Source: Campylobacteraceae bacterium
GTDB lineage: Bacteria > Campylobacterota > Campylobacteria > Campylobacterales > Sulfurovaceae
Reading direction: 5' to 3'
DNA: 40,225 bases
NCBI GenBank assembly: GCA_027034975.1
Contig: JALVWQ010000031.1
Span: 1-40,225 of the forward strand
The position numbers and the translations under genes are program-made. Of the stretch, positions 1-40,225 are shown piece after piece; the first letter of the stretch is position 1; every line of letters begins with the position of its first letter. The notes beneath the pieces were generated by a model. That model ran no database searches. It was not told where the DNA came from and was given only the letters and a program-made list of their open reading frames with translations.

Positions 1-429
1 CATTGGCATACCATCAGATAACCAAGTAATATATGCATACATTGCCATAGATGCTTTGCTATCTATAATTGGTCTTTTACCATTCATACTTCGCATAAAA
101 CAGTTGTTTGCTCTATCTTGTAGAGACTGTACTGTCTTTTCTCTTTTTGAGAAAGCAGGGAAAGCTGTTGCAGTACCAATAAATGTACCAATTCCATCTG
201 CAGTACCAGGTTTACCATCGCTCCCTTTTAAGTGACAAGATGCACAATTTAACTTGTTACCCACTAAATCTTTTGTTAATGGGTGTGTATTGGTATGAAG
301 CATAATATCTTCACCCAATTTTACCATTTTCCCTAAGTCTCCTGCCGGATACTCTTTTGGTGCTTGCCCAGCCATTAAAACACCAGCAGCTACTGAACTC
401 AGTAGTGCCACTTTAAATAAAACTTTCAT
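1..429 (-). CDS. TsdA-like c-type cytochrome, partial (C-terminus outside window)
   Basis: Only the first 143 residues are in the window. A signal peptide (MKVLFKVALL...VLMAG) is followed by one haem c site, CASCH, near residue 64. The later segment, with LQDRANNCFMRSMNGK and then MAMYAYITWLSDGMP, matches the pattern of the N-terminal domain of thiosulfate dehydrogenase TsdA (SLEDRI..CFxRSMNGKP...WLSxGVP). In that family the Cys before FxRSMNG can act as the distal haem ligand. The ATG is preceded by AAGGAG at good spacing. The protein is periplasmic and may oxidise thiosulfate to tetrathionate or carry electrons for such an enzyme. Whether a second haem domain follows cannot be seen, so TsdA proper versus a single-haem relative stays open. 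Confidence 0.8.
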   Translation of the reverse strand, partial: MKVLFKVALLSSVAAGVLMAGQAPKEYPAGDLGKMVKLGEDIMLHTNTHPLTKDLVGNKLNCASCHLKGSDGKPGTADGIGTFIGTATAFPAFSKREKTVQSLQDRANNCFMRSMNGKRPIIDSKASMAMYAYITWLSDGMPM

Positions 430-449
430 CTGTTACTCCTTATTAATAA

Positions 450-512
450 AGGACACCTCTTTTTAACAACTGTTACTCTTTAGACTAATGAATACGTAAA
501 TAGAAGTGTCCT
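450..512 (-). promoter_or_regulatory. upstream region of the cytochrome gene with inverted GGACAC/GTGTCC
   Basis: AGGACAC (450-456) and GTGTCCT (506-512) are inverted copies about 50 bases apart between the cytochrome start and its probable promoter, so they could form the base of a leader hairpin. GTTACTC also recurs here. There is no clear gene in 430-643. Weak evidence. Confidence 0.2.
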
Positions 513-643
513 CTTTTCTGATCCTCTAGCAGTTAAAACTAGATTGTTCAGATAAATAAGTATAATATCTCTATATAACTCGAAAGTAACAATTTTAAGG
601 AAGAGTAACTATTGAAACAAAAAAATTTTATTACTTATCTGCT

Positions 644-2227
644 TTACTGAAACAGTCTATTGTAATCCTTTGCCCGAATTAAAAGAATATTTTGTGTACG
701 CAGCTTTGCATGATCTATCACAACACTTTTGTCGTATTTTGTGTATCTTTGCAAATAGGTAATTACATAATCGTCTGGATGGCTTTTAATATACTCTTGT
801 AGCTCTTTAGCATCTCTTACAACTTTAAGTGGGGATTTTAGTCGCCCTATAAATTGATACTGATCGTTATACTTTCCATAATGAACAACATTTCTACCCT
901 GCTCCTGAAGCACTTTAATCTTTTGAGCAAACTGCGAGAAATCTTGGGTATTAAAGTAGATATGCAAGATATAATGCACAACAAAGATAAAAAGTGCTGC
1001 TCCCCAAGCAAGATGCGAAACAAAACTCAATTTACTCTCAAACTTTTTTGTTACTAAATAGAGACCAAAAAAGGCCAAAAGTGCACCGCTTACAAAAAAT
1101 GCAACCCTATCAAGGTAGACAACCATAAAGCCTTTTATAAATGATGGTGCTACAATAAGTGCAATACCTAGCAACACAAAGAGTACTCCAGCACCCAAGG
1201 GGCGAATCTTTTTAACTTTTGCAAGTGAGATTAAGCGAGTAATTAAAAGTGCAAACCCACCAAGTTCTGGAACAATATAGTGAACCTGCTTACCGCTTAT
1301 AAACGAAAATATCAAAAGCGAACCAAGGAGCCAAACAATTACAAAACGCATACCACTATCGAAAGCTCTACTGGCTTGCAGATGCTTTAACCCTTGCCAA
1401 AAAGGGCGGGTTAAAAGCCAAGGCGCAACAAATAGCGGCACCCAGTAAAGATACCACCAAAATGGGCGCTTATGAGCAAAAGAGTTTACCGCTCTACCTG
1501 CATACTGCTCCCACAGTATCCCATATGCAAATTTTTCGCCACCCATAGAGGCTGCTGGCAGCGCCCAAAGCAAAAAGATAGCCAAACCTGCAAAAACAGC
1601 AACTGCACCGCCTATATAAAAGCGCTTTGTTGGTTTTGCAAAGAGATGTGCAAAGAGATAGAGGGGCAAGAGATGTGCAACAATAACCGGACTTTTTGCA
1701 AGTGTACCAAAGCCTACCGCCAAAGCAATTATGGCAAAATTCTTAACTGTTGGCTCTCTAAGCGCTCGCAAACCGCCATAAATTGCCAACAATACCCAAA
1801 AGCCTAGCATAATATCGAACATAAAAAGGGTTGCATAAAAACTAAAGACAACCATACCAGCCATTACCCAAAGCACCGCTGTTTGCCCAAAACTATCTTT
1901 GCTCCAAAGCATTACGTATATGCGCCAAACAAGCACCATCGAGCCAATAGCAAAAAGGGCTGGAATAAAGCGAGCCGAAGTCTCATTAACTCCAAAGAAA
2001 AACCAATCTAAATTGATCAACCAAAAAAGAAGAGGTGGCTTATGGTCATAAGGGAGCCCATTTAAGTGTGGGACTAAGAAATTTTTATTTTGGAACATCT
2101 CCCACGCAACACCAAAGTAGCGTGTCTCATCGATTACAAGCAGTGGTCGAAAAGTTACCGAAACTACGACTACTAAAACTACAATTATAATTGGAAGAAT
2201 CTGATTTTTTCCTAGCTGCACACACAC
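644..2227 (-). CDS. GT39 (ArnT/PMT-like) membrane glycosyltransferase
   Basis: A 527-residue protein with about 12 hydrophobic segments and a soluble C-terminal tail, the layout of ArnT-type enzymes that move a sugar from a polyprenyl-phosphate donor onto a lipid or protein on the outer face of the inner membrane. The first periplasmic loop carries the family's acidic motif DETRYFGVAWEM (about residues 33-44), followed by LNGLPYDHKPPLLFWL, the family's conserved P..Y..KPPL element. The start is probably GTG at 2227 with a weak AAAGGG before it; an in-frame GTG two codons later is equally possible. The gene stands alone, divergent from an operon holding a second GT39. The acceptor cannot be deduced. 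Confidence 0.85.
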   Translation of the reverse strand: MCVQLGKNQILPIIIVVLVVVVSVTFRPLLVIDETRYFGVAWEMFQNKNFLVPHLNGLPYDHKPPLLFWLINLDWFFFGVNETSARFIPALFAIGSMVLVWRIYVMLWSKDSFGQTAVLWVMAGMVVFSFYATLFMFDIMLGFWVLLAIYGGLRALREPTVKNFAIIALAVGFGTLAKSPVIVAHLLPLYLFAHLFAKPTKRFYIGGAVAVFAGLAIFLLWALPAASMGGEKFAYGILWEQYAGRAVNSFAHKRPFWWYLYWVPLFVAPWLLTRPFWQGLKHLQASRAFDSGMRFVIVWLLGSLLIFSFISGKQVHYIVPELGGFALLITRLISLAKVKKIRPLGAGVLFVLLGIALIVAPSFIKGFMVVYLDRVAFFVSGALLAFFGLYLVTKKFESKLSFVSHLAWGAALFIFVVHYILHIYFNTQDFSQFAQKIKVLQEQGRNVVHYGKYNDQYQFIGRLKSPLKVVRDAKELQEYIKSHPDDYVITYLQRYTKYDKSVVIDHAKLRTQNILLIRAKDYNRLFQ

Positions 2228-2270
2228 CCTTTACCGATAGCAGTTTAAAAGTTTGATAACACTTTTGAAT

Positions 2271-2276
2271 ATTATA
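2271..2276 (-). promoter_or_regulatory. -10 box for the leftward GT39 gene
   Basis: TATAAT on the minus strand, about 45 bases before the proposed GTG, within a T-rich tract and without a recognisable -35, as is usual for sigma-70 promoters in Campylobacterota. Confidence 0.45.
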
Positions 2277-2299
2277 ACTTAATTTTAATTTTAACTTTC

Positions 2300-2305
2300 T
2301 ATAAT
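2300..2305 (+). promoter_or_regulatory. -10 box for the PAP2-GT39-GT2-flippase operon
   Basis: TATAAT preceded by phased TTTTAA tracts. It lies 33 bases before the ATG at 2338 and AAGGGAG follows it, so a leader of about 25 bases is expected. With the box at 2271-2276 it makes a compact divergent promoter. Confidence 0.5.
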
Positions 2306-2337
2306 TAGAGCAGTTATTGCGAAGCAAAAGGGAGTAG

Positions 2338-2928
2338 ATGAAGCGTAGTCTAATCATTATAACAGTAGTTGCATCTATTGTTGCACTTCTCTCTTATCTC
2401 TACTGGGATAGAGCGTTAGCATTCTACTTCTCTACAAACCCATATGGTATCCGTAAAATATTCTCTTATATAACAGAACTTGGGCTCTCTGAGTACTATT
2501 TAATTCCTTCATTTCTTCTCTTTTTGCTCGCTAGGGGGAGAAGAGAAGAGCTCTCTAAAGGGGCTCTTCTTCTCTTTTTATCAGTTGCTCTCTCTGGTAT
2601 TTTTATAATTATCGTTAAAATTATAGTGGCCCGTTTTCGTCCACCTGCACTCATACACGATAACCTCTTTGGTTTTAACTGGTTTGAGTTTGGCTATATG
2701 GTAAACTCTTTCCCCTCTGGCCATGCAACTACAGCATTTAGTGCCTTTGTAGCACTTAGCCTTCTCATACCAAAATTCTCTAAACTTTTTCTCTCTATTG
2801 CACTGCTAATTGCATTAAGCCGCGTAGTTCTAGGAGTTCACTACCTTAGCGATGTAATTATTGGGGGAATTATTGGAACTCTTTGGGCATACTATCTCTA
2901 CAACCGCATCTTTAAAGGCACAAAATGA
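2338..2928 (+). CDS. PAP2-family membrane phosphatase (LpxE-like)
   Basis: A 196-residue polytopic protein with all three PAP2 motifs: K94-x6-R101-P102, PSGH at 126-129, and SR-x5-H-x3-D with R162, H168 and D172. PAP2 membrane enzymes remove phosphate from lipid substrates on the periplasmic side, for example undecaprenyl pyrophosphate, phosphatidylglycerol phosphate, or the 1-phosphate of lipid A (LpxE). The next gene is a GT39 transferase overlapping by four bases, followed by a GT2 transferase, so lipid A dephosphorylation followed by sugar addition is an attractive reading. The substrate remains inference. The ATG at 2338 has a strong AAGGGAG. Confidence 0.85.
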   Translation: MKRSLIIITVVASIVALLSYLYWDRALAFYFSTNPYGIRKIFSYITELGLSEYYLIPSFLLFLLARGRREELSKGALLLFLSVALSGIFIIIVKIIVARFRPPALIHDNLFGFNWFEFGYMVNSFPSGHATTAFSAFVALSLLIPKFSKLFLSIALLIALSRVVLGVHYLSDVIIGGIIGTLWAYYLYNRIFKGTK

Positions 2929-4439
2929 ATTTAAAGATGCTTTTAATTGCTATTGCATTATTAAACTTTTTTCTTCCATTGGGGTTTGTGCCCCTTTTTG
3001 ATCTTGACGAAGGAGCCTTTAGCGAAGCTACAAGAGAGATGCTTACTAACAGCAACTACCTAACAACCTATCTGAATGGGCATTTGCGATTTGATAAACC
3101 AATTCTTATCTACTGGCTACAGGCTCTGAGTGTAAAGATATTAGGTCTCAATGAGTTTGCTCTTCGTCTCCCCTCCGCACTCGCTGCCTCTCTTTGGGCA
3201 TTTGCAATTTGGCACTTTGCAAAACGATACTTTAACGAGAAAGTAGCCTTTTATGCAACACTTTCAATGCTAGGAGCACTCCAGGTAAATCTCATTGCCA
3301 AGGCAGCAATTGCTGACGCTCTCTTGAATCTCTTTATAGCTCTCTCACTCTTTGCAGTATGGAGTTACCTTGAGAGTGGTCGTTTGCGTTGGCTCTATAT
3401 GGCATTTGCGGCAATCGCTTTTGGTTTTTTAACTAAGGGTCCTGTGGCTGTTCTTGTGCCACTTGCAACTACCTTTTTATATCTCCTATCAAAGCGAGAT
3501 TTAAAGAGCTTTTTTAAAACTATCTTTAATCCAATTGGGATAGTTATATTCATAGCTTTTGCGATGCCATGGTATATTTTAGAGTACTTAGACCAGGGCG
3601 AAAAGTTTATTAATGGCTTTTTCCTTAAGCACAATCTAGAGCGGTTTGGGAGTACTTTCGAAAGCCATAAGGGCTCTTTCTTCTACTATATTCCAGTTTT
3701 ACTAATTGGCTTTTTACCCTTTACAACTCCACTCTTAAAGGCATTCTATCGAATTAAGAGTTTTTTAACAGAGCCACTCATGCGTTATTTGCTTTTGTGG
3801 TTTCTCTTTGTTTTCCTCTTCTTCTCGTTTTCTGGGACAAAACTACCGCACTATGTGATCTATGGCTATACACCACTTTTCCTCTTTATCGGATGGATAA
3901 TGGCTAATAGTAAAATAGGGGTAACTTGGGGCTTTCTACTGCCATCGCTACTGCTTTTGGGTATTTTGCTCTTTTTCCCTCTTATACTTGAGCAAATTCC
4001 ACCAAAGAATGGCTACTACGAAGCACTTTTTGCAGCAGGTAAAGAGATCTTTGGAGTAAAATTTCAGATAATCACAGCTGCACTCATTATAGCTTTTATT
4101 CTCCTTCAACTCCTCCCATTAAATCAAGAGTTTAAAGTTGCAATTATTGCTGCACTCTTTGGACTCTATATCAATCTAGTTGTCATTCGTAACTATGCCT
4201 TAGTTGTGCAGCAGCCAATTAAAGAGGCGGCTCTCTATGCTAAGAGGCATAATCTCCAAGTAATACTCTACCACTTTACTAAACCGAGTTTCTTAGTCTA
4301 CGCTGAAGAGCTTAGCCCAAAAAGAGAACCCAAAGTTGGCGATTATATCTTAACCCAAAAGCATAATTTGGCTAAATTTAAAAAATACAGTGTACAATAC
4401 TCCAAAAATGGTCTCTATTTAATAAGGATTGAAAAGTGA
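2925..4439 (+). CDS. GT39 (ArnT-like) membrane glycosyltransferase
   Basis: 504 residues with many membrane spans and the GT39 signature LDEGAFSEATREM (about 27-39), then LNGHLRFDKPILIYWLQAL. The acidic pair in the first loop is the catalytic site of ArnT-type enzymes. It overlaps the PAP2 gene by ATGA and the next gene by GTGA, implying translational coupling. The neighbouring GT2 enzyme probably makes its polyprenyl-phosphate-sugar donor and the flippase-like protein may turn it outward. It is similar in plan, but not closely similar in sequence, to the GT39 on the opposite strand at 644-2227, so two transferases of different specificity may act here. Confidence 0.87.
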   Translation: MNLKMLLIAIALLNFFLPLGFVPLFDLDEGAFSEATREMLTNSNYLTTYLNGHLRFDKPILIYWLQALSVKILGLNEFALRLPSALAASLWAFAIWHFAKRYFNEKVAFYATLSMLGALQVNLIAKAAIADALLNLFIALSLFAVWSYLESGRLRWLYMAFAAIAFGFLTKGPVAVLVPLATTFLYLLSKRDLKSFFKTIFNPIGIVIFIAFAMPWYILEYLDQGEKFINGFFLKHNLERFGSTFESHKGSFFYYIPVLLIGFLPFTTPLLKAFYRIKSFLTEPLMRYLLLWFLFVFLFFSFSGTKLPHYVIYGYTPLFLFIGWIMANSKIGVTWGFLLPSLLLLGILLFFPLILEQIPPKNGYYEALFAAGKEIFGVKFQIITAALIIAFILLQLLPLNQEFKVAIIAALFGLYINLVVIRNYALVVQQPIKEAALYAKRHNLQVILYHFTKPSFLVYAEELSPKREPKVGDYILTQKHNLAKFKKYSVQYSKNGLYLIRIEK

Positions 4440-5374
4440 AACTCTCTTTAGTAATTCCTGTAATGAATGAAGAGGATAATATTAAACCCCTCTTCGAAGC
4501 TGTCTATAGTGCACTCAATGGTATAGATTATGAAGTGATCTTAGTTGATGATGGCTCTACAGATAAGACAGTTGAGCAAATAAAAGAGTATGCTAATAGA
4601 CGAACGCGACTTATAGTTTTTAATCGAAATTTTGGACAAACAACTGCGATGGCAGCCGGTATCGATGCTGCAAAGGGAGAACTTATTGCAACAATTGATG
4701 GCGACTTGCAAAATGACCCAAGCGATATTCCTATGATGATAGAGAAGTTAGAAAATGAAGGGTGGGATGTTGTTGCTGGACGCCGTGCAAAACGCCAAGA
4801 TGGCATGCTGCTTCGAAAAATTCCTAGTAAAATTGCCAATTGGATTATTCGTAAAAGTACCGGTGTTTATCTGAACGACTATGGCTGTACACTCAAACTC
4901 TTTAAAAAAGATGTCGCTAAAAATCTAGGGCTTTATGGAGAACTCCACCGCTTTATTCCTGTGCTTGCTGCAATGTATGGTGCAAAAATGTGCGAAGTGA
5001 ATGTAAAACACCATGCAAGGCTCCATGGCGAAAGTAAATATGGGATTGGTAGAACATTTAAAGTAATTAGTGATTTGATGTTGATGATCTTCTTCCAAAA
5101 GTATGCTACACGACCTATGCACCTCTTTGGGGGAATTGGCTTTGGTATGCTCTTTACTGGAGGTTTGATAAACCTCTATCTCTTTATTTTAAAGCTCTTT
5201 GGCGAGTCTATAGGTTCACGCCCACTCCTTATTTTAGGACTTCTGCTCGTTATTGGAGGGATTCAGCTCATTACCACAGGATTCCTAGCAGAGTTAATGA
5301 TGCGAACCTACTATGAGTCCCAAAATAAAAAAGCATATGTCATTAAAGAGGAGTTTTATGGAGATAAAGCGTGA
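4436..5374 (+). CDS. GT2 polyprenyl-phosphate glycosyltransferase (DPM1/ArnC/GtrB-like)
   Basis: 312 residues. The GT-A domain has VDDGS at 37-41 and DGD followed by LQNDP at 88-95, the classic dolichol/undecaprenyl-phosphate sugar synthase motifs, and two C-terminal membrane helices lie at about 232-295. Such enzymes load a sugar from a nucleotide donor onto undecaprenyl phosphate at the cytoplasmic face. The start is GTG at 4436, overlapping the previous stop. Position directly after an ArnT-like transferase mirrors arnC-arnT and the FlmF-FlmK pair of Francisella, which supplies galactosamine to lipid A. The sugar used here is unknown. Confidence 0.88.
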   Translation: MKLSLVIPVMNEEDNIKPLFEAVYSALNGIDYEVILVDDGSTDKTVEQIKEYANRRTRLIVFNRNFGQTTAMAAGIDAAKGELIATIDGDLQNDPSDIPMMIEKLENEGWDVVAGRRAKRQDGMLLRKIPSKIANWIIRKSTGVYLNDYGCTLKLFKKDVAKNLGLYGELHRFIPVLAAMYGAKMCEVNVKHHARLHGESKYGIGRTFKVISDLMLMIFFQKYATRPMHLFGGIGFGMLFTGGLINLYLFILKLFGESIGSRPLLILGLLLVIGGIQLITTGFLAELMMRTYYESQNKKAYVIKEEFYGDKA

Positions 5375-6222
5375 AGGTTGCTCTTAAGCTTCTTATCTCA
5401 CTTGCTCTTCTTTGGTTTATTATCCAACAAATCGATATAAAGCGAGTCATTGCTACGCTTGCTTCAATAAATATTTTCTACTTTATCGTCGGATTTCTCC
5501 TCTATAATCTCTCAAAGTTTATCAGCGCAATCCGCTTAAATTACTACTTTAAAGAGATTGGCATTGATCTTCCTTTTTGGCACAATCTACGCCTTTATTA
5601 CCTTGGAATGTTCTATAACCTCTTCTTGCCTGGCGGCATTGGAGGCGATGGATATAAAGCTTATCTCCTTAAAAAACATTACAAAAAAAAATTAGGCCCA
5701 ATCCTTAAAGCACTTCTTTTCGATCGTATCAGCGGCTTAATAGCACTGCTTTTTCTTGCGGCACTGCTTTTTCTCTTTAGCCGCTACGCTATTGCTCCAT
5801 TAAATTATCTTGCTCCGGCAGTTGCAATTACTATCTACCCTCTCTTCTATCTTATAAGCAGCAAAAAAGAGATCTTTATGCGCTATTTTACTATAACAAA
5901 TATTTTGGGTTTTCTCGTACAGTTTATACAGCTTCTGAGTGCACTTGCCCTTCTCTTTGCTCTGGATCCTCATTTGCCTATAATCGAATTTCTAGTGCTC
6001 TTTTTAATCTCTTCGGTCGTCTCGGTGCTTCCAATTACAATTGGCGGTGTCGGAGTGCGTGAACTCACCTTTCTTTACGGCTTAAAATTTATCAACCTCT
6101 CTCCTAATAGCGGTATCGCTTTTAGTTTTCTTTTTTTTCTTGTAACACTTTTATCCTCTGCTATTGGTATATTCTTTATCCATAGTGCTAAAAACCTCCC
6201 TCTAGCTGCAAAGAGTTTTTAA
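5371..6222 (+). CDS. lysylphosphatidylglycerol synthase TM-like / flippase-family membrane protein
   Basis: 283 residues, six to eight hydrophobic segments, with the family hallmarks FLPGGIGGDGYKAYLLKK (about 86-104), LLFDRISGL (about 115-123) and ITIGGVGVREL (about 226-236). This is the PF03706/UPF0104 fold, found in the flippase half of MprF and in proteins beside glycan-lipid synthases. Overlap of the GTG start with the preceding TGA places it in the same operon. I infer that it flips the polyprenyl-linked sugar made by the GT2 enzyme. Direct evidence is absent. The stop codon lies beside an end fragment of a dispersed repeat. Confidence 0.8.
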   Translation: MKVALKLLISLALLWFIIQQIDIKRVIATLASINIFYFIVGFLLYNLSKFISAIRLNYYFKEIGIDLPFWHNLRLYYLGMFYNLFLPGGIGGDGYKAYLLKKHYKKKLGPILKALLFDRISGLIALLFLAALLFLFSRYAIAPLNYLAPAVAITIYPLFYLISSKKEIFMRYFTITNILGFLVQFIQLLSALALLFALDPHLPIIEFLVLFLISSVVSVLPITIGGVGVRELTFLYGLKFINLSPNSGIAFSFLFFLVTLLSSAIGIFFIHSAKNLPLAAKSF

Positions 6223-6240
6223 ATACAAAATTTGGGTTAA
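6221..6240. repeat. end fragment of the dispersed CAAAATTTGGG element
   Basis: ATACAAAATTTGGGTTAA (6223-6240) is identical to the right end of the full copy finishing at 20260. No other part of the element is visible here, so this is a remnant or a solo end. It abuts the stop codon of the flippase-like gene. Confidence 0.5.
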
Positions 6241-6290
6241 ATATATTTTTCAAATTTCTAAAAATTACAAAAAGTGTAATCTTCTTGCTC

Positions 6291-6296
6291 TATAAT
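6291..6296 (+). promoter_or_regulatory. -10 box for the small lipoprotein gene
   Basis: TATAAT 29 bases before the ATG at 6325, with AAAGGAGG between them. Confidence 0.5.
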
Positions 6297-6324
6297 GAAG
6301 TATAGAAAATAAAGGAGGTTGATT

Positions 6325-6615
6325 ATGGCATTAAAAACTATTTTAATTACAGCAATTGCGGCTATCACTTTTGTTGGATGTGGTGGAGGTACATCTCTTA
6401 CACCTCCAAGTGGCAATGATAATTCACAAAACCAAGGAAGCAATGACGGAGGCAATAATAGCGGCGGAACAGGCTCTCATATTCATGGCAATATTCCAGG
6501 ATATGTCGATCCAGGTATTAAAAAGATCAAACCAAACAATATCTCATACCCAAATAAGCGATATAGCAAAATACCGATTAAACCGTATATCCCACCGCTC
6601 CCGCCAAAACTTTGA
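6325..6615 (+). CDS. small Gly/Asn-rich lipoprotein, unknown function
   Basis: 96 residues. A hydrophobic leader ends in the lipobox TFVGC, so Cys-19 should be lipidated; a GGGTS stretch and an Asn/Gly/Ser-rich linker (about 28-53) follow, then a basic, proline-rich tail ending PYIPPLPPKL. I do not recognise a family. The low-complexity linker suggests a flexible stalk, perhaps on the cell surface or in the periplasm. The start is ATG 6325 because AAAGGAGG at 6311-6318 sits six bases before it; the in-frame TTG at 6319 touches the Shine-Dalgarno and is rejected. It is monocistronic with its own promoter. Confidence 0.75.
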   Translation: MALKTILITAIAAITFVGCGGGTSLTPPSGNDNSQNQGSNDGGNNSGGTGSHIHGNIPGYVDPGIKKIKPNNISYPNKRYSKIPIKPYIPPLPPKL

Positions 6616-6638
6616 GTGTATCTCTAAGAAATGATACA

Positions 6639-6962
6639 TTAATGGAGATCATTGAGGGTTAAAATTTTAAATACTCCATAAGCTACCTCTTCATAGGGGT
6701 GGCTTTTTAAGAGTGCCTCTAAAACATTTTTAAGATTTTCCTTTTGGCATACCATCTCAACCCTGTAATCAGCAACATGCTCTAAGGTATCAATTGTTCC
6801 AAGAGCTGGATTAGCCCCTGCTAGTGGTTCAAACTGCCCTTGGCCTTTTACTTGCCAAGCACATTTTTGATAGTTTCCTATTTTGCCTGCACCAGCTTGA
6901 AACATCGTCTCTTTTACATGCTCGGCACTCTCTAGAGGCACATAAAAATAGATTTGATACAT
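6639..6962 (-). CDS. NIF3/YqfO C-terminal-like (CutA/PII-fold) protein
   Basis: 107 residues starting MYQIYFYVPLESAEHVKETMFQAG, with GKIGNYQKCAWQVKGQGQF and a final LLKSHPYEEVAYGVF. This matches the ferredoxin-like domain inserted in the NIF3/YqfO family and also found as a free-standing protein of about this length. The G.IGNY..C.....G.G.F pattern and the HPYEEVAY motif are highly diagnostic. Function is unknown; metal or small-ligand binding is suspected for the family. ATG is preceded by AAGGAG. It converges on the lipoprotein gene and has no evident operon partner. Confidence 0.8.
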   Translation of the reverse strand: MYQIYFYVPLESAEHVKETMFQAGAGKIGNYQKCAWQVKGQGQFEPLAGANPALGTIDTLEHVADYRVEMVCQKENLKNVLEALLKSHPYEEVAYGVFKILTLNDLH

Positions 6963-7001
6963 TTTTTTGCTCCTTTAGCCTTTTTATTACGAATTAATGG
7001 G

Positions 7002-7007
7002 TATAAT
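7002..7007 (+). promoter_or_regulatory. possible -10 box upstream of the first barrel gene
   Basis: TATAAT in an AT-rich tract 89 bases before the ATG at 7096. A second candidate, TATTAT near 7044-7049, is closer. I cannot choose between them. Confidence 0.3.
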
Positions 7008-7095
7008 TTAATTAATAGTTATCTTGAATCATATTAATCATTGTATTATTTTAAGATACCTTTAAGAACAATTAAATTTACGGAGCAAAAATATA

Positions 7096-7917
7096 ATGAA
7101 AAAAATATTCTTTCTCTCTTCTCTTGCAACACTCCTCTTTGCAAGACCGGTTTTGACACTTCTTCCCTATTATACATATACGCACTATAGCGATCAATTC
7201 AAAAAAGCTGCACATACCATTGGTTACTATGGGGCACTTTACAATTCCCCACATCTCTTAGAGCTCTCGGCAAGTTATAATACAATTGTCTATAGAGGAA
7301 ACTATCCACGCTATGAACAGAGTGAGATAACAACACTCTATAGCTATTTTTTCAATAGTAAACTCAAGATAAAAGGGGGTTTCCACCTTGTAGCAAGTGA
7401 CTTTAGAGAAGCAAATGAAGGGTTAGTCACTGCTATAGCAGGAATCGATTACCATTCTCCAAAGAAAAATCTTGGTTTAGAGCTTTTCCATAGCCGCTAT
7501 AAACACTATAAGCCAAAACCGCTCACAATCTGGCAAATACACCCATATTTAGGATATAAATTTGGTAGTTTTGGAATACAAGGCGACTACAACTATATCC
7601 ATGCAAATAATAATACACTCTATAAAGGGGTACTTGCTCACTATCACTCCTTTGGCCTTAAGCTTAGTAAAAAGTGGGGAAGATGGACAACATCAATCGG
7701 CGGATGGATTGGGAAACGAGCCTTTGCCCTTGAAGATGGGGGATTTACTCTCTACAATCTTAGCCAAATTTACACAAGCGGTATCGATGCTAAAGTCAAA
7801 TACCACACACGAAAGGGAGCAGATATTGCCCTTAAATATAGTCGTAAAAATTATAAAAATTACGGTAAAAAAGGGCATTCAGATGCTCTTACAAGCTCAT
7901 TTGCCTATAGTTGGTAA
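7096..7917 (+). CDS. predicted outer-membrane beta-barrel protein (paralog 1)
   Basis: 273 residues with a signal peptide (MKKIFFLSSLATLLFA), then alternating polar/hydrophobic segments rich in Tyr, Gly and Ser, ending in the aromatic strand SSFAYSW typical of BAM-recognised outer-membrane proteins. No named family is recognised. It aligns along its length with the gene at 8130-8972: LLPYYTYTHYS against VMPYSAYINYS, and GGWIGKRAFALEDGGFTLYNLSQIY against GAWTGKKAFAVANGGFTVYNLGETY (quoted in part). The two are therefore tandem duplicates. The role could be a porin-like channel or adhesin; this is not decidable here. The Shine-Dalgarno GGAG is 10-12 bases before ATG. Confidence 0.75.
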   Translation: MKKIFFLSSLATLLFARPVLTLLPYYTYTHYSDQFKKAAHTIGYYGALYNSPHLLELSASYNTIVYRGNYPRYEQSEITTLYSYFFNSKLKIKGGFHLVASDFREANEGLVTAIAGIDYHSPKKNLGLELFHSRYKHYKPKPLTIWQIHPYLGYKFGSFGIQGDYNYIHANNNTLYKGVLAHYHSFGLKLSKKWGRWTTSIGGWIGKRAFALEDGGFTLYNLSQIYTSGIDAKVKYHTRKGADIALKYSRKNYKNYGKKGHSDALTSSFAYSW

Positions 7918-8069
7918 TACTATCAATAAGCCAAATACCCTTGCTTTCTTTCAAAAGAGCAACCCATTAAATTAAAAATCTTTCATAGTAAATTCGAATC
8001 TATTTGAAAAGATAGCACCCCTGATATAATTTACTTTGACAAATTCAATATAATTTAATATCATTTCAT

Positions 8070-8094
8070 TATAATGCACTTTACATTTTATAAT
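8070..8094 (+). promoter_or_regulatory. tandem -10 boxes for the second barrel gene
   Basis: TATAAT occurs at 8070-8075 and again at 8089-8094; the second lies 36 bases before the ATG at 8130. The upstream stretch from about 8020 is periodic in ATAAT/TTTA. The presence of its own promoter suggests paralog 2 is expressed separately from paralog 1. Confidence 0.4.
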
Positions 8095-8129
8095 AAAACT
8101 ACGTATAACTCAATTTATAAAGGATTTTC

Positions 8130-8972
8130 ATGAAAAAAACACTCCTCTTTCTATCACTCTCTGCTACACTTGCAATGGCAAAAAGCAGTGTTACAGTAAT
8201 GCCCTACAGTGCTTATATCAACTACAGTGGCTCTACAAAAGAGAGTGCTGCTATAGTCGGTCTTTATGCTTCTGTCTATAATTTTCCAAATAAATTTGAA
8301 CTTGGATTAGAGAATACCAATATCCAATATAATAATGACTCTCCAGACCTTGATCAAAATGATTTTACGGCAATATATACACGATTTATAGCGAAAAATT
8401 ATTCATTCAAAATCGGTATTCACTCTATTCAAAGCGATGATACATTAACAGATAATGGACTTATTGGAATAGTGGGAATGAGTTATTATAAATATTTAAA
8501 ATATAATTTCGGTATTGATCTCTACTATAGTAAATATAAAAATTACTTTCCAAAAGAGTTAAAAGTAACACAAATAAGTCCATATGCCGGTTTTAACTTT
8601 GGAAATTATGCAAGTAAATGGGGATCGTTTTATCTAAAAGCACAATACAACTATATAAAACCTCAAAGTGCCGCTTCATTTGCCCTTAAAAAAAGTTATA
8701 ACTCTTTTGGGCTAACCCTGACCCAATACAAAGGCAAATTCACCACAACAATTGGTGCCTGGACTGGTAAAAAAGCATTTGCTGTAGCAAATGGAGGTTT
8801 TACAGTCTATAATCTAGGTGAAACCTATAAAGGCGGTGCGAAAGCAGCAGTAAGCTACTCGTTACGCAAAAATACTACATTCTCATTAAAATACAACTAT
8901 GCAAAATTTACAGAGGCACAAAAAAATGCCCATACCGACACCTTTTCCCTCTCACTCTCGCATACTTGGTAA
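8130..8972 (+). CDS. predicted outer-membrane beta-barrel protein (paralog 2)
   Basis: 280 residues, signal peptide MKKTLLFLSLSATLAMA, then a beta-rich Tyr/Asn/Ser/Lys sequence ending LSLSHTW, an aromatic C-terminus suited to the BAM complex. It is a clear paralog of the preceding gene but considerably diverged, most strongly in the regions expected to form loops (for example residues 60-80). AAAGGATTTTC precedes the ATG. Unlike paralog 1 it contains several insertions around strand turns, so surface exposure and selection for variation are plausible. Function unknown. Confidence 0.75.
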   Translation: MKKTLLFLSLSATLAMAKSSVTVMPYSAYINYSGSTKESAAIVGLYASVYNFPNKFELGLENTNIQYNNDSPDLDQNDFTAIYTRFIAKNYSFKIGIHSIQSDDTLTDNGLIGIVGMSYYKYLKYNFGIDLYYSKYKNYFPKELKVTQISPYAGFNFGNYASKWGSFYLKAQYNYIKPQSAASFALKKSYNSFGLTLTQYKGKFTTTIGAWTGKKAFAVANGGFTVYNLGETYKGGAKAAVSYSLRKNTTFSLKYNYAKFTEAQKNAHTDTFSLSLSHTW

Positions 8973-8973
8973 T

Positions 8974-9001
8974 GACTCTTCGCTCTTGTGAGCAAAAAGT
9001 C
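8974..9001. terminator. possible bidirectional terminator between convergent genes
   Basis: Nested complementary arms GACT/AGTC and GCTC/GAGC around a TTGT loop lie exactly between the convergent barrel and TPR genes. The stems are short and interrupted, so this is tentative. Confidence 0.3.
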
Positions 9002-9020
9002 TTTACCCCTTTTAGAAAAA

Positions 9021-9626
9021 TTAATTTTGAGCATATTCTAAGAGAGCAGCTTTTGCAGCAACATTATTCGGATCTAAAATAAGAATATTCTGATAGATCT
9101 CTTTTGCTTTTTTATAATTTTTTATTTTGGTAATATCGGCTAATGCTTCAAGATAGAGAATACTTGTTGGATAGAGATGTAACATTTTATTTGCAATTGC
9201 TGCGGCAGTCGCATACTCTTTTTTCCTCTTGAGGGCTTTTAAGAGATAGTAGTTGCCATAATAGTTATAGTAGTCAATTTTTACAATAACGCTTCCTGTT
9301 GCAATTGCATTTTGAATATCCCCTATCATTAAATATGAACGCAGCAGCCCTAAATATGCCTCCATCGATTTTGGTGCTGCTAAGAGAGCCTCTTTATAGT
9401 GTTTTATCGCATTCTTATACCGTTTATTTAAAAAAAAGAGCCATCCAAGACGGAGATTTATAGTATAGCCATGTTTATACTTTTCATAGAGTGGAATAAG
9501 CACTTTAATAGCCTCTGCATAATTGTAGCTCTTCTCATAATTGTACGATTTTGCATATATATCTTTAATATCTAATGCCTGCAAGAGAAACCCTGCAACA
9601 CTAAGCAGTAATATTATCTTCTTCAT
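9021..9626 (-). CDS. TPR-repeat exported protein
   Basis: 201 residues: signal peptide MKKIILLLSVAGFLLQA, then about four tetratricopeptide repeats, seen as AEAIKVLIPLYEKYKHGYTINLRL, the unit around YKNAIKHYKEALLAAPKSMEAYLGL, and a last unit KKAKEIYQNILILDPNNVAAKAALLEYA (each quoted only to place it). TPR domains hold protein partners. It is the last gene of the five-gene PqqD/ATP-grasp operon and overlaps the transporter-peptidase gene by 26 bases, so a periplasmic scaffold for that system is a reasonable guess. No catalytic motif is seen. Confidence 0.78.
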   Translation of the reverse strand: MKKIILLLSVAGFLLQALDIKDIYAKSYNYEKSYNYAEAIKVLIPLYEKYKHGYTINLRLGWLFFLNKRYKNAIKHYKEALLAAPKSMEAYLGLLRSYLMIGDIQNAIATGSVIVKIDYYNYYGNYYLLKALKRKKEYATAAAIANKMLHLYPTSILYLEALADITKIKNYKKAKEIYQNILILDPNNVAAKAALLEYAQN

Positions 9627-11610
9627 AAACCCTTCTTAATGTAAAATTTTTTCCTTCAATACTCTCAAACCCTTTTTGATGGAAGTTAAATGTCACTTTG
9701 CCATACGCAGAGCTAATCTGGAGCCTCTCTTTTTTATAACTTGCTTTTTTATCATAAAGTCTATAGTTAAATGTTGTTACAAACTCCATAAAAGAGCTCT
9801 TTATTCTCCCATAACGCAGCTCTATCGGCAAAGTATCTTCATAACTTACTGCATCGCCAATAAGTGGAATCTTTGGAGCTATTTTAAAGAGTTCTTTGAG
9901 ATAACTCTCATCTCCTTGGTACGCATAGAAGTAAAAGAGCTTATAATCAAGGTAGAAATAGAGACTGTTGTTTCCATCATAAAGATAGAACTCACCAGTA
10001 TCATTCATCTTTACTTGGATGCTATACTCATTCCCATTCTGGTCTCTATAGCGAAAATGGTCATCAAGAATAAATGTTACTAGCAACTGCATACTCTTAT
10101 CAAGCACAGCCGCTTTTATTGTCTCGCTTACCTTTGGCAGCTGATAGAAATGAAGCTTACTGTTATGGATATAATCGACAAATCTAAATGGAATTGTCTC
10201 ACTTCCTAAAATAGCATATTTTTGTACCTGTAGATGGATATGAGGCTGCGGTGAATAGCCGCTGTTGCCACATTTTGCTATAATTTGACCCATTTGCAGA
10301 TAATCCCCCACCTTTGGCAGTATCGAATTTTGCATAAGATGGGAGATCTCGACATAGTATCCGAAATCAGAGGCAATAATAATATAATTGCCCCAATTAT
10401 TCAATCTGTCTACATCCCCTATAAAATTATCTGGAAGATCGGCTCTTAAAGCTACGACATATCCATTAATTGGAGATACAACATCTTTTCCAAAGGCATA
10501 ATAATCCTCTAAAAAATTCCCCTCATTTTGATAACTTTTTCCATCTTTAGTAATAACGAAATCGTAAGCATACCGCCATGCCCCTTTATGGGTCCACTCT
10601 CCATTAAAGCCTTGATAGACACTCCACTCCCCTAAAAAAGGGAGATGAATCTTAATATCGCTCCCTCCAAAACGATAAAGAGAAGATAAAAATCTATTTA
10701 AAGACTCTTCCGGAGTTGCTTTTGGATTATAGTTATAGTATCTATACCCTATTGTTACAGTCAGCAGTAAAAAGAGGATCGTAATAATATTAAATGGCAT
10801 TGTATAGACAGGAAGATTGTAAGTATTTAGAAATACCTCCATAGAATCGATAACAACTGCCGATAAAGCTACTGCGATCATAGAAATAAGGTAGTTTCTG
10901 ATATTTGCTACTAAAAAGAATCCGCCTAGCGACATTGCAATAAGGATAAAGTTAAAGTTATAAGGGGAGTTGAGCGCCTCTTCAAAAGGGACAAAGATGG
11001 TATGAACCCCTACACCTACAAGAAAGCCCAAAAGTGCCATCAAAAAGAGTATTCTTGAATACAAAAGCAGCAAAAGTGCAATCACAAAACCTGCTATATT
11101 GTAGGGCAAAAAGAAGATCGTCCCAAGCGATTTAAAAAAAGATCCAAACGGAAGAGCAATCTCAAAAAGGGGCTTGCGGTAGAGTGTATTGCTTAAGAGA
11201 TTGGTATACTTGAGGCTTGCTAAATAAAACATCATGCCAATAAAGGCAAATGGGAGCGAAAGAATGGGCAGCGAATATTTTAAAAAGACACGATTTAAAC
11301 CAAATGTAAAAAGAAATGTCAGTGTCGCTAAGATAGCAGTTAAAAGAATTGTAGAGGGAGTAACTTCAAAATAGTACCCCACTCCCATCCCCACAAGCAG
11401 AGAGTTATAGAGATAGAAACCGTGTTTGAGATACTCATCGCGAACCTTTACCAATTCGGCAAAAGCAATTGTTGCTATAATAGCTGTCAATCCCAAAATC
11501 CCCACACTTGGTAGAATAAAAGAGAGGAGCAGTAGCACTACTCCAGCTTTACAGTCTCTTAAAAAGAGAATAGAGTAGTATGCTTTAAGAAGAAAGTTTA
11601 ACTTTTGCAC
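9601..11610 (-). CDS. urea-transporter-family membrane domain fused to an M23 peptidase domain
   Basis: 669 residues. Residues 1-290 hold about ten membrane segments with urea-transporter (PF03253) features such as LYNSLLVGMGVGYYF (67-81). After a short linker an M23/LytM domain (about 325-465) follows: H341 and D350 in THKGAWRYAYDF, H424 in EISHL, and H457/H459 in PHIHLQV are the expected zinc and catalytic positions. The first His-Asp spacing is longer than in lysostaphin-type HxxxD. The last 200 residues are beta-rich and unassigned. It starts with GTG at 11610, AAGGG upstream. A periplasmic peptidase tethered to a channel-like domain is unusual; peptidoglycan cleavage or uptake of a small solute are both possible. 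Confidence 0.8.
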   Translation of the reverse strand: MQKLNFLLKAYYSILFLRDCKAGVVLLLLSFILPSVGILGLTAIIATIAFAELVKVRDEYLKHGFYLYNSLLVGMGVGYYFEVTPSTILLTAILATLTFLFTFGLNRVFLKYSLPILSLPFAFIGMMFYLASLKYTNLLSNTLYRKPLFEIALPFGSFFKSLGTIFFLPYNIAGFVIALLLLLYSRILFLMALLGFLVGVGVHTIFVPFEEALNSPYNFNFILIAMSLGGFFLVANIRNYLISMIAVALSAVVIDSMEVFLNTYNLPVYTMPFNIITILFLLLTVTIGYRYYNYNPKATPEESLNRFLSSLYRFGGSDIKIHLPFLGEWSVYQGFNGEWTHKGAWRYAYDFVITKDGKSYQNEGNFLEDYYAFGKDVVSPINGYVVALRADLPDNFIGDVDRLNNWGNYIIIASDFGYYVEISHLMQNSILPKVGDYLQMGQIIAKCGNSGYSPQPHIHLQVQKYAILGSETIPFRFVDYIHNSKLHFYQLPKVSETIKAAVLDKSMQLLVTFILDDHFRYRDQNGNEYSIQVKMNDTGEFYLYDGNNSLYFYLDYKLFYFYAYQGDESYLKELFKIAPKIPLIGDAVSYEDTLPIELRYGRIKSSFMEFVTTFNYRLYDKKASYKKERLQISSAYGKVTFNFHQKGFESIEGKNFTLRRVYEEDNITA

Positions 11611-11630
11611 TCAAGCCCTTTTGCTAAGTT

Positions 11631-12965
11631 CTACTGGAGATCTTTTAACAGATACTCTTTCTCCACAATATACTCTAAATCATCGGCATCTTTTATAAGG
11701 TGAACGTGAGACTCTTTATCTATCAAAACAACTCTTGGTTTATAGCGGATAAACTGCATCGCCTGGGTAACACTATATGCTCCAACTGGCCAAATTGTTA
11801 AAACACTCTCTCTATTTAGCGGCGGTAGCATTATATTTTCGGCAATAATATCAATATTCATACAAAGTGGGCCGTTAATTTGCGACGGCTCATTGATCCC
11901 TTCGTAGCGTCTATCTAGCATAATATCAAAATTATACCAGAAGCTCGTATAGAGCAGATTCACACCGGCATCGATAATATAACTCTTCTTTCCATCTGGC
12001 ATTCTTTTGGATGCAAAGACACTGCTTAAGAGGTACCCTGCTTCATCTATGAGTGCTCTTCCTGTCTCTAGATAGAGTTTTGGCAATTTTCCTTTATTGT
12101 ACTCAAAAATTGCATTTGTAATTGCCTCAGCATACTCATCGGCACTTGGCACGATAACCTCTGGTGCCTGATAGATCCCTTTTAATCGGCTCTTACTTGC
12201 AAATCCGCCGCCTATATCGATATACTCTATGCTGTATCCAAACTCCTCTTCAACACGGTTTTTTAACTCTACAAGCTTTTTCGTCTCTTGTCCATATGCA
12301 CTTGCACTAAGCATAAATGTTCCAATATGAGCATGGAGGCCATTTAATACGAGCTTTTTCCCCTCATGGATCCGCTTAATCGCCTCATACGCTTCCTCAT
12401 TATCGATATTGAATCCAAATCTACTCCATTGTGGATAGATACCTGTATCCATATTACAGCGAATTGCTACTTCGATTGTCTGCCCAATCTCATCGGCAAT
12501 ATCCTCTAAATCATTTATCTCATAGAGGTGGTCAATATGTATCTTTGCCCCCTCCAATGCTGCTTTTTTGAGAGCCTCTTTTGGTTTATAGGGACCATTA
12601 AAGATAATATCTTTCCCCTCAATGCCTAAGCGTCTTGCCTTCTCATACTCAAATTCACTTACAACTTCTGCTTTCGAGCCTAAATTGTGGAAGACTTGAC
12701 AAATAGCATCTAAATAGTTTGTTTTGTAGCTCCACCAAAACTGTACATCTGGGTACCTGCTATGGAATGCTTCATAAATCTCGTTATACTTCTCTTCTAT
12801 CGCTCTTTGCGAAAAAACAAATAGCGGACTGCCATACTCTTTTGTTAAATCATTCACATTTACACCATCAATTGTGCTTTTTATCTTTTGGCTCTTTAAC
12901 GGACTGCCATATTTGCTTGCTAATGCAAAATCTACTCTATTGATTGTCGGTTTTTCATACTTCAT
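11631..12965 (-). CDS. PLP-dependent Orn/DAP/Arg-type (fold III) decarboxylase
   Basis: 444 residues of the group IV decarboxylase family (LysA, NspC, ornithine decarboxylase). The PLP lysine is K81 in WWSYKTN. HAHIGT near 215, IDIGGGF near 253 (phosphate loop) and GPLCMNIDIIAE near 365 (the Cys contributed across the dimer interface) are all present, so the enzyme should be active. It would decarboxylate an amino or diamino acid, possibly one attached to or made by the ATP-grasp ligase encoded just upstream. It is not obviously LysA: the N-terminus is longer and the substrate-specificity segment is not one I can match. AGGAG precedes ATG, nine bases after the ATP-grasp stop. Confidence 0.85.
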   Translation of the reverse strand: MKYEKPTINRVDFALASKYGSPLKSQKIKSTIDGVNVNDLTKEYGSPLFVFSQRAIEEKYNEIYEAFHSRYPDVQFWWSYKTNYLDAICQVFHNLGSKAEVVSEFEYEKARRLGIEGKDIIFNGPYKPKEALKKAALEGAKIHIDHLYEINDLEDIADEIGQTIEVAIRCNMDTGIYPQWSRFGFNIDNEEAYEAIKRIHEGKKLVLNGLHAHIGTFMLSASAYGQETKKLVELKNRVEEEFGYSIEYIDIGGGFASKSRLKGIYQAPEVIVPSADEYAEAITNAIFEYNKGKLPKLYLETGRALIDEAGYLLSSVFASKRMPDGKKSYIIDAGVNLLYTSFWYNFDIMLDRRYEGINEPSQINGPLCMNIDIIAENIMLPPLNRESVLTIWPVGAYSVTQAMQFIRYKPRVVLIDKESHVHLIKDADDLEYIVEKEYLLKDLQ

Positions 12966-12974
12966 AAACTGCTC

Positions 12975-13985
12975 CTATCGCTCTTTTTTTGTTAATAATT
13001 TTGTAAATTCACTAAAATCGACGACTGTCTCATCGACATACCGCATATACATCTTCTCTCTTGCATAGTTAAAATTTGGTTCTACCTCTTTGCCTTGGAC
13101 TAAATCGAGCATCATCTGCGGCAAATTTACCCCAAGCTGAGTGCTAAAGTAGACCCATGCAGGGAAACGTGGATTAATCTCAATAAGATAGATATCACTC
13201 CCATTTGCCATCGCTTCAAACTCAAATGCCCCTCTCCAACCACTAAGCTCCACAAATTTTCGAGAGATCTCTAAAAGTCTCGGATTATCGATACTTACGG
13301 CACTCCAGACCTTCCCAAGCTCAGTGGTTGTCAATTTCTTTGCTGCCACACCGCCAAGAAGCTCCTTACCGTTGCCAATTCCAACAAAATTAATCTCTTC
13401 TCCATGCACTACCTCTTGAGCAAGCAGAGGGAAACCCCACTCATTAGAGATTTTATAGTAATACTCTATGGCTTCATCCAAATTATAGGCTTTATAGGCT
13501 TTGTAGTAATTCCCTTTTACCATAATTGGAAAACCAAACTCTTTTGTCGCTGCTATTAAATCGTCTAATGAGCTTACCTCTTTTGTATTTGGGTGCTTTA
13601 CACCAAGCTCTTTGCTTAATTGCGGCAATTTGCTCTTATCGCGCATCTCAAAACACTCTAATGAAGGCAGATAGCTTTTTACTCCTAAGGCTTCGATTTC
13701 CTCTTGATACTTTATATATAGAGGCAACTCCGCATCTAAATTAGGAATTATAAAATCTATCTTTGATTCCTCATGAATCCGAGCAATTCGTTTTGCAAAC
13801 TCCTCATATCCAAGTGTCGGATAGGGCATTAAATAGACCTTTTCAAAAAGCCCCTGATAGACGCCTGGCTCATTTGGATCATAACTTAACCCAATAAGCT
13901 GATGCTCTCCTTGCAGGCTCTTTGCAACTGGGATCCCTGGAGCTGGATTATCCGTATTATTCAATCCACTTATAGCAACTCTCAT
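12975..13985 (-). CDS. ATP-grasp ligase-like protein
   Basis: 336 residues. The N-terminal Rossmann-like part (MRVAISGLNN) is followed by an ATP-grasp core: FPIMVKGNYYKAYKA (about 152-166), QEVVHGEEINFVGIG, and the metal-binding ending FEFEAMANG...LIEINPRFPAW (E and N ligands near 270-275). These enzymes form amide bonds through acyl-phosphates. The start overlaps the PqqD-like stop by ATGA, and the decarboxylase follows after nine bases. Known ATP-grasp partners of PqqD-type proteins modify or ligate peptides, but no precursor peptide is visible next to it, so the substrate could equally be a free amino acid. Confidence 0.83.
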   Translation of the reverse strand: MRVAISGLNNTDNPAPGIPVAKSLQGEHQLIGLSYDPNEPGVYQGLFEKVYLMPYPTLGYEEFAKRIARIHEESKIDFIIPNLDAELPLYIKYQEEIEALGVKSYLPSLECFEMRDKSKLPQLSKELGVKHPNTKEVSSLDDLIAATKEFGFPIMVKGNYYKAYKAYNLDEAIEYYYKISNEWGFPLLAQEVVHGEEINFVGIGNGKELLGGVAAKKLTTTELGKVWSAVSIDNPRLLEISRKFVELSGWRGAFEFEAMANGSDIYLIEINPRFPAWVYFSTQLGVNLPQMMLDLVQGKEVEPNFNYAREKMYMRYVDETVVDFSEFTKLLTKKER

Positions 13986-14218
13986 GATAAAAGCCCATAA
14001 ATTTTAATTTTTTGAAAGAAATCCTCTACATCAATATGGACAACTCTCCAATCGGTTCCACTCTCTTTTGCAACGAGGTGTACTATCTCCTCTTTGCTCT
14101 TTCCTTCTTTAATTAACTCTATAATTCTTTTTGCCATATCGTTTAATTGATACGATATTCCAAGTGATGGGATATATCCCATATTGTTCTCATCAATAAT
14201 TATTTCATCAATTAACAT
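13982..14218 (-). CDS. PqqD-like peptide-chaperone (RRE-type) protein
   Basis: 78 residues with a typical PqqD ordering: short beta start IIIDENNMGYIPSL, then SYQLNDMAKRIIELIKEGKSKEEIVHLVA and DVEDFFQKIKIYGLL. The N..A..I..L..G.S.EEI......D...F...L..YGLL pattern is that of the PqqD winged-helix family, whose members bind leader peptides and present them to modifying enzymes. It is first in the operon, with AGGAG seven bases before ATG, and is coupled by overlap to the ATP-grasp gene. It implies that the operon's substrate may be a peptide or a carrier-bound group. Confidence 0.75.
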   Translation of the reverse strand: MLIDEIIIDENNMGYIPSLGISYQLNDMAKRIIELIKEGKSKEEIVHLVAKESGTDWRVVHIDVEDFFQKIKIYGLLS

Positions 14219-14291
14219 TACTTTCTCCTATTATTCATATTAGTTAAAATGATAACAGAAAAGGGATATAAATATATTTAAAAAAATACTA

Positions 14292-14326
14292 TTTTTTCGA
14301 AAAAAGTGTATTTTATATCGAAAAAA
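14292..14326 (-). promoter_or_regulatory. candidate operator/promoter of the PqqD operon
   Basis: TTTTTTCGAAAAAA (14292-14305) is a perfect 14-base palindrome, and its half TCGAAAAAA recurs at 14318-14326, exactly 21 bases on, two helical turns. It lies 75-110 bases before the PqqD-like ATG. AT-rich palindromes arise by chance, so regulator binding is only proposed. The rest of 14219-14466 shows no gene. Confidence 0.3.
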
Positions 14327-14350
14327 TGGATGTAAATTATTATTCAATCA

Positions 14351-14386
14351 TAAAAAGAGAGTAGGTGTAATAAAAACTACTCCTAC
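14351..14386 (-). terminator. probable terminator after the FmdE-like gene
   Basis: On the minus strand GAGTAG, a 12-base loop and CTACTC are followed by TCTTTTTAT. An alternative stem uses GTAGG/CCTAC. It lies between the FmdE-like stop and the PqqD operon, separating the two transcripts. Confidence 0.4.
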
Positions 14387-14466
14387 TTTTCTAAAAAAGC
14401 TACTTCCACAAAGAGTAATAAAATTTTAGATAAATGAAGAGAGTATAAAAACAAAGACTCTTTACA

Positions 14467-15078
14467 TCAAAGTTCTACAACCTTACAGACTTGATCATTA
14501 TCACAATTTTCAATAAGGATTTTTCTTACTCTCTCTTGCCAAAGTTCTCCAAAGAGCTTTTTCTCCTCATCAGTAGCCAAATCATCAACAACTTTTGGCA
14601 TAAGCTCTTGCATTCTTGGATCACCTGGGATACTACCATGATTGTAGTAAACATCAACCATTTTCCCTGTATCAACACGTTCAAAACGTGCAGAAGCATC
14701 TATATCACTATTAAAATTCATTAAACCAATGCGGGAATATTTTCCGCCAAGTCCTTTAAAACCAGTAATATCTGTCGCCCCTGTAATATTAGAGATAACA
14801 CTAGCAATCACACCAGCTACACCTTCACTGCTAGCCTCTTTAAAGCTCACCATGATATCTCCGCGCACCGGTAGAGTATCTGGATAGAGGACTTTAAGGG
14901 CACGAAGTGTCATAAGATATGCTCCTGCAACAGTTGGACAGCTATGTCCAGCCATCTGTACAATAGGAAGATATTTAATCTCAATAATACCATCCTTAAA
15001 AGTACCAAGTACCTCACTTAATCCATCATAGAGTCTTATTGGTTCTACATCATCAAACCACTTAGGGTAATCGTCCAT
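14467..15078 (-). CDS. FmdE-like protein
   Basis: 203 residues. MAGHSCPTVAGAYLMTLRAL (about 42-61) resembles the GHxCPG..LGYR signature of the FmdE family (PF02663), and the later EGVAGVIASVISNITGAT matches its ITG-containing helix. FmdE was named from archaeal formylmethanofuran dehydrogenase operons but the family is broad and mostly uncharacterised; it is thought to bind metal or a molybdenum-cofactor-related ligand. The Cys in GHSCP is conserved, the second family Cys seems replaced. The protein ends CDNDQVCKVVEL with two further Cys. It is monocistronic, with AAGGATT before ATG and no molybdoenzyme gene nearby. Assignment to the family is moderate. Confidence 0.55.
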   Translation of the reverse strand: MDDYPKWFDDVEPIRLYDGLSEVLGTFKDGIIEIKYLPIVQMAGHSCPTVAGAYLMTLRALKVLYPDTLPVRGDIMVSFKEASSEGVAGVIASVISNITGATDITGFKGLGGKYSRIGLMNFNSDIDASARFERVDTGKMVDVYYNHGSIPGDPRMQELMPKVVDDLATDEEKKLFGELWQERVRKILIENCDNDQVCKVVEL

Positions 15079-15185
15079 ATTGAATCCTTCATTAGTATTA
15101 TTATCTACAATAATAGCTAATATAAATTAAAGAAATAAAAAATAGCTTAAAAAGAAGGTATTAGAAGTATATTTTATCAAAAATG

Positions 15186-15212
15186 ATAATTTAGGCAGAG
15201 TGCCTAAATTAT
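15186..15212 (-). terminator. Rho-independent terminator of the ribosomal alpha operon
   Basis: A perfect 12-base stem, ATAATTTAGGCA / TGCCTAAATTAT, with a three-base loop, followed on the minus strand by ATCATTTTT. The rplQ stop codon lies inside the stem. Confidence 0.8.
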
Positions 15213-15559
15213 ACACGCTCGATGATCGCCATCTCAGCAGCATCACCACGACGTACTCTTGTACGAATGATTCTTGTATATCCACCATTTCTATCTTTAT
15301 ACTCTGGTGCAATCTCTTCTACAAGAGCTTTTGTACTCTCTTTGCACTGAAGCTGTGCAAATACTGCTCTGTGTGCATTAAAATCACCCTTTGCAGCTTT
15401 TGTAATAAGCTTTTCATAATACTTTCTAAGCTCTTTCGCTTTTGCTAAAGTTGTCTCGATTCTGCCCTCTTTTGTAAGAGCAATCGCTAAATTTTTCAGT
15501 AGTGCTTGTCTGTGTTGTGACTTTCTACCCAATTTGCGATATCCATGTCTATGTCTCAT
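15209..15559 (-). CDS. rplQ: 50S ribosomal protein L17
   Basis: 116 residues starting [21 protein letters not shown], the diagnostic L17 N-terminus, with [18 protein letters not shown] and a C-terminal [22 protein letters not shown]. It binds 23S rRNA near the peptide exit tunnel. It is the last gene of the operon after rpoA, as in most bacteria, and its stop lies within the terminator hairpin. Full length. Confidence 0.98.
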
Positions 15560-15568
15560 GGGGATCCT

Positions 15569-16567
15569 TTATTCTTTTAATTGATTTATTTTTTCAATTA
15601 GATCAGCTCTTACCTTGCCATCTAATGTATAGTCTCTACCAAACCCTTGTGCCTCAAGTGTTGTCATAATTTCATCAAGAGACTTCTTTCCAAGGTTCTT
15701 AATAGACTTAATCTCATTTTCACTCATTAGTACTAGTTCACCAATATATTTAATACCGGCTCTCTCTAATGAGTTAGAGCTTCTAGCACTAAATCCTAGC
15801 ATATCAATTGGAATTAGTAGCGTTTTCAAGATACTCTCGCTCTTACCCTTCGTTTTTGTTGCCTCTAAATCGAGGTCGAACACTTTTCCAAATACGCTCA
15901 TCTGCTTATTCATTACCTCTAAAGCATTTCCAAATGCCTCAATTGGAGTAATTTGCCCATCTGTTTCGATATCAAAGATGATCTTCTCGTAGTTTGGACT
16001 ATCTTCGTGCAATACACTCTCAATTCTATAGTTTGCCTTACGAACAGGTGTAAAGAATGCATCAAGTGCAATAGCTTCGCTATCTACACTATCACGAAGA
16101 TCTTCACTTGGTACATAACCAATCCCTTTAGCAATCTCTATAGTGAAGTTCAGGTTTGCATCTTCATTGAGTGTTGCTAAAGTCATATCGCTATCAATGA
16201 CCTCTACTTCATCATTTGCCAAATCAGCAGCTTTGATCTCTCTAGGACCACTAAAGCTATAGTTAACTACTGCACGATCAAGCTCATCTTTAATCTTAAA
16301 TCGAATATTTTTAAGATTGATAATAAATACAGCAATATCCTCTTTCATTCCTCGAACACTATCGAACTCATGCTGTACACCCTCAATCTGTACTGAGATT
16401 GGAGCATACCCAATTGAGCTACCAAGAATTAGGCGTCTTAAAGGGTGAGCAAGTGTAATAGCGTAACCTGTTTCAAATGGCCACGCAAGAATCTCAGCTC
16501 TATTCTCACTAATCTGATTAACATCAACCTCTTGCGGTTGATACGGAGCAACTTTAATCTTTTTCAT
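15569..16567 (-). CDS. rpoA: RNA polymerase alpha subunit
   Basis: 332 residues. The N-terminal dimerisation domain includes GYAITLAHPLRRLILGSSIGYAP, matching the G(N/Y)(S/A)LRR.LL.S..G alpha signature, and EGVQHEFDSVRGMKEDI. The C-terminal domain (about 255-320) carries FSARSSNSLERAGIKYIGELV, the helix-hairpin-helix that contacts UP elements and activators. Length is usual for the family. It lies between rpsD and rplQ, nine bases before the latter. Confidence 0.98.
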   Translation of the reverse strand: MKKIKVAPYQPQEVDVNQISENRAEILAWPFETGYAITLAHPLRRLILGSSIGYAPISVQIEGVQHEFDSVRGMKEDIAVFIINLKNIRFKIKDELDRAVVNYSFSGPREIKAADLANDEVEVIDSDMTLATLNEDANLNFTIEIAKGIGYVPSEDLRDSVDSEAIALDAFFTPVRKANYRIESVLHEDSPNYEKIIFDIETDGQITPIEAFGNALEVMNKQMSVFGKVFDLDLEATKTKGKSESILKTLLIPIDMLGFSARSSNSLERAGIKYIGELVLMSENEIKSIKNLGKKSLDEIMTTLEAQGFGRDYTLDGKVRADLIEKINQLKE

Positions 16568-16585
16568 TACACATGCCTTTAATTA

Positions 16586-17212
16586 TTATTTAGAATATAA
16601 CTCGACGATAAAGCGCTCTTCTACTGGAATCTTAACCTCTTCTCTCTCTGGAAGTCTTGTGAAAATACCGAAAAGTTTCTCTTTATCAACATCAACCCAC
16701 TCAACAATACCAGTTTGGTTTGTTAACTCTAAAGATCTTACAATCTGAGGATTTGCTTTACTCTTTTCTCTAATTTCAATCTTCTGTCCCGGTTTTACAC
16801 GGTATGAAGGGATATCAACTCTTCTACCATCAACTAAAATGTGTCCATGGTTTACAAGTTGTCTTGCAAATGCTCTTGTTGTTGCAAATCCAAGACGGTA
16901 TACAACATTATCGAGTCTCTGCTCAAGAAGTTGAATTAATAACTCCCCTGTGTTCCCCTCTCTTCTTGCTGCCTCTTTAAAGAGTGATCTAAACTGCTTT
17001 TCACTTACACCATACATGAACTTCGCTTTTTGCTTTTCACGAAGTTGCATACCATATTCACTAATCTTTGCACGACGCTGACCGTGTTGCCCTGGAGGAT
17101 ATGGGCGTCTCTCTAAAGCACTTTTACCTGCTAATCTTCTCTCGCCCTTTAATCCTAAATCCTCACCAAGTCTTCTTTCGAGTTTCTCTCTTGGACCTCT
17201 ATATCTTGCCAT
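16586..17212 (-). CDS. rpsD: 30S ribosomal protein S4
   Basis: 208 residues, [20 protein letters not shown], with the S4 RNA-binding domain [32 protein letters not shown] (given only for position, about 98-129). It is the zinc-free form: the four N-terminal Cys of the C+ type are absent. S4 nucleates assembly of the small subunit and in gammaproteobacteria represses the alpha operon by binding a leader pseudoknot. A comparable structure occurs in the leader of this operon (18137-18278), so self-regulation is plausible here. Confidence 0.98.
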
Positions 17213-17260
17213 TTAATTACCTTTTATCAAATTCTTTATTTCGTTTACTAAATCGCTAAA

Positions 17261-17635
17261 TTATACACGACGCTTTTTAGGAGGACGACAACCATTGTGT
17301 GGTAGTGGTGTAATATCTTTAAAGAAACTTACACGAATACCCTCAACAGCACCAACACTTTTTACAGCTGTCTCTCTACCTGAACCTGGTCCTTGAACTT
17401 TAATTCCAACCTCTTTAAGACCATACTCTTTTGCTTTAGTCATAGCATCTTCAACAGCTTGCTGCGCCGCATATGGAGTAGACTTTTTACTTCCTTTGAA
17501 TCCAAGGCTTCCTGCACTGCTCCATGCGAGTACATTTCCCATCTCATCAGTTACAGTAATTACTGTGTTATTAAATGTTGCAGCGATATAAACAACGCCC
17601 TTTGCAACTTGCTTTTTAACTTTTCTTTTTGCCAT
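17261..17635 (-). CDS. rpsK: 30S ribosomal protein S11
   Basis: 124 residues starting [24 protein letters not shown], with ITDEMGN-type segment and the conserved C-terminal [12 protein letters not shown]. It binds the 16S platform. It sits between rpsM and rpsD with usual operon spacing (16 bases after rpsM). Confidence 0.98.
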
Positions 17636-17651
17636 TTGTCCCTGCTCCTAA

Positions 17652-18014
17652 TTATGCTGCACCAACAGTTTTACGCTTACCTTTTCTAGTACGCGCATTT
17701 GTTTTAGTTTTCTGACCACGAACCGGTAAACCTCTTCTGTGGCGAAGCCCACGATAGTTTCCTAAATCCATTAGTGTTTTGATATCCATCATAACTTTTT
17801 TACGAAGGTCACCCTCCACCATATAGTTATCTTGGATCTCTTTACGAATTGTAGCTGCCTCAGCATCTGTTAGCTCATGAACTCTCTTATCATAGCTAAT
17901 GCCTGTTGCATCTAAAATCTTTCTTGATGTAGTTAAACCTATACCATAGATATAAGTTAATGCATACTCCATTCTCTTACTTTTTGGTAAATCAACTCCT
18001 GCAATACGAGCCAT
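17652..18014 (-). CDS. rpsM: 30S ribosomal protein S13
   Basis: 120 residues starting [26 protein letters not shown], with the C-terminal signature [24 protein letters not shown]. It sits at the head of the small subunit and contacts tRNA. It begins two bases after the rpmJ stop, so the two are likely translated together. Confidence 0.98.
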
Positions 18015-18016
18015 AA

Positions 18017-18130
18017 TTATCCTTGTCTCTGTTTATGTTTAGGATTTTTACAAATCACTCTTACGATACCCTTGCGCTTGATTACTTTACAATCATCGCA
18101 CATCTTTTTAACCGATGGTCTTACCTTCAT
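18017..18130 (-). CDS. rpmJ: 50S ribosomal protein L36
   Basis: 37 residues, [20 protein letters not shown] followed by [17 protein letters not shown]. The zinc ligands C11, C14, C27 and H32 of the C+ form are all present. AGGAG at 18137-18141 precedes the ATG by six bases. It is the first gene of the alpha operon here; infA and secY are not adjacent, showing the operon is split from the spc operon. Confidence 0.97.
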
Positions 18131-18136
18131 AAGGCA

Positions 18137-18278
18137 CTCCTAAATTTTCTTTTACACCTAAATTTTGCGTGGAGTAGCGAGTTTTTGACATTTGTCAAAT
18201 TGCTATTCCAGCCCTTATATAGACGGTGTAAAGCTATATAAAAGCTCTTCACGCAGTCCACCAAATAGAATTTGGGGA
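18137..18278 (-). promoter_or_regulatory. structured leader with predicted pseudoknot upstream of rpmJ-rpsM
   Basis: On the minus strand an initial hairpin CCAAAT/ATTTGG (18262-18276) is followed by a 13-pair stem (18234-18246 with 18210-18222, two G-U pairs). Its 11-base loop contains UUUACACC (18225-18232), fully complementary to GGUGUAAA at 18151-18158, ten bases before the rpmJ Shine-Dalgarno. Two further stems close the fold: 18250-18254 with 18167-18171, and 18202-18209 with 18171-18178 (one mismatch) enclosing TTTGAC/GTCAAA (18184-18199). The crossing of loop and downstream strand makes a pseudoknot. Leaders of this operon are S4-bound in E. coli, so feedback control is inferred. Confidence 0.65.
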
Positions 18279-18283
18279 GATGT

Positions 18284-18289
18284 ATTATA
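18284..18289 (-). promoter_or_regulatory. -10 box of the ribosomal alpha operon
   Basis: TATAAT on the minus strand in CAGTATAATACATC. Transcription should begin near 18277, exactly where the structured leader starts. Upstream sequence is T/A-phased without a -35. Confidence 0.65.
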
Positions 18290-18416
18290 CTGAAATTTTT
18301 TTATATTAAGTTTAATTGTGTTTCTTTTTAACTCAATTTCAAAAAGTATGCTTATTTTTCCCAATTTTATATTGTAAATTTATACAAAAGTATCAATTAT
18401 TTTTATGATAACAAGC

Positions 18417-18422
18417 TATAAT
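18417..18422 (+). promoter_or_regulatory. -10 box for the rhodanese gene
   Basis: TATAAT 25 bases before the ATG at 18447. Confidence 0.45.
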
Positions 18423-18446
18423 TGCGAAAAATTTTAGGCAGATAAT

Positions 18447-18809
18447 ATGACAATCGAAGATTTAGTAAAAAAAGAGCAACTAAGCGATAGTGAACTTCAA
18501 ACGCTATTAGAAGCACGAGAACAAGGTAAAGTTGACTTTACACTCATAGATGTACGAGAACCATTTGAGTATGAGATGACACATATTGTACCAACAGATA
18601 TGCTTCTGCCAACGACTCAGTTTCAGCAGTGGTTCCCAAATATCCAAGATTTGAAAGATAAAAATATCATAATCTACTGCCGCACAGGCAACAGAAGCTA
18701 CCAAGTACAGCAATTTTTAAAGCAGCAAGGGTTTCAAACTGTTGGTAACTTGCAATATGGTATTGTAGACTACAGCGGAGAGGTAGCACAAGGGACTTTT
18801 GAGAAGTAG
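18447..18809 (+). CDS. rhodanese-like sulfurtransferase
   Basis: 120 residues, a single rhodanese domain: LIDVREPFEYEMTHI (about 33-47) and the active-site loop YCRTGNRS with nucleophile C78. There is no signal peptide, so it is cytoplasmic. It resembles the GlpE/PspE-size proteins that carry sulfane sulfur. A thioredoxin with its own promoter follows; together they may handle persulfides, though this is not proven. ATG has only a weak AGGCAG upstream. Confidence 0.9.
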   Translation: MTIEDLVKKEQLSDSELQTLLEAREQGKVDFTLIDVREPFEYEMTHIVPTDMLLPTTQFQQWFPNIQDLKDKNIIIYCRTGNRSYQVQQFLKQQGFQTVGNLQYGIVDYSGEVAQGTFEK

Positions 18810-18852
18810 CTCCTAGAAACCTAAGTTGCACTTTTTCTCCACACGTCTATGT

Positions 18853-18858
18853 TATAAT
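18853..18858 (+). promoter_or_regulatory. -10 box for the periplasmic thioredoxin gene
   Basis: TATAAT 28 bases before ATG 18886; AGAAGGATC lies between. Confidence 0.5.
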
Positions 18859-18885
18859 TGATCCAAAAGTAAAGAAGGATCATAA

Positions 18886-19248
18886 ATGAAAAAATTAGCC
18901 CTACTCTTTATTCTGACTTCATCACTCGCTTTAGCCTTCGCGGTAGGACCTAAAACTCTTAATAGAGTGGTACACTCGCATAAAGTTGTATTGGTAAAAT
19001 TTTGGGCAAGTTGGTGTGTACCCTGTTCAATTATGAAGCCCGATTTTGAAGCTGCCAAAAGAGAGTTAAAAAGAAAAAGAGTCACGGTAGCAGAGTATAA
19101 TGTAGACTTAGGTGGTGCCCCAAAGTATGGTGTCTATACAATCCCAACGCTTGTGCTCTTTGTTAATGGCAAAGCAGTAGAACAAAAGCAGGGCGTTTTA
19201 GATAAAGACTCTATCGTGATGTGGGTCGATAGTTATCTCCAAAAATAG
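18886..19248 (+). CDS. exported thioredoxin-family protein
   Basis: 120 residues: signal peptide MKKLALLFILTSSLALAFA, then a thioredoxin fold with KFWASWCVPCSIMKPDF (C44 and C47, CVPC) and the cis-proline loop YTIPTLVLFVNG. The active site differs from the CGPC of cytoplasmic thioredoxin. It should be a periplasmic oxidoreductase, for example in cytochrome c or disulfide handling. A second such protein with CGSC is encoded at 29930-30292. Confidence 0.9.
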   Translation: MKKLALLFILTSSLALAFAVGPKTLNRVVHSHKVVLVKFWASWCVPCSIMKPDFEAAKRELKRKRVTVAEYNVDLGGAPKYGVYTIPTLVLFVNGKAVEQKQGVLDKDSIVMWVDSYLQK

Positions 19249-19280
19249 GCTCTACATAATAGAGTATACTCTCTTTATGG

Positions 19281-19683
19281 TTAACGCTTAAAGGTATGGA
19301 AGAGACTATATCCCACCTCTTTAGCAACTGTTCCGTAGTAATAATTTTTAAGCACTAAATGCCCACTCTTATCAAAAGCATACTCTACACTTTGTAGCTT
19401 TGCATCTTTTGGAACATTGTTGCCACCTTCGATTGTAAAGTGAAGTCGATGTCTCTTACGATCTATACTATAGCTTCCCAGTAATCTTTGTAGGTTTCAA
19501 ATGGAAAAGCGGTAAAACTAAACTTTCCATCCTCTTGCAGTACCAACTCATTGAGTGCCTTGCTTCCTACCTCATCCCAGGTTCCACAGATTGTATTGTT
19601 CTTGTAGTTATTTGCATACTGCTCCATATTTGATGCACACCCTAAAAGTAGGATACCGATGCTATAATTGTTGCGACTTTCAT
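19281..19683 (-). pseudogene. frameshifted lipoprotein gene
   Basis: Reading from ATG 19683, MKVATIIAS continues after a one-base frame change as IGILLLGCASNMEQY, a lipobox with Cys, then NTICGTWDEVGSKALNELVL and FSFTAFPFETYKDYW. A second frame change near 19467 restores GSYSIDRKRHRLHFTIEGG, running to KEVGYSLFHTFKR and TAA at 19281. Each frame alone stops early. The combined product would be a lipoprotein of about 133 residues with a lipocalin- or META-like beta pattern (GTW start), family unknown. Two independent frameshifts indicate a decayed gene, unless sequencing errors caused both. Confidence 0.65.
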
Positions 19684-19734
19684 TTTAATGGCTAATTACT
19701 ATTACAACAAGAAAATGCAACACTTTTAAGTTTT

Positions 19735-19797
19735 TTAGGCAAGAATCATCTTAAGTGCTTTCTTTAGCTCATTACGATCAATAGGCTTTTGCTCTTT
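19735..19797 (-). pseudogene. relic of a response-regulator receiver domain C-terminus
   Basis: In frame before a TAA at 19735, the minus strand reads KEQKPIDRNELKKALKMILA. KPID..EL...L is the end of CheY-like receiver domains, with the conserved Lys-Pro. A stop lies immediately upstream, so no intact regulator exists. Further minus-strand fragments such as DKNLAVEEIDSLCNPILK (about 19930-19985) and SAQEIWVRFSLDK (ending 19870) are open but broken by stops and frame changes, consistent with remains of a larger sensor gene. The strip 19684-20097 contains no intact gene. Confidence 0.5.
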
Positions 19798-20097
19798 TTA
19801 TAAATTGTGACTTCTCTATAAATAGGAGAGCTTACATAGAGAGCTAATCTCTTTTTTAAACAATTTTACTTATCTAAAGAGAAGCGAACCCAAATCTCTT
19901 GAGCACTCATTCCTATATTTATACTCATTTTAGTATAGGGTTACATAGACTATCTATCTCTTCTACTGCCAAGTTTTTATCGGTTATAAATAGATCACCT
20001 CTATTAAGCAGATTACTATTTGAAAAGGAGAGTTACATTGTTAACAGTAGCAACAGTAGGTATCGTGCAAAAATTACCATAATCCTCCTCTTTTTTA

Positions 20098-20260
20098 ATC
20101 CCAAATTTTGTATTTGAATTAGTAAAGATTTGGCAAAGCTTCAAGTTTAGGGTGTTTGCAAAATTTTGAGCTTAACCAGTAGGTTAAGTGATGGATTTTA
20201 ATATACGCCCTAGATGAAATTCGCTAAAGGTTATTAATCTCTAATACAAAATTTGGGTTA
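20098..20260. repeat. dispersed palindromic-ended element, copy A (long form)
   Basis: Begins CCCAAATTTTG, ends CAAAATTTGGGTTAA. Internally it shares GAATTAGTAAAGATTTGGCAAA and GAGCTTAACC..AGGTTAA..TGATGGATTTT with the copy at 38148-38342 (short matches quoted), and CTAAAGGTT.TTAATCTCTAAT with all long copies. Non-coding; located among gene relics, before the end of the T2SS operon. Confidence 0.7.
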
Positions 20261-20324
20261 ATACTCAATCTCTTTAATATATAAAAAATTATGCTTATCG
20301 ATATAGGGAGTGATTAACACTCTA

Positions 20325-20984
20325 TTAACGCCCTTCTACTTCGACTTCTGGTAGCATTTCTGTTTCGCCTTCAATCGGTGAAGTAGTGTTCTTTTCACCT
20401 GTTTTCTTTGGAGGGGTCTTCTTTTTTGGTGGAGCTTTTTTCTTTGGTTTTTTCTTAGGTTTCGGTTTTGGTGGAATTTTTATCCCCTGTAGCAAAAAAG
20501 CATAAGGCTCTTTTTTATTCACTTGTCCAATTGTAACTAAAATCTTATCTTTCTTGCGTGTTATATCAAAGAGATTTACCCCCTTAAAGATCTTATCAAC
20601 CTCTACATTTTGTTCTAATCCAATAGGGAGTCTATAGCCATTTCCCTCTATTCGAATAAGGGTATCGCCATCTTTTAAGACAAGCCAGCACACCTTTGCA
20701 ACCCCAAGCTCATAGAGAGAGTTCCGCGTCGACTCCATACAGAGCCTATCTCGCTCTCCCTTTTTAAGTGTAATATTTCCATCACTATGGAGTATATCGT
20801 TATAGAGTACCATTACTGCACGATCATAATCGACACTTCTTTCGAGGTTCTCTTTTACATTGTAAACAGAGCGGCGTTGCGTATCGAGTACACCATAGAG
20901 TCCAATAAGTACAATGGTAAGCAAAACAGTAGATATAAGCACCTCAATAAGGGTAAAAGCTTCTCTATTTTGCTTTAATTGCAT
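20325..20984 (-). CDS. type II secretion pseudopilin (GspJ-like) with Lys/Pro-rich tail
   Basis: About 219 residues. MQLKQNREA is a short positively charged leader, followed by the methylation motif FTLIEVLIST and a hydrophobic helix, so a prepilin peptidase should cut between Ala and Phe. The middle has KVCWLVLKDGDTLIRIEGNGY, the GspJ-like strand pattern. The last 60 residues start PPKPKPKKKPKKK and alternate Pro and Lys, a basic flexible tail not usual for GspJ. I place the start at ATG 20984; ATG 21008, which overlaps the gspE stop, would give an eight-residue longer leader. It is the last gene of the minus-strand T2SS operon. Confidence 0.75.
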   Translation of the reverse strand: MQLKQNREAFTLIEVLISTVLLTIVLIGLYGVLDTQRRSVYNVKENLERSVDYDRAVMVLYNDILHSDGNITLKKGERDRLCMESTRNSLYELGVAKVCWLVLKDGDTLIRIEGNGYRLPIGLEQNVEVDKIFKGVNLFDITRKKDKILVTIGQVNKKEPYAFLLQGIKIPPKPKPKKKPKKKAPPKKKTPPKKTGEKNTTSPIEGETEMLPEVEVEGR

Positions 20985-21000
20985 CTCTATATCTCTAGCT

Positions 21001-22515
21001 CTACTCATCCATAATACCGACACGAAGCGCCTCTTCGTAGCTTGTTGTACCCTTTATCATCATATCCTTGAGCTTATCTGAGATTGTCTTCATCCCTTGA
21101 CTTTTCATAATTTGACGAATCTCATGGTCATTAAGCCCCTTCTTCATCATCTCTTTTACTTCTGGGTTCATTGTAAAGAGTTCACCAACAGCTTGTCTTC
21201 CGCTATAACCTGTAAAATCACACTTTCGACACCCTACTGCTTTATAATAGACACTCTTTTCATCTAAATTAAGCTCTTCTAGTACCGGTTTTGGTAGCAT
21301 TGTCGGCACTTTACAGTGTGGGCAGAGCTTCCGCACAAGCCGCTGTGCAAGTACACCAATAAGCGTAGAGCTCAAGAGATAATCTTCGATTCCCATATCC
21401 ATAAGACGCGTCAATGAGGAGGTTGCATCGTTAGTGTGGAGTGTTGAGAGTAGCAAGTGCCCTGTAAGTGCTGCTTGGATTGCAATTTGTGCTGTTTCGC
21501 TATCTCGAATCTCCCCAACCATAACAACATCTGGGTCTTGCCGCAAAATCGAACGCAGTCCAGCTGCAAAGGTAAGCCCTACCTTATCGTTTACTTGAAT
21601 TTGATTCACATGATCTGCATTGTACTCTACTGGATCTTCTACTGTAATAATATTCTTATCTGGCGAAGCGATATGCTGCAAGAAAGAGTGGAGTGTTGTC
21701 GATTTACCAGAACCTGTTGGACCAGTAACCAAAATCATCCCGTGAGAATGGTTTAAGAGCTTATAGAATGCCTCTGTGGTATCTTTTGCAAAACCTAGCT
21801 CCTCAAGTGTAGGAATCGACTCACTCTGCATCAAGATACGCATAACAACTCGCTCACCATGGTAGGTTGGAAGCACAGAGACCCTGATATCGAGCGTCTT
21901 ACCAGAGATAGCCACTTGTGTTCGACCATCTTGCGGTATTCGTTTCTCAGATATATCAAGATTTGAGATTACCTTAATACGGTTAATAACAAGGGTTGTA
22001 ACACTCTTCTCTAAATCAAGATGCTTCTTGAGTGCCCCATCGATACGGAAACGAACCTCTCCTTTTCGCTCATGCACTTCGATATGGATATCACTCGCCC
22101 CTTTTTTAATCGCTTGGAAAAAGAGAGAGTTTACAAGCTTAATAATTGGCGCAGACTCTTCAGAACTCAAGAGGTTTTGGGAGTTTTGGATAAACTCTAA
22201 GAGTTCACTCTCAGCCTCAATAAGCTCTTCTGAAGCGTTTGATTGCATCTTCTCAAACTCATTGCTAGTTTGAATCTCCATAAACTTATGGCGAAGCCGC
22301 TCAAAGCTCTCGCTATCGAGCATATAGGTTTTATAGCTATTGCCAATTCTTGCTTTATGGTTGAGTGCTGCTGAGAGATGCTCTTTGCTCACTATTGCAG
22401 CCTTCTCCTTCCCTATTGAGGCAAAAAGAAGATTGCTTTTAAGGGCAGCTGCGTAGTCTATCCCCTCTTCAACAAGAGGTTCTAGATTGACATGCTCTAA
22501 AACTGGGATCTGCAT
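21001..22515 (-). CDS. gspE: type II secretion ATPase GspE
   Basis: 504 residues. The secretion ATPase core has Walker A GPTGSGKS at 265-272, an Asp-box TVEDPVEY (291-298), Walker B DPDVVMVGEIRD (about 327-338) and the His box THTND-like STLHTNDATS. A zinc tetra-Cys motif, C398/C401 and C429/C432, is the GspE/PilB signature. It powers pseudopilus assembly from the cytoplasmic face, anchored by GspL. I chose ATG 22515, with AAGGAG at ideal spacing; in-frame GTG at 22521 lies in that Shine-Dalgarno. It comes 13 bases after gspD. Confidence 0.95.
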   Translation of the reverse strand: MQIPVLEHVNLEPLVEEGIDYAAALKSNLLFASIGKEKAAIVSKEHLSAALNHKARIGNSYKTYMLDSESFERLRHKFMEIQTSNEFEKMQSNASEELIEAESELLEFIQNSQNLLSSEESAPIIKLVNSLFFQAIKKGASDIHIEVHERKGEVRFRIDGALKKHLDLEKSVTTLVINRIKVISNLDISEKRIPQDGRTQVAISGKTLDIRVSVLPTYHGERVVMRILMQSESIPTLEELGFAKDTTEAFYKLLNHSHGMILVTGPTGSGKSTTLHSFLQHIASPDKNIITVEDPVEYNADHVNQIQVNDKVGLTFAAGLRSILRQDPDVVMVGEIRDSETAQIAIQAALTGHLLLSTLHTNDATSSLTRLMDMGIEDYLLSSTLIGVLAQRLVRKLCPHCKVPTMLPKPVLEELNLDEKSVYYKAVGCRKCDFTGYSGRQAVGELFTMNPEVKEMMKKGLNDHEIRQIMKSQGMKTISDKLKDMMIKGTTSYEEALRVGIMDE

Positions 22516-22528
22516 CAACACTCCTTTA

Positions 22529-24544
22529 TTAACGTACTCTTAGAGCATCTAAAGGATCTCTTACAGTGGCTGGTCTTGTAGGGGCTGGAGCAAGATTTTT
22601 TACACTGCTATTATCTATCGTATAACTCTCTCCATCTTTGTAGACACCTGCTCTTTTTGCCAATTTTTGACGAATAAACCTACTGTAGCGAGCTTGAATA
22701 CTATCTAACTCACTTAAGAACTCTCTTAATTTTGTTAAATCCCTACTATTTCGTACAATATATGGTGTTAGATAGATAACAACATTGATTTTACTCTCAC
22801 TATAACCTGTTGATGTAAAGAGTGCTCCCAAAATTGGAATATCTCCCAGAACTGGAATTTTGCTTACTGTTTTTCCTCCACTACTCTTCATCAATCCACC
22901 CAAGATTACTGTTTGTCCATGATTCACAATAGCATTTGTCATCACTTTTCGTTTAGTAGTTGTTGGTCTATCAGCTGCTGCAGATGAACCCGGAACAATA
23001 TCTTCCAAAACAGCTTCAACTTTAAGTGTTACTTTATTGTTACTCGAGAGTCTTGGTGTTACTTTGAGTGAAATACCAATATCCTCTCTACTATACTTAT
23101 TTCGAACAACTGCATCTTTTGTATCCCCAACAGAAGAGCTTACCAAAATAGATCTCGTCTCCCCTACATAGATCTCAGCCTCTTGATTATTTGTACACAG
23201 AACCGATGGCTCACTTAGAGTATGTGCTGCTCCCTCTTGTTGTAAAAGATCCATCTTAATCCCCAAAGCAAATAGCTCTTTAATTGAAGAGCTAAAACTA
23301 AATGGATTGCTCGTTGTTGTTGTTCCATCGCTATTTGTTGTCGAATTACTCAAGAAACCTAAGAGACTTCTACTTACCATAAGTGATGGTGCACCCATAT
23401 TTCCAGCTAAACTAAAGAGTCCTTTTGTAGTAATCTTACCACCTTCAAAGCCATACTTAAGGCCAACATTTTTCGCTTTTCTTGTATTAATCTCAACAAT
23501 CTTAGCTTTTACATAAACTTGTGGTTTTGCAACATCAATTCGACGAATAACGGCACGGATATTCTTTATTTGATCAGGTGTTGCTAAGACAATAAGAGCA
23601 TTTCTCTCTTTATCTCCAACAACCATCGCTTTAGCATTTTTCTGACCACTCTTCTTAGCCTTTGCAGCCTTGATTGGATTATTAACAGGCATATTGTTCA
23701 TTTGTGCAACAAGTTTTCCTAAAATCTTCTCCATCTCTTCAACATTTGAGTTCTGCAATGGAATAACATACATCTTCTGCTCCACAGACTCTCCCGCAAC
23801 ATCGAGTCGTACAATATATCGTAAGAGTTTATCTACATTCTCTTTTTTTCCAACTAAGATGAGTGCATTTGTTGTCTCATCCTTTAAAACTCCTACCTTC
23901 TCACTACTAATTGTTTGTGGAAAGAGTAACTTTGCCATATTCTTTACATTTGGAAAAACATCTTTTACTGCTGCTCTCTTAAGCTTTATAATAGTTGTCC
24001 CTTTTCGAGCATTTGACTCTATCTCCTCTATAAGACTCTTAATAGTCTTTAACTGCTCAGGATAGGCAGTAACTGCAATCATATTATTTGCTTTAAACGA
24101 GATAACTTTACTATTTCTACCAAGGAGCGGCTTTATCTTTGCCCGAATAACAGCAGCGTTAGAGTATTTTAGAGGAAAGAGTACGGTCTGCATCAATTTC
24201 GCACTTGAGACCTTTTTACTTACTTTCAAACCAGAACTTGCAGCATCACTTGCTTTAACAACCTCTAAAAAGTCTCCATGATCTATAAGTGCATACCCTT
24301 TACTTGCTAAAATAGAGTTTGCCAAAGAGAAGAGGGAGCTCTTTTTAATCTTCTTGGTGGCAACAAAATCTACCTTTCCATTGAGAGAGCCATTAATTAA
24401 GACATTCTTTCCTGTAATCTTCCCAACCAATTTTACAAATTGGTTCATATCCATATTGTTAAATTGAGCCTCTATCATCTCTTCCGCACTCGCAGTAGCA
24501 AATGATAGTAACACTATAAGTAATATATTTTTAACGAACTTCAT
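22529..24544 (-). CDS. gspD: type II secretion secretin GspD
   Basis: 671 residues with signal peptide MKFVKNILLIVLLSFATASA. N0 and N-domains follow: FVKLVGKITGKNVLI, then repeated N1-N3 units (for example NVEEMEKILGKLVAQM and ALIVLATPDQIKNIRAVIRRID). The C-terminal secretin domain includes the VPGSS...R..T.. and NHGQTVILGGLMKSS...IPVLGDIPILGALF signature (position about 545-600). It forms the outer-membrane channel. No lipobox and no obvious pilotin are seen. Overlap with gspC and short gap to gspE show operon coupling. Confidence 0.95.
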   Translation of the reverse strand: MKFVKNILLIVLLSFATASAEEMIEAQFNNMDMNQFVKLVGKITGKNVLINGSLNGKVDFVATKKIKKSSLFSLANSILASKGYALIDHGDFLEVVKASDAASSGLKVSKKVSSAKLMQTVLFPLKYSNAAVIRAKIKPLLGRNSKVISFKANNMIAVTAYPEQLKTIKSLIEEIESNARKGTTIIKLKRAAVKDVFPNVKNMAKLLFPQTISSEKVGVLKDETTNALILVGKKENVDKLLRYIVRLDVAGESVEQKMYVIPLQNSNVEEMEKILGKLVAQMNNMPVNNPIKAAKAKKSGQKNAKAMVVGDKERNALIVLATPDQIKNIRAVIRRIDVAKPQVYVKAKIVEINTRKAKNVGLKYGFEGGKITTKGLFSLAGNMGAPSLMVSRSLLGFLSNSTTNSDGTTTTSNPFSFSSSIKELFALGIKMDLLQQEGAAHTLSEPSVLCTNNQEAEIYVGETRSILVSSSVGDTKDAVVRNKYSREDIGISLKVTPRLSSNNKVTLKVEAVLEDIVPGSSAAADRPTTTKRKVMTNAIVNHGQTVILGGLMKSSGGKTVSKIPVLGDIPILGALFTSTGYSESKINVVIYLTPYIVRNSRDLTKLREFLSELDSIQARYSRFIRQKLAKRAGVYKDGESYTIDNSSVKNLAPAPTRPATVRDPLDALRVR

Positions 24545-25448
24545 ACTCTAACTCCTTAATTTCATTTCCTCGTTTAATTGTAAAGGTTGCTGCAGACATT
24601 GTATCTAAGTTTCTAAAGAACTCTATTGGTACCTTTAAATTATTTAAAGGCTCACCATTGACTGCAATAATTATATCACCCTTTTGAATACCCAATTTTG
24701 AGAAATCACTTCCTTTCTTGATATAATTGACTCTAAATCCTTCTAGTTTTCCATTTACCATATATGGTACAGCATTCATATTCTTTTGAATCTGTCGTAA
24801 ATTAGTTCTATAACGATCAAAGAGATCCTTTGGTATCACTGTCGTCTCACCCTCTTTATGTGGACTTAATGTAGCTGCTTGACTTTGTGGTGACTCCACT
24901 TTTTGCTTATTCACTGCTTGCTGTGCTGGACTCGAAGGAGCAGCTGGTGGAGTACTATTACTTCTACTCTTTTGACTCTTTTTTTCATCTTTTTTATAGA
25001 TATCAAGTTGATAGCGCTTCCCATTTTTTGCAAATGTTGCTATTGTCCCCTTGAGTGAGATTAACTTATACCCCTCAAACTTCTCTCCAACTCCAAGCAC
25101 TTCAGTCTTTCCTTGGTACTCTATCACTACAAATTTCTTCTTTTTCGAATTGTAAAGCCCCTTAAAGAGAAACGACTCTATCTTCTCCGGAAGCGCTTTT
25201 TTCACTGGCTTTGGTATCTCTACAACTTTAGGGAGCTTCTTATGCACAATTGGCTTTATTACCTCTTTTTTAGATGCAAGATTATAGTGGTAGTAGAGTG
25301 GCTTTAGACTATACTCCTCTTTTACATCAACCCCCTTTTTAGGAAGAATTCGAAAATCAATAATACTCCATAGACCCTTGGCAACCACAAGCCCAAGGAG
25401 AAGAGCAACAATAGAGCCGATGATACTTTTTTTAGAATTTTGACTCAT
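24531..25448 (-). CDS. gspC: type II secretion inner-membrane protein GspC-like (PDZ)
   Basis: 305 residues from ATG 25448 (GTG 25466 would add six). One N-terminal membrane helix, a homology-region domain with SFLFKGLYNSKKKKFVVIE and VLGVGEKFEGYKLISLK, a Ser/Pro/Ala/Gln linker (about 160-200), then a C-terminal PDZ domain YIKKGSDFSKLGIQKGDIIIAVNG. This order is that of GspC, which links the inner platform to the secretin. Placed directly before gspD as expected, overlapping it by 14 bases. Confidence 0.9.
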   Translation of the reverse strand: MSQNSKKSIIGSIVALLLGLVVAKGLWSIIDFRILPKKGVDVKEEYSLKPLYYHYNLASKKEVIKPIVHKKLPKVVEIPKPVKKALPEKIESFLFKGLYNSKKKKFVVIEYQGKTEVLGVGEKFEGYKLISLKGTIATFAKNGKRYQLDIYKKDEKKSQKSRSNSTPPAAPSSPAQQAVNKQKVESPQSQAATLSPHKEGETTVIPKDLFDRYRTNLRQIQKNMNAVPYMVNGKLEGFRVNYIKKGSDFSKLGIQKGDIIIAVNGEPLNNLKVPIEFFRNLDTMSAATFTIKRGNEIKELEYEVR

Positions 25449-25947
25449 AATACCACCCTTTCTCACCTTTTTTTAAGACTCGCTGTAGAGGTTGAATCTT
25501 TCGAGGCTTAGTTATATCGATATGGATAAAACGATTTTTAAGATCTATATAGCCATGTGCCACTCCAAAACTGCCATTACTATCTAATTTTATATAGTAT
25601 GGCTTTAAAAGAGCATGTTTTAAATCTAAAGTTTCAATAGTTATCTCACCTAACTCCTTTGCTATACCTAATGGTTCGATATTGGTAAGTTTTGCACTAT
25701 TCATAAGCAGATATGGCTTAATCTCAACAGATTCAATGCGTGCTAAATCCGTACCTTGGAAATAGACTACTGGATGATACAATCTAAATGATCGTAAATC
25801 TGACTCTATTTTCTCATTTCCAATCACAATACTCTTTTGCCCCAAAAGCTCCTCTGCTTTATAGTAGAGATGCGTTTTTGGCATAAATATATAGAGGCCA
25901 ACTAGTAGAGTGAGCAGAAAGAGCAATGTATATTTTACCAAACGCAT
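25432..25947 (-). CDS. GspN-like type II secretion accessory protein
   Basis: 171 residues with an N-terminal anchor (YTLLFLLTLLVGLYIFMP) and a periplasmic beta-rich part, LRSFRLYHPVVYFQG...IESVEIKPYLL...ITIETLDLKHALLKPYYIKL. This is like the AsmA/GspN-type repeats but shorter than gammaproteobacterial GspN. Its position between GspM-like and GspC supports a T2SS role. It overlaps both neighbours, indicating coupling. Assignment rests mostly on context. Confidence 0.6.
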   Translation of the reverse strand: MRLVKYTLLFLLTLLVGLYIFMPKTHLYYKAEELLGQKSIVIGNEKIESDLRSFRLYHPVVYFQGTDLARIESVEIKPYLLMNSAKLTNIEPLGIAKELGEITIETLDLKHALLKPYYIKLDSNGSFGVAHGYIDLKNRFIHIDITKPRKIQPLQRVLKKGEKGWYYESKF

Positions 25948-26327
25948 AGTGTCTCCAATATAAAATGATTTCCGCCTTTAACAATAGTTAACTTCTTAAA
26001 CGATAGTGGAAGCATTGCAAGTTTTGTTAAAAGATAGTTTATCTCCTTCTCATCAAGTGAGTTTATCTTTATATCTGCCTTATTTCGCTCTAGTTTAAGG
26101 CGTTCGATCTTCTCTTTTGGCACACGACTAAAGAGTGTTTTTAGCCTCTTTTGCATCCCTTTTGCACTCCAGAGTGTCTTAAGTGCTACTATCTTTTTTA
26201 CTTCGGCACTCTCTTGTTTAATCTCCTCGAGTCGTTTTATATAATCCCGCTTCTCATAAACTGCAAAAAAGATTCCAGTTATCACAAAGAGGATCGCCAA
26301 AAAAATAACTATTCGTGATCGACTCAT
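25935..26327 (-). CDS. GspM-like inner-membrane protein
   Basis: 130 residues: one transmembrane helix near the N-terminus (IVIFLAILFVITGIFFAVYE), then a coiled-coil region KRLEEIKQESAEVKKIVALK and a small alpha/beta domain, the GspM/PilO plan. It starts with ATG overlapping the preceding gene's stop (ATGA). Together with the upstream GspL-like protein it should form the inner-membrane platform. Confidence 0.7.
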   Translation of the reverse strand: MSRSRIVIFLAILFVITGIFFAVYEKRDYIKRLEEIKQESAEVKKIVALKTLWSAKGMQKRLKTLFSRVPKEKIERLKLERNKADIKINSLDEKEINYLLTKLAMLPLSFKKLTIVKGGNHFILETLCVW

Positions 26328-27265
26328 TTTATCTCCCCCTCTATCTCAACAACTGCTGCATTTTGCTTTTTTATTTTAAGATTTTCAGCAGTTGTGACAC
26401 TTAAAATATGCTTCATCTCTGATGGGGTTACCATAAAACGACCAACCATCTTATGCTCTTTTAACTCCAATCTATCTAAAATTGTCTTTTTGCTTGTAAG
26501 CTGGCTATAACTATCGAGCAGATTACGAATCGAGCGTTCACGCTTCTCTATATTCTCATACTTCTCTTTTATACTATCACGCACCAATTTACTTCGAAGT
26601 TGTGGGTTTTCTTCGTAAAGTTTATCGAGCCCAGCCTCCTCTTTACTTATTGCCCTTTTATAACCATAGCCATCAAGGAAGAAGAAGAGACCAAGTAGAA
26701 AGAGTAACGATGCAGCTATAATGTTCCCCTTACTCAACTTTGTATCTTTTGCTCTCTTGCTAAACTGTTTAAATGCATAGCTATGCTTAGGACGCAACTT
26801 TGGAGTAAAACGAGCATAGCGATCACTCTGAAGCATACTTCTTGGTACAATTGTTGCAAATCCATCAACTAATGTAATGGCATTCTCTTCATCAATACCA
26901 ATTGGGAGTTTTTTGAGAACCTCTTTGAGTTGATCTGCAAAGTAGATCTTCCCTATCCGGTGAGCTGGAATATTACAACAACTCTTCAAAAACTCTTCGA
27001 TCTCTTTTGGAGAATAGGCAAAAAATAGCCAACTATCACCATCTCTTTTGACCTCGAACTCATAGCGATCATCTGCTGGTAAGAGATCATCCAGAATCGA
27101 TGGAGCCAATTTTTTTGCTTGGAATGCATACTTCACAGGTATCTTTTCTCGCGTAACAATATAAAATTGTGGTGAAAGTACAAGATCATACTTGCTTGCC
27201 TTACGAACACCCTCTAACTTTTTATGCAAAAGAAGTAAAGTACCATTACTACTGAAGAAACTCAA
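26324..27265 (-). CDS. GspL-like inner-membrane platform protein
   Basis: 313 residues. The N-terminal cytoplasmic part has the strand pattern of the actin-like GspL/PilM domain, though motifs are poorly kept. A single membrane helix (about 187-205, IIAASLLFLLGLFFFLDGY) is followed by a periplasmic coiled coil and ferredoxin-like end. GspL recruits GspE to the membrane. It probably starts with TTG at 27265, seven bases after AAGGTAG, overlapping gspK by 17 bases. Family call relies on architecture and position. Confidence 0.7.
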   Translation of the reverse strand: MSFFSSNGTLLLLHKKLEGVRKASKYDLVLSPQFYIVTREKIPVKYAFQAKKLAPSILDDLLPADDRYEFEVKRDGDSWLFFAYSPKEIEEFLKSCCNIPAHRIGKIYFADQLKEVLKKLPIGIDEENAITLVDGFATIVPRSMLQSDRYARFTPKLRPKHSYAFKQFSKRAKDTKLSKGNIIAASLLFLLGLFFFLDGYGYKRAISKEEAGLDKLYEENPQLRSKLVRDSIKEKYENIEKRERSIRNLLDSYSQLTSKKTILDRLELKEHKMVGRFMVTPSEMKHILSVTTAENLKIKKQNAAVVEIEGEIK

Positions 27266-28139
27266 AATCTTCTACCTTTCCATCGATATAGTTAAATCTA
27301 AAGGAGTAACTCCCCTTTCCAAAACTGTAGTTTACACTACACTGCATTGCCACAACGGCACCCTTCGCAAAGAGTGGCGTTTTATAGAGCTCAATATCGG
27401 CTCCATTCTCAATAAGAAAAGACTTCAAGTGTCCACTCTTGAAATCTTCGTTTACAATCTGCTCATCTATCCCAAAGATAATTGAGATCAGCTTCGAACT
27501 TAAAAAGTTCCCATCGATTGCCTTGAACTCTCTTCCAAAAGAGTAGTAGTAGTTCCAGTTGACACTGTAAACTTTACTGTCACCCTCTTTGATCGCATAG
27601 CTATCGAGCACTTTTCGAAAGTCACTCCAGCTAAAGTAGTCTGCTTGGCGTTTCAAGCGACTCTTTTGATCAAAGTTTACTACCTCTTTTGAATCAATTG
27701 ATGCTACAAGCATATCTCTAAGCTTATTGGCATCTTTTAGCCGAAACTGCAAGGCAATTTCATCAAAGACTAAGTTTGCAAGAGAGTTTTGCCGCTCTCT
27801 CTTAGCACCACCTCTAGTTGAGAGCCAAGTAATTGGAACTGCTGCATGTGCAGGTGTGCAAGCTGCTAAAATATTAAAAGGACCCTTCTTTTCGCGTACC
27901 GAAATTGGAATATCGTAGATATTCTTTAAGGTACCTACTGTTGGCTTCTTTCCTACATATTTATCGACAGCTTTTACAACATCTGCATAGAGTAGATTCG
28001 CCTCTATAAGTGCAACCTTGTCTTCTGCTTTTGAGCGGGCTTGCTCTAGATAGCTAAAGATCACACCCATAAGTGCAAGCATCGCTGCAATAACTGCTAA
28101 TGTTATAAACAGTGTAATTGCTGGACGCATTTTATCCAT
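27249..28139 (-). CDS. GspK-like minor pseudopilin
   Basis: 296 residues. The N-terminus MDKMRPAITLFITLAVIAAM is a pseudopilin helix preceded by a short basic leader and lacks the Glu at +5, as is normal for GspK, the tip subunit. The protein is larger than other pseudopilins and includes a long alpha-helical domain (IALQFRLKDANKLRDMLVAS). A pair of Cys is present. It opens the minus-strand T2SS operon; ATG 28139 is preceded by AAGAG, while an upstream in-frame TTG is less likely. Confidence 0.75.
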   Translation of the reverse strand: MDKMRPAITLFITLAVIAAMLALMGVIFSYLEQARSKAEDKVALIEANLLYADVVKAVDKYVGKKPTVGTLKNIYDIPISVREKKGPFNILAACTPAHAAVPITWLSTRGGAKRERQNSLANLVFDEIALQFRLKDANKLRDMLVASIDSKEVVNFDQKSRLKRQADYFSWSDFRKVLDSYAIKEGDSKVYSVNWNYYYSFGREFKAIDGNFLSSKLISIIFGIDEQIVNEDFKSGHLKSFLIENGADIELYKTPLFAKGAVVAMQCSVNYSFGKGSYSFRFNYIDGKVEDFEFLQ

Positions 28140-28167
28140 ACTCAAGCTCTTTTATCGTAAAATTATG

Positions 28168-28232
28168 GAACTTTTTTACCTTATTAAGACAAAAAGTCTT
28201 AAATAACGGAAGTAAAAAAGTTCATATGAACT
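28168..28232. promoter_or_regulatory. long inverted-repeat element between divergent T2SS operons
   Basis: GAACTTTTTTAC (28168-28179) and GTAAAAAAGTTC (28212-28223) are perfect 12-base inverted arms enclosing a second hairpin TTAAGAC-AAAAA-GTCTTAA (28184-28202). The right arm overlaps a 14-base palindrome AGTTCATATGAACT (28219-28232). TATAAT on the minus strand at 28236-28241 places the whole element in the probable gspK leader, so it may be a terminator-like attenuator or an operator. Confidence 0.5.
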
Positions 28233-28269
28233 AATATTATACTAGTAAAACTTTAAAAAGGATAAAATT

Positions 28270-28716
28270 ATGAGTAATTCTCTAAAAAAAGAGCAAAAAA
28301 GAGCAAGAGGTGCCTTTACACTCCTCGAACTCTTAGTGGTTATTCTTATTTTGGGACTATTGGCAGCATTTGTTGTACCAAATATTATAGGTGCAGGTGA
28401 TAAAGCAAAACGAGACTTAGTCTGCTCACAAATGAGCTCAACTGCAAGTGCCTTAGATATGTTCAAGATGGATAATGGAATGTATCCAGATACAGAAGAG
28501 GGGTTAAAAGCTTTAGTATCTAACCCAGATGCAGATAAGTACCCAGCATACTCTAGCAAACCATATATGAAGCGTGTTCCTAAAGACTCTTGGGGACAGC
28601 CAATTCAATACATTAAGCAGGGTGATAAGTTTGAGTTAGTAAGCTTTGGTCCAGATAGAAAAGAGGGTGGTGAGGGCGATAATGCCGATATTCGTTATTC
28701 ACAATGCAACAAATAA
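28270..28716 (+). CDS. gspG: major pseudopilin GspG
   Basis: 148 residues. Basic leader MSNSLKKEQKRARGA, then FTLLELLVVILILGLLAAFVVP. The GspG fingerprint follows: a helix with SALDMFKMDNGMYPDTEEGL, the loop LKALVSNPD, DSWGQPIQY, and FGPDRKEGGEGDNADI, the calcium-binding turn of GspG. Cleavage is expected after Ala-15, not after the usual Gly. The protein forms the pseudopilus shaft. AAAGGAT precedes ATG. It overlaps the next gene by 13 bases. Confidence 0.95.
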   Translation: MSNSLKKEQKRARGAFTLLELLVVILILGLLAAFVVPNIIGAGDKAKRDLVCSQMSSTASALDMFKMDNGMYPDTEEGLKALVSNPDADKYPAYSSKPYMKRVPKDSWGQPIQYIKQGDKFELVSFGPDRKEGGEGDNADIRYSQCNK

Positions 28717-29240
28717 GATCTTTTAAAAGCGGCTTTACTCTAATAGAGTTGCTGCTTGCTATCTTTATAGTCTCTCTCTTTGCCTATTTGGTATTTGCAA
28801 CACCAACTGATTTTCAAAAACCCAAAGAGAAGGTAACTATATCTAACCTGCCACACTTTTTACAAAAGAACCTTTGGGGTGAGGGCGAATTGGTCTGTAT
28901 AAAAAATTGTAGTGAATGTTACTATATTAGTAGTGAATCCAAGCCACAAAGTGCACCACTACCAATACCTATTAATGTAATAGCTGAGTATATTTTAGAT
29001 CGCAACAGTAATCCACAAAAGCTAGATCTTGGTCGCTTTAAAGATAAAAAGGTCTGCTTGCGTCTGCGACACTACAAAAATGGCTCTATCTCACAAGTGA
29101 TACTTGAGCTTAAAGACGGGGCACTCTTTATCCCCTCGTACTTTGGCGAGGGTAAAAAATTCGACTCCGTTGACCAAGCTGCTAACTGGTGGCTAGAGGA
29201 TACACAAAATGGGCTCAAGAGTCAAGGGGAGTGGTATTAA
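28704..29240 (+). CDS. minor pseudopilin (GspH/GspI-like)
   Basis: 178 residues with leader MQQIRSFKSG and FTLIELLLAIFIVSLFAYLV, a standard prepilin site after Gly-10. The remainder has two closely spaced Cys (CIKNCSECYY) that may form a disulfide, and a C-terminal strand-rich domain. It follows gspG with overlap. Which minor pseudopilin it is cannot be decided; order suggests GspH. Confidence 0.75.
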   Translation: MQQIRSFKSGFTLIELLLAIFIVSLFAYLVFATPTDFQKPKEKVTISNLPHFLQKNLWGEGELVCIKNCSECYYISSESKPQSAPLPIPINVIAEYILDRNSNPQKLDLGRFKDKKVCLRLRHYKNGSISQVILELKDGALFIPSYFGEGKKFDSVDQAANWWLEDTQNGLKSQGEWY

Positions 29241-29246
29241 GGGAGT

Positions 29247-29341
29247 GTTCCGTGCTCCGTGTTCAGAGTTATGAATTTTGAATTTGAAAATTAGGGATTA
29301 TGAAATTCTGAACACGGAACCCGGAACCCCGAACACGGAAC
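29247..29341. repeat. GGAAC-rich degenerate repeat with a long inverted pair
   Basis: CCGTGTTCAGA (29257-29267) and TCTGAACACGG (29307-29317) are perfect inverted arms. The right side repeats CGGAAC four times with seven- to nine-base spacing (CACGGAACCCGGAACCCCGAA). It is notably more GC-rich than the surroundings. It sits between two pseudopilin genes. Confidence 0.6.
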
Positions 29342-29399
29342 AAAAATATTTTTTGATATAATGGTATTGAATATTATAGATTGGAGATAGCAAAAAATT

Positions 29400-29780
29400 A
29401 TGCGAAGTGCTTTTACAATTATCGAAATTATTATCTCTGTCGTTATAATTGCTATGACAACACTCACGCTTGCAAAGATTAGTAAGCAAAATAGCACAAT
29501 GGTCGATTATGTCACTAACCGTTTAAAGAATGAGCTAAGCAATACACTATTCTTGCACCCTGATGCTTTTAATTACGACAAAAGCCGTAAAGATGCTTAT
29601 ACTATTTTACACTCTATGGGTATCCGCAACGATAAGACAAAGGCGTATCTTAAAACACTTAAAAGAAAAATATATATACAAGAGGATATACCAATTAAAA
29701 AGATGATCATTCCTGTCAAATTGAATGCAATAATGCTTCAGAGTAGCTTCTCTACTAGATTTTATCGAATAGAACCATAA
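29400..29780 (+). CDS. small pseudopilin (GspI-like)
   Basis: 126 residues. The leader is only MRSA, directly followed by FTIIEIIISVVIIAMTTLTLA, a prepilin helix with Glu at +5. The remaining 95 residues have no family I recognise but the size and plan suit a minor pseudopilin such as GspI. It is separated from the upstream pseudopilin by a 160-base gap containing the GGAAC repeat. GGAGATAG lies 13 bases upstream of the ATG, further than usual. Confidence 0.7.
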   Translation: MRSAFTIIEIIISVVIIAMTTLTLAKISKQNSTMVDYVTNRLKNELSNTLFLHPDAFNYDKSRKDAYTILHSMGIRNDKTKAYLKTLKRKIYIQEDIPIKKMIIPVKLNAIMLQSSFSTRFYRIEP

Positions 29781-29831
29781 TTTGAAAGCAAAAAGCAAAA
29801 AGCTCAAAGCTTAATACTTAAAGATAAAGAC

Positions 29832-29934
29832 TTAAACCCAAATTTTGTAGTAGAATTAGTAAAGATTTAGCAAATACTTTGTTTTAGGGCATTTGCTAAA
29901 GGTTGTTAATCTCTAGTGTAAAATTTGGGTTAAA
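29832..29934. repeat. dispersed palindromic-ended element, copy B (short form)
   Basis: Starts TTAAACCCAAATTTTG, ends AAAATTTGGGTTAA. It keeps GAATTAGTAAAGATTTAGCAAA and GCTAAAGGTTGTTAATCTCTA but lacks the internal GAGCTTAACC hairpin of copies A and C. The minus-strand thioredoxin stop codon (29930-29932) lies inside its terminal repeat. Confidence 0.7.
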
Positions 29935-30292
29935 TATTCGACTTCACCCAAGCAACAACTTCGTCGGCAAAACCACCACCTGGAAGTCTGCTAACTTCTA
30001 CACCATTTTTAAAAAGCACGAGTGTTGGCAGACCATACTTTAAACCAAATGTACTCTCAACATCATCAACTCGCTCTACATTTACTTCTAAGAAACGAAC
30101 TCGCCTCCCTAGTGCTCGCTTTGCTCTTATATACTCTGGTTTAAATGCTTTACAGCTTCCACACCATGGTGCCCAATACTCAACAACTGTATATCCTGGT
30201 TTGCTTATCTCTCTTTGGTAATCTTTCAAAGAGATTGGGTATGCACTTAATAGAAATGTAGCTGCAAATAGGGTAAATAGTATCCGTCTCAA
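29930..30292 (-). CDS. exported thioredoxin-family protein (CGSC)
   Basis: About 120 residues. Starting at TTG 30292 (AAGGGAGAG five bases before) the protein opens with the signal peptide LRRILFTLFAATFLLSAYP; ATG at 30319 would prepend nine charged residues and lacks a Shine-Dalgarno. The fold shows VVEYWAPWCGSCKAFKPEY (CGSC) and YGLPTLVLFKNG, the cis-Pro loop. A periplasmic redox role is expected. The stop codon falls inside repeat copy B. It is similar in size to the protein at 18886-19248. Confidence 0.85.
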   Translation of the reverse strand: MRRILFTLFAATFLLSAYPISLKDYQREISKPGYTVVEYWAPWCGSCKAFKPEYIRAKRALGRRVRFLEVNVERVDDVESTFGLKYGLPTLVLFKNGVEVSRLPGGGFADEVVAWVKSNI

Positions 30293-30346
30293 ATTCTCTC
30301 CCTTAATTTTTAGTACCATTATACTGAAAAAAATTTTTTTTTCAAA

Positions 30347-31705
30347 CTATACCGCACCCTGCTCTATCATAGAGTTTGCTACCTTTTTAAAGCCAGCAAT
30401 ATTTGCACCTACAATTAAGTTACCTTCACTATTATACTCTTTGGCGGTATCTGAGGCTAACTTAAAGATATTTATCATAATTTGATGCAACTTTATATCA
30501 ACCTCTTCAAAGTTCCACTGCGTCATCGAGGCATTTTGACTCATCTCTAGCTGCGATGTTGCAACTCCCCCTGCATTTGCCGCTTTTGCTGGCGAAAAGA
30601 GCACCCCATTTCCCAAAAGATACTCAATAGCATCTGGGGTTGTCGGCATATTTGCCCCCTCATTGACTAAAATACATCCATTCTTTACCAACGCTTTGGC
30701 ATCAACTAGCGTTAATTCGTTTTGTGTAGCACTCGGAAAAGCAACATCGCACGGTATATGCCAAACAGCGTGTCCCCCTTGTGGATAGTGTGCCACATCG
30801 ATATATTTTGCATCTGGATAAAGCTTAGCATAACTCTTTAGTGACTCTCTATGGATCTCTTTTACCGCTTTAAGCGAAGCAATATCTATACCTGCTGGAT
30901 GATAGATAGTCCCTTTAGAATCGCTACAAGCAACAGGCTTTGCCCCTAGTTGGATAAGCTTCTCAATTGTATAGATAGCAACATTCCCAGAGCCAGAGAC
31001 TGTACAGATTTTTCCCTCTAAATCTTTCCCATAGCTCTTTAGGTGCTCATTAGCAAAGTAGACCGAACCATAGCCGGTTGCCTGCTTTCTCCCAAGCGAA
31101 CCACCCCAGTTAATTCCCTTTCCTGTTAATGCTCCATTAAACTGCGAAGTAATCTTTTTATACTGTCCAAAGAGATACCCAATTTCACGAGCTCCTACCC
31201 CAATATCGCCAGCTGGTACATCGCGATTATACCCAATATGCTTGTAAAGCTCTGTCATAAAAGCTTGACAAAAACGCATCACTTCACCATCACTTTTGGC
31301 TTTAGGATCAAAGTTGCTTCCTCCCTTTGCACCCCCAATCTGCAGCCCTGTGAGAGCATTTTTAAAGATCTGCTCAAATCCTAAAAACTTGACAGTTCCA
31401 AGGTTGACAGTAGGGTGAAACCGCAACCCACCCTTATATGGCCCAATGGCAGAGTTAAACTGCACTCGATACCCAAGTTTTGTCTGCACTTTATTGCTAT
31501 CATCAAGCCAGTTAACACGAAAGATAACCGTTCGCTCTGGTATTACAATTCGCTCCAAGATATTATTCTCTAAATATTTTGGCTCACACTCCAAAAGAGG
31601 CTTTATTGCATAGAGTACCTCTTGTGTAGCTTGATAGAATTCAGATTGCCCAGGAGAAGAGCGTTTGAGATCCTCTAAGATATATTCTATTTTTTCAGTA
31701 ACCAT
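30347..31705 (-). CDS. gdhA: glutamate dehydrogenase, NADP-type
   Basis: 452 residues, the usual length of hexameric small GDH. Diagnostic segments: KGGLRFHPTVNLGTVKFLGFEQIFKNALTG (position about 90-119), the GGAKGGSNFDPK catalytic stretch with its lysines, DVPAGDIGVGAREIGY, and the dinucleotide-binding VSGSGNVAIYTIEKL. The enzyme makes glutamate from 2-oxoglutarate and ammonium. AAAGG precedes the ATG and a TATAAT is at 31735-31740. The ammonium transporter and PII gene lie 5 kb away. Confidence 0.96.
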   Translation of the reverse strand: MVTEKIEYILEDLKRSSPGQSEFYQATQEVLYAIKPLLECEPKYLENNILERIVIPERTVIFRVNWLDDSNKVQTKLGYRVQFNSAIGPYKGGLRFHPTVNLGTVKFLGFEQIFKNALTGLQIGGAKGGSNFDPKAKSDGEVMRFCQAFMTELYKHIGYNRDVPAGDIGVGAREIGYLFGQYKKITSQFNGALTGKGINWGGSLGRKQATGYGSVYFANEHLKSYGKDLEGKICTVSGSGNVAIYTIEKLIQLGAKPVACSDSKGTIYHPAGIDIASLKAVKEIHRESLKSYAKLYPDAKYIDVAHYPQGGHAVWHIPCDVAFPSATQNELTLVDAKALVKNGCILVNEGANMPTTPDAIEYLLGNGVLFSPAKAANAGGVATSQLEMSQNASMTQWNFEEVDIKLHQIMINIFKLASDTAKEYNSEGNLIVGANIAGFKKVANSMIEQGAV

Positions 31706-31734
31706 TTCTAAACCTTTAGAGTTAATTCTAGATA

Positions 31735-31740
31735 ATTATA
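31735..31740 (-). promoter_or_regulatory. -10 box for gdhA
   Basis: TATAAT on the minus strand, 30 bases before the ATG. Confidence 0.5.
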
Positions 31741-31831
31741 ACACTATTTCCTCGATTTGTGTGTATAAAAGTAAATTTATCCCAAAAAATCGATACTCTT
31801 TTACTAAACCTAGCTTTAAGCAAGATTTTTC

Positions 31832-31837
31832 TATAAT
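31832..31837 (+). promoter_or_regulatory. -10 box for tRNA-Val
   Basis: TATAAT 27 bases before the mature tRNA. Confidence 0.5.
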
Positions 31838-31863
31838 TCCGTACTTTTAACCCATATTTTAAT

Positions 31864-31939
31864 GGTCCCATAGCTCAGTTGGTAGAGCACCACCTTGACA
31901 TGGTGGTGGTCACAGGTTCAAGTCCTGTTGGGGCCACCA
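31864..31939 (+). tRNA. tRNA-Val (GAC anticodon)
   Basis: A 76-base cloverleaf: acceptor GGTCCCA with TGGGGCC (one G-U), D arm with AGCTCAGTTGGTAGAGC, anticodon stem CCACC/GGTGG around TTGACAT giving anticodon GAC, T arm ACAGG-TTCAAGT-CCTGT, and an encoded CCA at 31937-31939. Confidence 0.95.
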
Positions 31940-32054
31940 TTTTCTTCATAAAAATCCCTTTTATTACAAAATGCTACTTAAGTTGCAATCTCCTTTCTCT
32001 ATTTTTTGTATTATTACCTCATAGAAAATAGTGTTGATTTTAAGGAGGTTAAAG

Positions 32055-32498
32055 ATGCTAATTCAAAGATTTGATCCATTTAAAGAGTTTGAAGAGTTAC
32101 GAAAAAGCTTTGAACAGATGAGTCGAGTAATGAATACTCTCGAAGAGGGACGAGTTGAGAAAGATATACAGTTTATTCCAACTGTCAATACACGAGAAGG
32201 AAGCGAAGCATACTATATCGAAGTTGACCTACCAGGTGTAAAAAAAGAGGATATCAATATTGATATACACGACAATATCTTAACAGTAAGTGGTGAAAGA
32301 AAATTAGAAGAGGAGCGAAAAGATGATGAGTTCTATCGCATAGAGAGCCTCTATGGTAAATTTGAGCGAAGTTTCACACTGCCAGAAGATGTCGATAGCG
32401 ACAAAATCGAGGCAAAAGATGAAAACGGTGTTCTACTCATAACTATACCAAAAGCACAACAGGTCGATAAAGCACCGAAAAAGATAGAGATTAAGTAA
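32055..32498 (+). CDS. Hsp20 small heat-shock protein (first of pair)
   Basis: 147 residues. An alpha-crystallin domain (about 42-140) with YYIEVDLPGVKKEDINIDI, LTVSGERK, FERSFTLPEDVDSDKIEA and NGVLLITIPK, followed by an ITIPK-type I-x-I tail motif. N-terminal FDPFKEFEELRKSFEQM is typical. These chaperones hold unfolding proteins as oligomers. ATG 32055 is chosen for AAGGAGG seven bases upstream; the GTG at 32031 is upstream of that site and is rejected. No CIRCE element was found upstream. Confidence 0.95.
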   Translation: MLIQRFDPFKEFEELRKSFEQMSRVMNTLEEGRVEKDIQFIPTVNTREGSEAYYIEVDLPGVKKEDINIDIHDNILTVSGERKLEEERKDDEFYRIESLYGKFERSFTLPEDVDSDKIEAKDENGVLLITIPKAQQVDKAPKKIEIK

Positions 32499-32511
32499 GA
32501 AGGAGGTTGTC

Positions 32512-32943
32512 ATGGGTAAAACAAAAAAAGAGTTACAAAATGTTGAGAAAAAGGTTGAAAAAGGGATTGTAGAGGGTGTTAAACAGTTAAAAGAGACACT
32601 CTCAAATGTTGCAAGCCATCTCCCATTTGCAAATATTGCTCATAATAAAAATGAAGAGACATACACTGTAGAGATTGACCTACCGGGCGTTAAGAAAGAG
32701 GATATAAATGTAAGTATCGAGGGAGACTATCTCAATGTTACCGCAGAGCGAAAAATGAAAGAGGAGGTCAAAAAAGAGGATTACTATTTAATGGAGAGTG
32801 CATACGGTAAATATGCACGAAGTTTCTACCTCTCAGATGATATTGACCGCGACTCTATTGATGCTCGTTTCGAAAATGGTCGCTTAACAATAAAATTCGA
32901 AAAAGTGCCAGAGAAGAAGCGACGAGACATCGCAGTAAAATAA
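32512..32943 (+). CDS. Hsp20 small heat-shock protein (second of pair)
   Basis: 143 residues. A Lys/Glu-rich N-terminus with coiled-coil character (KTKKELQNVEKKVEKGIVEG) replaces the usual hydrophobic arm; the alpha-crystallin domain carries YTVEIDLPGVKKEDINVSI, LNVTAERK and FYLSDDIDRDSIDARFENG. It lacks a C-terminal I-x-I pair. It begins 13 bases after the first Hsp20 with AAGGAGG, so the two are co-expressed and may form mixed oligomers, the second being the divergent partner. Confidence 0.95.
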   Translation: MGKTKKELQNVEKKVEKGIVEGVKQLKETLSNVASHLPFANIAHNKNEETYTVEIDLPGVKKEDINVSIEGDYLNVTAERKMKEEVKKEDYYLMESAYGKYARSFYLSDDIDRDSIDARFENGRLTIKFEKVPEKKRRDIAVK

Positions 32944-32963
32944 GAGAGCACTCAAGCTCTCTT
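32942..32963 (+). terminator. terminator after the Hsp20 pair
   Basis: AAGAGAGC, a six-base loop and GCTCTCTT form a perfect 8-base stem overlapping the stop codon, followed by a pyrimidine run TCTCTTC rather than pure T. Confidence 0.55.
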
Positions 32964-33059
32964 TCTCTTCATGATAGAGCTGTAGAAAAAGTATAGTCAA
33001 TCTCTATTAAGGGAACCTCTAATAAAAATATTTTAGCAATCATAAAAAAGGTTAAAAAT

Positions 33060-33320
33060 ATGAGTAAACATAAAGAAAAAATTCAAAAGGTCTTTGAGCA
33101 CCCAACAAGTGGGAATATTGAATTTAAAAAACTGATCCATGCACTTGAACATTATGGGGCTTTAGTAGAGATCACAAAACACAACAAAGCAAAAATTTTT
33201 CTGAACGAAGAGGAGCTAGTTATTCCTGTTCCACACGACCATGTGCTCTCAAAAGATATAGTCATAGAGGTGCGTCACTTTTTAGAAAAAGTAGGTTTAA
33301 CCCCAGATGGTCTTAAGTAA
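33060..33320 (+). CDS. HicA/YcfA-like small protein, solitary
   Basis: 86 residues: FKKLIHALEHYGALVEITKH, then KAKIFLNEEELVIPVPHDHV and FLEKVGL. The order helix, strands, IPxPH, helix ending VGL is that of the HicA (YcfA) dsRBD-like fold, but the GSH tripeptide carrying the toxin's catalytic His is not kept in the usual place and no HicB-like antitoxin is next to it. A non-toxic family member seems more likely. AAAGG lies 10 bases upstream of the ATG. Confidence 0.55.
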   Translation: MSKHKEKIQKVFEHPTSGNIEFKKLIHALEHYGALVEITKHNKAKIFLNEEELVIPVPHDHVLSKDIVIEVRHFLEKVGLTPDGLK

Positions 33321-33355
33321 TTGCCCTATCATGTAAATGTAGCTAGAGAAGAAAT

Positions 33356-34144
33356 CTAAGCTCTCTTTCCTCTTGAGAGATAGAGAAAAGGGATCAAAAA
33401 GAGTATCTCTAAAACAAGTGAAATTCCAACTACTTTCCATGTTCCAAAGTTATCTTCCATAAAGGGTAAGCCCCCTGTATTCATGCCAAAAAAGCCTGTT
33501 ACAAGAGTAAGAGGCAAAAAGATTGCAGAGATAATTGTTAAGTAATAAACAGTTGTATTCATCTTCTCATCCACCTTTGCTCTATAGAAATCGTAGAGGT
33601 AGTCGAGCTTCTCTACGGCAGCTTTAGCAAGATCTCGCACCCTTGAAGCCTCTTCACGCAAGTCATCGAGTGCATGAGTATCAAAATTACCAGGATACTC
33701 CTTTTTAATATGCGCAACAAAGAGATCAATTACAATTGTTGCATGAAACATCAAACGATTAATAAGCGATACATCCTTTTTAAACCCAAGCCACTTTTGC
33801 ATAAAGTCCTTCTTGATTGTATCGTCTAAGAGGGACTCCTCTAGCTCATCTATGTTGATATGGTACTCTTTAATGGCACCAATGAGCCTCTCTATCTTTT
33901 TTTCTAGTAGTTGCTGCAGATTAGAGAGTGTGCCAAACTCCTCTATTCTCTTTTGCTCCCTGTTGTAGCTATAGACCGTATCTTGCTCAATCAAATAGGC
34001 GTACGATCGTATCTCGACGCTACTACTTACATAGGGGAGTCGCAAAATTAAGATAAAGTAGTTATCTCGTTTAATAAAATCGGATGGATGGTCTGAGCTC
34101 TCTATATCTTCGAGTGCATAGAGATCTAAATCACTAATTTTCAT
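33356..34144 (-). CDS. CorA-family divalent-cation transporter
   Basis: 262 residues. A long cytoplasmic alpha/beta and helical region ends in two membrane helices; the first finishes with the diagnostic GMN in TGFFGMNTGGLPF, followed by WKVVGISLVLEILFLIPFLYL. CorA and ZntB forms share this motif; GMNTGGLP leans slightly towards the ZntB-like branch. It forms a pentameric channel for Mg2+, Co2+ or Zn2+. ATG 34144 follows AAAAAGG; a GTG at 34192 would add 16 residues without a good Shine-Dalgarno. It is convergent with the HicA-like gene. Confidence 0.9.
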   Translation of the reverse strand: MKISDLDLYALEDIESSDHPSDFIKRDNYFILILRLPYVSSSVEIRSYAYLIEQDTVYSYNREQKRIEEFGTLSNLQQLLEKKIERLIGAIKEYHINIDELEESLLDDTIKKDFMQKWLGFKKDVSLINRLMFHATIVIDLFVAHIKKEYPGNFDTHALDDLREEASRVRDLAKAAVEKLDYLYDFYRAKVDEKMNTTVYYLTIISAIFLPLTLVTGFFGMNTGGLPFMEDNFGTWKVVGISLVLEILFLIPFLYLSRGKRA

Positions 34145-34313
34145 AAAAACCTTTTTCTTGTAATTATTCCCAAATATAGATAAATATCTCACTTTAAAAA
34201 TAGATAAAAAAGTAAAATGTTACAAATTGCAACTTATGTAGCATTGTAATATTTTTAATAGTTATACAATTTGATTGTTATTCCAAAAAAAATAGACATA
34301 AAGGAGTTGATAG

Positions 34314-35201
34314 ATGAAAAAGATTCTATTATCATCATTGGTAGCATTATCACTTTTTGGTACACAAGCAGTGGCTTTAGAGGCAAATGCAAGTACAAAA
34401 GCTGTTTCGGCATCTGCAATTAGCCAAGCTAAAAAAGATGCAAAAGCAAAAAGCGATGATGTAAAGGTTATAAAAGAGGCAGTTGAGTCTGTTAAATTGG
34501 TAGGGGATGTTTTAGTTGCTCTCGATCAAAACAAAAAAGATGAGGCGATTAAAACTTTAGAAAAAGCTATTGGTAAAATTGAGGTTGTTTTAAGCAATCC
34601 AAAAGCACCAGCACTGATTCCACTTGATAGCAAAGTGATTGTACAGCACTTTATTGGTAGCTCTGAGGATGCAGTAAACGCTGTTATTACATCTGAGGCA
34701 CTCTTAAGCAAAAGAAAAGTTCAAGCTGCTAGAAAAGTTGTATTAGGACTTGTTGACGAGATTGATGTTGCAACAGTAAATTTACCATTAGCTACATATC
34801 CAGTAGCACTTAAAGAGGCTGCGAAATATCTACATGACAATAAACTTGATGAAGCAAAGAGAGTCTTAGCAGCAACTTTAAATACATTTGTAAATGTAAC
34901 GGCAATTACACCAATTGGTATCTTAGAAGCTGAGACATTAGTAAATGTTGCAAGTAAAATTGCAAAATCTGATAAAAAACTAGCTTTACAGCATTTAGCA
35001 CAGGCAAAAGAGGCACTCAAAAGAGCAAAAGTACTTGGCTATACAAGTAGTTCTGATACAAGTTACAAGATGCTTAACGATGCAATCGCAGCAATTGAAA
35101 AAGAGATCAAAGGGAAAAATGAGGCAACAAAACTCTTTGATGACTTAAAAGCAAAACTAAAAGAGTTTAAAGAGAAAGCTCTTAAAACATTTAAAAAGTA
35201 A
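34314..35201 (+). CDS. YfdX-family periplasmic protein
   Basis: 295 residues: signal peptide MKKILLSSLVALSLFGTQAVA, then an almost wholly helical protein with the YfdX fold markers: DAIKTLEKAIGKIEVVL, the short PALIPLDSKV segment, and LKEAAKYLHDNKLDEAKRVLAAT. In enterobacteria yfdX is tied to the EvgA acid-response regulon. AAGGAG precedes ATG. It heads a probable operon with the histone-fold and HdeD genes (gaps of 9 and 20 bases). Confidence 0.88.
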   Translation: MKKILLSSLVALSLFGTQAVALEANASTKAVSASAISQAKKDAKAKSDDVKVIKEAVESVKLVGDVLVALDQNKKDEAIKTLEKAIGKIEVVLSNPKAPALIPLDSKVIVQHFIGSSEDAVNAVITSEALLSKRKVQAARKVVLGLVDEIDVATVNLPLATYPVALKEAAKYLHDNKLDEAKRVLAATLNTFVNVTAITPIGILEAETLVNVASKIAKSDKKLALQHLAQAKEALKRAKVLGYTSSSDTSYKMLNDAIAAIEKEIKGKNEATKLFDDLKAKLKEFKEKALKTFKK

Positions 35202-35210
35202 GGATAACAA

Positions 35211-35660
35211 ATGGCAGTAATAGGATTTACAAAACTCGAAGCACTCTTTCGAAAGGCTGCTTCGCTCGATATTCACAAAGGACACGCTAAAGAGATTACA
35301 GATATTGTAGAGAAAAAACTCCACGATCTTCTCTTGGCAGCAGAGAGAAATGCAAATATGAATGGTCGCGATGTTATATGGGAGAGTGATCTACCTATAA
35401 CAAAGGGGCTCCAAGAGACAATTATCGCATTTAAAAAGCTCGAAGAGGAGCTAAGTATAGATGATATATTAGCATTTTTGGCATCAGTGCCACCACTGAA
35501 ATACCCTCTTTCAGCTCAGCTCGAGGCTAAATTACCTGAGATTACTGGTGCACTCTTAGTTGTACTTGCTAAAGTTATTAAGGCGGTAGATGATGAAGCT
35601 CGTGCAGTAAGCCACGAAACGATTGAAAAAGCTTCGCAAATATTAGATTTAACACTTTGA
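35211..35660 (+). CDS. DUF1931 double histone-fold protein
   Basis: 149 residues. FRKAASLDIHKGHAKEITDIVEKKLHDLLL and NMNGRDVIWESDLPITKGLQ (position about 12-65) match a histone-fold unit; a second, weaker unit follows at about 75-149 (IDDILAFLASVPPL...EITGALLVVLAKVIKAVDDEARAVSHETIEKA). This is the DUF1931 plan, known from Aquifex, in which one chain forms a pseudodimer. DNA binding is not established for the family. AAGGA precedes the ATG. Confidence 0.8.
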   Translation: MAVIGFTKLEALFRKAASLDIHKGHAKEITDIVEKKLHDLLLAAERNANMNGRDVIWESDLPITKGLQETIIAFKKLEEELSIDDILAFLASVPPLKYPLSAQLEAKLPEITGALLVVLAKVIKAVDDEARAVSHETIEKASQILDLTL

Positions 35661-35680
35661 AAAAATAAGAGGAGGATTAA

Positions 35681-36238
35681 ATGCTTAACTATTCAATATT
35701 TATAAACAATAAAGATGTAACCGATAAATTTGCTAAATATAGCCAAATTTACGGTACCATCTTCTTGATTTTAGGATTACTAGGAATTCTATTCCCTGGT
35801 ATTATGTCGCTTACATCGGCACTCTTTATTGGGTGGCTTATGCTCTTTGGTGGCATCTTAATTGGTGTACAAACTTGGCAAGTAAACAAAAAAGATTGGC
35901 TTGGATGGCTCAAAGCTCTCCTCTATTTAGTGGTAGGAGCGATGATTATTCTCAATCCTCTCTCTGGAATTATTGCTTTAGGGATACTCATTACTGCCTA
36001 TTTCTTTATAGATAGTTTCTTGAATTTTATACTTGCTTTCAATATTAAACCAGCAAGCAGTTGGTGGATCGTGTTATTAAATGCAATCTTATCGCTAGCA
36101 ATTGGAATCTATTTCCTCTATGCAATGGCAGATCCAGCAAAAACAACACTACTCGTAGGAATCTTTGTAGGTATTAGCCTCTTCTTCGATGGTGTAATGC
36201 TCTTAACACTTGCAAATGCAAGTAAAAAAGAGAGTTAA
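35681..36238 (+). CDS. HdeD-family (DUF308) membrane protein
   Basis: 185 residues with six membrane helices made of repeated DUF308 units: GTIFLILGLLGILFPGIMSLTSALFIGWLMLFGGIL and GWLKALLYLVVGAMIILNPLSGI (quoted for position, residues 25-60 and 72-95). HdeD is linked to acid resistance in E. coli. GAGGAGG lies close upstream. It is the last gene of the YfdX operon; an inverted repeat at 36257-36287 follows. Confidence 0.9.
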   Translation: MLNYSIFINNKDVTDKFAKYSQIYGTIFLILGLLGILFPGIMSLTSALFIGWLMLFGGILIGVQTWQVNKKDWLGWLKALLYLVVGAMIILNPLSGIIALGILITAYFFIDSFLNFILAFNIKPASSWWIVLLNAILSLAIGIYFLYAMADPAKTTLLVGIFVGISLFFDGVMLLTLANASKKES

Positions 36239-36256
36239 ATAATAAAATTATTAATA

Positions 36257-36287
36257 TAGCTTCGTTCAATTTTTTAGGGCGAAGCTA
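36257..36287 (+). terminator. possible terminator after hdeD-like gene
   Basis: TAGCTTCG and CGAAGCTA are perfect 8-base inverted arms around a 15-base loop rich in T. No T run follows. The rest of 36239-36472 shows no gene. Confidence 0.4.
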
Positions 36288-36472
36288 CAAATAAATACTC
36301 TCGCATGATCTCTCTAATTGATTAAATTTTAATCATCTGCCTATTTTTTATACAATAATTCTTGCAAAAACTTTAATTTATAGCCTCAATTTTAATTCTA
36401 ATACATATTTTTTAAATCTTTTTATTGCCTATTTTTTGATATTATAGATTATTTAAACTTTAGGAGGTTCTT

Positions 36473-37633
36473 ATGGAATATATAGTCGATACACTCTTTA
36501 CACTCTTTGCATTTGTGTTGATTATCTTTATGGTGCCAGGTTTTGCTATGCTCGAGGCAGGGCTCGTAAGAACAAAGAATGTTACAGCTGTTTTAATGAT
36601 GAATACAATGATTTATACTGTAGCATCTATGGCATTTCTCTTAGCAGGCTATAGCGTAGCTTTTGGCGATTTTGGAAGCGACAGCATGAGCCAGTGGGCA
36701 GCTTTTCTATTCCAGATGGCATTTGTTGGCAAAGTTGTTAATATAATGAGTGGTGGTATTAGCGAGAGAGCCAAAGTTGTGCCAATGGTATTTTTTACAA
36801 TCATAATGTCTGCAATCATCTACCCACTCGTTGTCAATGTAACTTGGGGGAGTAATTTATTAAAAGATACAATTCTCGATATATCTGCGATGCACGATTT
36901 AGCCGGAAGTACTGTTATCCACTCTACAGGTGGTTGGGCTCTTCTTGCTGCAATTATAATAATCGGTAATCGCCGTGGCAGATACAAAAATGGTAAAGTA
37001 CAGGTTATTCCAGCGTCAAATATCCCTCTCGTTGCTCTTGGAGCTTTCTTACTTTGGATTGGCTGGTTTGGCTTTAACGGTGGAAGTGTTGGCTCTATAG
37101 CATCTAAAGAGAATGCGGATACAGTCGCATTAACTATTATGAACACAAACACAGCTGGACTCGCTGGTGCAATTGTAGTTGGTCTTATTAACTACATCCA
37201 ATATAAAAAGCTTGATATTACAATGGTTCTCAATGGTGCACTCGGTGGACTTGTTGCAATTACTGCGGGAGCTGATCTTTTTGATATCTATACACCAATC
37301 TTGATTGGAGCAATTGGAGGTGTCTTGGTTGTTCTTTTTGTTCCAATATTCGATAAGTTAAAACTAGATGACCCTGTTGGTGCACTCTCTGTACACTTGG
37401 TAAATGGTATTTGGGGTACATTAGCAGTTGGAATCTTCAGCGATACACCGTTTATGGCACAACTAAAAGGTGTTGTGGTGGTAGCTCTATTTGCCTTTGT
37501 AGCAAGCTTTATAGTAATCTTTATTATCAACAAGCTCCTACCAATCGCAGCAGATGACGAAGGACAATTAGAGGGATTGGATACAATAGAGTGTGGTATG
37601 GAGTCATATCCAGAGTTTAAGAGCAATATTTAG
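36473..37633 (+). CDS. amt: ammonium transporter
   Basis: 386 residues, eleven predicted membrane helices. Diagnostic features: FVLIIFMVPGFAMLEAGLVR at the start, DLAGSTVIHSTGG with the pore histidine, and GAIGGVLVVLFVPIFDKL plus VGALSVHLVNGIWGT with the second His. The C-terminus is the short cytoplasmic tail that PII contacts. AGGAGG precedes the ATG by five bases; -10-like TATTAT near 36440. glnK follows after 14 bases, the conserved pair. No sigma-54 site was recognised. Confidence 0.96.
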   Translation: MEYIVDTLFTLFAFVLIIFMVPGFAMLEAGLVRTKNVTAVLMMNTMIYTVASMAFLLAGYSVAFGDFGSDSMSQWAAFLFQMAFVGKVVNIMSGGISERAKVVPMVFFTIIMSAIIYPLVVNVTWGSNLLKDTILDISAMHDLAGSTVIHSTGGWALLAAIIIIGNRRGRYKNGKVQVIPASNIPLVALGAFLLWIGWFGFNGGSVGSIASKENADTVALTIMNTNTAGLAGAIVVGLINYIQYKKLDITMVLNGALGGLVAITAGADLFDIYTPILIGAIGGVLVVLFVPIFDKLKLDDPVGALSVHLVNGIWGTLAVGIFSDTPFMAQLKGVVVVALFAFVASFIVIFIINKLLPIAADDEGQLEGLDTIECGMESYPEFKSNI

Positions 37634-37644
37634 TTGGAGAATAG

Positions 37645-37986
<342 letters not shown>

Positions 37987-38147
37987 CTTCTTCATTACCC
38001 TAGGAACTGTTGGGCTCATGCTTAATTGGCTGTAAAATCCACTCTTTTGTCCTATTTTAGCTCCTTATCGTTAAACAGCTGCTAATAAACCAAATCCAAA
38101 TAAAAATGTAAATTTTAGATTCGAAGAAGCCATAAGGATTTTCACAT

Positions 38148-38342
38148 AAACCCAAATTTTGCAATAGAATTAGCAAAAATTTGGCAAATGCTTTGGTTGT
38201 AGGTGTTTACAAAAAACTGTGCAAGTATGGGTTCCCAACGGTTGCGAGCTTAACCCATAGGTTAATTGATGGATTTTTGTAAATGCTCATAGCTAAATAA
38301 TTTACTAAAGGTTGTTGATCTCTAATGCAAATTTTGGGATAA
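38148..38342. repeat. dispersed palindromic-ended element, copy C (longest)
   Basis: Starts CCCAAATTTTG, contains GAATTAGCAAAAATTTGGCAAA, a hairpin CTTAACCcataGGTTAA (38249-38266) with TGATGGATTTTT after it, and ends CTAAAGGTTGTTGATCTCTAATGCAAATTTTGGG. It carries about 30 more internal bases than copy A. It lies in the 37987-38663 gap, which holds no intact gene. Confidence 0.7.
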
Positions 38343-38544
38343 AAGTTGAACTATTAATTATAAATAATAAAATTGCTAAGTGTAAAACATTATGGCTTTT
38401 TTGGTTTTTTAGGTCTATATTTTATTTGGAATTTGGCATAAAAGATAAATGTATAACTTTATATATTTTGGATACTCCAAACTACTCTATATAAATTATA
38501 CTTCTATTGTAATAATCTCATCATTTTCTCTATATAGACATAGC

Positions 38545-38566
38545 TAAAAATCCCCCAAACGGGGAG
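38545..38566 (-). terminator. Rho-independent terminator of the SdrD-B repeat gene
   Basis: On the minus strand CCCC-GTTT-GGGG is followed by GATTTTTAGC, about 100 bases after the stop codon at 38664. A second perfect hairpin, CAAGATACAT/ATGTATCTTG, lies at 38573-38598 just before it. Confidence 0.6.
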
Positions 38567-38598
38567 AAGAGGCAAGATACATCAACCAATGTATCTTG

Positions 38599-38645
38599 AA
38601 CCCAAGTTTGTTAAAGATTGTTCATCTCTAAGTAAGTTTTGGAGT
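38599..38645. repeat. dispersed element, minimal copy D
   Basis: AACCCAAGTTTG directly joined to TTAAAGATTGTTCATCTCTAAG and GTTTTGG, i.e. the two ends of copies A-C with the middle missing. Degenerate. Confidence 0.5.
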
Positions 38646-38663
38646 TGCATAGCAAGAAGCACC

Positions 38664-40225
38664 CTACTTCTTAGGGGCAAGCTTCTTTTCTACCTTAATA
38701 TCTCTCTCACCAGCTCTTACAACAATGTTGATAGAACGACTTGTAGTAAACTCTAAACCTTTTGGTTGTTCGAATACTATTTTGTATCTTCCTGGTAGGA
38801 GATTATCTGCTTTAAAGCGTCCTTTGCTATCAGTTTTTACCTCTTGAACTAAATGTCCAGTTGCGTCATAGATTTTAACACTTAAGCCTTTAAGTGCTGT
38901 ACTATTGACACTATATGCTTGCATACCTCCCATTGGGATAATTGAGTAGACTCCAATGAGTGAACCACACTTGAAGTATCCACCATCTAAATCTTTATAG
39001 TCATCTCCACTACTGAGTGTTACTGGATCTGTAGTGTAGTCATCTGGATTAATATCACTATCTTTTGCCTCATCGTTTCCTTTATCTTTGTATGTTACAT
39101 AATATAGGTCATCATCTTTGAACATTTTAACTTTATAGCTTCCAGGTTTGAGGTTACAGAATTGGTATTTACCATCTGCTCCTGTTGTTTGTGGAGCTAC
39201 AGCATTACCATTAATATCTGTTACACTATTTCCATTGCTATCCATAAGTGTAACCACTACTCCCTCTATTCCTGTCTCATTGCTATTATTATCTTGGATA
39301 CCATTTCCATCATAATCTAACCATACTATATCACCTATACAAGCTGGTCTGTATAATCCACCATCCCAACTCATATCACTACCACCTGTAGGGAGTATAA
39401 TAGTTGTTGTTTTTCCTGTAGTTGGATCGATATCACTATCTTTATTGTTATCGCCTCCTTGATCTTTAGGAGAGATTACATAGCCACTTGGTGGAGTAAC
39501 TTTTACTATATAGTCACCACCATCAAGCTTACAGAACTTATACTCTCCATTATCACCTGTAATTTGTGGAGCAACTGGATTACCATAGCCATCTTTAGCT
39601 GGGTTACCGTTTGCTTGAAGTAGCTCTACTTTTGCTCCTTTAACACCACTCTCACCTGCATCTTGGATACCATTAGCGTTTTTATCTTCCCAGATAAAGT
39701 TACCTAAGCAACCTTCTGGCTTATAAACACCTGCATCCCACTTCATATCGTTTGCACCCTCTGGGAGGTTAATAACTGTTGTCTTTCCTGTAGTTGGTGC
39801 AATATCGCTATCTTTAGCATCATCACTTCCTTGATCTTTTGGAGAGATGATATATCCAGTTGGTGGTGTTACTTTTACTATATATTTCCCATCACTTAAT
39901 TTACAGAACTTATACTTTCCATCAGCTCCTGTTGTTTGCGGTGCTACTGTATTTCCAAAGAAATCTTTTGCTGGATTACCGTTGCTATCTAGGAGCTCTA
40001 CTTTTGCTCCAGCAATGCCATTTTCACTTCCATCTTGGATACCATTACTATTTGCATCTAACCATACAAAGTCACCTAAGCAAGATAGTGCTTTACCGTA
40101 GTAGTGTGATGGGTCTTTATCTGTAACTGTTTTTCCTTGTGGATCTTTTCCTGTTGCTGTTGCCTCATTTGCGTATTGTCCAGCTTTTGCTTTCCCTGTT
40201 TTAGTACAAGTCATACTCTCACCAG
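38664..40225 (-). CDS. SdrD-B repeat surface or secreted protein, partial (N-terminus outside window)
   Basis: About 520 residues are visible. After a DUF11-like end (YANEATATGKDPQGKTVTD) come three 123-124-residue SdrD-B/Cna-B type repeats starting at residues 45, 169 and 292 of the stretch from Met at 40214: each has GDFVWLD.N.NGIQD, V.L....GN, DGKYKFC.L and a D-rich end. Repeats 1 and 2 are nearly identical in plan, repeat 3 diverged. Each repeat has one Cys at its start and one in the YxFC strand (45/104, 169/228, 292/353). A final Cna-B-like domain (416-516) ends LAPKK with no sorting signal. Calcium-stabilised stalk-like domains are expected. Confidence 0.85.
   Translation of the reverse strand, partial: GESMTCTKTGKAKAGQYANEATATGKDPQGKTVTDKDPSHYYGKALSCLGDFVWLDANSNGIQDGSENGIAGAKVELLDSNGNPAKDFFGNTVAPQTTGADGKYKFCKLSDGKYIVKVTPPTGYIISPKDQGSDDAKDSDIAPTTGKTTVINLPEGANDMKWDAGVYKPEGCLGNFIWEDKNANGIQDAGESGVKGAKVELLQANGNPAKDGYGNPVAPQITGDNGEYKFCKLDGGDYIVKVTPPSGYVISPKDQGGDNNKDSDIDPTTGKTTTIILPTGGSDMSWDGGLYRPACIGDIVWLDYDGNGIQDNNSNETGIEGVVVTLMDSNGNSVTDINGNAVAPQTTGADGKYQFCNLKPGSYKVKMFKDDDLYYVTYKDKGNDEAKDSDINPDDYTTDPVTLSSGDDYKDLDGGYFKCGSLIGVYSIIPMGGMQAYSVNSTALKGLSVKIYDATGHLVQEVKTDSKGRFKADNLLPGRYKIVFEQPKGLEFTTSRSINIVVRAGERDIKVEKKLAPKK

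Follow-up and report, generated by a model that had tools for sequence, protein, structure and literature searches.

A gene set conserved across phyla, tentatively read as a synthesis-and-export system for a small amide-type molecule

What is made by an operon that joins two enzymes to membrane and envelope proteins, and where would its product go? The question is raised by five genes in a 40,225-nucleotide stretch of contig JALVWQ010000031.1 from a Campylobacteraceae bacterium (the window), which encode a PqqD-fold protein, an ATP-grasp ligase, a PLP decarboxylase, a urea-transporter (UT) domain fused to an M23 peptidase domain, and a TPR protein. An ORF check placed all five on the minus strand at positions 9021-14218. 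The PqqD-like and ATP-grasp genes overlap by 4 bases, the decarboxylase gene is separated by 9 bases from the ATP-grasp gene and by 20 bases from the UT-M23 gene, and the UT-M23 and TPR genes overlap by 26 bases; an initial sequence-only reading had given all these junctions as 20 bases or fewer, which is correct for the others and slightly short for the last. That reading also missed a sixth family next door, an outer-membrane barrel present in two tandem copies convergent with the operon (Table 1). With the barrel added, the gene set spans the whole envelope. The promoter-like matches at 14470-14442 and 14300-14271 score little better than chance, and control by a riboswitch or small RNA was rejected, as there is no Rfam match in the operon region.

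Table 1. Coordinates of the operon and its neighboring features in the window.
Feature	Position	Strand	Description
PqqD-fold small protein	13982..14218	-	78 aa; Pfam PqqD E 2.2e-8
ATP-grasp ligase	12975..13985	-	336 aa; Pfam ATPgrasp_Ter E 6e-8
Alanine-racemase-fold PLP decarboxylase	11631..12965	-	444 aa; Pfam Orn_Arg_deC_N E 1e-30
UT-M23 fusion	9601..11610	-	GTG start; Pfam UT E 5e-59 and M23 E 9e-10 in a single protein
TPR protein	9021..9626	-	201 aa; Pfam TPR; N-terminal signal-like stretch
Outer-membrane 14-strand beta-barrel, copy A	8130..8972	+	Profile match E 8.6e-79
Outer-membrane beta-barrel, copy B	7096..7917	+	Profile match E 2.4e-52; tandem paralogue of copy A
Upstream intergenic region, promoter expected	14219..14466	-	Neither a conserved small ORF nor an Rfam match

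These six kinds of gene, which encode two enzymes and a small helper along with a channel for the inner membrane, a scaffold for the periplasm and a pore for the outer membrane, are kept together in bacteria that carry labels of about ten phyla. Linkage was scored in 80 named loci with MAG or strain labels from ~10 phyla, taking as denominators the loci whose contig leaves room for the gene in question. The ATP-grasp gene is flanked by the PqqD-like gene in 75/75 loci and by the decarboxylase gene in 73/73; UT-M23 lies near it in 59 of 62, the barrel is present in 36 of 38, and the TPR gene in 35 of 38 long loci. At L091, L125 and L129 the UT-M23 gene is not adjacent, yet each genome has it at another site (E < 1e-276). 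The gene order is the same in all 13 other genomes of the same family that carry a decarboxylase orthologue, and 10 further gammaproteobacterial genomes (11 loci) retain the PqqD, ATP-grasp, decarboxylase and UT-M23 core, with one exception in which PqqD was not seen and the contig ends. Conservation of order across phyla puts the linkage far above chance. One functional unit, as had been proposed, is supported, and the search for co-occurrence of the PqqD-like, ATP-grasp and decarboxylase genes did not return the dispersed homologues that would have spoken against it. Between the six families, pairwise sequence identities are correlated (r of 0.77-0.94), in part because the species are related, and no other gene family is conserved near the set across the loci compared. 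Among sampled genomes, the ligase occurs in 39 of 121 around an Aquificota genome, in 19 of 397 from the phylum of the window and in 11 of 274 from one gammaproteobacterial class. Plasmid carriage was rejected, the sole match being a distant one in Streptomyces.

The decarboxylase is an alanine-racemase-fold PLP enzyme whose active-site set (K81, R169, H213, G252-254, R303 and C368) is intact, in agreement with its earlier assignment to fold III. The PLP lysine K81, the phosphate glycines G252-254, the stacking histidine H213 and C368, the catalytic cysteine across the dimer, are all conserved at ≥97% among 72 sequences, in which more than 100 positions reach this level. It matches 7kh2 (E 1.5e-53), FigC is its closest solved relative, and FigC/FslC and DAP decarboxylase are its nearest kinds. 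The specificity helix carries T340, W343 and Y344, without the Asp of ODC/ADC or the Arg of DAPDC, and the FigC citrate contacts H357, R387 and N389 correspond to I371, Q401 and M403. The pocket resembles that of FigC in general layout, without the citrate-binding residues. Identity as N-citrylornithine decarboxylase (FslC/FigC) was rejected on the replaced citrate residues and a score of 220.8 bits against an FslC cut-off of 500. A lysine or polyamine branch, which the sequence-only reading had given as an example of a match that would refute its proposal, was also rejected: the LysA model TIGR01048 scores 220.3 bits (cut-off 297.9), the tree sets the enzyme in a clade apart from LysA (support 100/99, with the placement of FigC resting on a long branch), and the genome's own LysA lies elsewhere, on contig C23. 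The ligase is carbamoyl-phosphate-synthase-like by NCBIfam, below the cut-off, and its motifs KGNYYKA and EINPRFPAW are invariant in 13 diverse sequences. The pair is best read, as first suggested, as an amide ligase and a decarboxylase acting on a conjugated amino acid.

In the rhizoferrin pathway of Francisella, FigA/FigC (FslA/FslC), the synthetase makes an N-acyl amino acid from which an alanine-racemase-fold decarboxylase then strips the carboxyl group (PMC7857480). The proposed chemistry of the window would follow this logic, but the Francisella ligase is an NIS synthetase rather than an ATP-grasp enzyme, its decarboxylase binds citrate, and its product leaves by an MFS exporter, in place of which the window has UT-M23, TPR and barrel proteins. 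An amino-acid decarboxylase is also paired with an ATP-grasp ligase in the methanofuran/methylofuran pathway (MfnA, MfnD), where decarboxylation comes first, the enzyme families are different and the cofactor stays in the cell. A metal link, with a metallophore as product, was set aside and is kept only as a lead: in a Pfam tally of 104 neighboring proteins, the commonest 25 families include no metal family beyond four AcrB-type matches. Single metal-type neighbors are ZIP and Fur/Zur-like (L092), CDF-like (L126) and AcrB-type RND (L130) proteins, together with what looks like a heavy-metal ATPase at L069. Anti-phage defence was rejected, with no PADLOC model match at 0.001.

The part played by the small protein bears on two further explanations. 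PqqD-fold proteins are chiefly known as peptide binders; in this family only G20 and D63 are conserved at ≥97% among 76 sequences, and conservation is lacking at the C-terminus. PQQ biosynthesis was rejected, since the PqqD model TIGR03859 scores 12.8 bits (cut-off 46) and neither PqqA nor a radical-SAM gene is conserved nearby in related loci. An N-terminal extension in some gammaproteobacteria, tried as TetR-like, gave just weak RamR matches (E 0.2-1). BtrI, BtrJ and BtrK of butirosin resemble the window in combining, in sequence, a small protein of ~80 aa, an ATP-grasp ligase (BtrJ) and a fold-III decarboxylase. The roles of BtrI and BtrK in butirosin biosynthesis have been described (PMC7857480). 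By analogy, the PqqD-fold protein could be loaded by the ATP-grasp enzyme with an amino acid, on which the decarboxylase acts while it is tethered and which M23 then releases, a scheme favored by the shared enzyme pair, by BtrK being a relative and by the invariable linkage of the small protein. We consider it very unlikely, because none of the conserved positions is a Ser, a Lys or a C-terminal residue to which a group could be attached. The small protein of butirosin is an acyl carrier rather than a PqqD fold, and that pathway has no membrane parts. A RiPP pathway, with a precursor encoded elsewhere whose leader is held by the PqqD-fold protein while the ATP-grasp enzyme and decarboxylase modify it and M23 cleaves it, would fit the match of the fold to RiPP recognition elements, the occurrence of ATP-grasp enzymes in RiPP clusters and the use of a cytoplasmic M23 as leader peptidase. 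A comparison of up to 77 loci over the 700 bp flanking each side showed no conserved small ORF, in line with the earlier remark that the adjacent DNA holds no precursor peptide; a local precursor is thereby rejected, and one would have to be encoded at a distance. The PqqD fold alone is no evidence for a RiPP, and PF05402 contains many domains unrelated to PQQ (PMC12710340), leaving this explanation improbable.

The UT-M23 protein has a predicted structure with a pLDDT of 92.1, in which the UT domain resembles dvUT and UT-B in fold and sequence across the whole transporter domain and, unlike these, is fused to M23 and beta domains. The urea-site Gln/Glu are replaced or variable (position 13 is E/A/S and position 164 T/A), and the urea equivalog TIGR03441 scores 100.5 bits against a cut-off of 274.6, so assignment as a urea transporter was rejected, although the fold itself is that of one. 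The M23 domain (Pfam score 39.1, cut-off 28.7) has the His/Asp/His ligands and two catalytic His of a zinc peptidase; all of these residues, H341, D350, H424, H457 and H459, are invariant in 43 sequences. By its K+R bias, the UT domain ends on the cytoplasmic side in 43/43 homologues (8.3 versus 1.8 K+R per protein), and together with homology to UT-B and dvUT this predicts a cytoplasmic M23 domain, contradicting the periplasmic peptidase first proposed. The peptidoglycan-linked product suggested with it thereby loses its main support. Modification of the envelope, with a decarboxylated amino-acid conjugate attached to peptidoglycan or outer membrane and M23 acting on peptidoglycan in the periplasm, could draw on the complete zinc and catalytic set and on the envelope location of TPR and barrel; given this topology, and with no peptidoglycan-binding or attachment enzyme conserved nearby, we regard it as unlikely. 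A small amide might instead enter by way of the porin and the UT channel, to be used or sensed, and be hydrolyzed by M23 in the cytoplasm. This would suit the passive pores formed by UT and OmpG-like proteins and the two-component genes that adjoin the set in several Campylobacterota. It is nonetheless highly improbable, as the presence of a decarboxylase and of a ligase that consumes ATP speaks for synthesis and the urea-site residues are not kept.

At the outer membrane, the AF2 model of barrel copy A (pLDDT 94.4) has 14 strands and OmpG as best Foldseek match; the two copies are 39% identical. The TPR protein is probably periplasmic, and in some phyla the barrel gene itself has a TPR-like N-terminal part. 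PgaA and BcsC similarly pair a TPR domain with an outer-membrane barrel, as a single gene does in some related loci; the likeness to the 14-strand OmpG-like barrel lies in the arrangement, and the gene set has no glycosyltransferase.

The explanation we favor, with a probability of roughly 0.45, is a self-contained system that synthesizes a small amide-type molecule and exports it. The ATP-grasp ligase would form an amide between an acid and an amino acid in the cytoplasm. The FigC-type decarboxylase would then take the alpha-carboxyl off this conjugate, a free basic amino acid not being its substrate, with the PqqD-fold protein as adaptor or chaperone presenting the substrate to both. The product would pass the inner membrane through the UT-fold channel, at whose mouth the M23 zinc domain may cleave it or hand it over, and would leave by the 14-strand pore, assisted by the TPR protein. 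The computations bear directly on the gene set with its order and co-occurrence, on the folds and intact active sites, and on the topology bias, whereas we infer the reaction order, the product, the direction of transport and the roles of M23 and PqqD. Several points count against this explanation: a cytoplasmic M23 peptidase would be unusual, the PqqD fold has its repute as a peptide binder where no peptide was found, and the UT domain has lost or varied the residues that bind urea. Rather doubtful is the fuller version, a new type of machine coupling export to synthesis, in which channel and fused M23 domain release the PqqD-presented, decarboxylated conjugate straight into the channel, with a dedicated TPR bridge and pore, in about ten phyla and a third of the sampled Aquificota genomes.

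The open-access literature yielded no published name for this gene set, in keeping with the earlier statement that no named pathway with it was known, and the set is apparently undescribed. It is widespread and highly conserved; if the explanation is true, it would bring to light an unknown metabolite, secreted or in the envelope, of vent and sulfur bacteria, a transporter that uses the urea-transporter fold for a different cargo, and an M23 peptidase with a cytoplasmic site of action.

The gene set is real and conserved. All five genes placed here by the sequence-only reading are present at the positions it gave, on the minus strand, and Pfam assigns them as PqqD, ATP-grasp, Orn/Arg/DAP decarboxylase, a single chain combining urea transporter and M23 (UT-M23), and TPR. 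The contig, C31, is the window in full (40,225 bases) in a genome of 1.77 Mb. The junctions, in gene order, are -4, +9, +20 and -26 bases, so that the claimed limit of 20 bases holds for three and fails at the fourth.

Features of the gene set and its surroundings in the window
Feature	Coordinates	Strand	Remarks
Five-gene operon	14218-9021	-	
UT-M23	11610-9601	-	
Barrel copy	7096-7917	+	profile match; tandem paralogue, convergent with operon
Barrel copy	8130-8972	+	profile match; tandem paralogue, convergent with operon
tRNA gene and HPnc0260 match	31864-32078		overlapping on opposite strands; Helicobacter antisense RNA family, 62.5 bits, barely above the cut-off of 59
Two Hsp20-like genes	32031-32943		small heat-shock proteins in tandem, strongly divergent by eye
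ORF with repeated surface-protein-like units	38664-40214		SdrD/B-like by eye; reaches nearly to contig end

The decarboxylase occurs at 69% identity or more in 14 of 150 same-family genomes, the window's own among them, and PqqD, ATP-grasp and UT-M23 keep an identical order in all 13 others; the remaining matches in the 150 are at the level of LysA, the DAP decarboxylase of lysine biosynthesis (at most 32%). Across the phylum the ATP-grasp was found in 19/397 genomes and 10/68 genera. Among 84,980 species genomes scanned there were at least 522 relatives. The 80 best were compared as loci; their labels include Campylobacterota, Aquificota, Thiotrichales, Francisella, Magnetococcales, Bdellovibrio, Verrucomicrobia, Desulfofervidaceae, WOR-3, Thermotogota and Firestonebacteria, among others, some MAG labels being doubtful (one bin is labelled Klebsiella). 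The neighbourhood search proposed earlier shows that the genes are kept together: on sufficient contig among these 80, PqqD is present in 75/75, decarboxylase in 73/73, UT-M23 in 59/62, barrel in 36/38 and TPR in 35/38. Three genomes without UT-M23 at the locus encode it elsewhere, and 10 further gammaproteobacterial genomes show the same pattern. In a tree of the decarboxylases, the copy from Francisella is nested, strongly supported, within Campylobacterota, a placement that suggests the set was transferred laterally.

The decarboxylase retains all catalytic residues, in agreement with the intact active site first described, and more than 100 positions are conserved at 97% or above, which points to one fixed substrate. 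In the family of FigC (FslC), the N-citrylornithine decarboxylase of the Francisella rhizoferrin pathway, the substrate is read by a Cys loop and a specificity helix (PMC7857480). The loop of the window enzyme carries M369 in place of the acid of the DAP, Orn and Arg enzymes, and its helix (T340, W343, Y344) lacks Asp or Arg, so that neither DAP nor a basic amino acid in free form is a likely substrate. Its loop and helix layout is that of FigC, which is grouped with SbnH, AcsE, MccE and BtrK, enzymes acting on conjugated or carrier-bound amino acids (PMC7857480); the residues by which FigC contacts citrate are missing, which makes citrate an improbable acyl part. The ATP-grasp belongs to the carbamoyl-phosphate-synthase-like ligases, and its nucleotide and metal motifs are conserved. 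The small protein has a plain PqqD/RRE fold, in which no attachment residue is conserved. No conserved small ORF lies near its gene, consistent with the earlier statement that no precursor peptide is visible in the adjacent intergenic DNA. In four gammaproteobacterial loci (L150, L153, L154, L155) an N-terminal domain of ~180 residues is fused to PqqD; by eye it is TetR/RamR-like, without significant support (E 0.2-1).

The UT-M23 model (pLDDT 92) has the urea-transporter fold of dvUT and UT-B in full, together with an additional beta domain and an M23 domain resembling ShyA, Csd and lysostaphin, whose residues H341, D350, H424, H457 and H459 are invariant across 43 sequences. Lys and Arg were counted per side using the model's helices and the known orientation of UT-B, whose termini are inside and whose glycosylated loop, joining the two halves, is outside. 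The counts are 8.3 on the cytoplasmic side against 1.8 outside, in agreement across 43/43 sequences, so the M23 domain should be cytoplasmic, contrary to the periplasmic peptidase first proposed. At the aligned positions that face urea in known transporters, their Gln/Glu are mostly replaced, making urea an unlikely cargo.

Most relatives have a gene of a sixth family, 280-300 aa long, between UT-M23 and TPR, and its profile matches two window genes, outer-membrane barrel paralogues 39% identical to each other and ending 48 bases from the operon end. Relatives often have a single copy within the operon; L053 shares the convergent double arrangement. AlphaFold predicts a 14-stranded barrel (pLDDT 94), closest to OmpG, a monomeric porin. 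In some phyla the barrel gene is longer, and at L118 its N-terminal part shows recognisable TPR repeats.

No further gene family is conserved across the flanks of related loci. In several Campylobacterota, response-regulator/histidine-kinase genes adjoin the set directly downstream (L064, L066, L067, L077, L084, L089, L095) or upstream (L079, L088, L101, L108), as if it were under two-component control. Single genomes have Fur/Zur-like and ZIP genes (L092, 4553-5837), a CDF-like gene (L126, 6669-7682), an AcrB-type RND gene (L130, 5-1915) or an apparent heavy-metal ATPase (L069, 14001-16379) beside it, a possible hint of a metal-binding product; metal genes were not enriched in the tally of neighbouring genes.

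We favour, at slightly under even odds (about 0.45), a reading in which an amide conjugate would be made, decarboxylated and exported, the PqqD-fold protein serving as adaptor and the M23 domain, on the cytoplasmic side, sitting at the mouth of the channel. A ribosomal-peptide, a carrier or an envelope-modification pathway is possible but less probable. No published description of the set was found in the open-access literature, in keeping with the earlier remark that no named pathway is known to have it. The genes would suffice to synthesise a compound in the cytoplasm and to pass it across both membranes; the set's ligase-plus-decarboxylase logic is already known, and there is a fair chance that the whole machine is of a new kind.
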